Assembly: GCA_031280235.1 (NCBI GenBank)
Contig: JAITHA010000085.1
Coordinates: forward strand, 1 to 45,998
Reading direction: 5' to 3'
Source of the DNA: Puniceicoccales bacterium
GTDB taxonomy: Bacteria; Verrucomicrobiota; Verrucomicrobiia; Opitutales; UBA953
DNA: 45,998 bases
Made by a program: the position numbers and the translations under genes
In this document: one piece after another, positions 1 through 45,998 of the stretch
Position numbering within the stretch: the first letter of the stretch is position 1
Layout of the letters: every line of letters begins with the position of its first letter
The notes under the pieces: model-generated
What the model was told of the DNA's origin: nothing
Seen by the model: the letters and a program-made list of their open reading frames with translations, nothing else
Database searches by the model: none

Positions 1-301
1 GCAATTGGTACTGTTCGGGATACCTGTCGGTTATCAAATTCTGCGTCTCAATCTCTTGCTCCTCAGTTAATAACCTTCGATCTTCCAATTTCATCCCGCG
101 TTTTTTGTCCGATAAACCTTCCATGCCTTTGGCTTTGTAGGCTTTGCACCAGTTGCTCACCGTGTTTTTGTTTACGCCAAGCAACTTGGCTACCTCGCCC
201 TTCCGTTTACCTTTTTCAATCATAGACATTCCGCGTTTGCGAATTGCCACCCTGACTTCTGGACAGACAGTTCTAAAATCCTGTTTTTCTATTATTTCCA
301 T
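1..301 (-). CDS. IS630-type transposase, N-terminal part (cut by window edge)
   Basis: An open frame starts at the ATG at 301-299 and runs off the left edge (100 complete codons, no stop). The protein has a basic helix-turn-helix of the kind found at the N-terminus of IS630/Tc1-mariner transposases: a segment around residues 27-60 reading EKGKRKGEVAKLLGVNKNTV, followed by SNWCKAYKAKGMEGL. The DDE catalytic domain would lie outside the window. The frame is AT-richer than dnaX next to it, as expected for an inserted element. The right end of the element should lie a little beyond 301, but its inverted repeat cannot be defined without the other end. Alternative: a domesticated or split HTH protein, since IS630 elements sometimes carry the HTH part as a separate frame. 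Confidence 0.75.
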   Translation of the reverse strand, partial: MEIIEKQDFRTVCPEVRVAIRKRGMSMIEKGKRKGEVAKLLGVNKNTVSNWCKAYKAKGMEGLSDKKRGMKLEDRRLLTEEQEIETQNLITDRYPEQYQL

Positions 302-696
302 GGCTCAAAGATAATGCTTCCCCCGATAAACAATGCAAGATTATTTTATGAAAATGCTCCCGCCGGGTTAATAGTTGATAGAGCTGTCTTGGTGTTTGGT
401 CATGGTTGTTTTGTTAAGCCCATTCAAGTCAACCCTGTTCCGAGCATCTTATCAAGATTTCGGTTCCTCGATGTTTTGGCCCCGTCCCTCCCAAATGGAG
501 AGGGACTGGGCCCCGGGCATCAAGCTGTTCGCCAGCCCGGCCCGATCGAGGCTCCCGCCTCAGAGGCTTGGAACGAAATTACAGACAAAGCGGGACACCC
601 GCACGGGATGTGGAAGGTGGGTGTGTATTCGTGCTGGCATTTTGTGGCTAAATTTGTGCTGACAATACCAGAAATGTTCTTTCTTTGGGGTGCAGC
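302..696. other. Gene-free region between transposase and dnaX, with a strong hairpin
   Basis: No convincing protein is encoded here. Roughly the first 150 bases are AT-rich and probably include the end of the insertion element. From about 478 the DNA becomes GC-rich and can fold: GGCCCCGTCCCTC at 478-490 pairs with 500-512 (12 pairs, one C/T mismatch, 9-base loop). A second short stem, GAGGC/GCCTC, follows near 550-565. There is no T-run after the large hairpin, so it is not an ordinary terminator. I looked for a signal recognition particle RNA, which sits beside dnaX in some bacteria, and did not find its conserved GGAAG/AGCAG loop on either strand. Role unknown; it may be a 5' leader of dnaX. 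Confidence 0.4.
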
Positions 697-2277
697 ATGG
701 CAGAAGGAACCTACCAAGTCATAGCCCGGCGTTGGCGTCCCCAGCAGTTTGACGAGATTGTCGGGCAGGAGCATATCGTCCGCACGCTTAAGAATGCGAT
801 TGAGACGGACCGCATTGGACACGCCTACCTCTTTGTGGGCCCCCGGGGCACGGGCAAGACGACCACGGCGCGCATTTTTGCCAGGGCCCTCAACTGCACG
901 GGAGGTCCCAAGATCAGTCCTCCGGCGGAAGATCCCATTTGCCAAGCTATCACCAACGGGGCCTGCCTTGACGTCATTGAAATCGACGCAGCCACCAATC
1001 GCAGTGTTGAGGATGCTCGGAAAATTCGCGAGGAGTGCCAGTTCGCGCCCTCGCAATGCAAGTTCAAGATTTTCATTATCGACGAAATCCACCAGCTCTC
1101 GAAAGACGCCTTCAATGCTCTTCTCAAGACGCTGGAGGAACCGCCGACGCACATCAAATTTATCTTTGCCACGACGGAGGCGGACAAGCTTTTGCCGACG
1201 ATCACGTCGCGCTGCCAGCGTTTTGAGTTTCAGCCTATCCCGGATGCGCAAATCGCTGGGCGCCTTGAGCAGATTGTTGTTGGTGACGGCGTGGAGGCGA
1301 GCCGAGATGCCCTTCTGGCCATCGCGCGTCTGGCGAACGGCGGGATGCGTGATTCGCAGTCCATTCTCGATCAGGTGATTTCCTTCTGCGGAAAAAAAGT
1401 CACGGCGGAGGATGTCTCCAATATCTATGGGCTCGCGACCGTTGGCGAAATCAATGATTTGACTGGGGCCATGGCTGCGGGGGCCTACGCAGAGGTCATT
1501 TCCCTGTCGGATCAACTTGTTGCGAAGGGGCGAGACTTGATCCGCACTCTCCAGCACACGCAGGCGCGGGTACGCGAGGCGCTGCTGGCGGCGATTTCTT
1601 CTGGTGGGCAAACGGATAAACTTGGCGCGCCGCTTTTGACAGAGCAGCTATTGCGTATGCTTGAGACACTTCAGGCTGGAGAGGCCAGTGTTCGTGGCGG
1701 GCTTTCCGAGCGCGTCAACTTTGAGGTCACGTTGCTCAAGGCAGTGGAGCAGAGCCGAACGCGAGCGATAGACTCGCTTATCAGAGAAATTAAAAACCTT
1801 GCAGCTGGCCTTCCTCGGGAGGCTGGCGAAAAAAAAATAAGCTTATCGTTTCCCGTTCTGCCGTCGGAGAGCAGGCCTTGCCAGAGCTCTGCCGATGAGC
1901 AGATGGAGCCGTTGCGGCAGGCGTTTGCTGAGTCGCCTCAAGAAGGGGCCTCCTACGAGCCGAGAGACGACGCAGAATGGCCGGAGATGACGGATGTCGT
2001 GAGCGAGCTCTCGAGCGCGGAGGCACTGCTATCGCCGGGAAATCTTGATGGGTTGGACGCGGTTTTTGCCGATGAAGATCTGCTCACGATGAACCCCGTT
2101 GTGAACAAGCAAGAGAGTGGCACGCCGCTTCTTTCTGTGGCGCGGCCCGGCTCGCCGGATTTTGAGAAGGCGGTGGCCCAGCTCCCGCAAAGCATCAAGA
2201 CATTGCTCGACGATAAATTCCACGCGGGATTTACCGGGCTCGCGCCGATCGCTGAGAAGCAAATTCTCCGTGCCTAA
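697..2277 (+). CDS. dnaX: DNA polymerase III subunit gamma/tau
   Basis: This is the clamp-loader ATPase of the replicase, 526 residues. Residues 1-225 are the AAA+ core: [14 protein letters not shown] at 11-24, Walker [10 protein letters not shown] at 48-56, the DEIH box, and a sensor segment ending TSRCQRFEF. Domain III follows to about residue 370. The remaining ~150 residues are low-complexity and acidic, as in tau tails, but shorter than E. coli tau (643 residues). I chose the ATG at 697 over the in-frame TTG at 685, because family members start MA..YQV and a GGGG lies 8 bases upstream. Two oddities: the zinc-module pattern C-x8-C-x2-C-x2-C keeps only C67 and C82 (P76 and D79 replace the middle cysteines), and a run of nine A bases at codons 378-381 may yield a short gamma form. 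Confidence 0.95.
1817..1840 (+). promoter_or_regulatory. Candidate slippage/frameshift site in dnaX
   Basis: Nine A bases at 1829-1837 lie in frame as GAA AAA AAA ATA, and include the slippery heptamer A AAA AAA. A Shine-Dalgarno-like GGGAGG (1817-1822) lies six bases upstream of the run. Loss of one A gives an immediate TAA (1838-1840) and a 380-residue product. Gain of one A, or a -1 shift, adds 20 residues before TGA at 1896-1898. The position, just after the expected end of domain III, is where gamma forms end. Known parallels are E. coli dnaX (A AAA AAG with an upstream Shine-Dalgarno stimulator, -1 shift) and Thermus dnaX (A9 transcriptional slippage). That it works here is inferred. 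Confidence 0.55.
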
Positions 2278-2420
2278 GCTCCACCCCGGGTGGGTGCAAA
2301 TTTGTGCTTTACAAGGACGCTGCGGGTAGAGTTCCCTTCTCGTGCTTGGGGGCCGCCGCTGGGGCAGAGTTCAGCCGTGAAAGCGTGCAACCAAGCCAAG
2401 CGACAAACCCTGCCACTCCC

Positions 2421-4010
2421 ATGAAAGCACGACAAGCTCAAGAGCGTTTCTCCCAAGGCCTCCCATTCTCTCTGTTTCGCATTGGCAGAGGCCTCGTTGT
2501 TTTCCCTGCCACATTGTTTTTTTGTCTGCTGTTGCCCACAGGGTTGCGTGCGCGCTTTTTTGAAGTGGAAAACGCTCGTGTGGTCGAGACGCGTTTGGGC
2601 GGAGTCCAGCCACACATAGAGGCGCGGGTAAAAGTCGGGGCTGACATACCGACGGGGCGTTGTTATCTACGCGTTTACTTCATGAATTCGCTTGGGCAGT
2701 CGTTGACCAAGAGCCCAGCTGTCCCTGTGCCTCGGATTTTTACGAAAGATTATCCCGCGACCCCTTTGCCGATGTTGATGCGCCAGAATGTTGTGGAAAA
2801 AATTCAGGTGCCTGTGCCGGAGGCCCTGCTCAAAGCGCATGGGCGACAATGGCGCGCCATCGTCGTTTTTGGGGATGAGCGCGACGCTACGGCTGTGCTT
2901 ATCGCCCCGAGCAAGAACGATACTTCACGCGAGCACCCTTTGTGGTATGATTTCCCAGAGCGCGCCCTTTGTTCCAAGGATAGCAAGCCGCGCCCCATGG
3001 ATGAAACGCGGCTGCTGGAAATTCGCTGTAAGACGCGTCTTTCCGATTACCCATATTTCACGCTTTTTGCGCGCCTGCCCGACGGTGTGACGAAGGCCAG
3101 TGAAGCGCGAGGTATTTTTTGTCTTAGCTTGCTGGCTAATCAAATAAGCGATGTACGCCTCTCGTTGCTGAATCGTGATGCCCGTGGTGAAGTGGCAGAA
3201 ATGATTCGTTATGCTGACGAGGAGAAGTTGATCATTCTCTGCTGGGGTTCACGCCGCCTGTGGGATCCGGGCAAAAATTGGGATGAACTGCCTAAGAGAG
3301 AAGCAAGGGAAATTGACACGCGTTTTGATGCCGTGGCTTCGGCTTGGGAAAGTGGCATAAAACGGTTGTCTCAGATGTACGGATTTGAGACAGAGAATTT
3401 TCTTCTCTGGGGCTTTTCAGGATCTGCGCAGTATGCCATGCGCCTTGCCATGCGCAAACCCCAGTATTTTAGCGCTGTGGCATTGCAGATTCCCAGTTCT
3501 TTTGATTTGCCTACGAGCGAAGCTGCGAGCGTGCTTTGGTGCCTTGTGACAGGAGAGGGGGAGTCTGGCTATTACCGATCGCAACGTTTCTACAGGCAAT
3601 GCCGTCTGAAGGGTTATCGTTTCCTCTACAAAGCTGTGCCGGGATTGGGGCATCAGATGCATGTTGGCTCAATGACTCTCGCAAAGGAATTTTTGGCATA
3701 TGCGCACAGCCTTCCCAAAAAAAAGGAGCAACGTGAGGCGCAGTTGAAAAAAGAAATGGATACACCGATGTTCTATGGTGATTGGCTGAACCAAAATGTG
3801 GAGAGTTCCAGTGGGGCACTCAGCATTCCCGACAGGTTACGTGTCGCGCTTCCGACGGAACGACTTGTTTATTTTTGGGAAATGAAGCCTATTTCGGGAA
3901 TGCCAAGGCCTCGGTCATTTCCCGTGGCGCCGATACTTAAACAAGGGGCTGTTTCAAAAGAAACAGCTGAAAAGCTCCCTTCGGCAAACATCCATTCGCA
4001 GGGGTCGTAG
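2421..4010 (+). CDS. Exported alpha/beta-hydrolase-like protein
   Basis: A 529-residue protein with an N-terminal signal or anchor: a basic start, then a hydrophobic stretch at about residues 26-45 ending TGLRARF. Residues ~50-230 form a domain I do not recognise. From ~255 the pattern of an alpha/beta hydrolase appears: nucleophile elbow GFSGSA with Ser333, and a likely catalytic histidine, His411, in GLGHQMH. The segment TGEGES before it would carry the acid residue but has Glu rather than Asp. Start: the ATG at 2421 gives a clean signal sequence; the in-frame GTG at 2304 would add 39 unsupported residues. It ends 22 bases before the ligase-like gene and is probably co-transcribed with it. 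Role perhaps in envelope polysaccharide modification (inference from context); substrate unknown. Confidence 0.6.
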   Translation: MKARQAQERFSQGLPFSLFRIGRGLVVFPATLFFCLLLPTGLRARFFEVENARVVETRLGGVQPHIEARVKVGADIPTGRCYLRVYFMNSLGQSLTKSPAVPVPRIFTKDYPATPLPMLMRQNVVEKIQVPVPEALLKAHGRQWRAIVVFGDERDATAVLIAPSKNDTSREHPLWYDFPERALCSKDSKPRPMDETRLLEIRCKTRLSDYPYFTLFARLPDGVTKASEARGIFCLSLLANQISDVRLSLLNRDARGEVAEMIRYADEEKLIILCWGSRRLWDPGKNWDELPKREAREIDTRFDAVASAWESGIKRLSQMYGFETENFLLWGFSGSAQYAMRLAMRKPQYFSAVALQIPSSFDLPTSEAASVLWCLVTGEGESGYYRSQRFYRQCRLKGYRFLYKAVPGLGHQMHVGSMTLAKEFLAYAHSLPKKKEQREAQLKKEMDTPMFYGDWLNQNVESSSGALSIPDRLRVALPTERLVYFWEMKPISGMPRPRSFPVAPILKQGAVSKETAEKLPSANIHSQGS

Positions 4011-4032
4011 GAGCAAGTTCATTTTCATCTCG

Positions 4033-5421
4033 ATGAACATCGCATTATTTGGAAGCACGATACGCCTCGATTGGGGCTTTGGAAATCCCAACAAGACTGC
4101 TGCGCTCATCGCGAGCATACTTATCGCGATTTGGGTGATTCCCCAGATTGCGCGTGCTTTGCTCCATGGGAAAAACGGCTGGAAATCTGTTGTTTTTCAG
4201 AAGATCTTGTGGTGGGCAACTTTTTGTGCAACAGGATATTGTGCATTTATCTTGCTTAAAACAGGCTCTCGCGGCGGCGCGGCGGCGGTGTTTTTTGGCT
4301 TCAGCCTGCTTTTTGTTCTTAGTGCGAAGCAAAAGATTTTGTCCAAGGGGAAAATTGTTGCCATTTTTCTTCTTATTGGGGCTGTGGGTGTGGTTGCTTC
4401 TTTGATGCCGCAGACTGGGCGTTTTGCCCCCGAGCGCAGCTTGCAGGATGCTTCTCTTCACAACCGCTGGCTTATTTGGAAAAACGTTCCCTCAATGCTT
4501 GTGGCTGCACCTGATGGGTGGGGTCTCGGCAAGTCTGGAGAAATTTTCATTGAGTGGTATCAGTCACCTGGGCGCCAGGAGCGTTATCGCACGCTTGTCA
4601 ACAGTCACGCTACTTGGCTTGTAGAGTTTGGCTGGTTGCTGCGCATTGCTTATTTATTTGCTTGGTTGACGGCTTTTCGCTTGGCCTGGCCGGACAGGTG
4701 CAAGGAGGGAGAATCTTTGGAGCCATTCCCTAACGCGCCGCTGGGTGTCTTGGGTACATTTTTTCTCGCGGCTACATTTTCTAGCGTGGCAGAGGAATGG
4801 CAGCTTTGGATAGTTCCTGGCCTCATGCTTGGTGTCTGCCTCTTTTTCCGCTGGAGGAGAAAGCAGTGGCCGAACAAAAAACGCTTTTTTACGATGGTGT
4901 CTGCTTTTGTCCTTGGCCTTATTCTCCTTGTGCAAGTAGTGGGGCGCCTGAGCAACGTTTTCCCTTTATCGGTGGAGAATGGTGGAGAGACTGCGAGGAT
5001 AGGCTGCGGCCCGGTGGGCGTGGTGGTGGCGGCGGGGGAAAAATCTCGCGAAACGCCGCGCGATCTTCGGAGTGTATTGGGCGCGTGGGATTCGCAGCAG
5101 GCGATTATCTGGACGAGGCGGTTGCGCGAGGGAATGCTTGCTGAGGGGGAAAATCCGCGGCTTATTGTTTTCAGCGAAGTATATACCGTCCCGCCGCCTG
5201 GGATTTTGAAGAGAGCGCGGGAAATCATTCTTTTGTCTCCTCGATTTTCTCCGACGGAGTTTTCTCCAGAAGTTTTGGGGAAAATGAAGGTGTTTGTTGG
5301 GGAATTTTCCTCGGCCACTCCCGTTGCTCAAGAGTGGATGCAACGGCCTGAGTGCACGGTCGTCCTTGGAATGGCGGATTATTTTGAAGGCTGGCACGAC
5401 ATGGTGTTGGGCAGGCAATAG
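4033..5421 (+). CDS. O-antigen ligase/polymerase-like membrane protein with C-terminal soluble domain
   Basis: A 462-residue inner-membrane protein with about eight hydrophobic segments up to residue ~303, then ~155 soluble residues. It carries hallmarks of the WaaL/Wzy_C family: FGNPN (16-20), TGSRGG (77-82), HNRWLIW (143-149) and His192 in the NSHATW loop. In the family, several membrane segments normally precede FGNPN; here the protein starts only 15 residues before it, so the N-terminal third appears missing or has evolved away. No ATG lies upstream in frame after the preceding stop; an AGGAG at 4009-4013 is 19 bases from the ATG, farther than usual. The C-terminal domain (305-462) is not part of ordinary ligases, and I cannot name it. 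The pairing with the preceding hydrolase-like gene suggests a joint envelope job. Confidence 0.65.
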   Translation: MNIALFGSTIRLDWGFGNPNKTAALIASILIAIWVIPQIARALLHGKNGWKSVVFQKILWWATFCATGYCAFILLKTGSRGGAAAVFFGFSLLFVLSAKQKILSKGKIVAIFLLIGAVGVVASLMPQTGRFAPERSLQDASLHNRWLIWKNVPSMLVAAPDGWGLGKSGEIFIEWYQSPGRQERYRTLVNSHATWLVEFGWLLRIAYLFAWLTAFRLAWPDRCKEGESLEPFPNAPLGVLGTFFLAATFSSVAEEWQLWIVPGLMLGVCLFFRWRRKQWPNKKRFFTMVSAFVLGLILLVQVVGRLSNVFPLSVENGGETARIGCGPVGVVVAAGEKSRETPRDLRSVLGAWDSQQAIIWTRRLREGMLAEGENPRLIVFSEVYTVPPPGILKRAREIILLSPRFSPTEFSPEVLGKMKVFVGEFSSATPVAQEWMQRPECTVVLGMADYFEGWHDMVLGRQ

Positions 5422-5453
5422 CTTTGCCGCAAACGCGCGTGTGTGCCAACCCG

Positions 5454-6551
5454 TCAGAATAATCGGTTCCTCCGGATGATGAGAGAGAGGAAAACGGGGG
5501 CTCCGAAGAGCCCTGTCAAAATGCCGATGGGCAACTCTGCCGGGGCCACGACGGTGCGTGCTGCCATGTCTGCCAGCAGTAGCAGGGCGGCGCCTGCGAG
5601 GGCTGATACGGGCAGGAGAAAGCGGTGATCTGCCCCGACTGCCGTGCGCACGATGTGAGGGGCGACGAGAGGAATGAACCCAATCATGCCGCACAGGGCG
5701 ACTGTGGCGCCGACGAGTGAAGCTGCCAAGACGATGAGCGCGCGTTTCACGCGGATGACGTCAACGCCGAGATGTTGCGCATCTTCCTCGCCCAGCGAGA
5801 AGGCGTTCAAGGCTTGCGCGAGGCGGGGCATGACTAGCATGGGAAAGACGACGAAGAGCATCCCGGTGAAAATCAGATCCCATGTCGCCCGGTTCAGTGA
5901 ACCCATTGTCCAGAAGGTAACAGTCTGGAGTTCTTCGGCTGTGGCGACGAAAGCGGAGACGAGGCCAATGAAGGCGCCGCCGATGGCATTGATGGCGATG
6001 CCCACGAGGAGCATGGAGATTAAGTCTACTTGGCCGTGCCGCAGCGACAGGCGGTAGATGATGGCAGTCATCGCGGTGGCGCCCACCATCGCTGCCAGTG
6101 GGACGAGGTAGAGCCCGAATTGGGCTGAGATCTCCGGGAAACAACGTGTGCCCAGCACGATCATGCTGATGGCGCCGATGGCCCCGCCGCCGGAGACACC
6201 GATGATCCCGGGGTCGGCCAGCGGGTTGCGGAAGACGCCTTGCATGGATGCCCCGGCCATCGCCAACCCGCCGCCGACGAGCACGGCTAGGAGTGTGCGT
6301 GTGAAGCGGATGTCCCAAACGACGATTTTTTCCGAGAGGGGGATCATCTCTCCCTGGAGCAGGATGCCGAATTTTTCGAGCACGATGCGGGTCACTTTCC
6401 CAAGGGAAAGATCCATGGGGCCGATCGTGAGCGAGAGTAGGGAGGCGGTCGCGATGAGTACTACCAAGGCCCAGAAGAGGCAGCGACGTCGCAAGACATC
6501 AGGCCGTGCTACTGTAGCCCGACCTGTGTGTTCGGCAGGCCCTGCGCTCAT
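5454..6551 (-). CDS. hmuU: FecCD-family ABC permease, haem/iron-chelate uptake
   Basis: A 365-residue permease of the BtuC/FecCD/HmuU family, which forms the inner-membrane channel of haem, siderophore or cobalamin importers. The family blocks are present: DIRFTRTLLAVLVGGGLAMAGASMQ, then RNPLADPGIIGVSGGGAIGA, the cytoplasmic coupling region around GEEDAQHLGVDV, and the C-terminal GFIPLVAPHIVR. About ten membrane segments are visible, as usual. The start codon overlaps the stop of hmuT by four bases (ATGA), showing translational coupling. Haem is the likely substrate because the first gene of the operon is a HemS-type protein. No ATP-binding subunit follows; the next gene, on the opposite strand, ends 32 bases away. 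Confidence 0.88.
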   Translation of the reverse strand: MSAGPAEHTGRATVARPDVLRRRCLFWALVVLIATASLLSLTIGPMDLSLGKVTRIVLEKFGILLQGEMIPLSEKIVVWDIRFTRTLLAVLVGGGLAMAGASMQGVFRNPLADPGIIGVSGGGAIGAISMIVLGTRCFPEISAQFGLYLVPLAAMVGATAMTAIIYRLSLRHGQVDLISMLLVGIAINAIGGAFIGLVSAFVATAEELQTVTFWTMGSLNRATWDLIFTGMLFVVFPMLVMPRLAQALNAFSLGEEDAQHLGVDVIRVKRALIVLAASLVGATVALCGMIGFIPLVAPHIVRTAVGADHRFLLPVSALAGAALLLLADMAARTVVAPAELPIGILTGLFGAPVFLSLIIRRNRLF

Positions 6552-7450
6552 TGTTTTTCAGGATAGAAAATGCGTGCCAGCTTCAGCGAGGTATCCCCGG
6601 CACGAGGGCCGATGATGAGGAATTCGCCGACGTCGAGAGGCACGATTTTTGCTCGTCCGCCAGTCCCGATGCTTTTAAAGCCAAAACGTTTCAAGAATTT
6701 TGCCGGGTCGGCGGGTGCGGCGACATCGCCGTCCTTGGAGTGCGAGGCGATGAGGATCAGGTCTGGGTCGGCTTTCAAGATGGCTTCCTCAGAGACGGGT
6801 TTGTAGCCACGGAATTCGGTGAAGATATTTTTGCCGCCTGCGAGAGTGATGATGCCGTCGGCTTGCGTTTCAGAGCCGGCGGCTGAGGCCGTGCCGCCCA
6901 TACCCATGAGGAAGACGACGCGTGGCGTTGGGCGCCCTTTCATCAATTGGCGTACTTCGGCGAAGCGTCCCTGGATGATCTTCGTCAGTTCCCGGGCTTC
7001 TTTTTCGCGAGAGATTTCTTTGCCCAGTGTGTCGATGGCATCGAAGAGAGTTTTCTCCGAGCGCGGGTTCATGACGATGAGGAGGGGGATGCCACTTGCT
7101 TTGAGTTGCTTGACAGCCGCTGGCGGGCCGATCCCCGAACCGCTGATGATCTTGGTGGGGTTGAGGCTCAGGACGCCTTCCACCGAGAGCGCGCGGTAAA
7201 CTCCCACGCTGGGGAGTTTTTGCGCTTCTGCGGGGTAGAGGCTCGTCCTGTCTGAGCCGACGATGCTTTCGCTTGCACCGAGGGCGAAGACGATCTCAGT
7301 GATGGGGCCGCCCATGACGATGAGACGCTCCTTCTTGGTGGGTGTTGGCGCCTGAGTGGGCGCGGTGGCGCCTGTGGTGGCGGGCAGAAAGGTGGCCGCC
7401 GCGAGGGCGAGGGTGGCCAGAGAGGCAAGGTGTCGTGCAAGGGCGATCAT
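6548..7450 (-). CDS. hmuT: Haem-binding periplasmic protein of an ABC importer
   Basis: A 300-residue class III (helical backbone) substrate-binding protein. A signal peptide covers residues 1-~28 (ATLALAAATFLPATTGATA), and the mature part opens with KKERLIVMGGPITEIVFALGA. This is the typical HmuT opening before GxDRTSLYP; the Tyr of TSLYP corresponds to the region that ligates haem in this family. The central long helix and second lobe (DLILIASHSKDG) follow. The gene overlaps hmuS by four bases (7447-7450) and hmuU by four bases (6548-6551), so the three are one translation-coupled unit. It would deliver haem from the periplasm to HmuU. Substrate assignment is by family and context; an iron-chelate is the main alternative. 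Confidence 0.88.
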   Translation of the reverse strand: MIALARHLASLATLALAAATFLPATTGATAPTQAPTPTKKERLIVMGGPITEIVFALGASESIVGSDRTSLYPAEAQKLPSVGVYRALSVEGVLSLNPTKIISGSGIGPPAAVKQLKASGIPLLIVMNPRSEKTLFDAIDTLGKEISREKEARELTKIIQGRFAEVRQLMKGRPTPRVVFLMGMGGTASAAGSETQADGIITLAGGKNIFTEFRGYKPVSEEAILKADPDLILIASHSKDGDVAAPADPAKFLKRFGFKSIGTGGRAKIVPLDVGEFLIIGPRAGDTSLKLARIFYPEKQ

Positions 7451-8394
7451 TGTGCACCTCCGGTGGGCAGGAGTTCACGGGCGGCGGCTCCATCCAGATT
7501 CACGCTCAGTATGAAGAGCGTCTTGCCTTCCTGGGAGAGGGAGGCGAGCTTGAGCTTGTTTTTCTCCTTATTGGTGTAGAATTTTGCCTGAGTCACGGCT
7601 TCCTCGCGTAGGTGTGAGTGCAGGGCGTCGTCGAGGATGTTGAACCACGGTGCCATGGGAGCGAGTTTCTTGATGCTGGGTACCCCGACGCGGAAGAACA
7701 CGGTGTCGTTGCTGAGCGAGAGGGCGACGGGCTCGCCAGATTTTGCGGCGGCGTTGAGCAGGAGCTTGAAGCTTTCTGACGGGGCCTCGATGGCCTGTGG
7801 TTTCTCGACGCCGTGGGCGCAGTGGCAATTCGCGTGGTCGTGGGTATGCGGGTTTTTCCCGACTGTGCCGGGCATCACTTCGAGGGCGTCGCTCTGGTCA
7901 GCGGAGAGCCAGGGTTGTACCCAGGCATCGAAGGCTTCGATTTTTGTCTCGTCGCGTAGATAGGCCTTGAGCACTGCGGTGCCTGCCGCGTCGAAGAATT
8001 GGAGGCCACGTTTGACAAATTTCTCGGCGCGCACGGCAAAGGCTGAGGCGATGGCTGTCTTGGCCATGGCGAGGCGCACTTCGCCGGAAGCATCTGAGGC
8101 ATCGGTGTAGTGGCCTTTGTCCTCAAAGTGGAGGGTGGCTTCGCGCTCGAGCACCGCGTCGTCGTTGCGCACGATGAAGAGGGGCTTGCCCAGTTTCCCG
8201 AGGCCGTTGAGCAGTGGGACCACGTCGGGTACCGTGAGTTTGAAGGTCGTTTCTCCGGCGCCCAAGGCGGTGAGCTGGGCCTCGGTGGAGCCGAGTTTCG
8301 CGGCAAGATCTCGTGGATAGAGCCGTGGGAATTGTTTTTTCAGCTCCTGCAAGGCTTCGCGGAGCTGCTGTGGTGTTTGGTATTTGTTGGACAT
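7447..8394 (-). CDS. hmuS: HemS/HmuS-type haem-handling protein with a His/Cys-rich insert
   Basis: A 315-residue cytoplasmic protein of the HemS/HmuS/ChuS family, which binds imported haem and in some species degrades it. The two-repeat layout is visible: repeat one at ~1-165 (LREALQELKKQFPRLYPRDLA, then VPLLNGLGKLGKPLFIVRNDDAVLE), repeat two at ~195-315 (FFRVGVPSIKKLAPMAPWFNILD). Between them, at ~180-193, lies an insert rich in His and Cys (PHTHDHANCHCAHG) that looks metal- or haem-binding. I chose the ATG at 8394; ATGs at 8403 and 8448 are possible in frame. First gene of the operon, 35 bases downstream of a Fur-box-like site. Likely iron-repressed. Confidence 0.85.
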   Translation of the reverse strand: MSNKYQTPQQLREALQELKKQFPRLYPRDLAAKLGSTEAQLTALGAGETTFKLTVPDVVPLLNGLGKLGKPLFIVRNDDAVLEREATLHFEDKGHYTDASDASGEVRLAMAKTAIASAFAVRAEKFVKRGLQFFDAAGTAVLKAYLRDETKIEAFDAWVQPWLSADQSDALEVMPGTVGKNPHTHDHANCHCAHGVEKPQAIEAPSESFKLLLNAAAKSGEPVALSLSNDTVFFRVGVPSIKKLAPMAPWFNILDDALHSHLREEAVTQAKFYTNKEKNKLKLASLSQEGKTLFILSVNLDGAAARELLPTGGAQ

Positions 8395-8428
8395 GAGATT
8401 CATTCTCGAAAACACAAGGAGAAGAAAA

Positions 8429-8443
8429 TGAATCTTATTCTCA
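8429..8443 (-). promoter_or_regulatory. Fur-box-like site upstream of the haem operon
   Basis: Read on the minus strand this is TGAGAATAAGATTCA. The first half matches the Fur half-site TGATAAT in six of seven positions, the second half only in four of seven. It lies 35 bases upstream of the chosen hmuS start, in the gap shared with the divergent exporter, where an iron-responsive operator is expected. Known: haem uptake operons are usually repressed by Fur with iron. Binding here is inferred. Confidence 0.4.
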
Positions 8444-8619
8444 ATCAAGCTTTTTTATCGGGGAAATTTTGGGCGGCTGAGGTGGCGTTTCGAAGTGGAT
8501 TGTGGCTAAAAGGGGGTGGAGAAGCGCGTTTTTGGTGAAAAAAACCGTTTTTGGCGAGAAAAGGTGGGAGTAGGTGTTGCCATGGTGGAGGATTCGCTCT
8601 TTTGCTGCCCGTCTTTTTC

Positions 8620-10422
8620 ATGCGAACTATCTGGCGTATTTCTTCTTACTTTCGGCGGCACCGTGTACTTTTCGCGCTCACGATGTTGCTTGCGATCATC
8701 ATGACGGGGGCCTCCCTTGCCATTCCCGGCGTTGTGCGCAGTGTGCTCTCGCGGATTGAGAGTGGGATAGGTGCCCAGTCTTTTCTGTTGGGTGCGGCGG
8801 CGATACTTGGCCTGCAATTTGTGCGGGAACTTTTCAACTGCTTGCGCATCCGCATCAACAATGTCGCTGAGCAGCGCATTTTGACAGATATCCGCCGGGA
8901 CCTGCACCAGCGGCTTTTGAACCTGCCCGTGGCGTTTTATGACCGGAACAAAAGCGGGGAACTGGCGTCGCGCGTCATCGAGGATGTGGCCAATGTGGAG
9001 CGCGCCCTACTTGATGGGACGGAGCAGGGGCTGGCCTCGGTGCTCACACTTGTGGGTGTGGTGACGGCGCTTTTCTTGATGAACCCGTTGTTGGCCGTGG
9101 GCGTGTGCGCTCCCTTGCCCATCGTGCTGACGGTAGGCATCTGGTACAATGGGCGGACGAGCAAGCGGTGGAAGGGCGTACGCGAGGCAGCAGCAGAGTT
9201 GAACAGTTTGCTCGTCGAGGACATCCAGGGCAACAGGCTTATACAGTCTTTTGCTTTACAGGAGCGCGAGGCGCGCCGCTTTGACCTGCGTATGGGGGAC
9301 TTGGCCCGGAATATGCTAAAGGCGATGTTCCAGTGGTCGCTCTATAGCCCGGGGACGAGTTTCATCGCCAGCCTTGGGGTAATTTCCGTCTTCGTCGTCG
9401 GGGGCTGGATGATCGCGTCGCAATGTGCGGACTTTGGTTTCCCGGAGTTGATAGCTTTCTACATGTACGCCGTCATGCTCTATGAGCCGTTGGCGCGCAT
9501 GACGGGGCTGAACCAGATGCTTGCTGCCGGGCGGGCCTCCGGCAAACGCGTCTTTGAGATCCTCGATCATCCGCTGGACGTGGCCTCACCTGCCCAACCT
9601 GTACCGTTTCCTGCAGGCGCGCTCACGGTGGCGTTGCGCGATGTAAATTTTGCCTACGACGGGCGTGGCGAGATTTTGAAAGATTTTTCGCTAGAAATCC
9701 CCCCTGGAAAAGTGACCGCGCTCGTTGGTCACACAGGCGCGGGCAAGACGACGTTGGCAGCGCTCCTCATGCGCTCGTACGATGTGAAAAGCGGCAGCGT
9801 CGTTTTCAACGGCGTAGATGTGCGCGAATTCGACCTGTCCATTTTGCGACAGAATGTCGGGCACGTCGCCCAAGACCCATTTCTTTTTGATGGCACGATA
9901 GAGGACAATTTGCGCCTCGCCCGGGAGGATGCCAAGGAGGAGGAACTTCGCGCGGCCTTGGAGGCCGCTGCGGCCTGGGATTTCGTGAGCCGCCTGCCGC
10001 AGCAGATGAAGACGCAAATCGGCGAAAAAGGCGTGCGCCTTAGCCAAGGCGAAAAACAGCGCCTGACCATCGCACGGGTTCTGTTGAAAAACCCGCCGCT
10101 GGTGATTCTCGACGAGGCGACTGCGAGCGTGGACACGATAACGGAACGGCAAATCCAGCAAGCGCTCGATAACCTGCGCCAATCAAGGACAGTCGTTGTC
10201 ATCGCGCACCGCCTCTCCACCGTTCGCAAGGCAGACCAGATCATTGTCCTTGATGGAGGCCGCATCCTCGAACGCGGCACGCACGACGAACTGCTCTTGC
10301 ACAAAGGCCGCTATGCCGACCTCTGGCGCCACCAAGCCGACATGGTGGAAGGAACGCCAATCACCGATATCGAAGGAGATCTCCACCAGAGCCCTCGTCC
10401 GCCCCAAAAACGCCAGCTATAG
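8620..10422 (+). CDS. MsbA-like ABC exporter (fused membrane and ATPase domains)
   Basis: A 600-residue half-transporter. Residues ~1-310 contain the six-helix exporter domain, and ~335-585 the ATPase domain: Walker A GHTGAGKTT (370-378), signature LSQGEKQR (near 474), Walker B LVILDEAT (near 494) and the H-loop IAHRLST. Length and order match the MsbA/lipid-exporter group; likely cargo is lipid A-core or another lipid, but drug exporters look the same at this level. The ATG at 8620 gives the usual short cytoplasmic lead; an in-frame TTG at 8551 would add 23 poorly conserved residues. It is divergent from the haem operon and is not its missing ATPase, since it carries its own membrane domain. 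Confidence 0.85.
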   Translation: MRTIWRISSYFRRHRVLFALTMLLAIIMTGASLAIPGVVRSVLSRIESGIGAQSFLLGAAAILGLQFVRELFNCLRIRINNVAEQRILTDIRRDLHQRLLNLPVAFYDRNKSGELASRVIEDVANVERALLDGTEQGLASVLTLVGVVTALFLMNPLLAVGVCAPLPIVLTVGIWYNGRTSKRWKGVREAAAELNSLLVEDIQGNRLIQSFALQEREARRFDLRMGDLARNMLKAMFQWSLYSPGTSFIASLGVISVFVVGGWMIASQCADFGFPELIAFYMYAVMLYEPLARMTGLNQMLAAGRASGKRVFEILDHPLDVASPAQPVPFPAGALTVALRDVNFAYDGRGEILKDFSLEIPPGKVTALVGHTGAGKTTLAALLMRSYDVKSGSVVFNGVDVREFDLSILRQNVGHVAQDPFLFDGTIEDNLRLAREDAKEEELRAALEAAAAWDFVSRLPQQMKTQIGEKGVRLSQGEKQRLTIARVLLKNPPLVILDEATASVDTITERQIQQALDNLRQSRTVVVIAHRLSTVRKADQIIVLDGGRILERGTHDELLLHKGRYADLWRHQADMVEGTPITDIEGDLHQSPRPPQKRQL

Positions 10423-10499
10423 GAGCACTCGATAGTGCAGTCACGAGGTGGAGGGCCAGATGCCTTTTCATTCAGCCTCCCATTGTGTGACGACACTGT

Positions 10500-12308
10500 T
10501 TAGAAATCACCTTGGGTGAGGGTGATTTCTTTGATGCTGGTGGCTGAGCGTTCGCCTTCGGGGATGCTGAGCTCCAAGCCGCGAAGGCCTGATTTTTCGA
10601 AGTGGATCCAGCCGATGGGGCGTGTGTTGTAGATTGTGGAATAATTTTGCTGGTTTTGGATAAAGCGTCCTTCGTCGGATGTGACTCGGAAGATACGGCG
10701 TGGCTCTGGCGTGTGTACGGAGCAGGAAATCTCGACAAAATAAAGTCCTGATTTGGGGATTTGGAAATCCCAGCGTGCTGTACTTTTTTCGTTCCAGCCA
10801 TCGATTTGATGGACGTGTTTCCATTCGCCGAATTTTTCCATCCATTTTCTTTTTGAGACCCGGCATTTTTCTGTTTTTGCAAAGAGGGCAGGCAGTTGAA
10901 GTCCGAACTCTGGATCCACGGCATGGGTATTGTTTACGCTGCCATTGGGTAGGGTGGTGATTTCGATGACGGCGGCCAGTTTATCTGGTTTCTGGAGTGG
11001 CGTGGAGATGACAGTCCATTCTCCATCGACAGCGGTTTCCAGCTTTTTTTCTGTTTTTTCCCGGGAGAGCAATTTGGCCGAGACGATTTTGGCTTTGAGG
11101 CCAGGGAGATGTAGTTTCCCAGTGCTTGGCCATCGGAAGACAATGAGGTATAGTTTTTCATTGTTAACAACGACGTCTCCCCAGGGCAGAGGGTGTTTCC
11201 AAGGCGAGGGTTTGGCCGAATAAATAGTCTGGGGATAAGCGGCGATCCATTCGCCGGTACCGCGCAGTGCGGCTTGTGCGGCGGCAGGGACTTCGCCGGA
11301 GGGATCTGGGCCGACGTTAAGCATATAAGTGCCTCCACGCGCGACGGTTGCGATTAGGTTGGAAAGGATTTTCGAGGGAGCTTTCCAGTTGGTGTCGTAC
11401 CAGGCGTAGCCCCAGGAGTCATTAGTGACGTCCACGCCTTCCCATAGGCCTTGGACGTTTTGGAGGGGGACTTCCATGTCGCCGAGAGTGCGGTAGTCTC
11501 CTAGGCCGTATCCTACGCGTCCTGAGACGAGGGAGTGGGGTTGGTTTTTGTGGACGAGATCTGTCAGTTGTTTTGCATATTTCCTGGGCATTCCACCTGG
11601 GGTATCGAACCATACCAGCTCGATATCGCCGTAGTTTTTAGTGATTTCATCGACTTGGGGCAGGCATTTTTTAATAAAATAATCGTGGAAGCTTTGTTCT
11701 TTTCCATGTTCATCTGTTTTGGGGCCATTGTTTCCGCCTGGGAAGGTCCAGTCTTGATTGTGAGAATAGTAGAAACCGAAACCTAGGCCGAGTTCTTTGC
11801 AGGCTTCGGAGAGTTCTTTCATGGGGTCGCGTTTAAAGGGGGAAGCATCGACGATGTTAAATGCATTGACTTTGGAGTGGTACATGGCGAAACCGTCGTG
11901 GTGTTTGCTGGTGATGATGATGTATTTCATTCCAGCGTCTTTGGCGAGGCGGGCCATTTTTTTTGCGTCGAATTTGCTCGGATTAAATTCTTTGGCGATG
12001 GCCTTGTATTGGTCAACTGGGATGTTGGCCATGGATTTGTTCATGATCCACTCGCTGATACCGTAGTAGTTTTTCCCCTGCCATTTATTTTCGATATGAG
12101 AGTAGAGGCCCCAGTGGACGAACATGGCGTAATTTCCCGAGTCGAAGAAACGTCCGTGCCGTTGAGAAGTTTTGGAGACGAGTTCACGGTCGTCCCACAT
12201 TTTGTCCATTTCTTGGGCCCTGATGGATTGTGAGGCCGCGAGGGCGGCGATGCAGGCGCTCAGGAGAGCTTTGTAGATGGAGGGATGCGGAAACATGGTG
12301 TGGCGCAT
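10500..12308 (-). CDS. Secreted alpha-L-fucosidase, GH29
   Basis: A 602-residue glycoside hydrolase that removes terminal alpha-L-fucose from glycans. A signal peptide is visible (YKALLSACIAALAASQSIRA, cleavage likely near residue 32). The catalytic barrel shows GH29 landmarks: FVHWGLYS (63-70), SKHHDGFAMY (134-143), and the nucleophile region ELVWFDTPGG with Asp235. A beta-sandwich follows, and the last ~110 residues (DGWNEKSTARWDFQIPKSGL onward) look like a carbohydrate-binding or DUF5077-like add-on. An ATG at 12296 is an alternative start. It lies 53 bases downstream of leuA on the same strand, with no clear terminator between. It suggests use of fucose-bearing host or algal polysaccharides. 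No other sugar-use genes are nearby. Confidence 0.93.
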   Translation of the reverse strand: MRHTMFPHPSIYKALLSACIAALAASQSIRAQEMDKMWDDRELVSKTSQRHGRFFDSGNYAMFVHWGLYSHIENKWQGKNYYGISEWIMNKSMANIPVDQYKAIAKEFNPSKFDAKKMARLAKDAGMKYIIITSKHHDGFAMYHSKVNAFNIVDASPFKRDPMKELSEACKELGLGFGFYYSHNQDWTFPGGNNGPKTDEHGKEQSFHDYFIKKCLPQVDEITKNYGDIELVWFDTPGGMPRKYAKQLTDLVHKNQPHSLVSGRVGYGLGDYRTLGDMEVPLQNVQGLWEGVDVTNDSWGYAWYDTNWKAPSKILSNLIATVARGGTYMLNVGPDPSGEVPAAAQAALRGTGEWIAAYPQTIYSAKPSPWKHPLPWGDVVVNNEKLYLIVFRWPSTGKLHLPGLKAKIVSAKLLSREKTEKKLETAVDGEWTVISTPLQKPDKLAAVIEITTLPNGSVNNTHAVDPEFGLQLPALFAKTEKCRVSKRKWMEKFGEWKHVHQIDGWNEKSTARWDFQIPKSGLYFVEISCSVHTPEPRRIFRVTSDEGRFIQNQQNYSTIYNTRPIGWIHFEKSGLRGLELSIPEGERSATSIKEITLTQGDF

Positions 12309-12361
12309 CTTTCGGCGTTTGCCGTGCGAGACAAGGCGGAAAGCTGAAAGGCGCCGGGGGG

Positions 12362-14041
12362 TCAGGATTGGCTGTTGACCCTGTTGAATGCGCTGATGAG
12401 GGCGAAGAGGCTGGCGCGCTCGATGCTACTGTCGATGCCGCAGCCCCAGTAGATCTCCTTGTCGCAGAGGCGTTGGAGGGCGACGTAAGCGGCGGCGTTT
12501 GCGGCGGAGCCGATGCCGAGAGCTTCGGAGTGGTAGGAGACGAGGAGGAAGTTTTTCCAGCCCTGTGCCTCAATGGCGTTGACGAATGCGTTGATGGGGC
12601 CGTTGCCTTGGCCGTGGAGAGTGTATGTGGTGTTGCGGTGTGTGACTTGGGCGCAGATGGCCAAGCCGCCGGGTGCCTCCAGATTTTTCTGTTCGAAGTG
12701 CCCTATCTGCAGAGGCGAGGCCAGGTTGACGAAGCGTTCGTGGAAGGCTTGGTGGATTTCGGCGGATGTGAGCTCCCGCTGTTTTGCATCGGCGATGGCG
12801 TTGATGGTGTTGCCGACTTGCGGGTGCATGGCCTTGGGGAGGTCGAGGCCGTAGTCGCGATGGAGGATGTAGGCGATGCCTCCTTTGCCGCTTTGAGAAT
12901 TGATGCGGATGATGGCTTCGTAGCTGCTGCCGATGTCTTGCGGGTCGATGGTCAGGTAGGGGACTTCCCAAGGGGCGTTGTTGTCGTTGGCCTGGGCGCG
13001 GCGGTCCATGCCTTTTTTGATGGCGTCTTGGTGGGAGCCGGAGAATGCGGTGAAGACGAGGTCGCCGGCGTAGGGGTGGCGCTCGTGCACGTTCATGCGA
13101 GTGCAGCGTTCGTAGGTGCGACGGATGTCGGCGAGCTTGTCGAGCTTGAGTTTGGGGTGGATGCCGTGAGTGTACATGTTTAGGGCGACGGTGACGATGT
13201 CGAGGTTGCCGGTGCGTTCGCCGTTGCCGAAGAGGGTGCCCTCGACACGTTGGGCGCCTGCCATCAAGGCCAGTTCTGTGGCGGCCACGCCTGTGCCCCG
13301 GTCGTTGTGGGTGTGCAGGGAGAGGATGGCCTTGTCGCGCTCGCTCAGGTGTTTGGCGAACCACTCAATCTGGTCGGCGTAAACGTTGGGCGTTGTCCAC
13401 TGCACGGTTTCCGGGAGGTTGAGGATGATGGGTGCGGTGGTAGTCGGTTCCCAGATGTCCATTACGGCCTCGCAGACTTCCAAGGCGTATTCCGGCTCGG
13501 TGTCGGAGAAACTTTCCGGTGAATATTGCAGGCGCATTCCCGGAAGGCTTGGTGCGAGTGTTTTGACGAGGGCAGCTCCCTCTTGGGCGATTTGCTTGAT
13601 GCTCTCGCAGGAAGCGTTGCCGAAGGTGATGCGCCGCTGCAGGGGCGAGGTGCTGTTGTAGATGTGGATGATGGCCCGTCGGGTACCGCGCAGGGCGTCG
13701 AAGGTGCGGCGGATGAGGTGCTCGCGGCATTGCACGAGTACTTGCACGGAGACGTCGTCCGGGATGAGGTTTTCCTCGATGAGCTTGCGGCAGAAGGCGA
13801 ACTCTGTGTCGCTGGCGGAGGGGAAGCCGATTTCGATTTCCTTGAAGCCGATGGAGACGAGGAGTTGGAACATTTCCAGTTTTTCGTGGATGCCCATTGG
13901 GCAGGCGAGGGCCTGGTTGCCGTCGCGCAAATCCACGCTACACCAGATGGGTGCGTTGGAAATGGTTTTGCCCGGCCATTGACGTTCGGGCAGGGAGATG
14001 GTTGGGAAAGGGCGGTACTTGGTAATGGGTGCGTTCTGCAT
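12362..14041 (-). CDS. leuA: 2-isopropylmalate synthase (long form)
   Basis: A 559-residue enzyme for the first committed step of leucine synthesis: acetyl-CoA plus 2-oxoisovalerate to 2-isopropylmalate. The HMGL-type barrel shows VDLRDGNQA with metal-binding Asp40, and HTHNDRGTG with His243 and His245, then GNGERTGN. The C-terminal ~130 residues are the LeuA allosteric domain that binds leucine (EALGIGSAANAAAYVAL), so feedback inhibition is expected. The opening (KYRPF, then W..K.I..APIWCSVDLRDGNQ) and length match the type-2 form of actinobacteria and yeast rather than the ~515-residue E. coli type. A promoter, Leu-rich leader peptide and terminator upstream suggest transcription control by leucine supply. 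Confidence 0.96.
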   Translation of the reverse strand: MQNAPITKYRPFPTISLPERQWPGKTISNAPIWCSVDLRDGNQALACPMGIHEKLEMFQLLVSIGFKEIEIGFPSASDTEFAFCRKLIEENLIPDDVSVQVLVQCREHLIRRTFDALRGTRRAIIHIYNSTSPLQRRITFGNASCESIKQIAQEGAALVKTLAPSLPGMRLQYSPESFSDTEPEYALEVCEAVMDIWEPTTTAPIILNLPETVQWTTPNVYADQIEWFAKHLSERDKAILSLHTHNDRGTGVAATELALMAGAQRVEGTLFGNGERTGNLDIVTVALNMYTHGIHPKLKLDKLADIRRTYERCTRMNVHERHPYAGDLVFTAFSGSHQDAIKKGMDRRAQANDNNAPWEVPYLTIDPQDIGSSYEAIIRINSQSGKGGIAYILHRDYGLDLPKAMHPQVGNTINAIADAKQRELTSAEIHQAFHERFVNLASPLQIGHFEQKNLEAPGGLAICAQVTHRNTTYTLHGQGNGPINAFVNAIEAQGWKNFLLVSYHSEALGIGSAANAAAYVALQRLCDKEIYWGCGIDSSIERASLFALISAFNRVNSQS

Positions 14042-14155
14042 GGCTGAGGGAGTTGGTGTGCAAGGCGTGCTGGCTGAGAGAAAATGTCGGGCGTACGAAA
14101 AGGTGGCCCAGATGTTGTGGATTGCGGATTTTTGCGACGGTTTCCGCAGCCGTGT

Positions 14156-14182
14156 AAAAAATAATCACTCCCCCAAGGGGAG
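14156..14182 (-). terminator. Rho-independent terminator in the leuA leader (attenuator)
   Basis: On the minus strand CTCCCC (14182-14177), loop TTG, then GGGGAG (14173-14168) form a perfect six-pair stem. After the TGA comes a T-rich tract TTATTTTTT (14164-14156). The gene behind it, mutL, is on the other strand, so there is no upstream minus-strand transcript to end. The terminator can only act on transcripts that begin just before it and run into leuA. Its 5' arm overlaps the last codons of the leader peptide. Confidence 0.7.
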
Positions 14183-14221
14183 GAGATTAAGAAGTCGAAG
14201 GAATGTGGCTTGTGCCCCCAT
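14165..14221 (-). CDS. leuL: Leucine-rich leader peptide of leuA
   Basis: An 18-codon frame, MGAQATFLRLLNLLPLGE, with six leucines (residues 8, 10, 11, 13, 14, 16), ends 123 bases before leuA. The Leu codons are CTT, CTT, CTT, CTC, CTC and TTG. No strong ribosome-binding site precedes the ATG, but many genes in this window also lack one. It starts only about 14 bases from the likely transcription start. A ribosome stalled at the CTT CTT pair (14194-14189) would cover the 5' arm of the terminator and favour read-through. Unlike the trp/leu scheme of enteric bacteria, the peptide's own end lies in the terminator stem, so the timing differs. The symbol is by analogy. Confidence 0.6.
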   Translation of the reverse strand: MGAQATFLRLLNLLPLGE

Positions 14222-14241
14222 GAATGATTTACGAGGGCGCG

Positions 14242-14270
14242 AATTGATGGTGTCCTGCGCAGAGCGTCAA
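14242..14270 (-). promoter_or_regulatory. Likely sigma-70 promoter for leuA leader
   Basis: TTGACG (14270-14265, five of six matches to the -35 box), a 17-base spacer, then TCAATT (14247-14242, three of six to the -10 box). Transcription would begin near 14235, giving a leader of about 195 bases that contains the Leu-rich peptide and the terminator. The -10 match is weak. Confidence 0.45.
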
Positions 14271-14327
14271 GGGTTTTGTGATTTTTGTTATTTCCAGTGG
14301 GCGCGGCTTTCGTAGTGCTTTCGCCCC

Positions 14328-16166
14328 ATGCCAGAAATCCGGGTATTGCCAGAGGATGTTGCCAGCCAGATCGCAGCAGGCGAGGTGGTTGAGCGTCCGG
14401 CGTCGGTTGTGAAGGAGCTTTTGGAAAACAGCCTCGATGCCGGTGCGACGCGCATCAGTGTGGAGTTTCGCCATGGCGGGCGGGCTCTGATCGTGGTTGA
14501 GGACAATGGGTGTGGCATGACGGCGGACCAGGCCGTGATGTCGCTGGAGATGCATGCGACGAGCAAGGTGCGTGCGGCGAGCGACCTTGAGGCCATCCGC
14601 ACGTTTGGTTTTCGCGGTGAAGCGGTACCGTCCATCGCGAGTGTTTCGCGCTTCACCTTGCGCACGCGCCCGGCGCAGGCACTCATGGGGACGGAGCTCG
14701 TCGTGAATGCCGGCCGACTACTCCAGCAAAAGGAGACGGGCATGGCGCCTGGCACGCGGATCGAGGTGGCGAATCTTTTTCACCCAGTGCCAGCGCGCCT
14801 GAAGTTCATGAAAACGGAGAACACCGAGGCGGCGCACATCACGCGCCTTGTGCGGCTCTACGCTGTGGCCCAACCGCAGGTGGGTTTTCTTCTCATGGAA
14901 AATGGGCAGGAGATTTTTCGTTCGCCCGCCTCAGACAATCTTTCCGACCGCGTCCGGGAAATCTGGGGGAAGCAGCTTGCGGCAGATCTTTTACCGCTGG
15001 CGCCAGTGGATGGGGTGGGGATGCGCTTGCACGGCTTGTTAGGCAAGGCGGGTGTGGGGCGCTCGACGCGCCAGGAGATGGTCACCATTGTCAACGGGCG
15101 CCCGGTGGACAGCCGGGTGCTCGCCTACTCACTCGTGGAGAGTTATCACACGCTTTTGCCGAAGGGGCGTTTCCCGCTAGCGTTTTTATTTTTTGAAATA
15201 GACCCGTATTGGGTGGATGTGAACGTGCACCCGGCGAAACGTGAAGTGCGTTTTCGCGATGAAGCCCGGGTGCGGCATTTTGTAATAAGCGCGGTGCTGC
15301 GTCATCTTGAAGAGACGAACGCAATCCCTCCCATTTTTGCGCCCGCTCCCACGGTCGTGCCCGGAGGAATTGCTGTGCTGGATGCGCGGTCGAGGCCGGA
15401 AGAAACTGCGGCAGCCGAAGAAAGTGCCCGCGTTGTCGATGTACCGTTGGTGTGTGCGCCAGCCGACGGGGCAAGCCGGGACAACTCGCTTGTGGTCGTA
15501 CCTCGTTTTTCCCACCAAGACGAAGCCCCGGCTCGTGTTGTTTCGCCTGTGGTGGCACCCCCGGTTTCGCCGCCGACAAATGCGCGTATTGGATGGCGCC
15601 TCGCCGGGCAGTTGCCCGATGAAATCTTGCTTTTTGAAACGCCGTCCGGATTGCTTGTTTTCAATCTGAAGGCGGCACGTGCACGGATTTGGTATGAACG
15701 CATTTTGCAGCGTTTTGAGAGAAACGACCTCGTTTCCCAACAACTTCTTCTCCCCATCCCATTGGAGCTGGAACCACTGGCAGCAAACATTCTCCGCGAA
15801 CGCCAGGCTTTTTTGCGTGAAGCCGGTTTTGACCTTGCTGAGTTTGGGCGAAATTTTTTTCGTATTCAGGCCGTCCCCGACTGGTTACCTGAGGAGGATG
15901 TTGAGCGCAGCGTGCGCGACATCCTCGCAGTGATTGGGCGTAGCCCCGGCGAAACCCAGCGCAAGCGTATCGCCTGCGAATTACTGGCGGGCACGGTGGC
16001 GGAATGGGCCATGCGCGGCAGTGGCGGCGCGCTCTCTGGCGGTACTGTGGACGAGGTGTTGCGGGAATTGTTTCTCTGCCGCCAACCGACGGTTTGCCCG
16101 CGCGGGCGGCCTATCTTTTTTGAGATGACACGAGCCGAGCTTTCGCGTCGCTTCGGGAACGAGTAG
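14328..16166 (+). CDS. mutL: DNA mismatch repair protein MutL, apparently without endonuclease site
   Basis: A 612-residue protein that links mismatch recognition by MutS to strand removal. The N-terminal GHKL ATPase is complete: AAGEVVERPASVVKELLENSLDAGA (start of motif I), VEDNGCGM, and TFGFRGEA (motif III). The C-terminal dimer domain occupies ~420-612. The metal-dependent endonuclease of most bacterial MutLs needs DQHAxHExxxE; at the matching place (446-457) this protein has NLKAARARIWYE. The second metal site, usually CPHGRP, reads CPRGRP at 590-595. Both changes suggest a nicking-deficient MutL, as in MutH-dependent E. coli. The gene is divergent from the leuA leader, and I see no strong ribosome-binding site before the ATG. 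Confidence 0.95.
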   Translation: MPEIRVLPEDVASQIAAGEVVERPASVVKELLENSLDAGATRISVEFRHGGRALIVVEDNGCGMTADQAVMSLEMHATSKVRAASDLEAIRTFGFRGEAVPSIASVSRFTLRTRPAQALMGTELVVNAGRLLQQKETGMAPGTRIEVANLFHPVPARLKFMKTENTEAAHITRLVRLYAVAQPQVGFLLMENGQEIFRSPASDNLSDRVREIWGKQLAADLLPLAPVDGVGMRLHGLLGKAGVGRSTRQEMVTIVNGRPVDSRVLAYSLVESYHTLLPKGRFPLAFLFFEIDPYWVDVNVHPAKREVRFRDEARVRHFVISAVLRHLEETNAIPPIFAPAPTVVPGGIAVLDARSRPEETAAAEESARVVDVPLVCAPADGASRDNSLVVVPRFSHQDEAPARVVSPVVAPPVSPPTNARIGWRLAGQLPDEILLFETPSGLLVFNLKAARARIWYERILQRFERNDLVSQQLLLPIPLELEPLAANILRERQAFLREAGFDLAEFGRNFFRIQAVPDWLPEEDVERSVRDILAVIGRSPGETQRKRIACELLAGTVAEWAMRGSGGALSGGTVDEVLRELFLCRQPTVCPRGRPIFFEMTRAELSRRFGNE

Positions 16167-16186
16167 AGAAAGTTGAAAACACGATT

Positions 16187-16258
16187 TTTTTAACCCAAGT
16201 TATGCCATAGAGAAGGCAGCAGTGCATTGTACAAAGAGGTAATGGTTCGGGTTAAAAA
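16187..16258. repeat. 10-bp perfect inverted repeat downstream of mutL
   Basis: TTTTTAACCC at 16187-16196 is exactly complementary to GGGTTAAAAA at 16249-16258, with 52 bases between. It lies in the 146-base gap between mutL and the strong terminator. As RNA it would close a ~70-base structure, but the inside does not fit a tRNA: no T-arm motif GTTCGA, no clear anticodon stem. Possible small RNA, mutL mRNA 3' end or protein-binding site; role unknown. Confidence 0.35.
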
Positions 16259-16312
16259 GTCTGCAGCGCGAGGATTGGAAGAATGAAGAGTGGAAAATAG
16301 CCTCTGTGCACA

Positions 16313-16349
16313 CGAAAAAATGCCCCTGTATCGCAGGAGCATTTTTTCG
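16313..16349. terminator. Strong bidirectional terminator between mutL and the HTH gene
   Basis: CGAAAAAATGC followed by CCCTG pairs with CAGG-A-GC then ATTTTTTCG: 16 pairs with one C/A mismatch (16324/16338) and a five-base loop (16329-16333). The A-run on one side and T-run on the other let it work for both the plus-strand mutL transcript and the minus-strand HTH gene, whose stop lies 34 bases away. Confidence 0.88.
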
Positions 16350-16382
16350 TTGTTATATGCTGATTCGGAATGAACCAGTTGC

Positions 16383-16793
16383 TTAGGCTGCGGTAGATGG
16401 CGAGCCTTCTTCCGCAGAACCACCCTTGGTGATTTTGTAGACGGAAGGCTGGGAAATGCCCAGTTCCTTGGAGATTTCAGCAGCGCTTTTGCCTTGGAGT
16501 TTCAGCTCAAGAACCTTTACGCGAACCTCGTCTGTGAGGCGGATACGCTTGCCCTTGGCTTTCGCCTTGGCTTTGACTTTCGGCTTCTTTTCACCTTTGA
16601 CCTTTTTCGGCTTGGCGTCTCCGAGTTCCTGGAGGGCCTTGATCAGGTCGGCATTGCTGCGGAAGCCCAGATCACGAAAGAGGGAACTCAGCTTACGTTC
16701 CTTCTCTAGGACTTTCCATTGGTCCTGCGCGGCTTTAACAGCTTGGTCAACCAAGGCTTTCTGGAGTTCTTCAAACGTTTCGGGTTTGCTCAT
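16383..16793 (-). CDS. Small DNA-binding protein: helical N-terminus, Lys/Ala linker, C-terminal HTH
   Basis: A 136-residue protein I cannot assign to a named family. Residues 1-58 are predicted helical and charged (EELQKALVDQAVKAAQDQWKV), suited to dimerisation. Residues 59-82 are a Lys/Ala/Gly-rich linker (PKKVKGEKKPKVKAKAKAKG). Residues 83-124 form a resolvase/Hin-like helix-turn-helix (EVRVKVLELKLQGKSAAEIS then KELGISQPSVYKITKGG). The order resembles nucleoid-associated or regulator proteins such as H-NS analogues: oligomer part, flexible basic linker, DNA-binding end. No recombinase or transposase catalytic domain is attached. It is a single-gene unit with its own strong terminator and a perfect palindrome 33 bases upstream, which suggests self-regulation (inference). 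Confidence 0.75.
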   Translation of the reverse strand: MSKPETFEELQKALVDQAVKAAQDQWKVLEKERKLSSLFRDLGFRSNADLIKALQELGDAKPKKVKGEKKPKVKAKAKAKGKRIRLTDEVRVKVLELKLQGKSAAEISKELGISQPSVYKITKGGSAEEGSPSTAA

Positions 16794-16825
16794 GTTTTTA
16801 TGATGTTGGTGGTTGTTGTTGTCAT

Positions 16826-16840
16826 GGAAACTCAGTTTCC
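16826..16840 (-). promoter_or_regulatory. Perfect 7-1-7 palindrome upstream of the HTH gene
   Basis: GGAAACT-C-AGTTTCC on the plus strand, a perfect inverted repeat with a single central base. It ends 33 bases before the HTH gene start, in the 95-base gap to the TIGR03790 gene. Its size and spacing fit an operator for a dimeric regulator, most simply the HTH protein itself. It could instead form a short hairpin in the mRNA leader, although a one-base loop is too tight without opening the innermost pairs. Confidence 0.45.
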
Positions 16841-16888
16841 GGCGTGCATATTCGCAGAAATAAGACCCAAGGCAATATAAAAAATAAA

Positions 16889-18493
16889 TTATTTTTCTTC
16901 TGCTTTTTTCGGGCTGATGTTCCTCACCCTGGCCTCCAGGTTGGCGAGCAATGCATCATATTCCTCGCGCAGGCGTTTGCGGATAGGAGAGGGGAGCGAG
17001 GCATCGCGTTTCAGGATCAAGGCGTAGAGTTCAGTGGCATCATGTTCGAGAGAGTTTTCTTTAAGGTAGTGTGCGATTTCGATGAGCAAGCCGATGTCAG
17101 CCTGTGCAGTTTTGTCGTGAGAATCCCATGCAAGGGAAGGGTATTTTGCTATCTGGGCGAGGGCGAAAGAGAGGGGCAATGAAGGGTGGCGGCGTAGAGC
17201 CCCGGCTAGGACGGTCTGGGCTTCGGAGAATTTGTTTCGAGCGAGTAGCAGGTTTGCGTAGCGTAGAGAAACATAGGTGCCGCCGTGCAAATTATATTCG
17301 GAGTCGCTCGCATTTTCGATGCCCTCCAATTGCTGTTTGAAGGTGAAGAGTGTGGGTTTGTACAGGGGGTCGCCGATGAGGATGGTCTGCCAACTCCAGA
17401 CGGGTGTGGAGGCGACGTAGGCTTCGCCAACTTGGGCGCCGTTGAGCACGAATGCGAGAAAAAGAGGGGGGATGGTGGTCAGCTCGAGATAAGGCTCGGC
17501 GACATTGCCGAAAGTGGTTGTGGCACCGCGTGCGACGAGGGGGCCAGCCCAGCCACGGCTTGTTGAGCGGAGAGTGCTGGCGGAGAAACTGTGGATGTGC
17601 AGTGCGATGGCGCCGGGGACGAAGCGTAGCTTGGGGTCGGCGAAACGCCCGGCGATGTGCGCGGCATACCAGCCGAAATAAAACGCCGGTGCGTCGGCGC
17701 GTTTGTCGTAGTCGAGGAGCATGCCGCGGTTTTCTTCTGTGGTGAGATCAAAGCCTGTTTTGCGGAGTAGTGTGGCTGTTTCGCGCAGCCAGGCGTCGCC
17801 TTGGGCGTGCGGCCCGCCGATGTCCACATAGGCCCGTCCAGATAGGCCTCTTCTTTCGGCGAGTACGGCGTTTTCTACAAGTTTGCGGCAATCGTCGAGC
17901 GTTGGGCCGTCGAGGCGGGCCACGTGCATGACACTTTGGCGTGCACTTGCAGGAAGGGTGCCGGACGGGGCAAACAATGGGTTGGGGACGAAGCTTGTGA
18001 TTCGCGCGGCAGGCATGGCGAGGGTGGCGAGTTCGGAATCCACGGCAGCGACTGTCCGTATAAATTGGGCCGGGGGCGGTGAGGCGGGGGCGTGGTCGTT
18101 GTATTGAGAGTCTTCTTCGATGCGCAACGGGACGTCTTTACAGAGTACGAGATAGCCCACTTTATTGGTGGGGTTGCGCAAGCGACTGCGCCCGGCCTTG
18201 TCGGTGTTTTTCACCAAGTTTCCGCTCATCCATCCGCTTTTCACCAGTTTGTCGAGGAGGGGGTTCCAGAGGGTGTTGGAAAATTTGTCCCACGAGATTT
18301 CCTCCTCTTTGCCCAGGGGGAGTGAGATGAGGTTTTTGTCTGGGATGCCGCGTGTTTTCATATAGTAGAAAGCGAGCACCATGGAGTCGGTGCTTTCCCT
18401 GTTGGCGAGGACGAGGGTTTGCTCCGGGAGGACATCACCGCGAGCGGCATTGGTGAAAAATAGCAGTAATGTGATGAGGATGATGCGAGTCAT
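16889..18493 (-). CDS. TIGR03790-family exported protein
   Basis: A 534-residue protein with a signal peptide (MTRIILITLLLFFTNAARG). The opening of the mature part, VLPEQTLVLANRESTDSMVLAFYYMKTRGIPDKNLISLPLG, is the signature start of the TIGR03790 family. The core runs to ~residue 385, including GYLVLCKDVPLRI and a region ending TILIGDPLYKP. The last ~140 residues are helical and repeat-like (YVSLRYANLLLARNKFSEAQ), resembling a TPR extension. The family has no known activity; it occurs in genomes that carry exosortase, which suggests a link to envelope protein sorting or exopolysaccharide. It is the last gene of the argD-regulator-tolC-oxidoreductase row, 18 bases after the oxidoreductase. 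Confidence 0.8.
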   Translation of the reverse strand: MTRIILITLLLFFTNAARGDVLPEQTLVLANRESTDSMVLAFYYMKTRGIPDKNLISLPLGKEEEISWDKFSNTLWNPLLDKLVKSGWMSGNLVKNTDKAGRSRLRNPTNKVGYLVLCKDVPLRIEEDSQYNDHAPASPPPAQFIRTVAAVDSELATLAMPAARITSFVPNPLFAPSGTLPASARQSVMHVARLDGPTLDDCRKLVENAVLAERRGLSGRAYVDIGGPHAQGDAWLRETATLLRKTGFDLTTEENRGMLLDYDKRADAPAFYFGWYAAHIAGRFADPKLRFVPGAIALHIHSFSASTLRSTSRGWAGPLVARGATTTFGNVAEPYLELTTIPPLFLAFVLNGAQVGEAYVASTPVWSWQTILIGDPLYKPTLFTFKQQLEGIENASDSEYNLHGGTYVSLRYANLLLARNKFSEAQTVLAGALRRHPSLPLSFALAQIAKYPSLAWDSHDKTAQADIGLLIEIAHYLKENSLEHDATELYALILKRDASLPSPIRKRLREEYDALLANLEARVRNISPKKAEEK

Positions 18494-18511
18494 TTTTTTT
18501 GCTGAGAGGGT

Positions 18512-19981
18512 TTAGGTTTTGAGGCCGTGGAGATTGGCGATGGAAATGCCGGAGAGCATTGCGCCGACAATGCCGAGGAAGCCTTGATCGGTGCCGCAGA
18601 GGTGGAGGTTGGCGAGTTGTGTGCTTCCATCGCGGCACTTGCGTGGTGCGCCATAGATCGCTCCGTTAAGGCGCCTGGTGAAACGTTCTATTGTGAGGGG
18701 TGTGAACATGTCGCATTCGCGGATGGAGCTGGTGAAGGAGGTGTTGTTTACGGGAGGCAGATGGGCACGGGCGATGAGGGTCAGGCGTTCATGCCAGATG
18801 TGTTTGGCGGTGGCGCGGGCTGGGGCGTCCAAGGCGTGCCAGGCGGCATGCGAGGCTAGAGCGGTGACGCGCAGCCAGCCTTCCTCAAGTTGTCGCCCGT
18901 CGGCGTAGTCGTAGTTGTTGGGGATGCAGATGACGCCGCTGCGTGGGTCGACGAGTTCGTCTTGTCGTGGGGCGGCGTAGTGAAGGTGTTCGCTGTCACA
19001 AAAGAAAATAATGGTTTCGCCCCAGCCGAAGTCACTGCGGGGTTGTTTTCCCAGGACGGTAATCGTCTCGCAAAAACTGAGAGCGCCGATGTTTTCCCGG
19101 CCTGCATCGGCGGCTTGGTCGGAGCAGAGGCGCAGCGTTTCGGCGTAGCCAGCGCAGGAGAAAACGTGGTCGGCGGTGAGCATTTCACCGGTGTCGAGTT
19201 CGATGGCGGCGACGTGCCCTTTTTTATTTTCGGGTGCGTTGTTTTTTTCCACGTGGAGGCGGTGGACGCCGCAGTGCATTTTCCGCATTCCTCCCGCTTC
19301 GCGATATTTGTCGAGCAGGAGTCTGATGATGCGATAAACACCGTCGAGTGGGCGCGCAAAACCCTCGTGGAAGATGCTTTTCCACATGACGGCGAATTGG
19401 GGTAGATCCATGTCGTTTTCCCGAGCGCTGCCGTAGTAGGAAAGCGGGAGGAAGAGGGTGTCGACGAGGCGTTTATCAAGGATGTGCGTGGCGACGGCTT
19501 CACGGGCAGATGAGGGTTGGGCATTGAGGGCGGTTTCGTGAAAATCGCGGATGAAACGATCGAGGCGGCGGAAGGCGTCGATTTGCTTGGGAAAAGTGCG
19601 CGCTATTTCGGATTCGAGGACGGAGAAATCGTTGGTGAAACGTATGCGGTGCTCTGCGAAATGGATGGCCGAACCGAGTTGCGGCGCGAGGGCCAGCGCT
19701 TCGTGCGGGATGCGCAGCTGGCGCAAGAGCTTGGCGAGCGGGGTTCCTTTGGTACCGGGTGGCACGTAGTTCGTCAGCGCGTGCAGGCCTGTGTCAAAAC
19801 GTCGTTTGCCACGTGTGTAGTAGCTGTTGAGGCCGCCAGCGAGGGAGTGACGTTCGAGCAGGAGGACGCGTTTCCCAAAGTGTGCGAGGCGTATGCCGGC
19901 GGCGAGACCCGACATTCCTGCCCCGATGATGATGGCGTCGAAGTGTTGTCCGTGCAGGGTTGGCGCGCTTGTTTCAGTCAT
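18512..19981 (-). CDS. CrtI/retinol-saturase-like FAD oxidoreductase
   Basis: A 489-residue flavoprotein. The Rossmann FAD motif is near the start: DAIIIGAGMSGLAAGIRLAH, with ERHSLAGGLNSYY after the second strand. The C-terminal FAD-binding end reads LHLCGTDQGFLGIVGAMLSG. The layout is that of the phytoene desaturase/carotenoid isomerase/retinol saturase group, whose members act on polyenes or other lipids. Start: the ATG at 19981 places the FAD motif 15 residues in and overlaps the tolC stop by eight bases; upstream in-frame codons belong to tolC coding DNA. Genes for aryl polyene or carotenoid synthesis are not in the window, so the substrate is open. The overlap shows translational coupling with tolC. 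Confidence 0.8.
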   Translation of the reverse strand: MTETSAPTLHGQHFDAIIIGAGMSGLAAGIRLAHFGKRVLLLERHSLAGGLNSYYTRGKRRFDTGLHALTNYVPPGTKGTPLAKLLRQLRIPHEALALAPQLGSAIHFAEHRIRFTNDFSVLESEIARTFPKQIDAFRRLDRFIRDFHETALNAQPSSAREAVATHILDKRLVDTLFLPLSYYGSARENDMDLPQFAVMWKSIFHEGFARPLDGVYRIIRLLLDKYREAGGMRKMHCGVHRLHVEKNNAPENKKGHVAAIELDTGEMLTADHVFSCAGYAETLRLCSDQAADAGRENIGALSFCETITVLGKQPRSDFGWGETIIFFCDSEHLHYAAPRQDELVDPRSGVICIPNNYDYADGRQLEEGWLRVTALASHAAWHALDAPARATAKHIWHERLTLIARAHLPPVNNTSFTSSIRECDMFTPLTIERFTRRLNGAIYGAPRKCRDGSTQLANLHLCGTDQGFLGIVGAMLSGISIANLHGLKT

Positions 19982-21461
19982 TGTTCGGCGCAGTGTAGAG
20001 AATGTCTGCCGGGTCTTGTTCGATGCCGGAGAGAAATTGATAGTAGGCCAGCGTGATGTTGATTTGCTCTGTGGCGATCGCTTGGCGGGCGGCTGCGGCT
20101 TGTGTTTCGTTAACGGCCACATTAAATTCGGTACCGATGCCAAGCTTCAGCTCGCGGTGCGCACGCGCGAGGTTGTTTTCCGCAGATGCGAGGTATTGTT
20201 GGCGCAGGGCGAGATTTTCCAAGGAAATGCGGATTTGTTTCAGCTGGGCATCCAAAAGGTTGAAGCGGGCGATCTGGCGAGCGCGCAATTGGGCTTCGAT
20301 GAGGCGCTGCTGGGTTTTCAAGGCGCGGACGGTCGTGTTGGTGACGTCTCGGTCGAAGATATTCCATGAGCCAGTAAGGCCAGCGAAGAGCACGGTCTGC
20401 ATTTCGAAACGGTTGCTGTTGGTCTGGTATGGGTTCTGGGAAATGCTGGCACCGAGGTTGAGGTTCGGGAGCATCTGGGCGCGTGTCCGCGTGATTTCCT
20501 CGTCGAGAATGCTGATTTCTGTGCGTGCGTTTGCGACTTCGCCCGAGCTTTCTCCTGCGGTTTGGCGGAAAGCGGAGAGTTGTTGCTCAAGGAGTTTGCA
20601 ATCCATCTTTGGGGAGGAAACCGAGTTTGGGATTTCGTCGATGGAGAATTTTTCCACGCCTGTTGTCGCTTGGATGTTGGCGATCAATGTGGCGAGCTCG
20701 ATTTTGCGTTTGCTGAGGGCGATTTCCCTGTCGCGCATGGCGATGGCTCTGGAGCTGTGGTCGATTACAGAAATTTCGCCTATTTCGAAGAGGGCGTTGG
20801 CGTTTTTCTGGCGTGCGCTTTCGAGGGCAAGCTGTTTTCCCTGCACGTTTATTTCGCCTTTGAGGATGACGGCGCGGTAGAAATCTGAGCGGATTCTGTT
20901 GGCGAGCTGGCGCCATGCCAGTGTGGCGGATTGGCGGGCACTTTTTTCGCGCAGCAGGGCGGATTCTTTTTCTGCAGCGTAAGCCCCCCAGTGAAAAAGT
21001 GGGTAGCGTGCGGAGACGGAGTATGTGCCACTGAAGCGGTCGTCGTTGCCGCGATTTTCTCCCCGGATGAGTTTGAATTGGCCGAGTTGGTAACTGGCCT
21101 GGATGAAGGGCATGTGCTGTCGCCAATTTCGGAAGCGAAAGGCGTCGCGGCGTGCGATGTTGTACTCCTGCTCAATCATGCCTGGGCTGGCGATGGCGGC
21201 TTCGCGCAGGAGGCGCTCAAGCACGGGTTCTGCAGAAAAGCTTGCGAGAGCAGGGCTGGATGAGGCGGGTGACTCGGGTAGTTTATTGCCGGGGGTGATG
21301 TCTGGCGAAAAAACCTTGGATGCGGGAGGTGGCAGTGGAGCGTTTGCTGTTTCGCGGGAGGTGGAAAAACACCCAGAGCAGGAAAAGAGTACCAAGGCTG
21401 CGAGGGTGCCGGATGCCGGGGATGGGCAGAGGAAGGGCGAGTACGGAGATTTTTTTTTCAT
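19974..21461 (-). CDS. TolC-family outer-membrane efflux lipoprotein
   Basis: A 495-residue protein of the outer-membrane factor family, which forms trimeric exit channels for efflux pumps and type I secretion. A lipobox is seen in the leader (LAALVLFSCSGC, likely lipidated at one of the two cysteines, residues 28 and 31). A Pro/Ser-rich spacer follows, then the two repeats of long helices: ERLLREAAIASPGMIEQEYN in the first and QMLPNLNLGASISQNPYQT in the second. Length is typical. No inner-membrane pump or periplasmic adaptor gene accompanies it. It is downstream of an NtrC-type regulator (42 bases) and overlaps the oxidoreductase by eight bases, hinting that a product of that enzyme or the TIGR03790 pathway may be exported (inference). 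Confidence 0.88.
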   Translation of the reverse strand: MKKKSPYSPFLCPSPASGTLAALVLFSCSGCFSTSRETANAPLPPPASKVFSPDITPGNKLPESPASSSPALASFSAEPVLERLLREAAIASPGMIEQEYNIARRDAFRFRNWRQHMPFIQASYQLGQFKLIRGENRGNDDRFSGTYSVSARYPLFHWGAYAAEKESALLREKSARQSATLAWRQLANRIRSDFYRAVILKGEINVQGKQLALESARQKNANALFEIGEISVIDHSSRAIAMRDREIALSKRKIELATLIANIQATTGVEKFSIDEIPNSVSSPKMDCKLLEQQLSAFRQTAGESSGEVANARTEISILDEEITRTRAQMLPNLNLGASISQNPYQTNSNRFEMQTVLFAGLTGSWNIFDRDVTNTTVRALKTQQRLIEAQLRARQIARFNLLDAQLKQIRISLENLALRQQYLASAENNLARAHRELKLGIGTEFNVAVNETQAAAARQAIATEQINITLAYYQFLSGIEQDPADILYTAPNND

Positions 21462-21503
21462 TTTGGGTCGCCAGGGAATGGTGGTTTGGTGTGGGGCGAT
21501 GTT

Positions 21504-22922
21504 TCACACGTCCAATTCGGGCCATGCGATGAGTTTGCGGTGGATGGTGCGGCGGGAAATTCCCAAGAGTTCGGCGGCCTGGGTGCGGTTGCCTTTTGTC
21601 TCAAGCAAGGCCTGGCGTAGGAGGCGTTTTTCGTTTTGCACTTGGGAGAGCGTATTGCTCTCTGGCGTGCTTGTTTTTTTTTCCGGTTTTGCCGGGGAGA
21701 GCGTGTCGGGTATTTCGCTGCCAGTGGGCTGGGCATGAAAACGTGGGTCGAGGTCGTATTCGCCAAGGCTTGCGCCGCTGTGCATGACGACGAGGTTTTC
21801 GCAAAGATTGCGCAGTTCGCGGATGTTGCCTGGCCAGGCGTAGTTCACGAGGAGTTGTTGCGCACTGGGTGTTAGCGTGGGCGGGGGCAGGTTGTTTTCA
21901 TGGGAAAAATGAGCGAGGTAGTGGGTGAGCAGCGCCGGGATGTCGGTGGCGCGCTGGCGGAGGGCGGGGAGGTTTATCTGCACCACGCTGAGGCGGTAAA
22001 AAAGGTCTTCCCGGAAGCTGCCCTTGGCGACGGCATCAAGCAGGTTTTTGTTTGTGGCGCAGACAAGGCGTGTGTCCACCTCGATGGGTTTGTTGGAGCC
22101 CAGACGTTCGAGGGTGCGTGTTTCGAGAAAGCGGAGGAGTTTGATTTGGGTGAGGGCGTCTATTTCGCCGATTTCGTCGAGGAAGAGCGTTCCGCCGTTT
22201 GCGGCCTCGAAGCGCCCGATGCGGCGTTCGACCGCCCCGGTGAAGGCGCCTTTTTCGTAGCCGAAGAGCTCGCTTTCGAGAAGGGTTGCGGTGAGGGCGG
22301 CGCAGTGTGTGGCGACAAATGGGGCACTGGCACGCGGGCTGTTGTTGTGTACCATTCTGGCGAAAAGTTCCTTGCCTGTGCCTGTCTCGCCAAGCAGGAG
22401 GACTGTGGCGCGCGAGGGTGCGACTTGGCGTGCTTGGGCCATCACGCGCGTGAGGGCGGCGCTGCTACCGACGATGCCCGGCGCTTTGAATTTTTTTGGG
22501 GCAGTCGGCGTGGCGTGAGTGGCCTGGGGGTCGGGGTTTTCTGAGACGACTTTTTGCTTCTGGATGGCGCCGAGGAGGACGGTTTCGAGTTTCTCGAGGT
22601 TGAGAGGTTTGGGGAGAAAATCGTAGGCACCACGGCGCATGGCTTCGACGGCAGTTTCGACATTACCGTAGGCCGTCATCATGATGCAGATCGGGCGCGT
22701 GTCGGGTGGCAGGGAGAGTGTCTTGTCGATGACGCTGAGGCCGGATTTCCCTGCCATGCGCAGGTCGGTGAGAACGAGGTCGAAGCGCTCGTTGTCAAGG
22801 AGGCGGATGGCTTCGTCGGCGTCGCGTGCGAGGAAGATGTCATAGTCCACCTCCAGGGCGGCGTTTAGGCCGTCCCGCGTGTTTTTCTCGTCGTCGACGA
22901 TGAGGAGGCTTGGGAGACGCAT
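21504..22922 (-). CDS. NtrC-family sigma-54 response regulator
   Basis: A 472-residue regulator. The receiver domain (1-120) has the acidic pocket DD (10-11), phospho-acceptor Asp53 in LTDLRM, Thr83 and Lys105. The AAA+ domain (~150-385) has Walker A GETGTGKE (178-185), the sigma-54 contact loop GAFTGA (225-230) and Walker B GTLFLDEIGE. The Fis-like HTH is at the end (GNRTQAAELLGISRRTIHRK). All key residues are present, so it should activate sigma-54 promoters when phosphorylated. No histidine kinase gene is adjacent; the partner must lie elsewhere. It sits 25 bases after argD and 42 bases before tolC. I did not find a -24/-12 promoter in the short gap before tolC. Confidence 0.93.
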   Translation of the reverse strand: MRLPSLLIVDDEKNTRDGLNAALEVDYDIFLARDADEAIRLLDNERFDLVLTDLRMAGKSGLSVIDKTLSLPPDTRPICIMMTAYGNVETAVEAMRRGAYDFLPKPLNLEKLETVLLGAIQKQKVVSENPDPQATHATPTAPKKFKAPGIVGSSAALTRVMAQARQVAPSRATVLLLGETGTGKELFARMVHNNSPRASAPFVATHCAALTATLLESELFGYEKGAFTGAVERRIGRFEAANGGTLFLDEIGEIDALTQIKLLRFLETRTLERLGSNKPIEVDTRLVCATNKNLLDAVAKGSFREDLFYRLSVVQINLPALRQRATDIPALLTHYLAHFSHENNLPPPTLTPSAQQLLVNYAWPGNIRELRNLCENLVVMHSGASLGEYDLDPRFHAQPTGSEIPDTLSPAKPEKKTSTPESNTLSQVQNEKRLLRQALLETKGNRTQAAELLGISRRTIHRKLIAWPELDV

Positions 22923-22947
22923 GGCGTGGTGCTTGGGTTATGCTGGC

Positions 22948-24195
22948 TTAGGCTGCGAGGGTTTTGTCCAGAATGGCGACGCATTCCTGCAATTCTCCCG
23001 GCGTGGCCGTCAGCGGCGGCAAGAGGCGGATGACGTTGTCGCCAGCGGGTGTGGCGAGGAGGCCTCTCTGGCGTATGGCGGCGATGAGCGGGGGCGTCTC
23101 TGTGTGCAGGGCGAGACCGGCGAGGTAACCCACGCCGCGCACGCTTTTTATCGTGGCTGGATATTTTTGGGCAAGAGTGTGGAGTTGGGCGTGCCAGGTG
23201 TTGGAGCGAGTGGCGACTTTGTGGACGAGGTTTTCTTGGGTAAAAACCTCCTGTACAGCGAGTGCGGCGGCGCAGGCGAGCGGGTTACCGCCAAAGGTTG
23301 TGCCGTGTGAGCCTGGGGTGAAGAGGTCGGCGTGTTGTGGGGCGACCCAGATGGCACCCATCGGGAAGCCACCAGCGATTCCCTTGGCGAGGGAGAAGGC
23401 GTCGGCGGTGACATCGCAATGTTGAAATGCGAGGAATTTACCAGTCCGGCCCATGCCGCACTGGATTTCGTCAAAGAGCAGAAGGGCGTTATGCTTGTCA
23501 CACAGCTTGCGCAGGCCCTGAAGAAAGGCGGGCGTGGCGGTGGAGAGTCCGCCTTCGCCTTGGACGGCCTCGATGAGGACTGCGGCTGTGTGCTCGCCGA
23601 CAAGTCGTTCAAAGCTTTCCAAGTTGTTGAGCTCTCCGGCGAAAAAGCCGTCGAGCATGGGCCGGTATCCGTTCTGAATCTTTTCTTGAGGCGTTGCGGC
23701 CATTGCGCCGAAAGTGCGCCCGTGAAAAGCCTTGGCGGCGACGACGACACGGATGGCGACGCCCTCTTTGCCACCGGATTTTCGGAGTCCGTGCAGGCGG
23801 GCGAGTTTGAGCAGGGCTTCGTTGGCTTCGGTTCCGCTGTTACAAAAAAACATTCTCCCTGTTTGGCCATTTGTAGCGTTTGGGTTGTCGTCGTTTGCGT
23901 TGACGCGGGCGTTGATGGCTTGGGCGAGGCGTTCCTGGAGGCCGTGGCTGAAGAGGTTGCTTGTCTGGGCGAGCAGGCCTGCCTGGCGTTGGATGGCGGC
24001 GACCCAGTGTGGATGAGCGTGGCCCAGCGAATTGCAGGCGATGCCCATGCAAAAATCGAGGTAGCGCCGTCCTGCATCGTCCCAGACGTAGGCGCCTTCG
24101 CCGCGGGCGAGGGTGAGGGCGGGAGGTGCATAATTACCCAGCAGGCAAGGTGCTTGCTGCGCGGGCGTGAGGGCGGCTCCAGCGGTATCGTTCAT
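22948..24195 (-). CDS. argD: Acetylornithine aminotransferase
   Basis: A 415-residue class III PLP aminotransferase, converting N-acetylglutamate semialdehyde to N-acetylornithine in arginine synthesis. It may also serve succinyl-diaminopimelate in lysine synthesis, as many ArgD do. Seen: GEGAYVWDDAGRRYLDFCMG near the start, FCNSGTEANEAL (PLP phosphate binding), EAVQGEGG, LLFDEIQCGMGRTG with the PLP-ring Asp, and the lysine in FSLAKGIAGG that forms the Schiff base. Length is slightly above the family average (~400). It is first in a minus-strand row and followed within 25 bases by the response regulator gene. Its upstream gap to lpxB (133 bases) holds no arginine-rich leader or clear operator. 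Confidence 0.92.
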   Translation of the reverse strand: MNDTAGAALTPAQQAPCLLGNYAPPALTLARGEGAYVWDDAGRRYLDFCMGIACNSLGHAHPHWVAAIQRQAGLLAQTSNLFSHGLQERLAQAINARVNANDDNPNATNGQTGRMFFCNSGTEANEALLKLARLHGLRKSGGKEGVAIRVVVAAKAFHGRTFGAMAATPQEKIQNGYRPMLDGFFAGELNNLESFERLVGEHTAAVLIEAVQGEGGLSTATPAFLQGLRKLCDKHNALLLFDEIQCGMGRTGKFLAFQHCDVTADAFSLAKGIAGGFPMGAIWVAPQHADLFTPGSHGTTFGGNPLACAAALAVQEVFTQENLVHKVATRSNTWHAQLHTLAQKYPATIKSVRGVGYLAGLALHTETPPLIAAIRQRGLLATPAGDNVIRLLPPLTATPGELQECVAILDKTLAA

Positions 24196-24328
24196 GCTTT
24201 TTGGGAAGAAATTGTGAGTTTGAGAGAATGGATGCCTGCGGGCAGCTCAACACATTTTCATGTTGGCCATTTAGCGTTCTGAAAAACCAATTGGCAATTT
24301 GGGGTTTGGGCGGCAACTATGCCGGGTC

Positions 24329-25543
24329 ATGCAGCGAAGAGTCGAGATACCGGGGGAATTTGCCCCACCAGAGACGACGTGTGGCGTGGATGTGCTCTTT
24401 ATCGCGGGAGAACATTCTGGCGACGAGCACGCGGCGCGCGTCATTGAGAACCTGCGCCAGCGCAAGCCTGGGCTGCGCGTGGCGGCTTTGGGTGGCGGGG
24501 AAATGCGCGAGGCTGGGGCGCAACTGCTTTTTGATATGACGCGTTTTTCTGCAGTGGGTCTCGTGGAGGTGCTTTCGCACTACGGTTTTTATCGAGAACT
24601 TTTTACGCGGGTGCTTGCCTGGATACGCCTCCACCGGCCCCGCTTGATTTGTTTTGTGGATTATCCCGGATTCAATCTCCGCCTTGCCAGCGCCCTGAAG
24701 GCAGAGGGCCTGAGCCGCCAGGGTGGCGGCGAGATTGCCTTGTATTTCTACATCAGCCCGCAGATTTGGGCTTGGAAACCCGGGCGCCGTTTCTCGATGG
24801 CGCAGACCTTGGACAGCCTTGGTGTGATCTTCCCCTTTGAGGTGGATTGCTACCGCGACACGGATTTGGAGGCGCGTTTTGTGGGGCATCCCTTTGTGGC
24901 TCCCGGGCATGTCGCCCCTGTGCACTACGCGGTGGACGCGCCTGTGCTGCTCCTGCCCGGGAGTCGCCCGAAAGCTGTCCGCAAGATTTTTCCCGTGCTG
25001 TTGCGTGCGTGGCATTTGTTCCACGAAGCGCATCCTGGGCGTGAAGCTGTGGTGCTCCATCCCGGCGAGCCGGTGCTCGGCGTGTTGCGTGCGGTGATGG
25101 AGCGTTTTCCGGAGCAGGCCAAGGGCGTGCGCTTAGTGCAGCGCGAGCGCGGGGCGGCGGTGCAGCCTGCGGCGGCAGCCTTGTGCAGCTCGGGGACGAT
25201 GTCATTAAGCCTCGCGTTGGCAGGCATCCCCGGGGCGATTGTTTACCGTGCCAACCCGCTCACATGGTTTGTCGGGCGGCGCCTTGTGAGGGGCGTCGAG
25301 TATCTCGGTATTGCCAATATCCTGCTAAAACGGTCCGCTTGGCCGGAATATTTGCAGAGTGAGGCCAACCCCACCGCGCTGGCGGCCCGGCTCAAGATCT
25401 GCCTCGAAGACTCGGCTGTGGCCTATGCGGCCCAAGAGGATGCTGCGACCTTGCACAGCATGTTGGGCGGTGGCGAGCCAGGCTTCACCAGCCCGGTGGA
25501 GTGGCTCTTGGAGAGCCTGCCGGGGCAGGGCGTCGGCGCCTGA
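24329..25543 (+). CDS. lpxB: Lipid-A-disaccharide synthase
   Basis: A 404-residue GT19 enzyme joining UDP-2,3-diacylglucosamine and lipid X into the lipid A disaccharide at the inner membrane face. Seen: VLFIAGEHSGDEHAARVI near the start, DMTRFSAVGLVEVL, ICFVDYPGFNLRLA, YYFYISPQIWAW-type block (ALYFYISPQIWAWKPGR), VGHPF, LLPGSRPKAVRKIFP and the acceptor loop CSSGTMSLSLALAGIP. The ATG at 24329 gives a ~20-residue lead; an in-frame upstream start at 24299 is less likely. rodA/ftsW begins 29 bases after its stop, so the two are probably co-transcribed. Together with lpxI at 29031 this shows that the organism makes lipid A. Confidence 0.92.
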   Translation: MQRRVEIPGEFAPPETTCGVDVLFIAGEHSGDEHAARVIENLRQRKPGLRVAALGGGEMREAGAQLLFDMTRFSAVGLVEVLSHYGFYRELFTRVLAWIRLHRPRLICFVDYPGFNLRLASALKAEGLSRQGGGEIALYFYISPQIWAWKPGRRFSMAQTLDSLGVIFPFEVDCYRDTDLEARFVGHPFVAPGHVAPVHYAVDAPVLLLPGSRPKAVRKIFPVLLRAWHLFHEAHPGREAVVLHPGEPVLGVLRAVMERFPEQAKGVRLVQRERGAAVQPAAAALCSSGTMSLSLALAGIPGAIVYRANPLTWFVGRRLVRGVEYLGIANILLKRSAWPEYLQSEANPTALAARLKICLEDSAVAYAAQEDAATLHSMLGGGEPGFTSPVEWLLESLPGQGVGA

Positions 25544-25572
25544 AGGCTCTGGCGTTGCCTCGCACGGCAAAG

Positions 25573-27054
25573 ATGTTTTCATGCCCCACCCTTGTGTTAT
25601 TCAAATCGCCTAACCAGAAACCCTTCTCCTTCCTCTCGTGGGAGGGCGATTTATCGGCCTTCGTCCGGCGGACGGACTGGTTGCCGGTGTTCGTTATCTT
25701 CGGGCTGACCATCTGGAGCGTGTTGGCGATTTATTCGACAAACAGCCTGAATGTTCCGGATTTCTTTGCGCAAGAGTTTCCTCGCAAACAACTTGTGTTT
25801 GTTGGCATCGGTTGGGTGGCCTACTGGGCCATCTCCGTGGTGGAGCCTGCATTGCTCGAGCGCTACGCGTGGTGGATTTATTTTTTCGGCATAGCGCTCT
25901 TGCTGCCGCTGGCAGCGTGCGCACTTTTGCACATGGATGTGAGGCCCTTTATCGAGGCGCGCTTTGGGGCAAGGCGTTGGATTTTCCTGCCTGGGTTTAG
26001 CGTACAGCCTAGCGAACTTGTGAAGACGACAACGCTGATACTTGTCTCCTGCATGGTAGGGCGCGGGATAGTGCTCGAGCGCCTCTTCAAGCCAGAGCGC
26101 CTTGTGGCAAACGTCGTGCTCGCCATCTTGAAGCTGCGTGTGTGGAGGGTTTTCGCCGCTCCACTCCGCCCATTCGTCCCTCTCGTTATCCGCATGGGCT
26201 GGGTTGTCGCCTTGCCATTCGGATTGATTTTTCTTCAACCAGACTTAGGGTCGGCCCTCATCTACATACCCATGGCCTTTGCCTTGTTACTCATCGCAGG
26301 AATTCCGTTGCGCTTTTTCGCCATTCTGGCGTTGGCGGCTTTGCCGGGTACCGCCTTGTTGACGGTGGACATGGCCGCCTATGGGCGGGCCTTGCAGCAG
26401 TATCAGGACTTTCCGCCGCCCAACGCCAAGAGTGACCCAGCCGAAGGCATCCGGGCGACTTATCAGGGTCTGCTCCCCATTCGCAATTATCACCGCGAGC
26501 GCATCATGACGCTTGTCGCTCCACGCCTGATCGACCCCAGCGGGCGCGGCAAAGAGTGGCAGCCGAGGCAGGCGCGCATGGCCGTCGCGCGCGGCGGATT
26601 CTCAGGGCAAGGGTTTCAGAACGGGACACTTGTCCGCCTCGACTGGCTGCCCTCTGCGGCAGCACACAACGATTTTCTCTTTTCCTGCATCGCAGAGGAA
26701 AGCGGTTTTATTGGAGGATGCTCCATCGTAGGCCTTCTCGGCCTGCTTGTCACCCTAGCCCTGCGTACAGCAGCTAGGGCACGGAACAAATTCGGCGCCT
26801 GCATAGCGGTCGGCGTCGCTGTTTTTGCAGCTGTGCATGTTTTTGTTAACATTGGCATGAACATCGGCTTGATGCCGGTGACAGGGGTTTCCCTCCCATT
26901 CCTAAGCTACGGGGGATCTTTCATCCTCAGTTGCTTCCTGCTTTTTGGCATGGCTCAAAGTGTCCACCGAAACAGCCAGCCCTTGGTTGTCGAAGAAAAG
27001 GACGCCACCGAACTAAAAGCATCGTCGCAACTGTCCGCAAGAGCACCCGTATAG
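25573..27054 (+). CDS. rodA: RodA/FtsW-type SEDS peptidoglycan polymerase
   Basis: A 493-residue inner-membrane protein with about ten to eleven hydrophobic segments. SEDS hallmarks are present: [18 protein letters not shown] (arginine-tryptophan block before the Q-P-S-E motif), [14 protein letters not shown], and the C-terminal block [20 protein letters not shown]. These enzymes polymerise glycan strands in elongation (RodA) or division (FtsW). The large insert between the LQPDLGS segment and the second half, rich in Pro and Arg (~270-340), and the lack of neighbouring mur or fts genes favour RodA, but FtsW cannot be excluded. Start: the ATG at 25573 is the first good start after the lpxB stop. 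Confidence 0.85.
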
Positions 27055-27094
27055 AAACAACAACCCAGACGATCGCCCTACACACAAACGACAC

Positions 27095-28834
27095 ATGCCA
27101 GACATCGAAGATATCGAAGAAACCGAAACCAGAGAGCATAACGATCTGCGTCAGCAACCTACTGAAGGCAAATCTGCTCCCATCAACGCCGGGGCCCTTC
27201 GCGAGGAGGCCCGGCAGCGGGCAAAACAACGCCCGCTCTTGCAACGCATCGTCAAGCACTTCTCACCCACGCGCGAGACATATAGGGAGTTGATTATCAA
27301 TTCCGAGGCTCTCGAAAAACGCGTCGCTTTGCTCACCAACGGCGTACTCGAAAAATACGACATCGAGCGCAAGGGAGAGAGCCGCATGGTCGGTGCCATA
27401 TTCAAAGGAAAAATTCAAAACCTCGATCACGGCCTCAAAGCCGCATTCGTCGAAATCGGCCTCCCCAAAAATGCCTTCCTGCACTACTGGGACATGCTCC
27501 CGGCGGCCAATGATTCCTCCATTGAATTCATCCGCAACAACGAAAGCGCCGAGCAGCGAAACAAGCGAAGCAACTACACTTCCAAAGACATCCCGTCCCT
27601 TTTCCCCGTCGGCTCTGAGGTCGTCATTCAGGTGACCAAGGACCAGATCGGGACCAAGGGGCCACGCACGACGACGAACATTGCCCTTCCGGGCCGTTTC
27701 ATCGTCCTCATGCCGTTTAGCGGCCAGTGTGGCATCTCGCGCAAGATAGAGGAACACGCTGAGCGCATGCGCCTCAAAAAAATCCTCCAAAAGATCACCA
27801 TCCCCGAAGGCATGGGCATCATTATCCGTACGGCGGGTGAAGGCAAAAAATTGCGCTACTTCGTGCGCGATTTGCACATGCTCCTGAAACGTTGGGAGCG
27901 CATCTGCCACACCATCAACAGCTCCAATCGCCCCGTCACGCTCTATCAGGAACCGGGCATCGTCGAACGCACAGTGAGAGATTTCCTCACTGAAGACGTT
28001 GACCGCATCCTCGTAGACTCCAAAGAAGACTACGAGGCGATCCTCCAAGCCGTCTCCGAAATCTCCCCGCGCTCGCGCAACAAAGTTGTCCTCTACACAG
28101 TCAACATTCCCATCTTCGAACGCTTTAACATCGAGCGCCAGATAGAGCAGACTTTTCATCGCCGCGTCCCCCTCCCTAGTGGAGGCGAAATCGTCATCGA
28201 CGAGACGGAGGCTCTCACCGCCATTGACGTAAACACAGGTGGCCACAAAGGCAACGACGACGGAAAAGACTATATCCTTCAGGCCAACATCGAGGCTGTC
28301 CGCGAAGCGGCGCGCCAGATACGCCTGCGCAATCTCGGCGGCCTCATCGTCATTGATACGATCGACATGAAGAACCCCCGAGACCGCAAACAAGTCTTTG
28401 AAGCGATTCGCGACGAAATGGCCAACGACCGTGCCAAACACCAAGTGTTGCCCATCTCACAGCTGGGCATCCTGCAAATGACGCGCCAACGCCAGACAGA
28501 ATCCAACACCACGGGCATCTACACCTCGTGTCCTTATTGCCACGGACGCGGTATCGTCAAAAACCCACGTACCATGAGCGTCGAAATCCAGCGCCGCCTG
28601 ACGAGCGTCGTCCGCCGCATGCGCGCGCGCAAGGAGAACAGCGGAGGACGCGGAATCTCGCTTCGCGTCCTCCTGCACCCAACCAACCTTGAACGCCTCC
28701 GCACCGAGGACCGCAGCTATCTGGAGACAATGGAAAAAACCTATGACATTCGCTTGGCTTTCCGAGCGGATCCGGATTACCATATCGAAAATTTCAAGAT
28801 ACTCGATGTCGAGACGGGCGAAGAGCTTCGCTAA
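27095..28834 (+). CDS. rng: Ribonuclease G/E family endoribonuclease
   Basis: A 579-residue enzyme for single-strand RNA cleavage in rRNA maturation and mRNA turnover. After ~60 charged residues comes the opening [21 protein letters not shown], then the S1-like domain ([24 protein letters not shown]). The DNase I-like catalytic domain contains AIDVNTGG and IVIDTIDM with the two metal-binding aspartates. The zinc-link motif CPYCHGRG follows near residue 480, and a small C-terminal domain after it. There is no long disordered degradosome tail, so it is closer to RNase G in size. The N-terminal ~60 residues ahead of the catalytic part are unusual for RNase G. It begins 40 bases after rodA; codons end in C far more than in neighbouring genes, suggesting higher expression. 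Confidence 0.92.
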
Positions 28835-29030
28835 CCTGCTGTCGCAAAGCAAACTGGAGAAGGGCAGTTTACAACTCTCTCCCCTGTTGGACTTTTCTTC
28901 ATCAAGAAGGTTTCGCCGCGCTCATCGCGAAAATTGAAACCGTGACTAAAAAACTCAACAAGGGCCTCTTGAAATTTTCGACAGAAACTCGGCAGCGAAT
29001 ATTTAAAAACAGTTAACGCCAAATACGTCC

Positions 29031-29897
29031 ATGTCATCTGGAAAAATGCCTTCTTGCTTTTTGCCTGTGGATTTTGATCTCGGTCGGCCGGTTGCTGTTC
29101 TCGCAGGCAAGGGGCGTTATCCCGAGCTCCTTCTTGAGCGACTTCGCGCCGCCAGCATCCCTGTAAAGCTCGTAGCCTTTGTTGGCGAAACAAGCCTTGA
29201 ACTCGCTGGTACTTTCCCTGAAGAAGACATCACTTGGATAAAAGTTGGCCAGCTAGGGCACTTGCTTGACGCCCTCAAGCGTCACCGAGCCGCTTACTCT
29301 ATCATGGCGGGACAAATCACCCCACGGCGCTTGTTCAAAGGCCTCGTTCCCGACATCAAGGCCATTCAGATCCTCGCCTCGCTAAAAGAAAAAAATGCTG
29401 ACACGATCTTTGGCGCCCTTGCCGAAGAAATCTCCAACACCGGAATTACCCCACTCGACGCACGCGTTTTTCTCGACGACCAACTTGCCACACCTGGCAG
29501 TATGACCAGCTGGCGGAGTGGGATGGATTTTCGCGAACTTTCGCATGGCATTCGCATTGCCAAGGAATGTGCACGTCTCAACATTGGGCAGGGTGTCGTC
29601 GTTTGCAACGGCACCACTATCGCCGTGGAAGCTTTCGAGGGCACTGATAAAATGCTTCGCCGATGTATAGACACAGGCGCCAAAAATCCGCTTTTTGTGA
29701 AAACCGTAAAGCCACGCCAAGACTATCGTTTCGATGTACCCTGCTTTGGCCTCCAGACCTTGGAGAGCATGGAAAAAGGTGGAGTCCGTCGCGCTGCGCT
29801 TGAGGCGAGTAGCGTCCTTTTGCTGGACAAGGCTGATGTCATCGCCCGTGCACGGGAACTGGGTATCACACTCTATGGCTACACCGCCAAAGACTGA
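29031..29897 (+). CDS. lpxI: UDP-2,3-diacylglucosamine pyrophosphatase LpxI
   Basis: A 288-residue protein of the LpxI (DUF1009) family, which releases lipid X and UMP from UDP-2,3-diacylglucosamine, the step before LpxB. It replaces LpxH in many non-enteric bacteria. Seen: PVAVLAGKGRYPELLLERLR at the start, WIKVGQLGHLLDALK, MAGQITPRRLF, and the C-terminal domain with GQGVVVCNGTTIAVEAFEGTD and the metal-site region near VKTVKPRQDYRFDVPCFG. Length is typical (~270-290). The gap before it (196 bases after rng) has no clear terminator; purH begins 42 bases after it. Confidence 0.9.
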   Translation: MSSGKMPSCFLPVDFDLGRPVAVLAGKGRYPELLLERLRAASIPVKLVAFVGETSLELAGTFPEEDITWIKVGQLGHLLDALKRHRAAYSIMAGQITPRRLFKGLVPDIKAIQILASLKEKNADTIFGALAEEISNTGITPLDARVFLDDQLATPGSMTSWRSGMDFRELSHGIRIAKECARLNIGQGVVVCNGTTIAVEAFEGTDKMLRRCIDTGAKNPLFVKTVKPRQDYRFDVPCFGLQTLESMEKGGVRRAALEASSVLLLDKADVIARARELGITLYGYTAKD

Positions 29898-29939
29898 TTT
29901 CTCTTGTCATCGGTTCGAGGTCTGGAATGCTCAGGCGAC

Positions 29940-31481
29940 ATGTCAAAGTTCGCACTTCTTTCTGTCAGCGACAAAACAGGGCTTGTGCCTTTTGCTTGGG
30001 AGTTGGCCACTAAACATGGCTACACATTGCTTTCTACGGGTGGCACGGCGAAGCTTCTTCGCGAAAATGCCATCGCCGTCACCGACGTTAGCGAGCACAC
30101 GGGTTCGCCAGAAATCATGGAAGGGCGCGTGAAAACGCTGCATCCCAAGATCCATGGCGGCCTCCTTTGTCGTCGGGACAGCACCGAACACCTCGCAGAA
30201 GCACACAAGCATGGGATTGCTCTCATAGATATCGTTGTCGTGAATCTTTATCCGTTTGAGGCGACAGTTGCCAAGGCGGACTGTACTTTTGAAGAAGCTA
30301 TCGAGAATATTGATATTGGCGGACCCTCTATGTTGCGTAGCGCAGCCAAAAACCATGAGAGTGTGACGATCGTCACCGACCCCGCAGATTATACACGTGT
30401 GCTCGCAATGCTGGATGCTAAAGATGCCAGAGCGCAGTTGCTTTTACGCCGCGAACTCGCACTGAAAGTTTTTCAACGCACTAGCGCCTATGATGCTTCC
30501 ATCGCTGCTTATCTGATATCCAAGGCCGCCAAAGTAACGGAAAACAAGGAAAGTTTTTCCCTAAATCTCCCGCTCGCACAAACATTGCGCTACGGTGAAA
30601 ATCCGCACCAAAAAGCAGCTCTCTACGGAAGTTTTCACAAGGCGTTCACGCAACTTCAAGGCAAGGAACTCAGCTATAATAATATCCTCGATATCACTGC
30701 TGCATCGCGTCTCATTGCCGAATTTAAAAGCCCAACTCTGGCGATTCTGAAACATACCAATCCCTGTGGTGTTGCCAGCGCATCTTCGCTTGTAGAGGCC
30801 TGGAAACAAGCATTTGAGACAGATAAACAAGCACCATTTGGAGGCATCATCATCGCCAATCGGATGGTGGACGGAGAACTCGCAACCGTCATCGCCGAGA
30901 TATTTTCTGAAGTTATCATCGCGCCAGAGTTTTCGAAAGAGGCGCTCGCTCTTTTTTCCAAGAAAAAAAATCTGCGCCTCATGGTGGCTTGTTCGCAAAC
31001 GGGTCAGCTGAAGGTGCACAAGGAAATTCGCAGTGTCATCGGCGGTGTTTTGGAACAAGACGGCGACGACATAGCAGTGGACGCTTCAGCATTCAAAGTC
31101 GTCACCAAACGTGCTCCAACTTCAGCAGAATTAGCTGCCCTACTTTTCGGCTGGCGTGTTGTGCGCCACGTCAAATCCAACGCGATTGTTTACGCCACTG
31201 CGGAGCGTACGCTTGGGATCGGGGCAGGGCAAATGAGTCGTGTGGATAGTTCGCGTATAGCCGTCTGGAAAGCAGGTGAGGTGGGTTTGTCTCTGAAAGG
31301 GTCGATTGTTGCTTCCGACGCCTTCTTCCCCTTTGCAGACGGCTTGGTTGCAGCGGCTCAAGCTGGTGCCGTGGCGGCTATTCAGCCCGGCGGTTCGATG
31401 CGCGACGACGAAGTTATTGCGGCAGCAGACGCGCATGACATGGCGATGCTTTTCACAGGAAAACGCCATTTTAGGCATTAA
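29940..31481 (+). CDS. purH: Bifunctional AICAR formyltransferase/IMP cyclohydrolase
   Basis: A 513-residue enzyme for the last two steps of IMP synthesis. The N-terminal IMP cyclohydrolase/MGS-like domain (1-~195) shows [45 protein letters not shown] and VVVNLYPF. The transformylase domain (200-513) shows [41 protein letters not shown], and VKSNAIVYA. The C-terminal [20 protein letters not shown] and [13 protein letters not shown] are intact. I chose the ATG at 29940 because it starts directly with the conserved domain. lpxI precedes it by 42 bases. Confidence 0.97.
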
Positions 31482-31519
31482 ATTAAGGCAGGATTTTTCC
31501 GTAATGTTTTTCCCGAACT

Positions 31520-32713
31520 ATGTTTACTCGCCGCTTTACTTGGGAACTCGAAGAAAACGCCTATACTCAAGCGATGGCTGCGAGGAGAAAAAGCGGGTTA
31601 CCTGTCTTCGATCTTACGATCGCCAATCCGTCGCAAGCCGGTTTCGTATGGTCGTGCGAAGAATTGTCGCAATCTTTGGTCAATTCTGAAAATAGTTTCT
31701 ATGCACCCGAGCCACGAGGTTTACTGGAAGCGCGGAAACACATCGCCCAATATTACCACGGACACAGCGCCGATGTTTTGCCGGAACAAATTCACCTCAC
31801 AGCAAGTACAAGCGAAGCATACAGCTGGGTTCTCAAACTTTTGACTGACCCGGGCGACGAGGTGCTTGTGCCAGTGCCTTCGTATCCCCTGCTTGAGTTT
31901 CTTGCTGCGCTCGAGTGCGTGGAGACACGTTCGTATTCGCTTCGTTTGAAAGACGCGTGTTGGCGCGTGGATGCCCAAGCGCTTGAGGCTGCAGTGAGCC
32001 CGCGCACTCGTGCCATTCTCTGTGTTTCTCCCAACAATCCTACAGGTTCGATCTTGAGTGCCGAAGATAGGGATATCTTGCGGCGGGTTGCTCTGCGTCA
32101 CGGCTTGGTTTTGATCGTGGATGAAGTTTTTTTGGATTATGAAAAAAATAGCGACGATTTCTCTGCAACGCCACTATCATCATTGGCGGGAGAAGATAAG
32201 GTGCCATTGCTGGCTTTGGGCGGTTTATCCAAGCTTGCGCTTTTGCCACAAATGAAACTCGCATGGATTGTTACCGCCGGCTTGGAATCCTGGCGCGAGG
32301 CAGCGCTTAAACGTTTGGATTTTATTGCCGATACATATTTATCTGTAAACACAGTTTCTCAAAATGCGCTTGGCATATGGTTCGGGCAATCGCCCATTCT
32401 ACGGCATATTGTGCAGCAACGCTTGTATGCCAACGAAAAACTTTTGCGCGCGTGGTGCTGTGGCAATCCACATGGCGTACGCCTCTTGGAACGCGAGGCC
32501 GGATGGAGCGCTGTTCTCGAATTGCCACGCGGAATTACCGAGGAAAAATTCGTTCTTTATCTGGCAAAACACGCGGGTGTCTTTATTCATCCAGGGTATT
32601 TCTACGACATGCCTGTGGCGATGCCGCCCGTTTGTGTAATCAGTTTGATTTCTCGCGAACAAGAACTTTCCCAGGCGTTGCCTCTGATCGACGAGGCTTT
32701 AAAACACCATTAG
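31520..32713 (+). CDS. Class I/II PLP-dependent aminotransferase
   Basis: A 397-residue aminotransferase. Seen: the substrate-side opening LPVFDLTIANPSQAGF, the PLP-phosphate region TASTSEAYSWVLKLLTDPGD, CVSPNNPTGSI with the conserved Asn, IVDEVFLDY with Asp and Tyr contacting PLP, and the Schiff-base lysine in GGLSKLALLPQMK. The arginine for the carboxylate lies in the C-terminal part (SLISREQEL region), not well conserved. Substrate cannot be told; relatives include alanine, aspartate and diaminopimelate aminotransferases. It follows purH by 38 bases and precedes a decayed small frame and lysC, a weak hint toward amino-acid synthesis. Confidence 0.85.
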   Translation: MFTRRFTWELEENAYTQAMAARRKSGLPVFDLTIANPSQAGFVWSCEELSQSLVNSENSFYAPEPRGLLEARKHIAQYYHGHSADVLPEQIHLTASTSEAYSWVLKLLTDPGDEVLVPVPSYPLLEFLAALECVETRSYSLRLKDACWRVDAQALEAAVSPRTRAILCVSPNNPTGSILSAEDRDILRRVALRHGLVLIVDEVFLDYEKNSDDFSATPLSSLAGEDKVPLLALGGLSKLALLPQMKLAWIVTAGLESWREAALKRLDFIADTYLSVNTVSQNALGIWFGQSPILRHIVQQRLYANEKLLRAWCCGNPHGVRLLEREAGWSAVLELPRGITEEKFVLYLAKHAGVFIHPGYFYDMPVAMPPVCVISLISREQELSQALPLIDEALKHH

Positions 32714-32742
32714 CCGAAAACTCTCCTTTGTCGTTTCCACTT

Positions 32743-32990
32743 ATGAAAACCAGTCCTTTTACTTTTTTATCCTCTTCGGATGTTTATTTCTCTGGAGTTG
32801 TGGTGTGGCTGAGTTTCGGGATGTTTCGTACGCGGCCACCTGCGTGTCCCCAAAGGTGCCTGATTATATCTGGAACACGTGCAGTTGGCGGCTGAATTCG
32901 GCGTAAGATACCCTCAACATTCCAGAGGATCTTTGCGATAAGATGACGCTGAAAGAGCGTTTGGCAACGCATCAGAAATTTCTTGGTTAA
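32743..32990 (+). pseudogene. Decayed small lipoprotein-like frame
   Basis: From the ATG at 32743 the frame begins with a signal-like start (MKTSPFTFLSS). One frame over, from about 32778, the DNA encodes a hydrophobic run with a lipobox, GCLFLWSCGVAEF, then YAATCVSPKVPDYIWNTCSW, a TAA at 32904-32906, and in the same frame past that stop NIPEDLCDKMTLKERLATHQ up to TAA at 32988-32990. One frameshift plus one in-frame stop would restore a single ~80-residue lipoprotein. The peptide text around the breaks looks protein-like, but no family is known to me, so chance cannot be excluded. Confidence 0.35.
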
Positions 32991-33326
32991 ATGATACAGC
33001 GTAGGGATGAAATTATACTCGCCACGCTCGCAGACAAGGCAAGGCGAGGGAATCATTATCAACGAGAGCTTCATTTTTTCGCGAGAAAAGGTTGCAGACT
33101 CGCTCGGATGGGGCACGACTCCTCTCGCCTGCCGGGCAGTGAAATCGACCGGCTGCCTGCGCTGGTGGCGGATGCTGTGAACGCGACATTGGTTTTGAGC
33201 TGAGCAAGGGAAGCACGCCTCTGCTTGGGGCAGAGGAATGCAAACGTCGTGTCCGAGCTCAGGCTTCGCCGCGAACTCACAAAGACTCAGCCAGCCGTGC
33301 GTCGCAGCGAAAGGCTATTTTTTTTG
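32991..33326. other. Gene-free leader region upstream of lysC
   Basis: No convincing gene. A 70-codon frame at 32991-33203 has no ribosome-binding site and an unconvincing composition. The clearest element is a hairpin: GCA then CCTCTGC (33213-33224) pairs with GCAGAGG then TGC (33230-33241), with a 2x2 internal bulge and a five-base loop. A run of eight T at 33318-33325 follows a weak AGCC/GGCT stem (33293-33316). I checked for the lysine riboswitch motifs and the T-box sequence and saw neither. The region could be a lysC leader of unknown type, or the end of the preceding transcript. Confidence 0.3.
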
Positions 33327-33364
33327 ATGCCCCTATTGAATTGCCTTGAAGGGCATGCTTTTTT
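33327..33364 (+). terminator. Terminator-like hairpin just before lysC
   Basis: ATGCCC (33327-33332) pairs with GGGCAT (33351-33356) across an 18-base loop, followed by GC and six T (33359-33364). A smaller competing stem, TGCC (33342-33345) with GGCA (33352-33355), shares the 3' arm. It lies 36 bases before the lysC start, so it either ends transcripts from the aminotransferase region or acts as an attenuator of lysC. The large loop makes it weaker than the one after mutL. Confidence 0.5.
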
Positions 33365-33399
33365 CCCTGTGCTCCCCCCCCTTTCCTCATCAAGGCTGA

Positions 33400-34632
33400 A
33401 TGGCACTTATCGTTCAAAAATACGGCGGAACCTCCGTCGCTAACGTCGATCGGATCAAAAACGTCGCGGCGCGCGTCAAATCTTTTTGGCAGCAGGGCAA
33501 CAAGATGGTTGTTGTGGTCTCGGCGCGTAGCGGCGTTACCAATGAATTGGTGGCTCGCGCCAAAGCTTTGCACGCCATGCCCAATGAGCGCGAGATGGAC
33601 ATGCTCCTTTCCGTGGGCGAGCAGGAAACCATTGCCTTGCTGAGTATAGCCCTGCACGCCATTGGCGTGCCGGCTTGTTCGCGCACGGGGGCGCAAGCGG
33701 GTGTTTACACGGACTCGCTCCACACACGGGCGCGCATCTCGCGCATCACAGGGGGCGACATCAACGAGCGGCTCGAAGAAGGAAAGGTTGTCATCGTCGC
33801 AGGCTTCCAAGGCATCTCGCCGAAGGATGAGGTGACGACCCTCGGGCGTGGTGGTTCGGACCTGACCGCTATCGCCATTGCCGCAGCCGTCAGCGCCGAC
33901 CTGTGCCAAATTTACACCGATGTGGAAGGCGTTTTTACCGCTGATCCACGCGTCGTGCTCGATGCGCGCAAGCTGCAGGAAATCGATTACGACGAAATGC
34001 TGGAGCTGGCCTCCAGTGGCTCGAAGGTCATGCAAGCGCGCTCGGTCGAGTTCGCCAAAAAATATGCTGTCCCCTTTGAAGTTCGCTCCTCTCTCAATGA
34101 CAAACCCGGAACACTCGTGAAAGATATCGCATCAAAAACCATGGAGGACGCCGTTGTGAGCGGCGTCGCCGTTGACCGCACGCAAACACGCGTCACCGTC
34201 AGCGATATTCCAGACAACGCCAGGGCCATCGCCTGCATCTTCAACGCCCTCGGTGACGCGGGTTTGAATGTGGACATGATCATCAAAAACCTCGGGACGC
34301 AGGGGCGAGCCAACCTCACGTTTTCGGTGAATACCGACCAGTTTGCCTTTGCCGAGAGGGTGATTGGTGCAGTGGTGAAGGAATTGGGCAGCGGGGCCGT
34401 CCGCGCGGCGGGCGAAGTTGCCAAACTCTCTGTGGTGGGGGTTGGCATGGTCTCGCACCCCGGTGTAGCAGGGACGCTTTTTAACGCGCTCGCCTCTGTC
34501 GGCGTAAACTGCGACCTCATCACCACTTCTGAAATAAAAATTGCTGTGGCGATAGACCCACTCAAGGCAGACGAGGCGGCGCGAGCCGTACACGAGGCTT
34601 TCGAGCTGAATAAACTCAAACCCTTGGGTTGA
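33400..34632 (+). CDS. lysC: Aspartate kinase
   Basis: A 410-residue kinase for the first step of lysine, threonine and methionine synthesis (aspartate to aspartyl phosphate). The kinase domain opens with VQKYGGTSVANVDRIKNVA and contains GFQGISPKDEVTTLGRGGSDL and the substrate block IYTDVEGVFTADPR. Two ACT domains follow from ~residue 265 (VTVSDIPDNARAIACIFNAL and VVGVGMVSHPGVAGTLFNAL), so feedback inhibition by lysine and/or threonine is expected. Length fits the monofunctional class (~400-410). AAGG lies five bases before the ATG. A terminator-like hairpin precedes it. Confidence 0.96.
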   Translation: MALIVQKYGGTSVANVDRIKNVAARVKSFWQQGNKMVVVVSARSGVTNELVARAKALHAMPNEREMDMLLSVGEQETIALLSIALHAIGVPACSRTGAQAGVYTDSLHTRARISRITGGDINERLEEGKVVIVAGFQGISPKDEVTTLGRGGSDLTAIAIAAAVSADLCQIYTDVEGVFTADPRVVLDARKLQEIDYDEMLELASSGSKVMQARSVEFAKKYAVPFEVRSSLNDKPGTLVKDIASKTMEDAVVSGVAVDRTQTRVTVSDIPDNARAIACIFNALGDAGLNVDMIIKNLGTQGRANLTFSVNTDQFAFAERVIGAVVKELGSGAVRAAGEVAKLSVVGVGMVSHPGVAGTLFNALASVGVNCDLITTSEIKIAVAIDPLKADEAARAVHEAFELNKLKPLG

Positions 34633-34675
34633 ATTACACCGCCCGCGCGTAGCCAGAACCGCCAGCCGCTCGCTC

Positions 34676-37600
34676 ATGTCTCGCATCCCGCCAAGCCTCC
34701 AGCTTGCTGCTTTTGCCAGTGGCATACCCCTGAAAAAAGGCGGTTCAGGGCGTAAATATTTTCGCGTAAAGCTCGACGACGGTACGAGCGCTGTCTTGTG
34801 CCACTACGATGATACGCGCCCAGAGAACGCGCTCCAAGCGGACATATCTGCTTTCCTCAAAAAACTTGGCTTCCCCATTCCCGGCATCTTCGCATGGGAC
34901 AAGGAGGCGCGCGCCATCTTGTTTGAAGATGCCGGCGAAGTCGATTTGTGGGCTTTGCGAGAGGCCCCATGGCCACTTCGGCGAGATGCCTATCGTGTGG
35001 CTCTCCAAGCGCTTCATCACCTGCATACCCAAGGCTGCGCGCTTTGGCAAAGTATGGGAGATGCGCGCCCGTGCCTGATGCCTGGTTTCGACGACGCACT
35101 TTATTTCTGGGAACGTGAGTATTTCATAAAAAACGCAGTGCAGGGGTACCTGAAAATCACCCTCGATAAAAAAAATGTCGAGGCTTTGGAAATAGAGCTC
35201 CAAGCACTCGCCGGGCGCCTTCTCGCTTTACCACGTCAACTTGTCCATCGCGACTGCCAGTCCCAAAATATCCTTTTTAAGGATAATTCAGCTTTTTTCA
35301 TCGATTTTCAAGGCATGCGCGAGGGAACAGGTTTATACGATCTCGCCTCCCTCCTCTACGACCCCTATGTCGAATTTAGCGATGCCCAGCGTGACGAATT
35401 GCTCCTCTATTACCAAACGCTTGGCATGCCCGAAGGAATGACTGATATGGTGTTTAAACAAGCCTTCCGCGATGCCGCCGCGCAACGTCTTATGCAGGCG
35501 CTCGGTGCCTACGGTTTTCTCGGCAATACGAAGGGACGAAAAGATTTTCTTGTTCATATCCGGCCCGCGCTCAAACGACTTTGTGCCGTGACGCAAGCAA
35601 ATCCCTCATTGCCGCATTTGCACGAACTGGCCAAAACTTGCCTTGGCGCGCACGCCATGCTTGCACCAAGTCCTGAGGCGGCCCCTGCCTCTCCCATCAA
35701 CAAGGGATGGGGTATTCCTGCCCGGGCGAATCAGTATCAGCATATTTTTGTGGACTTATTCGATACGACAATTTTTAGGCATATCCATCCGTTTGAAGTT
35801 ATCAAAATTTGGGCCGATAAAATACGCCACTATTTCAAGATAAAATGTGACAACGAATCCCTCTATAAAATACGGATGGATGCCATCCCACAAAGTCCAT
35901 ACGGCCCGCTTTCTTACACTTATCAGGAATGGATGCAGGCGCTTTTTATCCGGCTTAAAAATAGTAATTTGCTTTCAGAAAACATTCCTTTCGAAAAATT
36001 TCTGAATGTCGCACTGGATCTGGAGGAAATCATCGAAAGAAATGCGCAATTTGCCAACTCTGAAATTGTGGAACAACTCAAAATTATGAAAAACGGAGGG
36101 AAAAAAATCTACGTGGTTTCCGATTTTTATCTTCCCCAGAGCAGTGTTGAGCGATTTATCAAAAACCTGAATCTCACAAACCTTTTTGACAAAGTTTTTG
36201 TTTCCTGCGAATTCGGTTTGACCAAGGCCAGCGCTCTGCTTTATCCTGCAATTCTCGAAAAGCTGAACTTGGCAGGAAGGGAAGTTTTCATGATCGGAGA
36301 CAATTACCACTCCGACTGCGTTAATTCGAAAAAACATGGTTTGGGTTGTTTTCACGTTCGCAATAAATACAACAGCATTCCACGGAAAATATTTGCCCGT
36401 TTTTTTGCGCCCGATGTTTCCCGGAAAAATTTTCTGCGGGCATGTGCCGAATATGAACGTGTTGCACACCGTGGAGAATTCCACTTCGGCGAATACGTTC
36501 TGGCTTATTATTTTTTTACCGATAGGCTTTTTTCCCAGCTCAAGCAAAGAGGTATACGCAATGTTCTCTTTTTGTCTCGCGAGGGATTTTTATTAAAAAA
36601 ATTCTACGAGATTTATCAGGAAAGTTTTGTGCCAGTGGACGAACGCATCCGTGCTCACTATCTTCGCATCTCGCGTCAGGCGGCGGCCATTCTCCGATAC
36701 AAACCGCTTGGCGAGGAGATTTTTTTCACAGTGGGTGACATAAGTATTCGTAATTTTCTTGTTGGGTGTGGTTTTTCGGCAGAAAAAATCCAGACTTTAG
36801 ACGATGCGTTAGATGTTGATTTTTCATTGACTATCAAGAAGTTCAAGTCTTCAAAAGAGTTGAAAATTTTGCTGGAGAACGCATTTTTTAGGAACACATA
36901 CGAGAAAAGCATTGCAGCGAACAAGGAAGCCTTTCTTCGTTATTATCAATCTTTGGCCATTCCTCAGAAAGAGGAAGTGGCGATCGTCGATATTGGGTGG
37001 ACAGGGCGAATGCAGGATGCCGTTCATGAAATCACCGGGCAAAAAACTGTTGGTTTTTATCTCGGGTTGATGAAGCCTTCTTCTCTGGGTGAGGGTTGCC
37101 ACAAGGAGGGTTTACTTTTTTCAACGATTCCATGCCGTTCGCCTTTTTATGACATTCTCTGTGTCAATCGACAGCTTTATGAACAGCTTTTGATGGCACC
37201 TCATGGGAGCGTGACTTCCTACTCTCTTGATGCTTCGGGGAGTTTTGTGATAAACGAAGATTACCGCGAGGAAGAAAGGACGGCTTACAAGGGAACTGTT
37301 GAACCTGTGCAGGCGTATATGTTGGAGCTTTTTCAACATCTATGCGACGATGTGCGGGTCAAGCTCACGCACTGGGGTGCACGCGACTGGCTTTATCCAA
37401 GCCTGGCTGGGATAATGATTCGTAGCGGTCTTTGGGTCAATGCGCCGCGGCGTTTATTCCTTGAGGCTATTTCGCGTGGATTTGTGGCGAATTTTGGCAA
37501 TATTGATGTGGGGATTCGCTATAACTTCCCGGGAGATTTGTCGCGCGGAAAATGGTTTTCCTTTTTAAGTGCACCGGGGAAGTTGATGAAATATGGAGTG

Positions 37601-37741
37601 AAGATTTGCACCTTGCGCAGTGGTTTGGTGCGTACCCTGCTTCTTGTGTTTTTCGTGATACCTTATTTCATTTTTTTGCGAATATACTGTGCACGGTGGA
37701 AAGGACGTGGCTCGGACGTCTTGTTTTTCACGGATAGATAA
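34676..37741 (+). CDS. Fusion: AmgK-like sugar kinase + HAD/COG5610-type protein
   Basis: A 1021-residue protein of two normally separate parts. Residues 1-~335 resemble the APH-fold anomeric sugar kinase AmgK of cell-wall recycling: GSGRKYFRVKL nucleotide loop, HRDCQSQNILF with His191 and catalytic Asp193, and FIDFQGMREGTGLYDLASLL with the metal-binding Asp. Residues ~355-1021 match the large HAD proteins of O-antigen clusters (COG5610): motif I VDLFDTT with Asp360, motif II VVSDFY, motif III MIGDNYHSDC (from 539), then VLFLSREGFLLKKFYEIYQ near 632. Position +2 from Asp360 is Phe, as in dehalogenase-type enzymes, so phosphatase activity is doubtful. A hydrophobic segment lies near the C-terminus (TLLLVFFVIPYFIFLRIYCA). 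Base composition shifts to AT-rich near 35740, at the junction. Confidence 0.75.
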   Translation: MSRIPPSLQLAAFASGIPLKKGGSGRKYFRVKLDDGTSAVLCHYDDTRPENALQADISAFLKKLGFPIPGIFAWDKEARAILFEDAGEVDLWALREAPWPLRRDAYRVALQALHHLHTQGCALWQSMGDARPCLMPGFDDALYFWEREYFIKNAVQGYLKITLDKKNVEALEIELQALAGRLLALPRQLVHRDCQSQNILFKDNSAFFIDFQGMREGTGLYDLASLLYDPYVEFSDAQRDELLLYYQTLGMPEGMTDMVFKQAFRDAAAQRLMQALGAYGFLGNTKGRKDFLVHIRPALKRLCAVTQANPSLPHLHELAKTCLGAHAMLAPSPEAAPASPINKGWGIPARANQYQHIFVDLFDTTIFRHIHPFEVIKIWADKIRHYFKIKCDNESLYKIRMDAIPQSPYGPLSYTYQEWMQALFIRLKNSNLLSENIPFEKFLNVALDLEEIIERNAQFANSEIVEQLKIMKNGGKKIYVVSDFYLPQSSVERFIKNLNLTNLFDKVFVSCEFGLTKASALLYPAILEKLNLAGREVFMIGDNYHSDCVNSKKHGLGCFHVRNKYNSIPRKIFARFFAPDVSRKNFLRACAEYERVAHRGEFHFGEYVLAYYFFTDRLFSQLKQRGIRNVLFLSREGFLLKKFYEIYQESFVPVDERIRAHYLRISRQAAAILRYKPLGEEIFFTVGDISIRNFLVGCGFSAEKIQTLDDALDVDFSLTIKKFKSSKELKILLENAFFRNTYEKSIAANKEAFLRYYQSLAIPQKEEVAIVDIGWTGRMQDAVHEITGQKTVGFYLGLMKPSSLGEGCHKEGLLFSTIPCRSPFYDILCVNRQLYEQLLMAPHGSVTSYSLDASGSFVINEDYREEERTAYKGTVEPVQAYMLELFQHLCDDVRVKLTHWGARDWLYPSLAGIMIRSGLWVNAPRRLFLEAISRGFVANFGNIDVGIRYNFPGDLSRGKWFSFLSAPGKLMKYGVKICTLRSGLVRTLLLVFFVIPYFIFLRIYCARWKGRGSDVLFFTDR

Positions 37742-37761
37742 TCGAGATAAAGCGGAACACA

Positions 37762-40044
37762 ATGGAGATGTTAACACTCGGGATTACGGAAGAAAAAATA
37801 CTTGTTGCCGGGGTGTTGCCATTTGATGCGGGTGGCCGTATTTATTCCTACATCGTGCCTCCGGCCATGGCCGGGAAGATTTGCAAGGGGCAGCTTGTGC
37901 GTGTTCCTCTCGGCAATTCCACACGCCAGGGCGTTATCTGGAGTGTTCCGGAAGAGACAGTGTATGATGGTGGCAGAGTGCGCAAACTCAGGGCTATTCT
38001 CCAGCTTTGCCAAGAGACGCCTGTTTTGAGCCCCGATTTGCTGGAGTTGATGGCTTGGATTTCTGCCTATTATGCTGCGCCGCTAAATTCTGTTCTTGAG
38101 ACAGTTCTTCCAGTTGTCGTGCGCAGTGGTGTGCGCGCGGTTGTGCATAAGCAACTTCGTCTTGAACGGCATCTTGGCGAGGAGGACTTTGAACGGCTAA
38201 AACGGCGTGCTCCACGTCAGGCTGCACTCTACAATTTTTTATCTGTCCAAAAAAACGCGAGTGTTGGAAAAGACGTGGCTCTCAAGGGACTTGGCATTAG
38301 TCCGGCGGTTTGTAAGGCATTGGTGGATGCGGGCATAGTTGGCGAAATTAGCGAAACAGTTTCGCGTGATGTTTATATGGATGGTTTGAGCGAATGCGAG
38401 GCCGTCATCGGTTTGCCTCCTGTACTCAACCCTGGCCAGCAAGCTGCGCTTGATGTTGTTTGCGAGGAGCTGGCTACGGGGCATTTCCACGCCCGTCTTT
38501 TGCACGGCGTCACGGGCTCGGGGAAAACGGAGGTTTATATCGGTGCCATCCGCGAAGTACTGCGGCAGGGTGGCTCGGCTATTTTCCTTGTGCCAGAAGT
38601 CGCCCTCACCCCGCAGACAGTGGGGCGTTTGCGCCAGCGCCTTGCCGACATGGAGAAGCGTATCGTCGTCTGGCATAGCCATCTTTCTGCCGGGGAACGT
38701 TTTGATGCCTGGATGGCTATGGCGAGAGGTGAGGTACGTCTTGTTGTGGGCGCACGCTCTGCGGTTTTCGCCCCACTGCATTCGTTGAGGCTCATCGTTG
38801 TAGATGAGGAGCACGAGCCTTCCTACAAACAGGGTGAGACGCCTTTTTACCACGGGCGCGATGTGGCTGTTTATCGAGCAAAACTCGACAGTGCGGTTGC
38901 TTTGCTCGGCTCGGCCACTCCGGCTCTCGAATCACTCGCCAATGTCCATTCGGGAAAATATTCTCTGAGTCGCCTTCTCACGCGCGTAGACGACCGTGCC
39001 TTGCCTGCGTTGCGCATTGTGGATATGAAGCGCGAAGTGCTGAACACAGGTGGAGGGGCCGTTTTGTCGCGACAACTTGTAGAGGCCTTGCGCGCTCGCT
39101 TGGATCGTCGTGAACAGAGTATTCTTTTTCTAAATAGACGTGGCTTCTCTCGTAGCATGATTTGCACAAAATGCGGATTTGTCGCAGGATGTCCTCATTG
39201 TAGCCTTGCCTTGACCTACCACCTTGCCGGACACCGGCTTCATTGCCACGCCTGTGGGCACAAGGAACCTGTCCCAGCATCATGCCCGGCATGTCATTCT
39301 CCAGGAATAAAGGGGCGTGGACCGGGCACGCAGAAACTTGAGGACATACTCCGCGAGCTTTTCCCTGTTGCTCGCATTATGCGACTGGATGCCGATACGA
39401 TGGGCCGGAAAAATCTCTTTCGCGAAGTGTTGGCCGATTTTCGTCGTGGGCGCCTCGACATCCTCCTGGGGACTCAAATGCTCGCGAAGGGACTGGATTT
39501 TCCCAATGTCACTCTTGTCGGTGTTGTGGACGCGGATTTGTCTTTGCATGTGCCGGATTTTCGCGCTGCAGAACGCACGTTCCAGTTGCTCGTCCAGGTT
39601 GCTGGCAGGGCAGGGCGTGGAGATCGTGCTGGAGAGGTTTTTGTGCAAACTTTCACCCCAGATGCTGCGCCTATACAATTTGCACGAAGAGCCGATTTCG
39701 ATGGTTTTTTCGAGACAGAACTCGAACAGCGCAAGGAACATGCTTATCCGCCTACGCGCCACCTCATTCGCCATCTTTTTCGAGGGCGAAATGAGGATAA
39801 GGTAAAATTCTATGCAGAAAACTGGGTGAGATTTTTTGAGGCGAAAGCTCCCGGGCTTGTCGAAATCCGTGGTCCGGCCGCTTGTCCTCTTGAACGCCTG
39901 CAAGACCATTATCGTTGGCACGCATGGTATTTTACCGAACGCGTGACGCAGGTAGTGGCGCAATTACAAATTCTTCGCAGCCAATTTACCTTCGACTCCG
40001 ACGTGGCCGATATAGTTGATGTGGACGCCATCGACCTTGGATAG
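37762..40044 (+). CDS. priA: Primosomal protein N' (replication restart helicase)
   Basis: A 760-residue helicase that reloads replisomes at stalled forks. Seen: the N-terminal 3'-end-binding domain (~1-110), helicase Walker A GVTGSGKTEVYI, DEEH box in VVDEEHEPSYKQGETPFYH, SATPALES motif III, and the two zinc pairs CTKCGFVAGCPHC and CHACGHKEPVPASCPACHS. These are followed by GTQKLEDIL, LGTQMLAKGLDFP, and QVAGRAGRGDRAG. All eight zinc cysteines are present. The start is ATG at 37762; a second ATG two codons later at 37768 is equally possible. It begins 20 bases after the kinase-HAD fusion. Confidence 0.97.
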   Translation: MEMLTLGITEEKILVAGVLPFDAGGRIYSYIVPPAMAGKICKGQLVRVPLGNSTRQGVIWSVPEETVYDGGRVRKLRAILQLCQETPVLSPDLLELMAWISAYYAAPLNSVLETVLPVVVRSGVRAVVHKQLRLERHLGEEDFERLKRRAPRQAALYNFLSVQKNASVGKDVALKGLGISPAVCKALVDAGIVGEISETVSRDVYMDGLSECEAVIGLPPVLNPGQQAALDVVCEELATGHFHARLLHGVTGSGKTEVYIGAIREVLRQGGSAIFLVPEVALTPQTVGRLRQRLADMEKRIVVWHSHLSAGERFDAWMAMARGEVRLVVGARSAVFAPLHSLRLIVVDEEHEPSYKQGETPFYHGRDVAVYRAKLDSAVALLGSATPALESLANVHSGKYSLSRLLTRVDDRALPALRIVDMKREVLNTGGGAVLSRQLVEALRARLDRREQSILFLNRRGFSRSMICTKCGFVAGCPHCSLALTYHLAGHRLHCHACGHKEPVPASCPACHSPGIKGRGPGTQKLEDILRELFPVARIMRLDADTMGRKNLFREVLADFRRGRLDILLGTQMLAKGLDFPNVTLVGVVDADLSLHVPDFRAAERTFQLLVQVAGRAGRGDRAGEVFVQTFTPDAAPIQFARRADFDGFFETELEQRKEHAYPPTRHLIRHLFRGRNEDKVKFYAENWVRFFEAKAPGLVEIRGPAACPLERLQDHYRWHAWYFTERVTQVVAQLQILRSQFTFDSDVADIVDVDAIDLG

Positions 40045-40108
40045 GAGTTGCTTCCCCGACCTTAATTGGATTTTTTCGCCTCTTTAGGGCGCCATATTAG
40101 AGTATTTC

Positions 40109-40120
40109 CTAATCGATTAG
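40109..40120. repeat. 12-bp perfect palindrome between priA and nuoF
   Basis: CTAATCGATTAG lies in the 114-base gap between two convergent genes. No terminator with a T-run was recognised here, and no gene start is near, so an operator role is unlikely. It may be a site for a DNA-binding or modifying protein, or chance in AT-rich DNA. Confidence 0.25.
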
Positions 40121-40158
40121 TTGTTGCTTCCTTCAAATCATTCTCGTGACGGCGCTAT

Positions 40159-41514
40159 CTATATCAACCGTAGACCTTTGGGTTGGGTTTGTCCGGACGT
40201 GCGGCGGTGGATGCTTTCCAAATATTCTTCGCGAAATTTTGGGACGGCGGATTGCACCGGCCAGGCTACGGCGTCGCCGTGGGCGCAGATGGTACGCCCG
40301 GCGATTTGATCGGCGATGTCGGCGAGCATGGCTACGTCTTCTTCGCGGCCTCCGCCTTTCACAATGCGCTTGGTAATGCGTGCGAGCCATTGTGAGCCTT
40401 CGCGGCATGGGGTGCATTGGCCGCAAGTTTCGTGGGCGTAAAAGGCGTTTATGTTGGCGAGGGCTTGCACCATTTCGACAGAGTCATCCATGACGATGAC
40501 GCCACCTGTGCCGAGGCTTGTGCCGCAAGCGGTGAGGGAGTTGGCGTCGAGCGGGATGTCTTCCACGCCCCAATCGAAAGCCGTTCCGTTGGGAAGCTTC
40601 CCGGTAAAACGTTCGCCGAATTTGAGGATCTTTGCCGATGAGCCACCTGGGATGAGTGCCTTGAAGCGACGTCCGTCCAGTGGGCCGCCACAAATATCGT
40701 GCAGGAGTTCGCCGAGGGTGGCTTTCCCGGCCTCAATCTCGTAGAGTCCGGGGTGTTTGACCAAGCCGCTGACTCCCCAGAGGTGTGTGCCGCTGTCACC
40801 GGCTGCGCCTGTTTCTGCAAAGGCGGCGCCTCCGTGCTCCAGGATGTGTTTTACTTGGGCCATCGTCTCTACGTTGTTGACGATGGTTGGGCAGCCGTAG
40901 AGGCCGAGCACTGCAGGGAAATAGGGTGGCTTGATGCGAGGGTACCCGCGCTTGCCTTCTAGGGATTCGATGAGGCCTGTCTCTTCGCCGCAGACGTAGC
41001 AGCCGCCACCACGGTGCACGACGATCTCGACCGGGTAGCCTTTATTCTGGTTGGTGTTTGCGCCGCAAAGGCCGTGCGCACGTGCTTCTTCAATCGCGTG
41101 CGCGAGTATCTTCGCGCCGTTTTGAAATTCACCGCGTATATAGATGAAAATCTGCGCTGCCTGAATGGCGTGCGCGGTGATGAGCGTGCCTTCTAGCAGC
41201 TGGTGTGGGTCGCGGTAAATGATCTGCCTGTCTTTGAAAGTTCCGGGCTCGGATTCGTCGGCGTTGACGACGAGGTAAATTGGTTTGCCGGATTTCCTGT
41301 CTAGGAAGCCCCATTTGACACCCGTGGGGAAACCAGCGCCACCGCGTCCGCGGAGGCCGGATCGCTTGACCTCATCGCACACCTGTGCTGGTGGCATGGC
41401 GAGGGCTTTCTGCAGGGCAATGTACCCGCCGTGATGCTGGTAGCAGGCGATGTCCGTGGTGTACCCCGGGCGATCCACATTGGCGAGGAGGATGCGGCGT
41501 TCGTGGGCGGACAT
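40159..41514 (-). CDS. nuoF: NADH-quinone oxidoreductase subunit F
   Basis: A 451-residue flavoprotein subunit of complex I that takes electrons from NADH. Seen: FMN-binding GLRGRGGAGFPTGVKWG, NADH-site ADESEPGTFKDR, GGGCYVCGEETGLIESLEGK, and the 4Fe-4S cysteines in ETCGQCTPCREGS plus the distant TICAHGDA. Length and motifs are normal, so it should be functional. No nuoE, nuoG or other complex I gene is in the window; upstream on the same strand is an aromatic-synthesis gene, 29 bases away. It could instead serve a related enzyme such as an NAD-linked hydrogenase or formate dehydrogenase, whose subunits share these motifs. Confidence 0.9.
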   Translation of the reverse strand: MSAHERRILLANVDRPGYTTDIACYQHHGGYIALQKALAMPPAQVCDEVKRSGLRGRGGAGFPTGVKWGFLDRKSGKPIYLVVNADESEPGTFKDRQIIYRDPHQLLEGTLITAHAIQAAQIFIYIRGEFQNGAKILAHAIEEARAHGLCGANTNQNKGYPVEIVVHRGGGCYVCGEETGLIESLEGKRGYPRIKPPYFPAVLGLYGCPTIVNNVETMAQVKHILEHGGAAFAETGAAGDSGTHLWGVSGLVKHPGLYEIEAGKATLGELLHDICGGPLDGRRFKALIPGGSSAKILKFGERFTGKLPNGTAFDWGVEDIPLDANSLTACGTSLGTGGVIVMDDSVEMVQALANINAFYAHETCGQCTPCREGSQWLARITKRIVKGGGREEDVAMLADIADQIAGRTICAHGDAVAWPVQSAVPKFREEYLESIHRRTSGQTQPKGLRLI

Positions 41515-41543
41515 GAGAAAACTTTGGGCTTTTTTTGAGTACC

Positions 41544-42596
41544 TCAGGCTCTGGCCTTTTCGGCTTCAGCGGCTTTGATGAGCAACTCTTCTGTGGTCTC
41601 CCAGCTGATGCACGAGTCCGTGATGGAGACGCCGTACTTAAGAGAAGATGGATCGTTGCCAAGGTTTTGCCGGCCTTCGTGCAAATGGCTTTCGAGCATC
41701 ACGCTGGCTAGGGCCAGATTGCCTGCTTTTCGTTGTGCGATCACGCTTTGGAAAATGTGCACTTGGTTTTCGTGGTTTTTGCCTGAGTTGGCATGGCTGC
41801 AGTCCACCATCAATTTGTCGCGCAGGCTCGCCTTTCGCAAAGCCTCTACGGCGGCGTTCACAAACTCTGGTTCGTAGTTGGGCCGATCCTTGCCGCCGCG
41901 CAAGACGACGTGCCCGTGTGTGACACCCAGCGAGCGCACGATAGCGGTGTAGCCGTCGCCGTCCATGCCGAGAAAGCTGTGTGGGGATTGCGCGGCGATC
42001 ATGGCGTCGATGGCGATTTGGAGAGAGCCGTCTGTGGCGTTCTTGAAGCCGACTGGCATGGAGAGCGCGCTGGCCATTTCCCGGTGGGTCTGCGACTCCG
42101 TCGTGCGTGCGCCGATGGCCGCCCAAGCTACGAGATCGTCAAGGTATTGCGGCATGTAGGGGTCGAGGAACTCTGTGGCGACGGGGAGGCCCATTGCGTT
42201 GATGTGAATGAGGAGTTCGCGGGCGGTTTTAAGCCCGTTCTCGATGTCATAGCTACCGTTGAGAAATGGGTCATTGATCAGGCCCTTCCAGCCGAGGGTG
42301 GTGCGTGGCTTTTCAAAATAGACGCGCATGATGATGCAAAGTTGCTCCTTGAGACGCTCCTTGAGATGATCAAGGCGCGTGGCGTATTCAATCGCTGAGC
42401 TACGATCGTGGATGGAGCATGGGCCGACGACGACGAGGAGGCGTTTGTCTTGGCCATCAAGAATCATGCTCACCTGCTTGCGCCCGTCGACCACGGTGTC
42501 ATGGGCGCGTCCCGAGACGGGGAGGAGAGCCTTCAGTTGTTTCGGACTGAGCAAACGCACGGTTTCGCGCACTCTGAGATTTTGCGTGGGTACCAT
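41544..42596 (-). CDS. aroF: DAHP synthase, type I (AroF/AroG/AroH family)
   Basis: A 350-residue enzyme joining phosphoenolpyruvate and erythrose 4-phosphate, the first step of aromatic amino-acid synthesis. Seen: [87 protein letters not shown], and [11 protein letters not shown] near the metal site. This is the full-length, feedback-regulated class found in E. coli; the sensitive amino acid cannot be told. The ATG at 42596 starts at the conserved part; an ATG at 42650 would add 18 residues. A GGAG three bases before this ATG is unusually close. The F suffix is a family label only. Confidence 0.9.
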
Positions 42597-42680
42597 TCTC
42601 CGGTGAGGGGAAGGCAGAAAGTGGGAAGAGGCAAATAGAATAGTCCTCAAGCCGCTGTGTTGCCTGCTTCTCCCGGCTGG

Positions 42681-43475
42681 CTACAGTTGGAAAGTTGTGC
42701 CGACGAACTCCCCTTTGGCGATAGCTTGGAGGATGTCAGGAGTGTGCCCGTTGGCGATGATGGTGTCCGCGCCGATGCCAGCGGCGATTTCGGCGGCGAT
42801 GAGTTTGGTGGCCATGCCGCCGACATTGCGTGGGCCTGCCGTGCCGGCGGCCTGCCTTCGGATATTTTCATCAATCTTTGTGATGGAGGGGATCACGTTG
42901 CCTGTGCCGTCCGGGTTACTCATGAAACCGTTTACCGTGGAGAGTATCACGAGGCGTTGGGCGTGGACGAGTGTGGCGACGTAGGCCGAAAGGCGGTCGT
43001 TGTCGCCCACCTTGATCTCGTCACTGGCGATGGCGTCATTCTCGTTGATGATGGGTAGGATGTTTTTTTGTGAGAGGAGATGCTCGAGCGTTTGCGTAGC
43101 GTTGTGGCAGCAGGAACGGCTGTCGAGATTGGCGTGGGTGAGAAGAAGTTGGGCGCCGTGCAGCTCCAACTTGCGCAAGTGGCGCTGGTATTCGCTCATC
43201 AGCTCAATCTGGCCTACCGTGGCACAGGCTTGGAGGCTGGTCGTCGCCTGCGGGCGTTGCAAAAGGCCTAGCGCCGTCATCCCGGCGGAGATGGCACCAG
43301 AGGAAACGAGTATCACCTCATATTCCTCCTTCATAAGCGCGGCAATCTGGGCGACAAGGAGGCCTATCTGCTTGCGATTCACCACGCCATCTTTACGCGA
43401 GAGCAGCCCGGAACCCAGTTTAACGATCCAGCGTTTTTTCGCAGCGCCCGTGGGCGAGGTTGATTTAGCTTTCAA
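42681..43475 (-). CDS. proB: Glutamate 5-kinase without PUA domain, TTG start
   Basis: A 264-residue amino-acid kinase for the first step of proline synthesis. Seen: KKRWIVKLGSGLLS near the start, VILVSSGAISAGM, LLLTHANLDSRSCCHNATQT, ILPIINENDAIASDEIKVGDNDRLSA and GTGNVIPSITKIDENIRRQA with RNVGGMATKLIAAEIA. The C-terminal RNA-binding-like PUA domain of E. coli ProB (367 residues) is missing; short forms are known. No ATG or GTG lies near the conserved start: the only suitable codon is TTG at 43475-43473, which overlaps the end of the preceding gene by 11 bases, implying translational coupling. A longer frame reaching 43739 exists but lies inside the neighbour and is spurious. Downstream proA is not in the window. 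Confidence 0.88.
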   Translation of the reverse strand: MKAKSTSPTGAAKKRWIVKLGSGLLSRKDGVVNRKQIGLLVAQIAALMKEEYEVILVSSGAISAGMTALGLLQRPQATTSLQACATVGQIELMSEYQRHLRKLELHGAQLLLTHANLDSRSCCHNATQTLEHLLSQKNILPIINENDAIASDEIKVGDNDRLSAYVATLVHAQRLVILSTVNGFMSNPDGTGNVIPSITKIDENIRRQAAGTAGPRNVGGMATKLIAAEIAAGIGADTIIANGHTPDILQAIAKGEFVGTTFQL

Positions 43476-45588
43476 GGGAGGCTGTCTTGAATTGATCCGT
43501 AGTGGGTTCCTCGTCTTGGTCTGCGGTGCCCAAGGCATCGAGCACATCCGGGGCGGTGGGCGTATTGTTGCCACGCTTCTTGCCGTCGTGTTTTCGGGGT
43601 TCCTGTACTGCCATCGTGCGGGCCTTGATCTGTGCTTCAGTAAGCACGGGGTGCGCATAAAGGCGCCCATCGGAATACTCGGTAACGTACCCTTCGGAAA
43701 CGAGCCAGCGAACGGTCTTGAACAATTCGCGGACGGCATTGCTGGCCAGCAAGTCCAAGGTTGGCTGCGGCACGGGCCCAGCCTTCGCGCCTAATGCGGG
43801 AGCGGGCGAGTCAGGTGCGAGCGCTGTGCTGACCTCTACAGCGGTGGCCTCAGGGCCGGGCAGTGCAGGGGCTTCTGGCGCAGCCTCAGCCGGGGCGTCT
43901 GCCGAAGAGGTTTCGTCGCTTGAGGCGGGTTCTACCTTTTCTGCGGGCGCGTCTTCTACCGCAGCCGTAGCGGCCTCAGGCGTAGGCGGCGCTTCGCCGG
44001 AAATTTCGACAGGCGCGATGGCAGTAGCTTCGGAGGCCGTCCCGACGAGTGCCTCGACGGAAAGTTGCTCTGTCTGCGTTTCGGCAAGCTCTGCGGAGGG
44101 CGAGGTCTCAGGCGCAGTTTGGGGCGCGGTGGCTTCTGCCTCGGGGCCTGGTGTGTTTGCTCCGGCTTTGTTCGCGGGGGCGGCCTTGGTTTCAGCCAGA
44201 GAAATCCCAAGGAATTTCTCAGGAAGATCAGCGATCTTCACTCTGGGTGTCTTCTCGATGAAGTCCAAAACGCGCTGAATCGAGTCGGCGAAACGGATTT
44301 GTGGTTCTCGGAATTTGCGTTCGACGGCGGAGACGTAGGTGACTTCGTGCGAGCCGCGTTTGTAGAGCACGAGGCCGATTTTGCGCAAACGCCCACGTAG
44401 GGAATTGGCTGTGGCGAGGGGGAAATTGCGCTGGTAACGTAGCTCGGATTCGATGGCGGAGCGCAAAGGTCCGGATGGGAGGGTATCCAGAAATTTGCCC
44501 GGGAAACGCATCTGCCGGACGACACGCACCACCTTATCCCTACGCGACGCGAGCAGGAAGGCACGCGCCGACTCCAGCGAATCAAACTGTGTCGGCTCGC
44601 CCTCGCGTGCGTCTTTGAGCGTATAGCGCGTGATCTGGGTCATGCTCTTGAGCCACGCGTCGATTTGCTCCTTGTCACGCACAGACTCGATGCGGCTCGT
44701 GAACTTTTCAAACGGCAGATAAGCAAGGCGGGCTGCGTGGTGTTCGCGCAGCCTTTGCTGGTAACCGTGGTAGTTCGGCGCACCGAGGATTTCGCCCGTA
44801 AAACCGCACTTCGACACCATTTGGAAAATACCCTTGGGCGGATCCACCGTTACGCTCTCTTGGGTGAAAAAGAGCTCAAGGTGGCGCTGCATTACATGGG
44901 CCACCGCGTCTGATTCCGAAAGGAAGGGCAGCTGATCCGGGACAGCTTGGTAGAGCTGGGCCGCCGGATCGTTCTCGGCATCAAAAGGCCGGCACCCGAC
45001 GAGAAAGCGGTCCCCTTTGTCGAGGAAAAGGTGCGCGATTTCGAAAAGCTCGTAGGTGCGTAGAGACGTCTTGATAGCCCCGATAAGCACGGAGAATGGT
45101 TTGTCCTCCGGGAAAAAAGAAATCTCAACCACAGGCCGTGGACGCCCTTGGGGCTTGGGGAAATCGCCGTGATGGCGCGGCTGGAAACTCTCTCCATGAC
45201 GACGCGCCGTGAAGCCATCGCCGTGATGACGTGGTTGGATGCCATCACTGTGTCGATGCGGCGAAGAAGTTTCACCATGCTGGTGCTTTGGCCCGTGTTG
45301 CTCGCCACCCTCGCGCCGAGGTGGGAAATCCCGCCTCGGTGGGAAGCCGCGCTCGCGCCGATCCGAGCGTTCTCCACCACCTCCACTGCCCTCGCGGGAA
45401 AAGTCTCGGCGGTCGCGCGGAGGGCGGCGATCACGCCCCTGACCTCGCAGCTCACGCTCATCGCCATAGTCTCGCGGTGTGACTGTCGGCTGTGGAGCCG
45501 AGCTCGTGGCCCAGTCAGGGCCGATGTTCAACGACTGGAGCAAGTCCAGATCGAGTGGTGTTTCCTCGGGATTTGTAGAGGCAGACAT
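43465..45588 (-). CDS. Uncharacterised 707-residue Arg/Gly/His-rich and Ala/Glu/Pro-rich protein
   Basis: I do not recognise this protein as a named family. Residues ~40-150 are disordered and rich in Arg, Gly and His, with a ninefold-type repeat (RHHGDGFTA, RRHGESFQP, RHHGDFPKP), a composition typical of RNA-binding tails. Residues ~153-470 look folded: VVEISFFPEDKPFSVLIGAI opens it, and IRYQRNFPL-like and VLYKRGSHEVTYVS segments follow. Residues ~475-615 are an Ala/Glu/Pro linker. The last folded piece (LDLLASNAVRELFKTVRWLV then SEGYVTEYSDGRLYAHP) resembles a winged helix. Arg/Gly/His tail plus a possible winged helix suggests nucleic-acid binding (inference). Start ATG at 45588; its end overlaps proB by 11 bases. 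No signal peptide. Confidence 0.75.
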   Translation of the reverse strand: MSASTNPEETPLDLDLLQSLNIGPDWATSSAPQPTVTPRDYGDERELRGQGRDRRPPRDRRDFSREGSGGGGERSDRRERGFPPRRDFPPRREGGEQHGPKHQHGETSSPHRHSDGIQPRHHGDGFTARRHGESFQPRHHGDFPKPQGRPRPVVEISFFPEDKPFSVLIGAIKTSLRTYELFEIAHLFLDKGDRFLVGCRPFDAENDPAAQLYQAVPDQLPFLSESDAVAHVMQRHLELFFTQESVTVDPPKGIFQMVSKCGFTGEILGAPNYHGYQQRLREHHAARLAYLPFEKFTSRIESVRDKEQIDAWLKSMTQITRYTLKDAREGEPTQFDSLESARAFLLASRRDKVVRVVRQMRFPGKFLDTLPSGPLRSAIESELRYQRNFPLATANSLRGRLRKIGLVLYKRGSHEVTYVSAVERKFREPQIRFADSIQRVLDFIEKTPRVKIADLPEKFLGISLAETKAAPANKAGANTPGPEAEATAPQTAPETSPSAELAETQTEQLSVEALVGTASEATAIAPVEISGEAPPTPEAATAAVEDAPAEKVEPASSDETSSADAPAEAAPEAPALPGPEATAVEVSTALAPDSPAPALGAKAGPVPQPTLDLLASNAVRELFKTVRWLVSEGYVTEYSDGRLYAHPVLTEAQIKARTMAVQEPRKHDGKKRGNNTPTAPDVLDALGTADQDEEPTTDQFKTASLES
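45161..45260 (-). repeat. 27-bp tandem coding repeats in the Arg/Gly/His-rich protein
   Basis: About four imperfect nine-codon units encode variants of (R/H)HGDGFTAR: RHSDGIQPR, HHGDGFTAR, RHGESFQPR and HHGDFPKPQ. The DNA of the units is similar (cgccgtgatg recurs), so they look like recent slippage or duplication. They lie in the disordered N-terminal region, so copy number may vary between strains. Confidence 0.65.
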
Positions 45589-45770
45589 CGTGGTTGCCAG
45601 TGGTTGCAAAAAGGTACGAGTGAGAAGAAATCGAGCACCGAGGCAAGAAACAACATGTGCAAATATCGCCCCAATGCGCCCACCTCCCTGCGAGCAAGGC
45701 TCGCGAAAACACGTGACATCTGACCAGGAAGTAATTCCCTCCGCAGACTTTCACCTCAGCCCTCTCCACC

Positions 45771-45998
45771 ATGGCAAACGACACACCAGCACTCTCCGAA
45801 ATCGGCCTTATCGGCCTCGCCGTCATGGGCCAAAACCTGGCCCTCAACATCGCCGACCACGGCTTCGCCATCTCGGTTCACAACCGCACCGCGGCAAAGA
45901 CCGACGAGTTCATCGCGCGCAACCCGGGCACACCCGGCAAACTCAGCGGACACGCCACCCTCAAGGCATTCGTCGCCTCGCTCAAACGCCCGCGCAAA
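45771..45998 (+). CDS. gnd: 6-phosphogluconate dehydrogenase, N-terminal part (cut by window edge)
   Basis: The first 76 codons of a protein that continues past the right edge. The opening [23 protein letters not shown] followed by [13 protein letters not shown] is the NADP-binding fold of 6-phosphogluconate dehydrogenase; the [12 protein letters not shown] form is specific to the decarboxylating Gnd rather than to related beta-hydroxyacid dehydrogenases. It supplies NADPH and ribulose 5-phosphate in the pentose phosphate path. It is divergent from the 707-residue protein gene, with a 182-base gap in which I see no clear promoter motif. The ATG lacks a recognisable ribosome-binding site. Confidence 0.93.

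Follow-up and report, generated by a model that had tools for sequence, protein, structure and literature searches.

The region between mutL and leuA of an uncultured Opitutales bacterium, whose relatives come from termite guts, carries a short leucine-rich reading frame that runs into the stem of a terminator-like hairpin. This arrangement raises the question of whether the frame and the hairpin form a leader-peptide attenuator of leuA, as a first-pass annotation had proposed, and of how such an attenuator would work when the leader and the terminator overlap. The window, i.e. the whole stretch of DNA that was analyzed, is 45,998 nt long. The placement of the leucine codons and the conservation of the unit in relatives support the proposal, and the element is probably a leucine attenuator of leuA.

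All the parts are present in the mutL/leuA intergenic region, on the minus strand between 14270 and 14156: promoter-like boxes, the Leu-rich ORF, the hairpin and a T-rich tail (Table 1). The annotated TTGACG-17-TCAATT pair is found at 14270-14242, with a poorly matching -10 box, and was not called by a promoter scan. The predicted start site lies about 13 nt 5' of the leader ORF, giving a nearly leaderless 5' UTR with no clear Shine-Dalgarno sequence. GGGGGAG was considered as a Shine-Dalgarno-like element and rejected, there being no suitably spaced start codon in the window. The peptide of 18 residues with its six leucines was confirmed ahead of leuA. According to NCBIfam matches mutL and leuA diverge, so the terminator serves the leuA transcript only, in agreement with the annotation. 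The untranslated stretch between the leader and leuA is 122 nt long and contains 46 C and 19 G.

Table 1. Features of the leuA leader region and the flanking genes (positions in the window)
Feature	Position	Strand	Basis
-35 box TTGACG	14265..14270	-	sequence, 5/6 match
Weak -10 box TCAATT, 17-nt spacing to the -35 box	14242..14247	-	sequence, 3/6 match
Leader ORF MGAQATFLRLLNLLPLGE and stop, 18 aa, 6 Leu, start codon at 14221	14165..14221	-	Leu-rich frame conserved in relatives
Leu8-Arg9-Leu10 codons CTT CGA CTT	14192..14200	-	CGA-CTT pair = 14197-14192
Predicted terminator hairpin: outer stem UAAUC/GAUUA, inner stem CUCCCC/GGGGAG, loop UUG	14162..14189	-	folding
U6 tract, directly 3' of the outer stem	14156..14161	-	sequence, folding
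Predicted H-type pseudoknot, S1 + S2	14123..14153	-	similar place in 14/15 family members
leuA, 2-isopropylmalate synthase, presumed regulated gene	12362..14041	-	NCBIfam NF002991 and TIGR00970 above cut-off
mutL	14328..16166	+	NCBIfam TIGR00585

The comparative evidence comes from the leuA upstream regions of about 220 sequences. A combined test was used, which requires a TTGAC box, at least four Leu in the last 14 codons and a GC hairpin over the end of the ORF. Of 190 leuA upstream regions 40 passed, where dinucleotide shuffles gave on average 0.05 per 190; the 190 regions are related, so that the fraction is no probability, though the excess is large. When the intergenic region of the window itself was shuffled by dinucleotides, one of 2000 shuffles passed, and none of 2000 did when at least six Leu were required and the -35 box was dropped. 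It is this recurrence of the unit before leuA that marks it, on comparative grounds, as a probable leader-peptide attenuator.

The comparison of relatives suggested in the first-pass annotation found the Leu-rich frame and the hairpin conserved in seven of nine genomes of the window's genus, seven of eight of the sister genus g3 and the single genome of g4 (L002 and L015 were judged by eye). The ORFs of these genera mostly stand behind a TTGAC box, end in ..LLP(xGE) before the stop codon or in close variants, and build the hairpin with their last codons. The box precedes the leader start by about 35-55 nt in 14 of the 15 leader-bearing family members. The same unit is scattered over many other Opitutales families. 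The two genomes of the window's genus that are devoid of the leader (L007 and L026) apparently have another coding sequence directly upstream of leuA. No leucine leader was found in genera g2 and g5 of the same family (L024, L028, L029, L031-L035, L039-L043), where leuA mostly lies directly behind a gene for a small basic protein with its own terminator. Upstream of ilvB and trpE of the same genome no similar leader was found, and neither the window nor its relatives gave a match in Rfam, Leu_leader included. Conservation of Leu over other residues is only modest, with 45 synonymous Leu-Leu changes against 47 Leu-other changes in close pairs.

The hairpin had been described as a perfect stem of 6 bp with a T-rich tail. 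Both are there, and the structure proved to be longer: around the inner hairpin CTCCCC-TTG-GGGGAG (14182-14168), UAAUC (14189-14185) pairs with GAUUA (14166-14162) in the folds. Because this outer stem pairs, the U6 tract abuts the stem; the inner hairpin alone would be about 7 nt away from the U-run. The full hairpin has a folding energy of -13.5 kcal/mol (z -2.4); folded over its entire 84 nt, the leader is not more stable than its shuffled versions (z -0.5). All 42 distinct sequences keep inner pairs 1-5, and 39 of them keep pair 6 as well, but since pairs were counted on hairpins picked for pairing, the informative part is the C-G/T-A double changes, which occur at pairs 2, 4, 5 and 6. The outer stems vary in their letters (UAAUC/GAUUA, ACAA/UUGU, GCUU/GAGC), still bring the hairpin up to the U-tract, and hold their place in several members despite the changes. 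RNAalifold on the window's family, f1, returned the inner hairpin only, because the varying stems misalign. A terminator of any kind accompanies 20 of 91 leaders (1.4 in shuffles). Nine of the 15 leader-bearing members of the window's family have a terminator with a U-tract over the end of the ORF, which is hardly seen in the rest of the order; outside f1 the leader and the hairpin are mostly kept and the U-tract is absent. The U-tract is thus a trait of the window's own clade, whereas the leader and hairpin occur far more broadly. An intrinsic terminator is predicted by folding between the leader start and leuA in the window and in these nine family members.

Leaders of other build were also seen. 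In family f14 (L196-L217) a leader MR...QALRLT is followed by a hairpin ACGCACGATC..GATCGTGCGT without a U-tract, and the helix CAGGCN..NGCCTG (e.g. CAGGCG..CGCCTG) that closes around CTTCGACTTA seems, by eye, to covary. In family f8 (L030, L151, L168, L173, L181, L184, L187) ACTTGCC in leader codons 4-6 is complementary to GGCAAGT downstream of the hairpin, with apparent compensatory variants of this long-range helix, GCTTGTC/GACAAGT and TTTGCC/GGTAAA, again by eye. L236 and L238, of the same phylum and another class, have a leader M(K/N)..FNSLELL.LAGDTLREFCAC before leuA and, standing apart after it, a strong terminator GAACCTCTCCG..CGGAGAGGTTTTTTT, which gives this attenuator a classical look. 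L244 (G005:C33), a MAG of the same genus as the window, carries an enteric-like ilv leader, MTFSGNNVLSVLISLVLVLVAVVPSRAGRAC, and then a strong terminator upstream of the acetolactate synthase large subunit gene; transfer or contamination is possible in this case.

The choice of leucine codons sets the leaders apart. Compared with the leuA bodies of the same loci, the leaders use CTT (28% vs 8.5%) and CTA (14% vs 2.6%) far more often, and CGA-CTT accounts for 27 of 50 Arg-Leu pairs in leaders against none of 109 in leuA bodies; recognized non-leader ORFs of family f17 were left out of both counts, and shared ancestry inflates those of CGA-CTT. Of the CGACTT occurrences 66 are in frame and one is not, the in-frame count possibly including some f17 non-leaders. 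The f17 ORFs with CGACTT were rejected as leaders, as they look like the end of an upstream gene, presumably the C-terminus of UDP-glucose dehydrogenase. In the window, and likewise in many of the Opitutaceae-like genomes of f14, the pair occupies codons 9-10. Decoding of CGA relies on an inosine-adenine wobble pair, and one reading is that CGA in the P site would make the next CTT especially slow. CTT and CTA together are concentrated where a stall would reach the arm of the hairpin (70/114, against 60/145 at earlier positions; p 0.0017); CTT and CTC together show no such positional difference (p 0.21). According to theory, control codons are those whose tRNA loses its charge first (codon sensitivity; PMC1183508), and the enrichment of rare Leu codons in the leaders is in line with it. 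Leu-rich frames with an in-frame CGACTTA directly before a hairpin were also seen upstream of leuA in L081, L083, L085-L089, L091 and L106, mostly Alphaproteobacteria, several of them with two such motifs in tandem.

Judged from its anatomy, the element quite probably attenuates leuA transcription through the translating ribosome, with charged leucine tRNA as the signal sensed. Transcription would start at the predicted site, and the leader would then be translated. In keeping with the annotation, Leu codons are placed next to the 5' arm of the terminator and within it, an arrangement conserved in relatives; control would fall to the CTT and CTC codons there, above all to the CTT behind CGA. 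When leucyl-tRNA is scarce, the ribosome would stall at Leu10-Leu14 with its leading edge over the outer stem or the 5' arm; the hairpin could then not draw up to the U-tract, and the polymerase would read into leuA. With no ribosome there, the full hairpin would form and transcription would stop.

The geometry was examined with general E. coli values for the ribosome footprint and the size of the polymerase. A stall at Leu10-Leu14 places the leading edge (first base of the P site +15) at ORF nt 40-52, and the outer stem and 5' arm occupy nt 33-45; at Leu8 the edge just reaches the outer stem (nt 34). Since the leading edge of a stalled ribosome covers the outer stem or the 5' arm, the terminator could be prevented without an antiterminator. 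With the stop codon at nt 55, the end of the U-tract at nt 66 and about 14 nt inside the polymerase, the ribosome is limited to about codon 14 at the moment of decision. An unstalled ribosome that follows closely would therefore block the hairpin too, also in leucine excess. The proposal that a stalled ribosome itself covers the 5' arm thus fits the geometry, but such coverage is not peculiar to stalling. Hence, simple occlusion explains read-through under starvation and not by itself termination under plenty, which would require normally lagging ribosomes or a further element. In some relatives the first Leu codon is at nt 7-16, and a ribosome stalled there would not cover the arm. Plain occlusion has about an even chance of being the way of working. 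The antiterminator that had been suggested, pairing of a G-run at the start of the ORF with the C-run of the 5' arm, did not hold up: it is absent from the minimum-energy fold even before the 3' arm exists, and the G-run is not common to the relatives inspected. No conserved antiterminator was found in the minimum-energy folds of the window or in relatives.

A further element may lie in the RNA that follows the U-tract, where a pseudoknot is predicted from S1 (ACGG, 14153-14150, with CCGT, 14140-14137) and S2 (TGCGGA, 14148-14143, with TCCGCA, 14128-14123). An H-type pseudoknot with quite different letters in each can be drawn in 14 of 15 family members (L003-L018), beginning 11-16 nt after the inner stem. 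It reaches p<=0.02 against shuffles in 12 of the 15 members and in four of 39 control windows; this test was not blind, because the pattern had been noticed in the output beforehand. Taken as a nested fold, the 45 nt behind the hairpin show no exceptional stability (mean z -0.9). The modeled pseudoknot may take part in the decision. Programmed -1 frameshifting at UUUUUUA before the pseudoknot was considered and rejected, as the leader reaches its stop before the U-run and a spacer of no more than 2-3 nt is left.

The hairpin might alternatively serve chiefly in pausing and synchronizing, like the classical 1:2 hairpin, with the decision made downstream by a second hairpin or pseudoknot, or by Rho on the C-rich stretch. 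This is rather unlikely, although several features are in its favor. Other Opitutales families retain the leader and a hairpin without a U-tract, the loop often contains the stop codon in the manner of classical 1:2 hairpins, a second structured element comes after the first, C outnumbers G before leuA, and six T stand behind the second hairpin of L010, a member of the sister genus g3. In the window, however, it is the first hairpin that has its own U6 and the second that has none. The G-rich 3' arm of hairpin 1 is, by eye, not complementary to the G-rich 5' arm of the next hairpin, and the excess of C over G before leuA is hardly lower where leaders are absent (1.56 vs 1.41). A leader-specific C-rich Rho site was rejected on this last ground.

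A second alternative makes the pseudoknot and hairpin a structured RNA, riboswitch-like or protein-binding-like as in the actinobacterial LEU element, with the peptide secondary. The similar spacing of the pseudoknot under changing letters speaks for it, as does the conserved pseudoknot upstream of leuA in Actinobacteria (PMC1262725). Nevertheless it is improbable: the loops of the pseudoknot are without the evident conserved letters that an aptamer would need, Rfam gave no match, and beyond the window's family the pseudoknot turns up only here and there, while the Leu-rich frame and the in-frame CGA-CTT are maintained. Finally, it is highly improbable that an ordinary 5' terminator or hairpin stands next to a Leu-rich frame by chance. 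A short frame together with a 6-bp hairpin says little by itself, and the whole-leader fold is unexceptional, but the shuffle tests, the recurrence before leuA across families, the in-frame CGACTT and CGA-CTT counts and the lack of such a leader before ilvB and trpE all disfavor chance.

The leucine attenuator is thus retained as the preferred reading. A broader proposal, doubtful at present, is that of a distinct attenuator class across Opitutales, nearly leaderless in its ORF, with CGA-CTT shortly before the hairpin and no antiterminator, in which the conserved pseudoknot of the window's family joins the decision, the CGA-CTT device being used in alphaproteobacterial leuA leaders too.

The element resembles the enteric leu attenuator (leuL; Rfam Leu_leader) in having a Leu-rich peptide before leuA, a terminator and rare Leu control codons. 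In enteric leaders distinct segments form the antiterminator and the terminator lies past the stop codon, whereas here the ORF runs through the terminator, with neither an antiterminator nor an Rfam match found. In the pyrBI attenuator of E. coli the leader ORF likewise extends through the terminator, and a ribosome close behind the polymerase blocks the hairpin; pyrBI differs in that UTP is sensed, through polymerase pausing, and no amino acid.

The layout had been annotated as possibly undescribed in this lineage. It has a precedent in the short ORFs overlapping a terminator hairpin that were predicted upstream of actinobacterial ilvB (PMC1262725). These leaders (also the ilvB-II motif; PMC10272879, PMC11857589) share the short ORF rich in branched-chain residues and the overlap, and differ in gene and phylum; the C. 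glutamicum ilvB leader, unlike the present one, has a separate terminator with an antiterminator. For S. coelicolor, leader codon substitutions are cited, at second hand in PMC1262725, as being without effect. The actinobacterial LEU element combines a Leu leader peptide with a pseudoknot upstream of leuA, and its run of Leu codons pairs with the leuA Shine-Dalgarno sequence at the base (PMC1262725). That pairing is not found here: the pseudoknot is separate, comes after the terminator, does not include the Leu codons and ends about 80 nt before the leuA start. The Staphylococcus aureus ilvD attenuator (PMC5794164) also has a Leu-responsive leader peptide on which stalling is proposed to prevent the terminator; its terminator is 52 nt downstream of the stop codon and an antiterminator fold is proposed.

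A search of the open-access literature turned up no account of attenuation by leader peptides in Verrucomicrobia; the CGA-CTT pair and the post-terminator pseudoknot appear to be undescribed in this group. The element would extend this form of control to that phylum. It offers a natural case of an ORF that overlaps its terminator with no evident antiterminator, to which the standard model is not directly applicable, and its CGA-CTT signature makes the idea of slow, starvation-sensitive codon contexts testable. As leucine leaders and terminator-overlapping ORFs are already known elsewhere, the element is of a known kind in a new lineage, a variant in its layout, its codon pair and, possibly, its pseudoknot.
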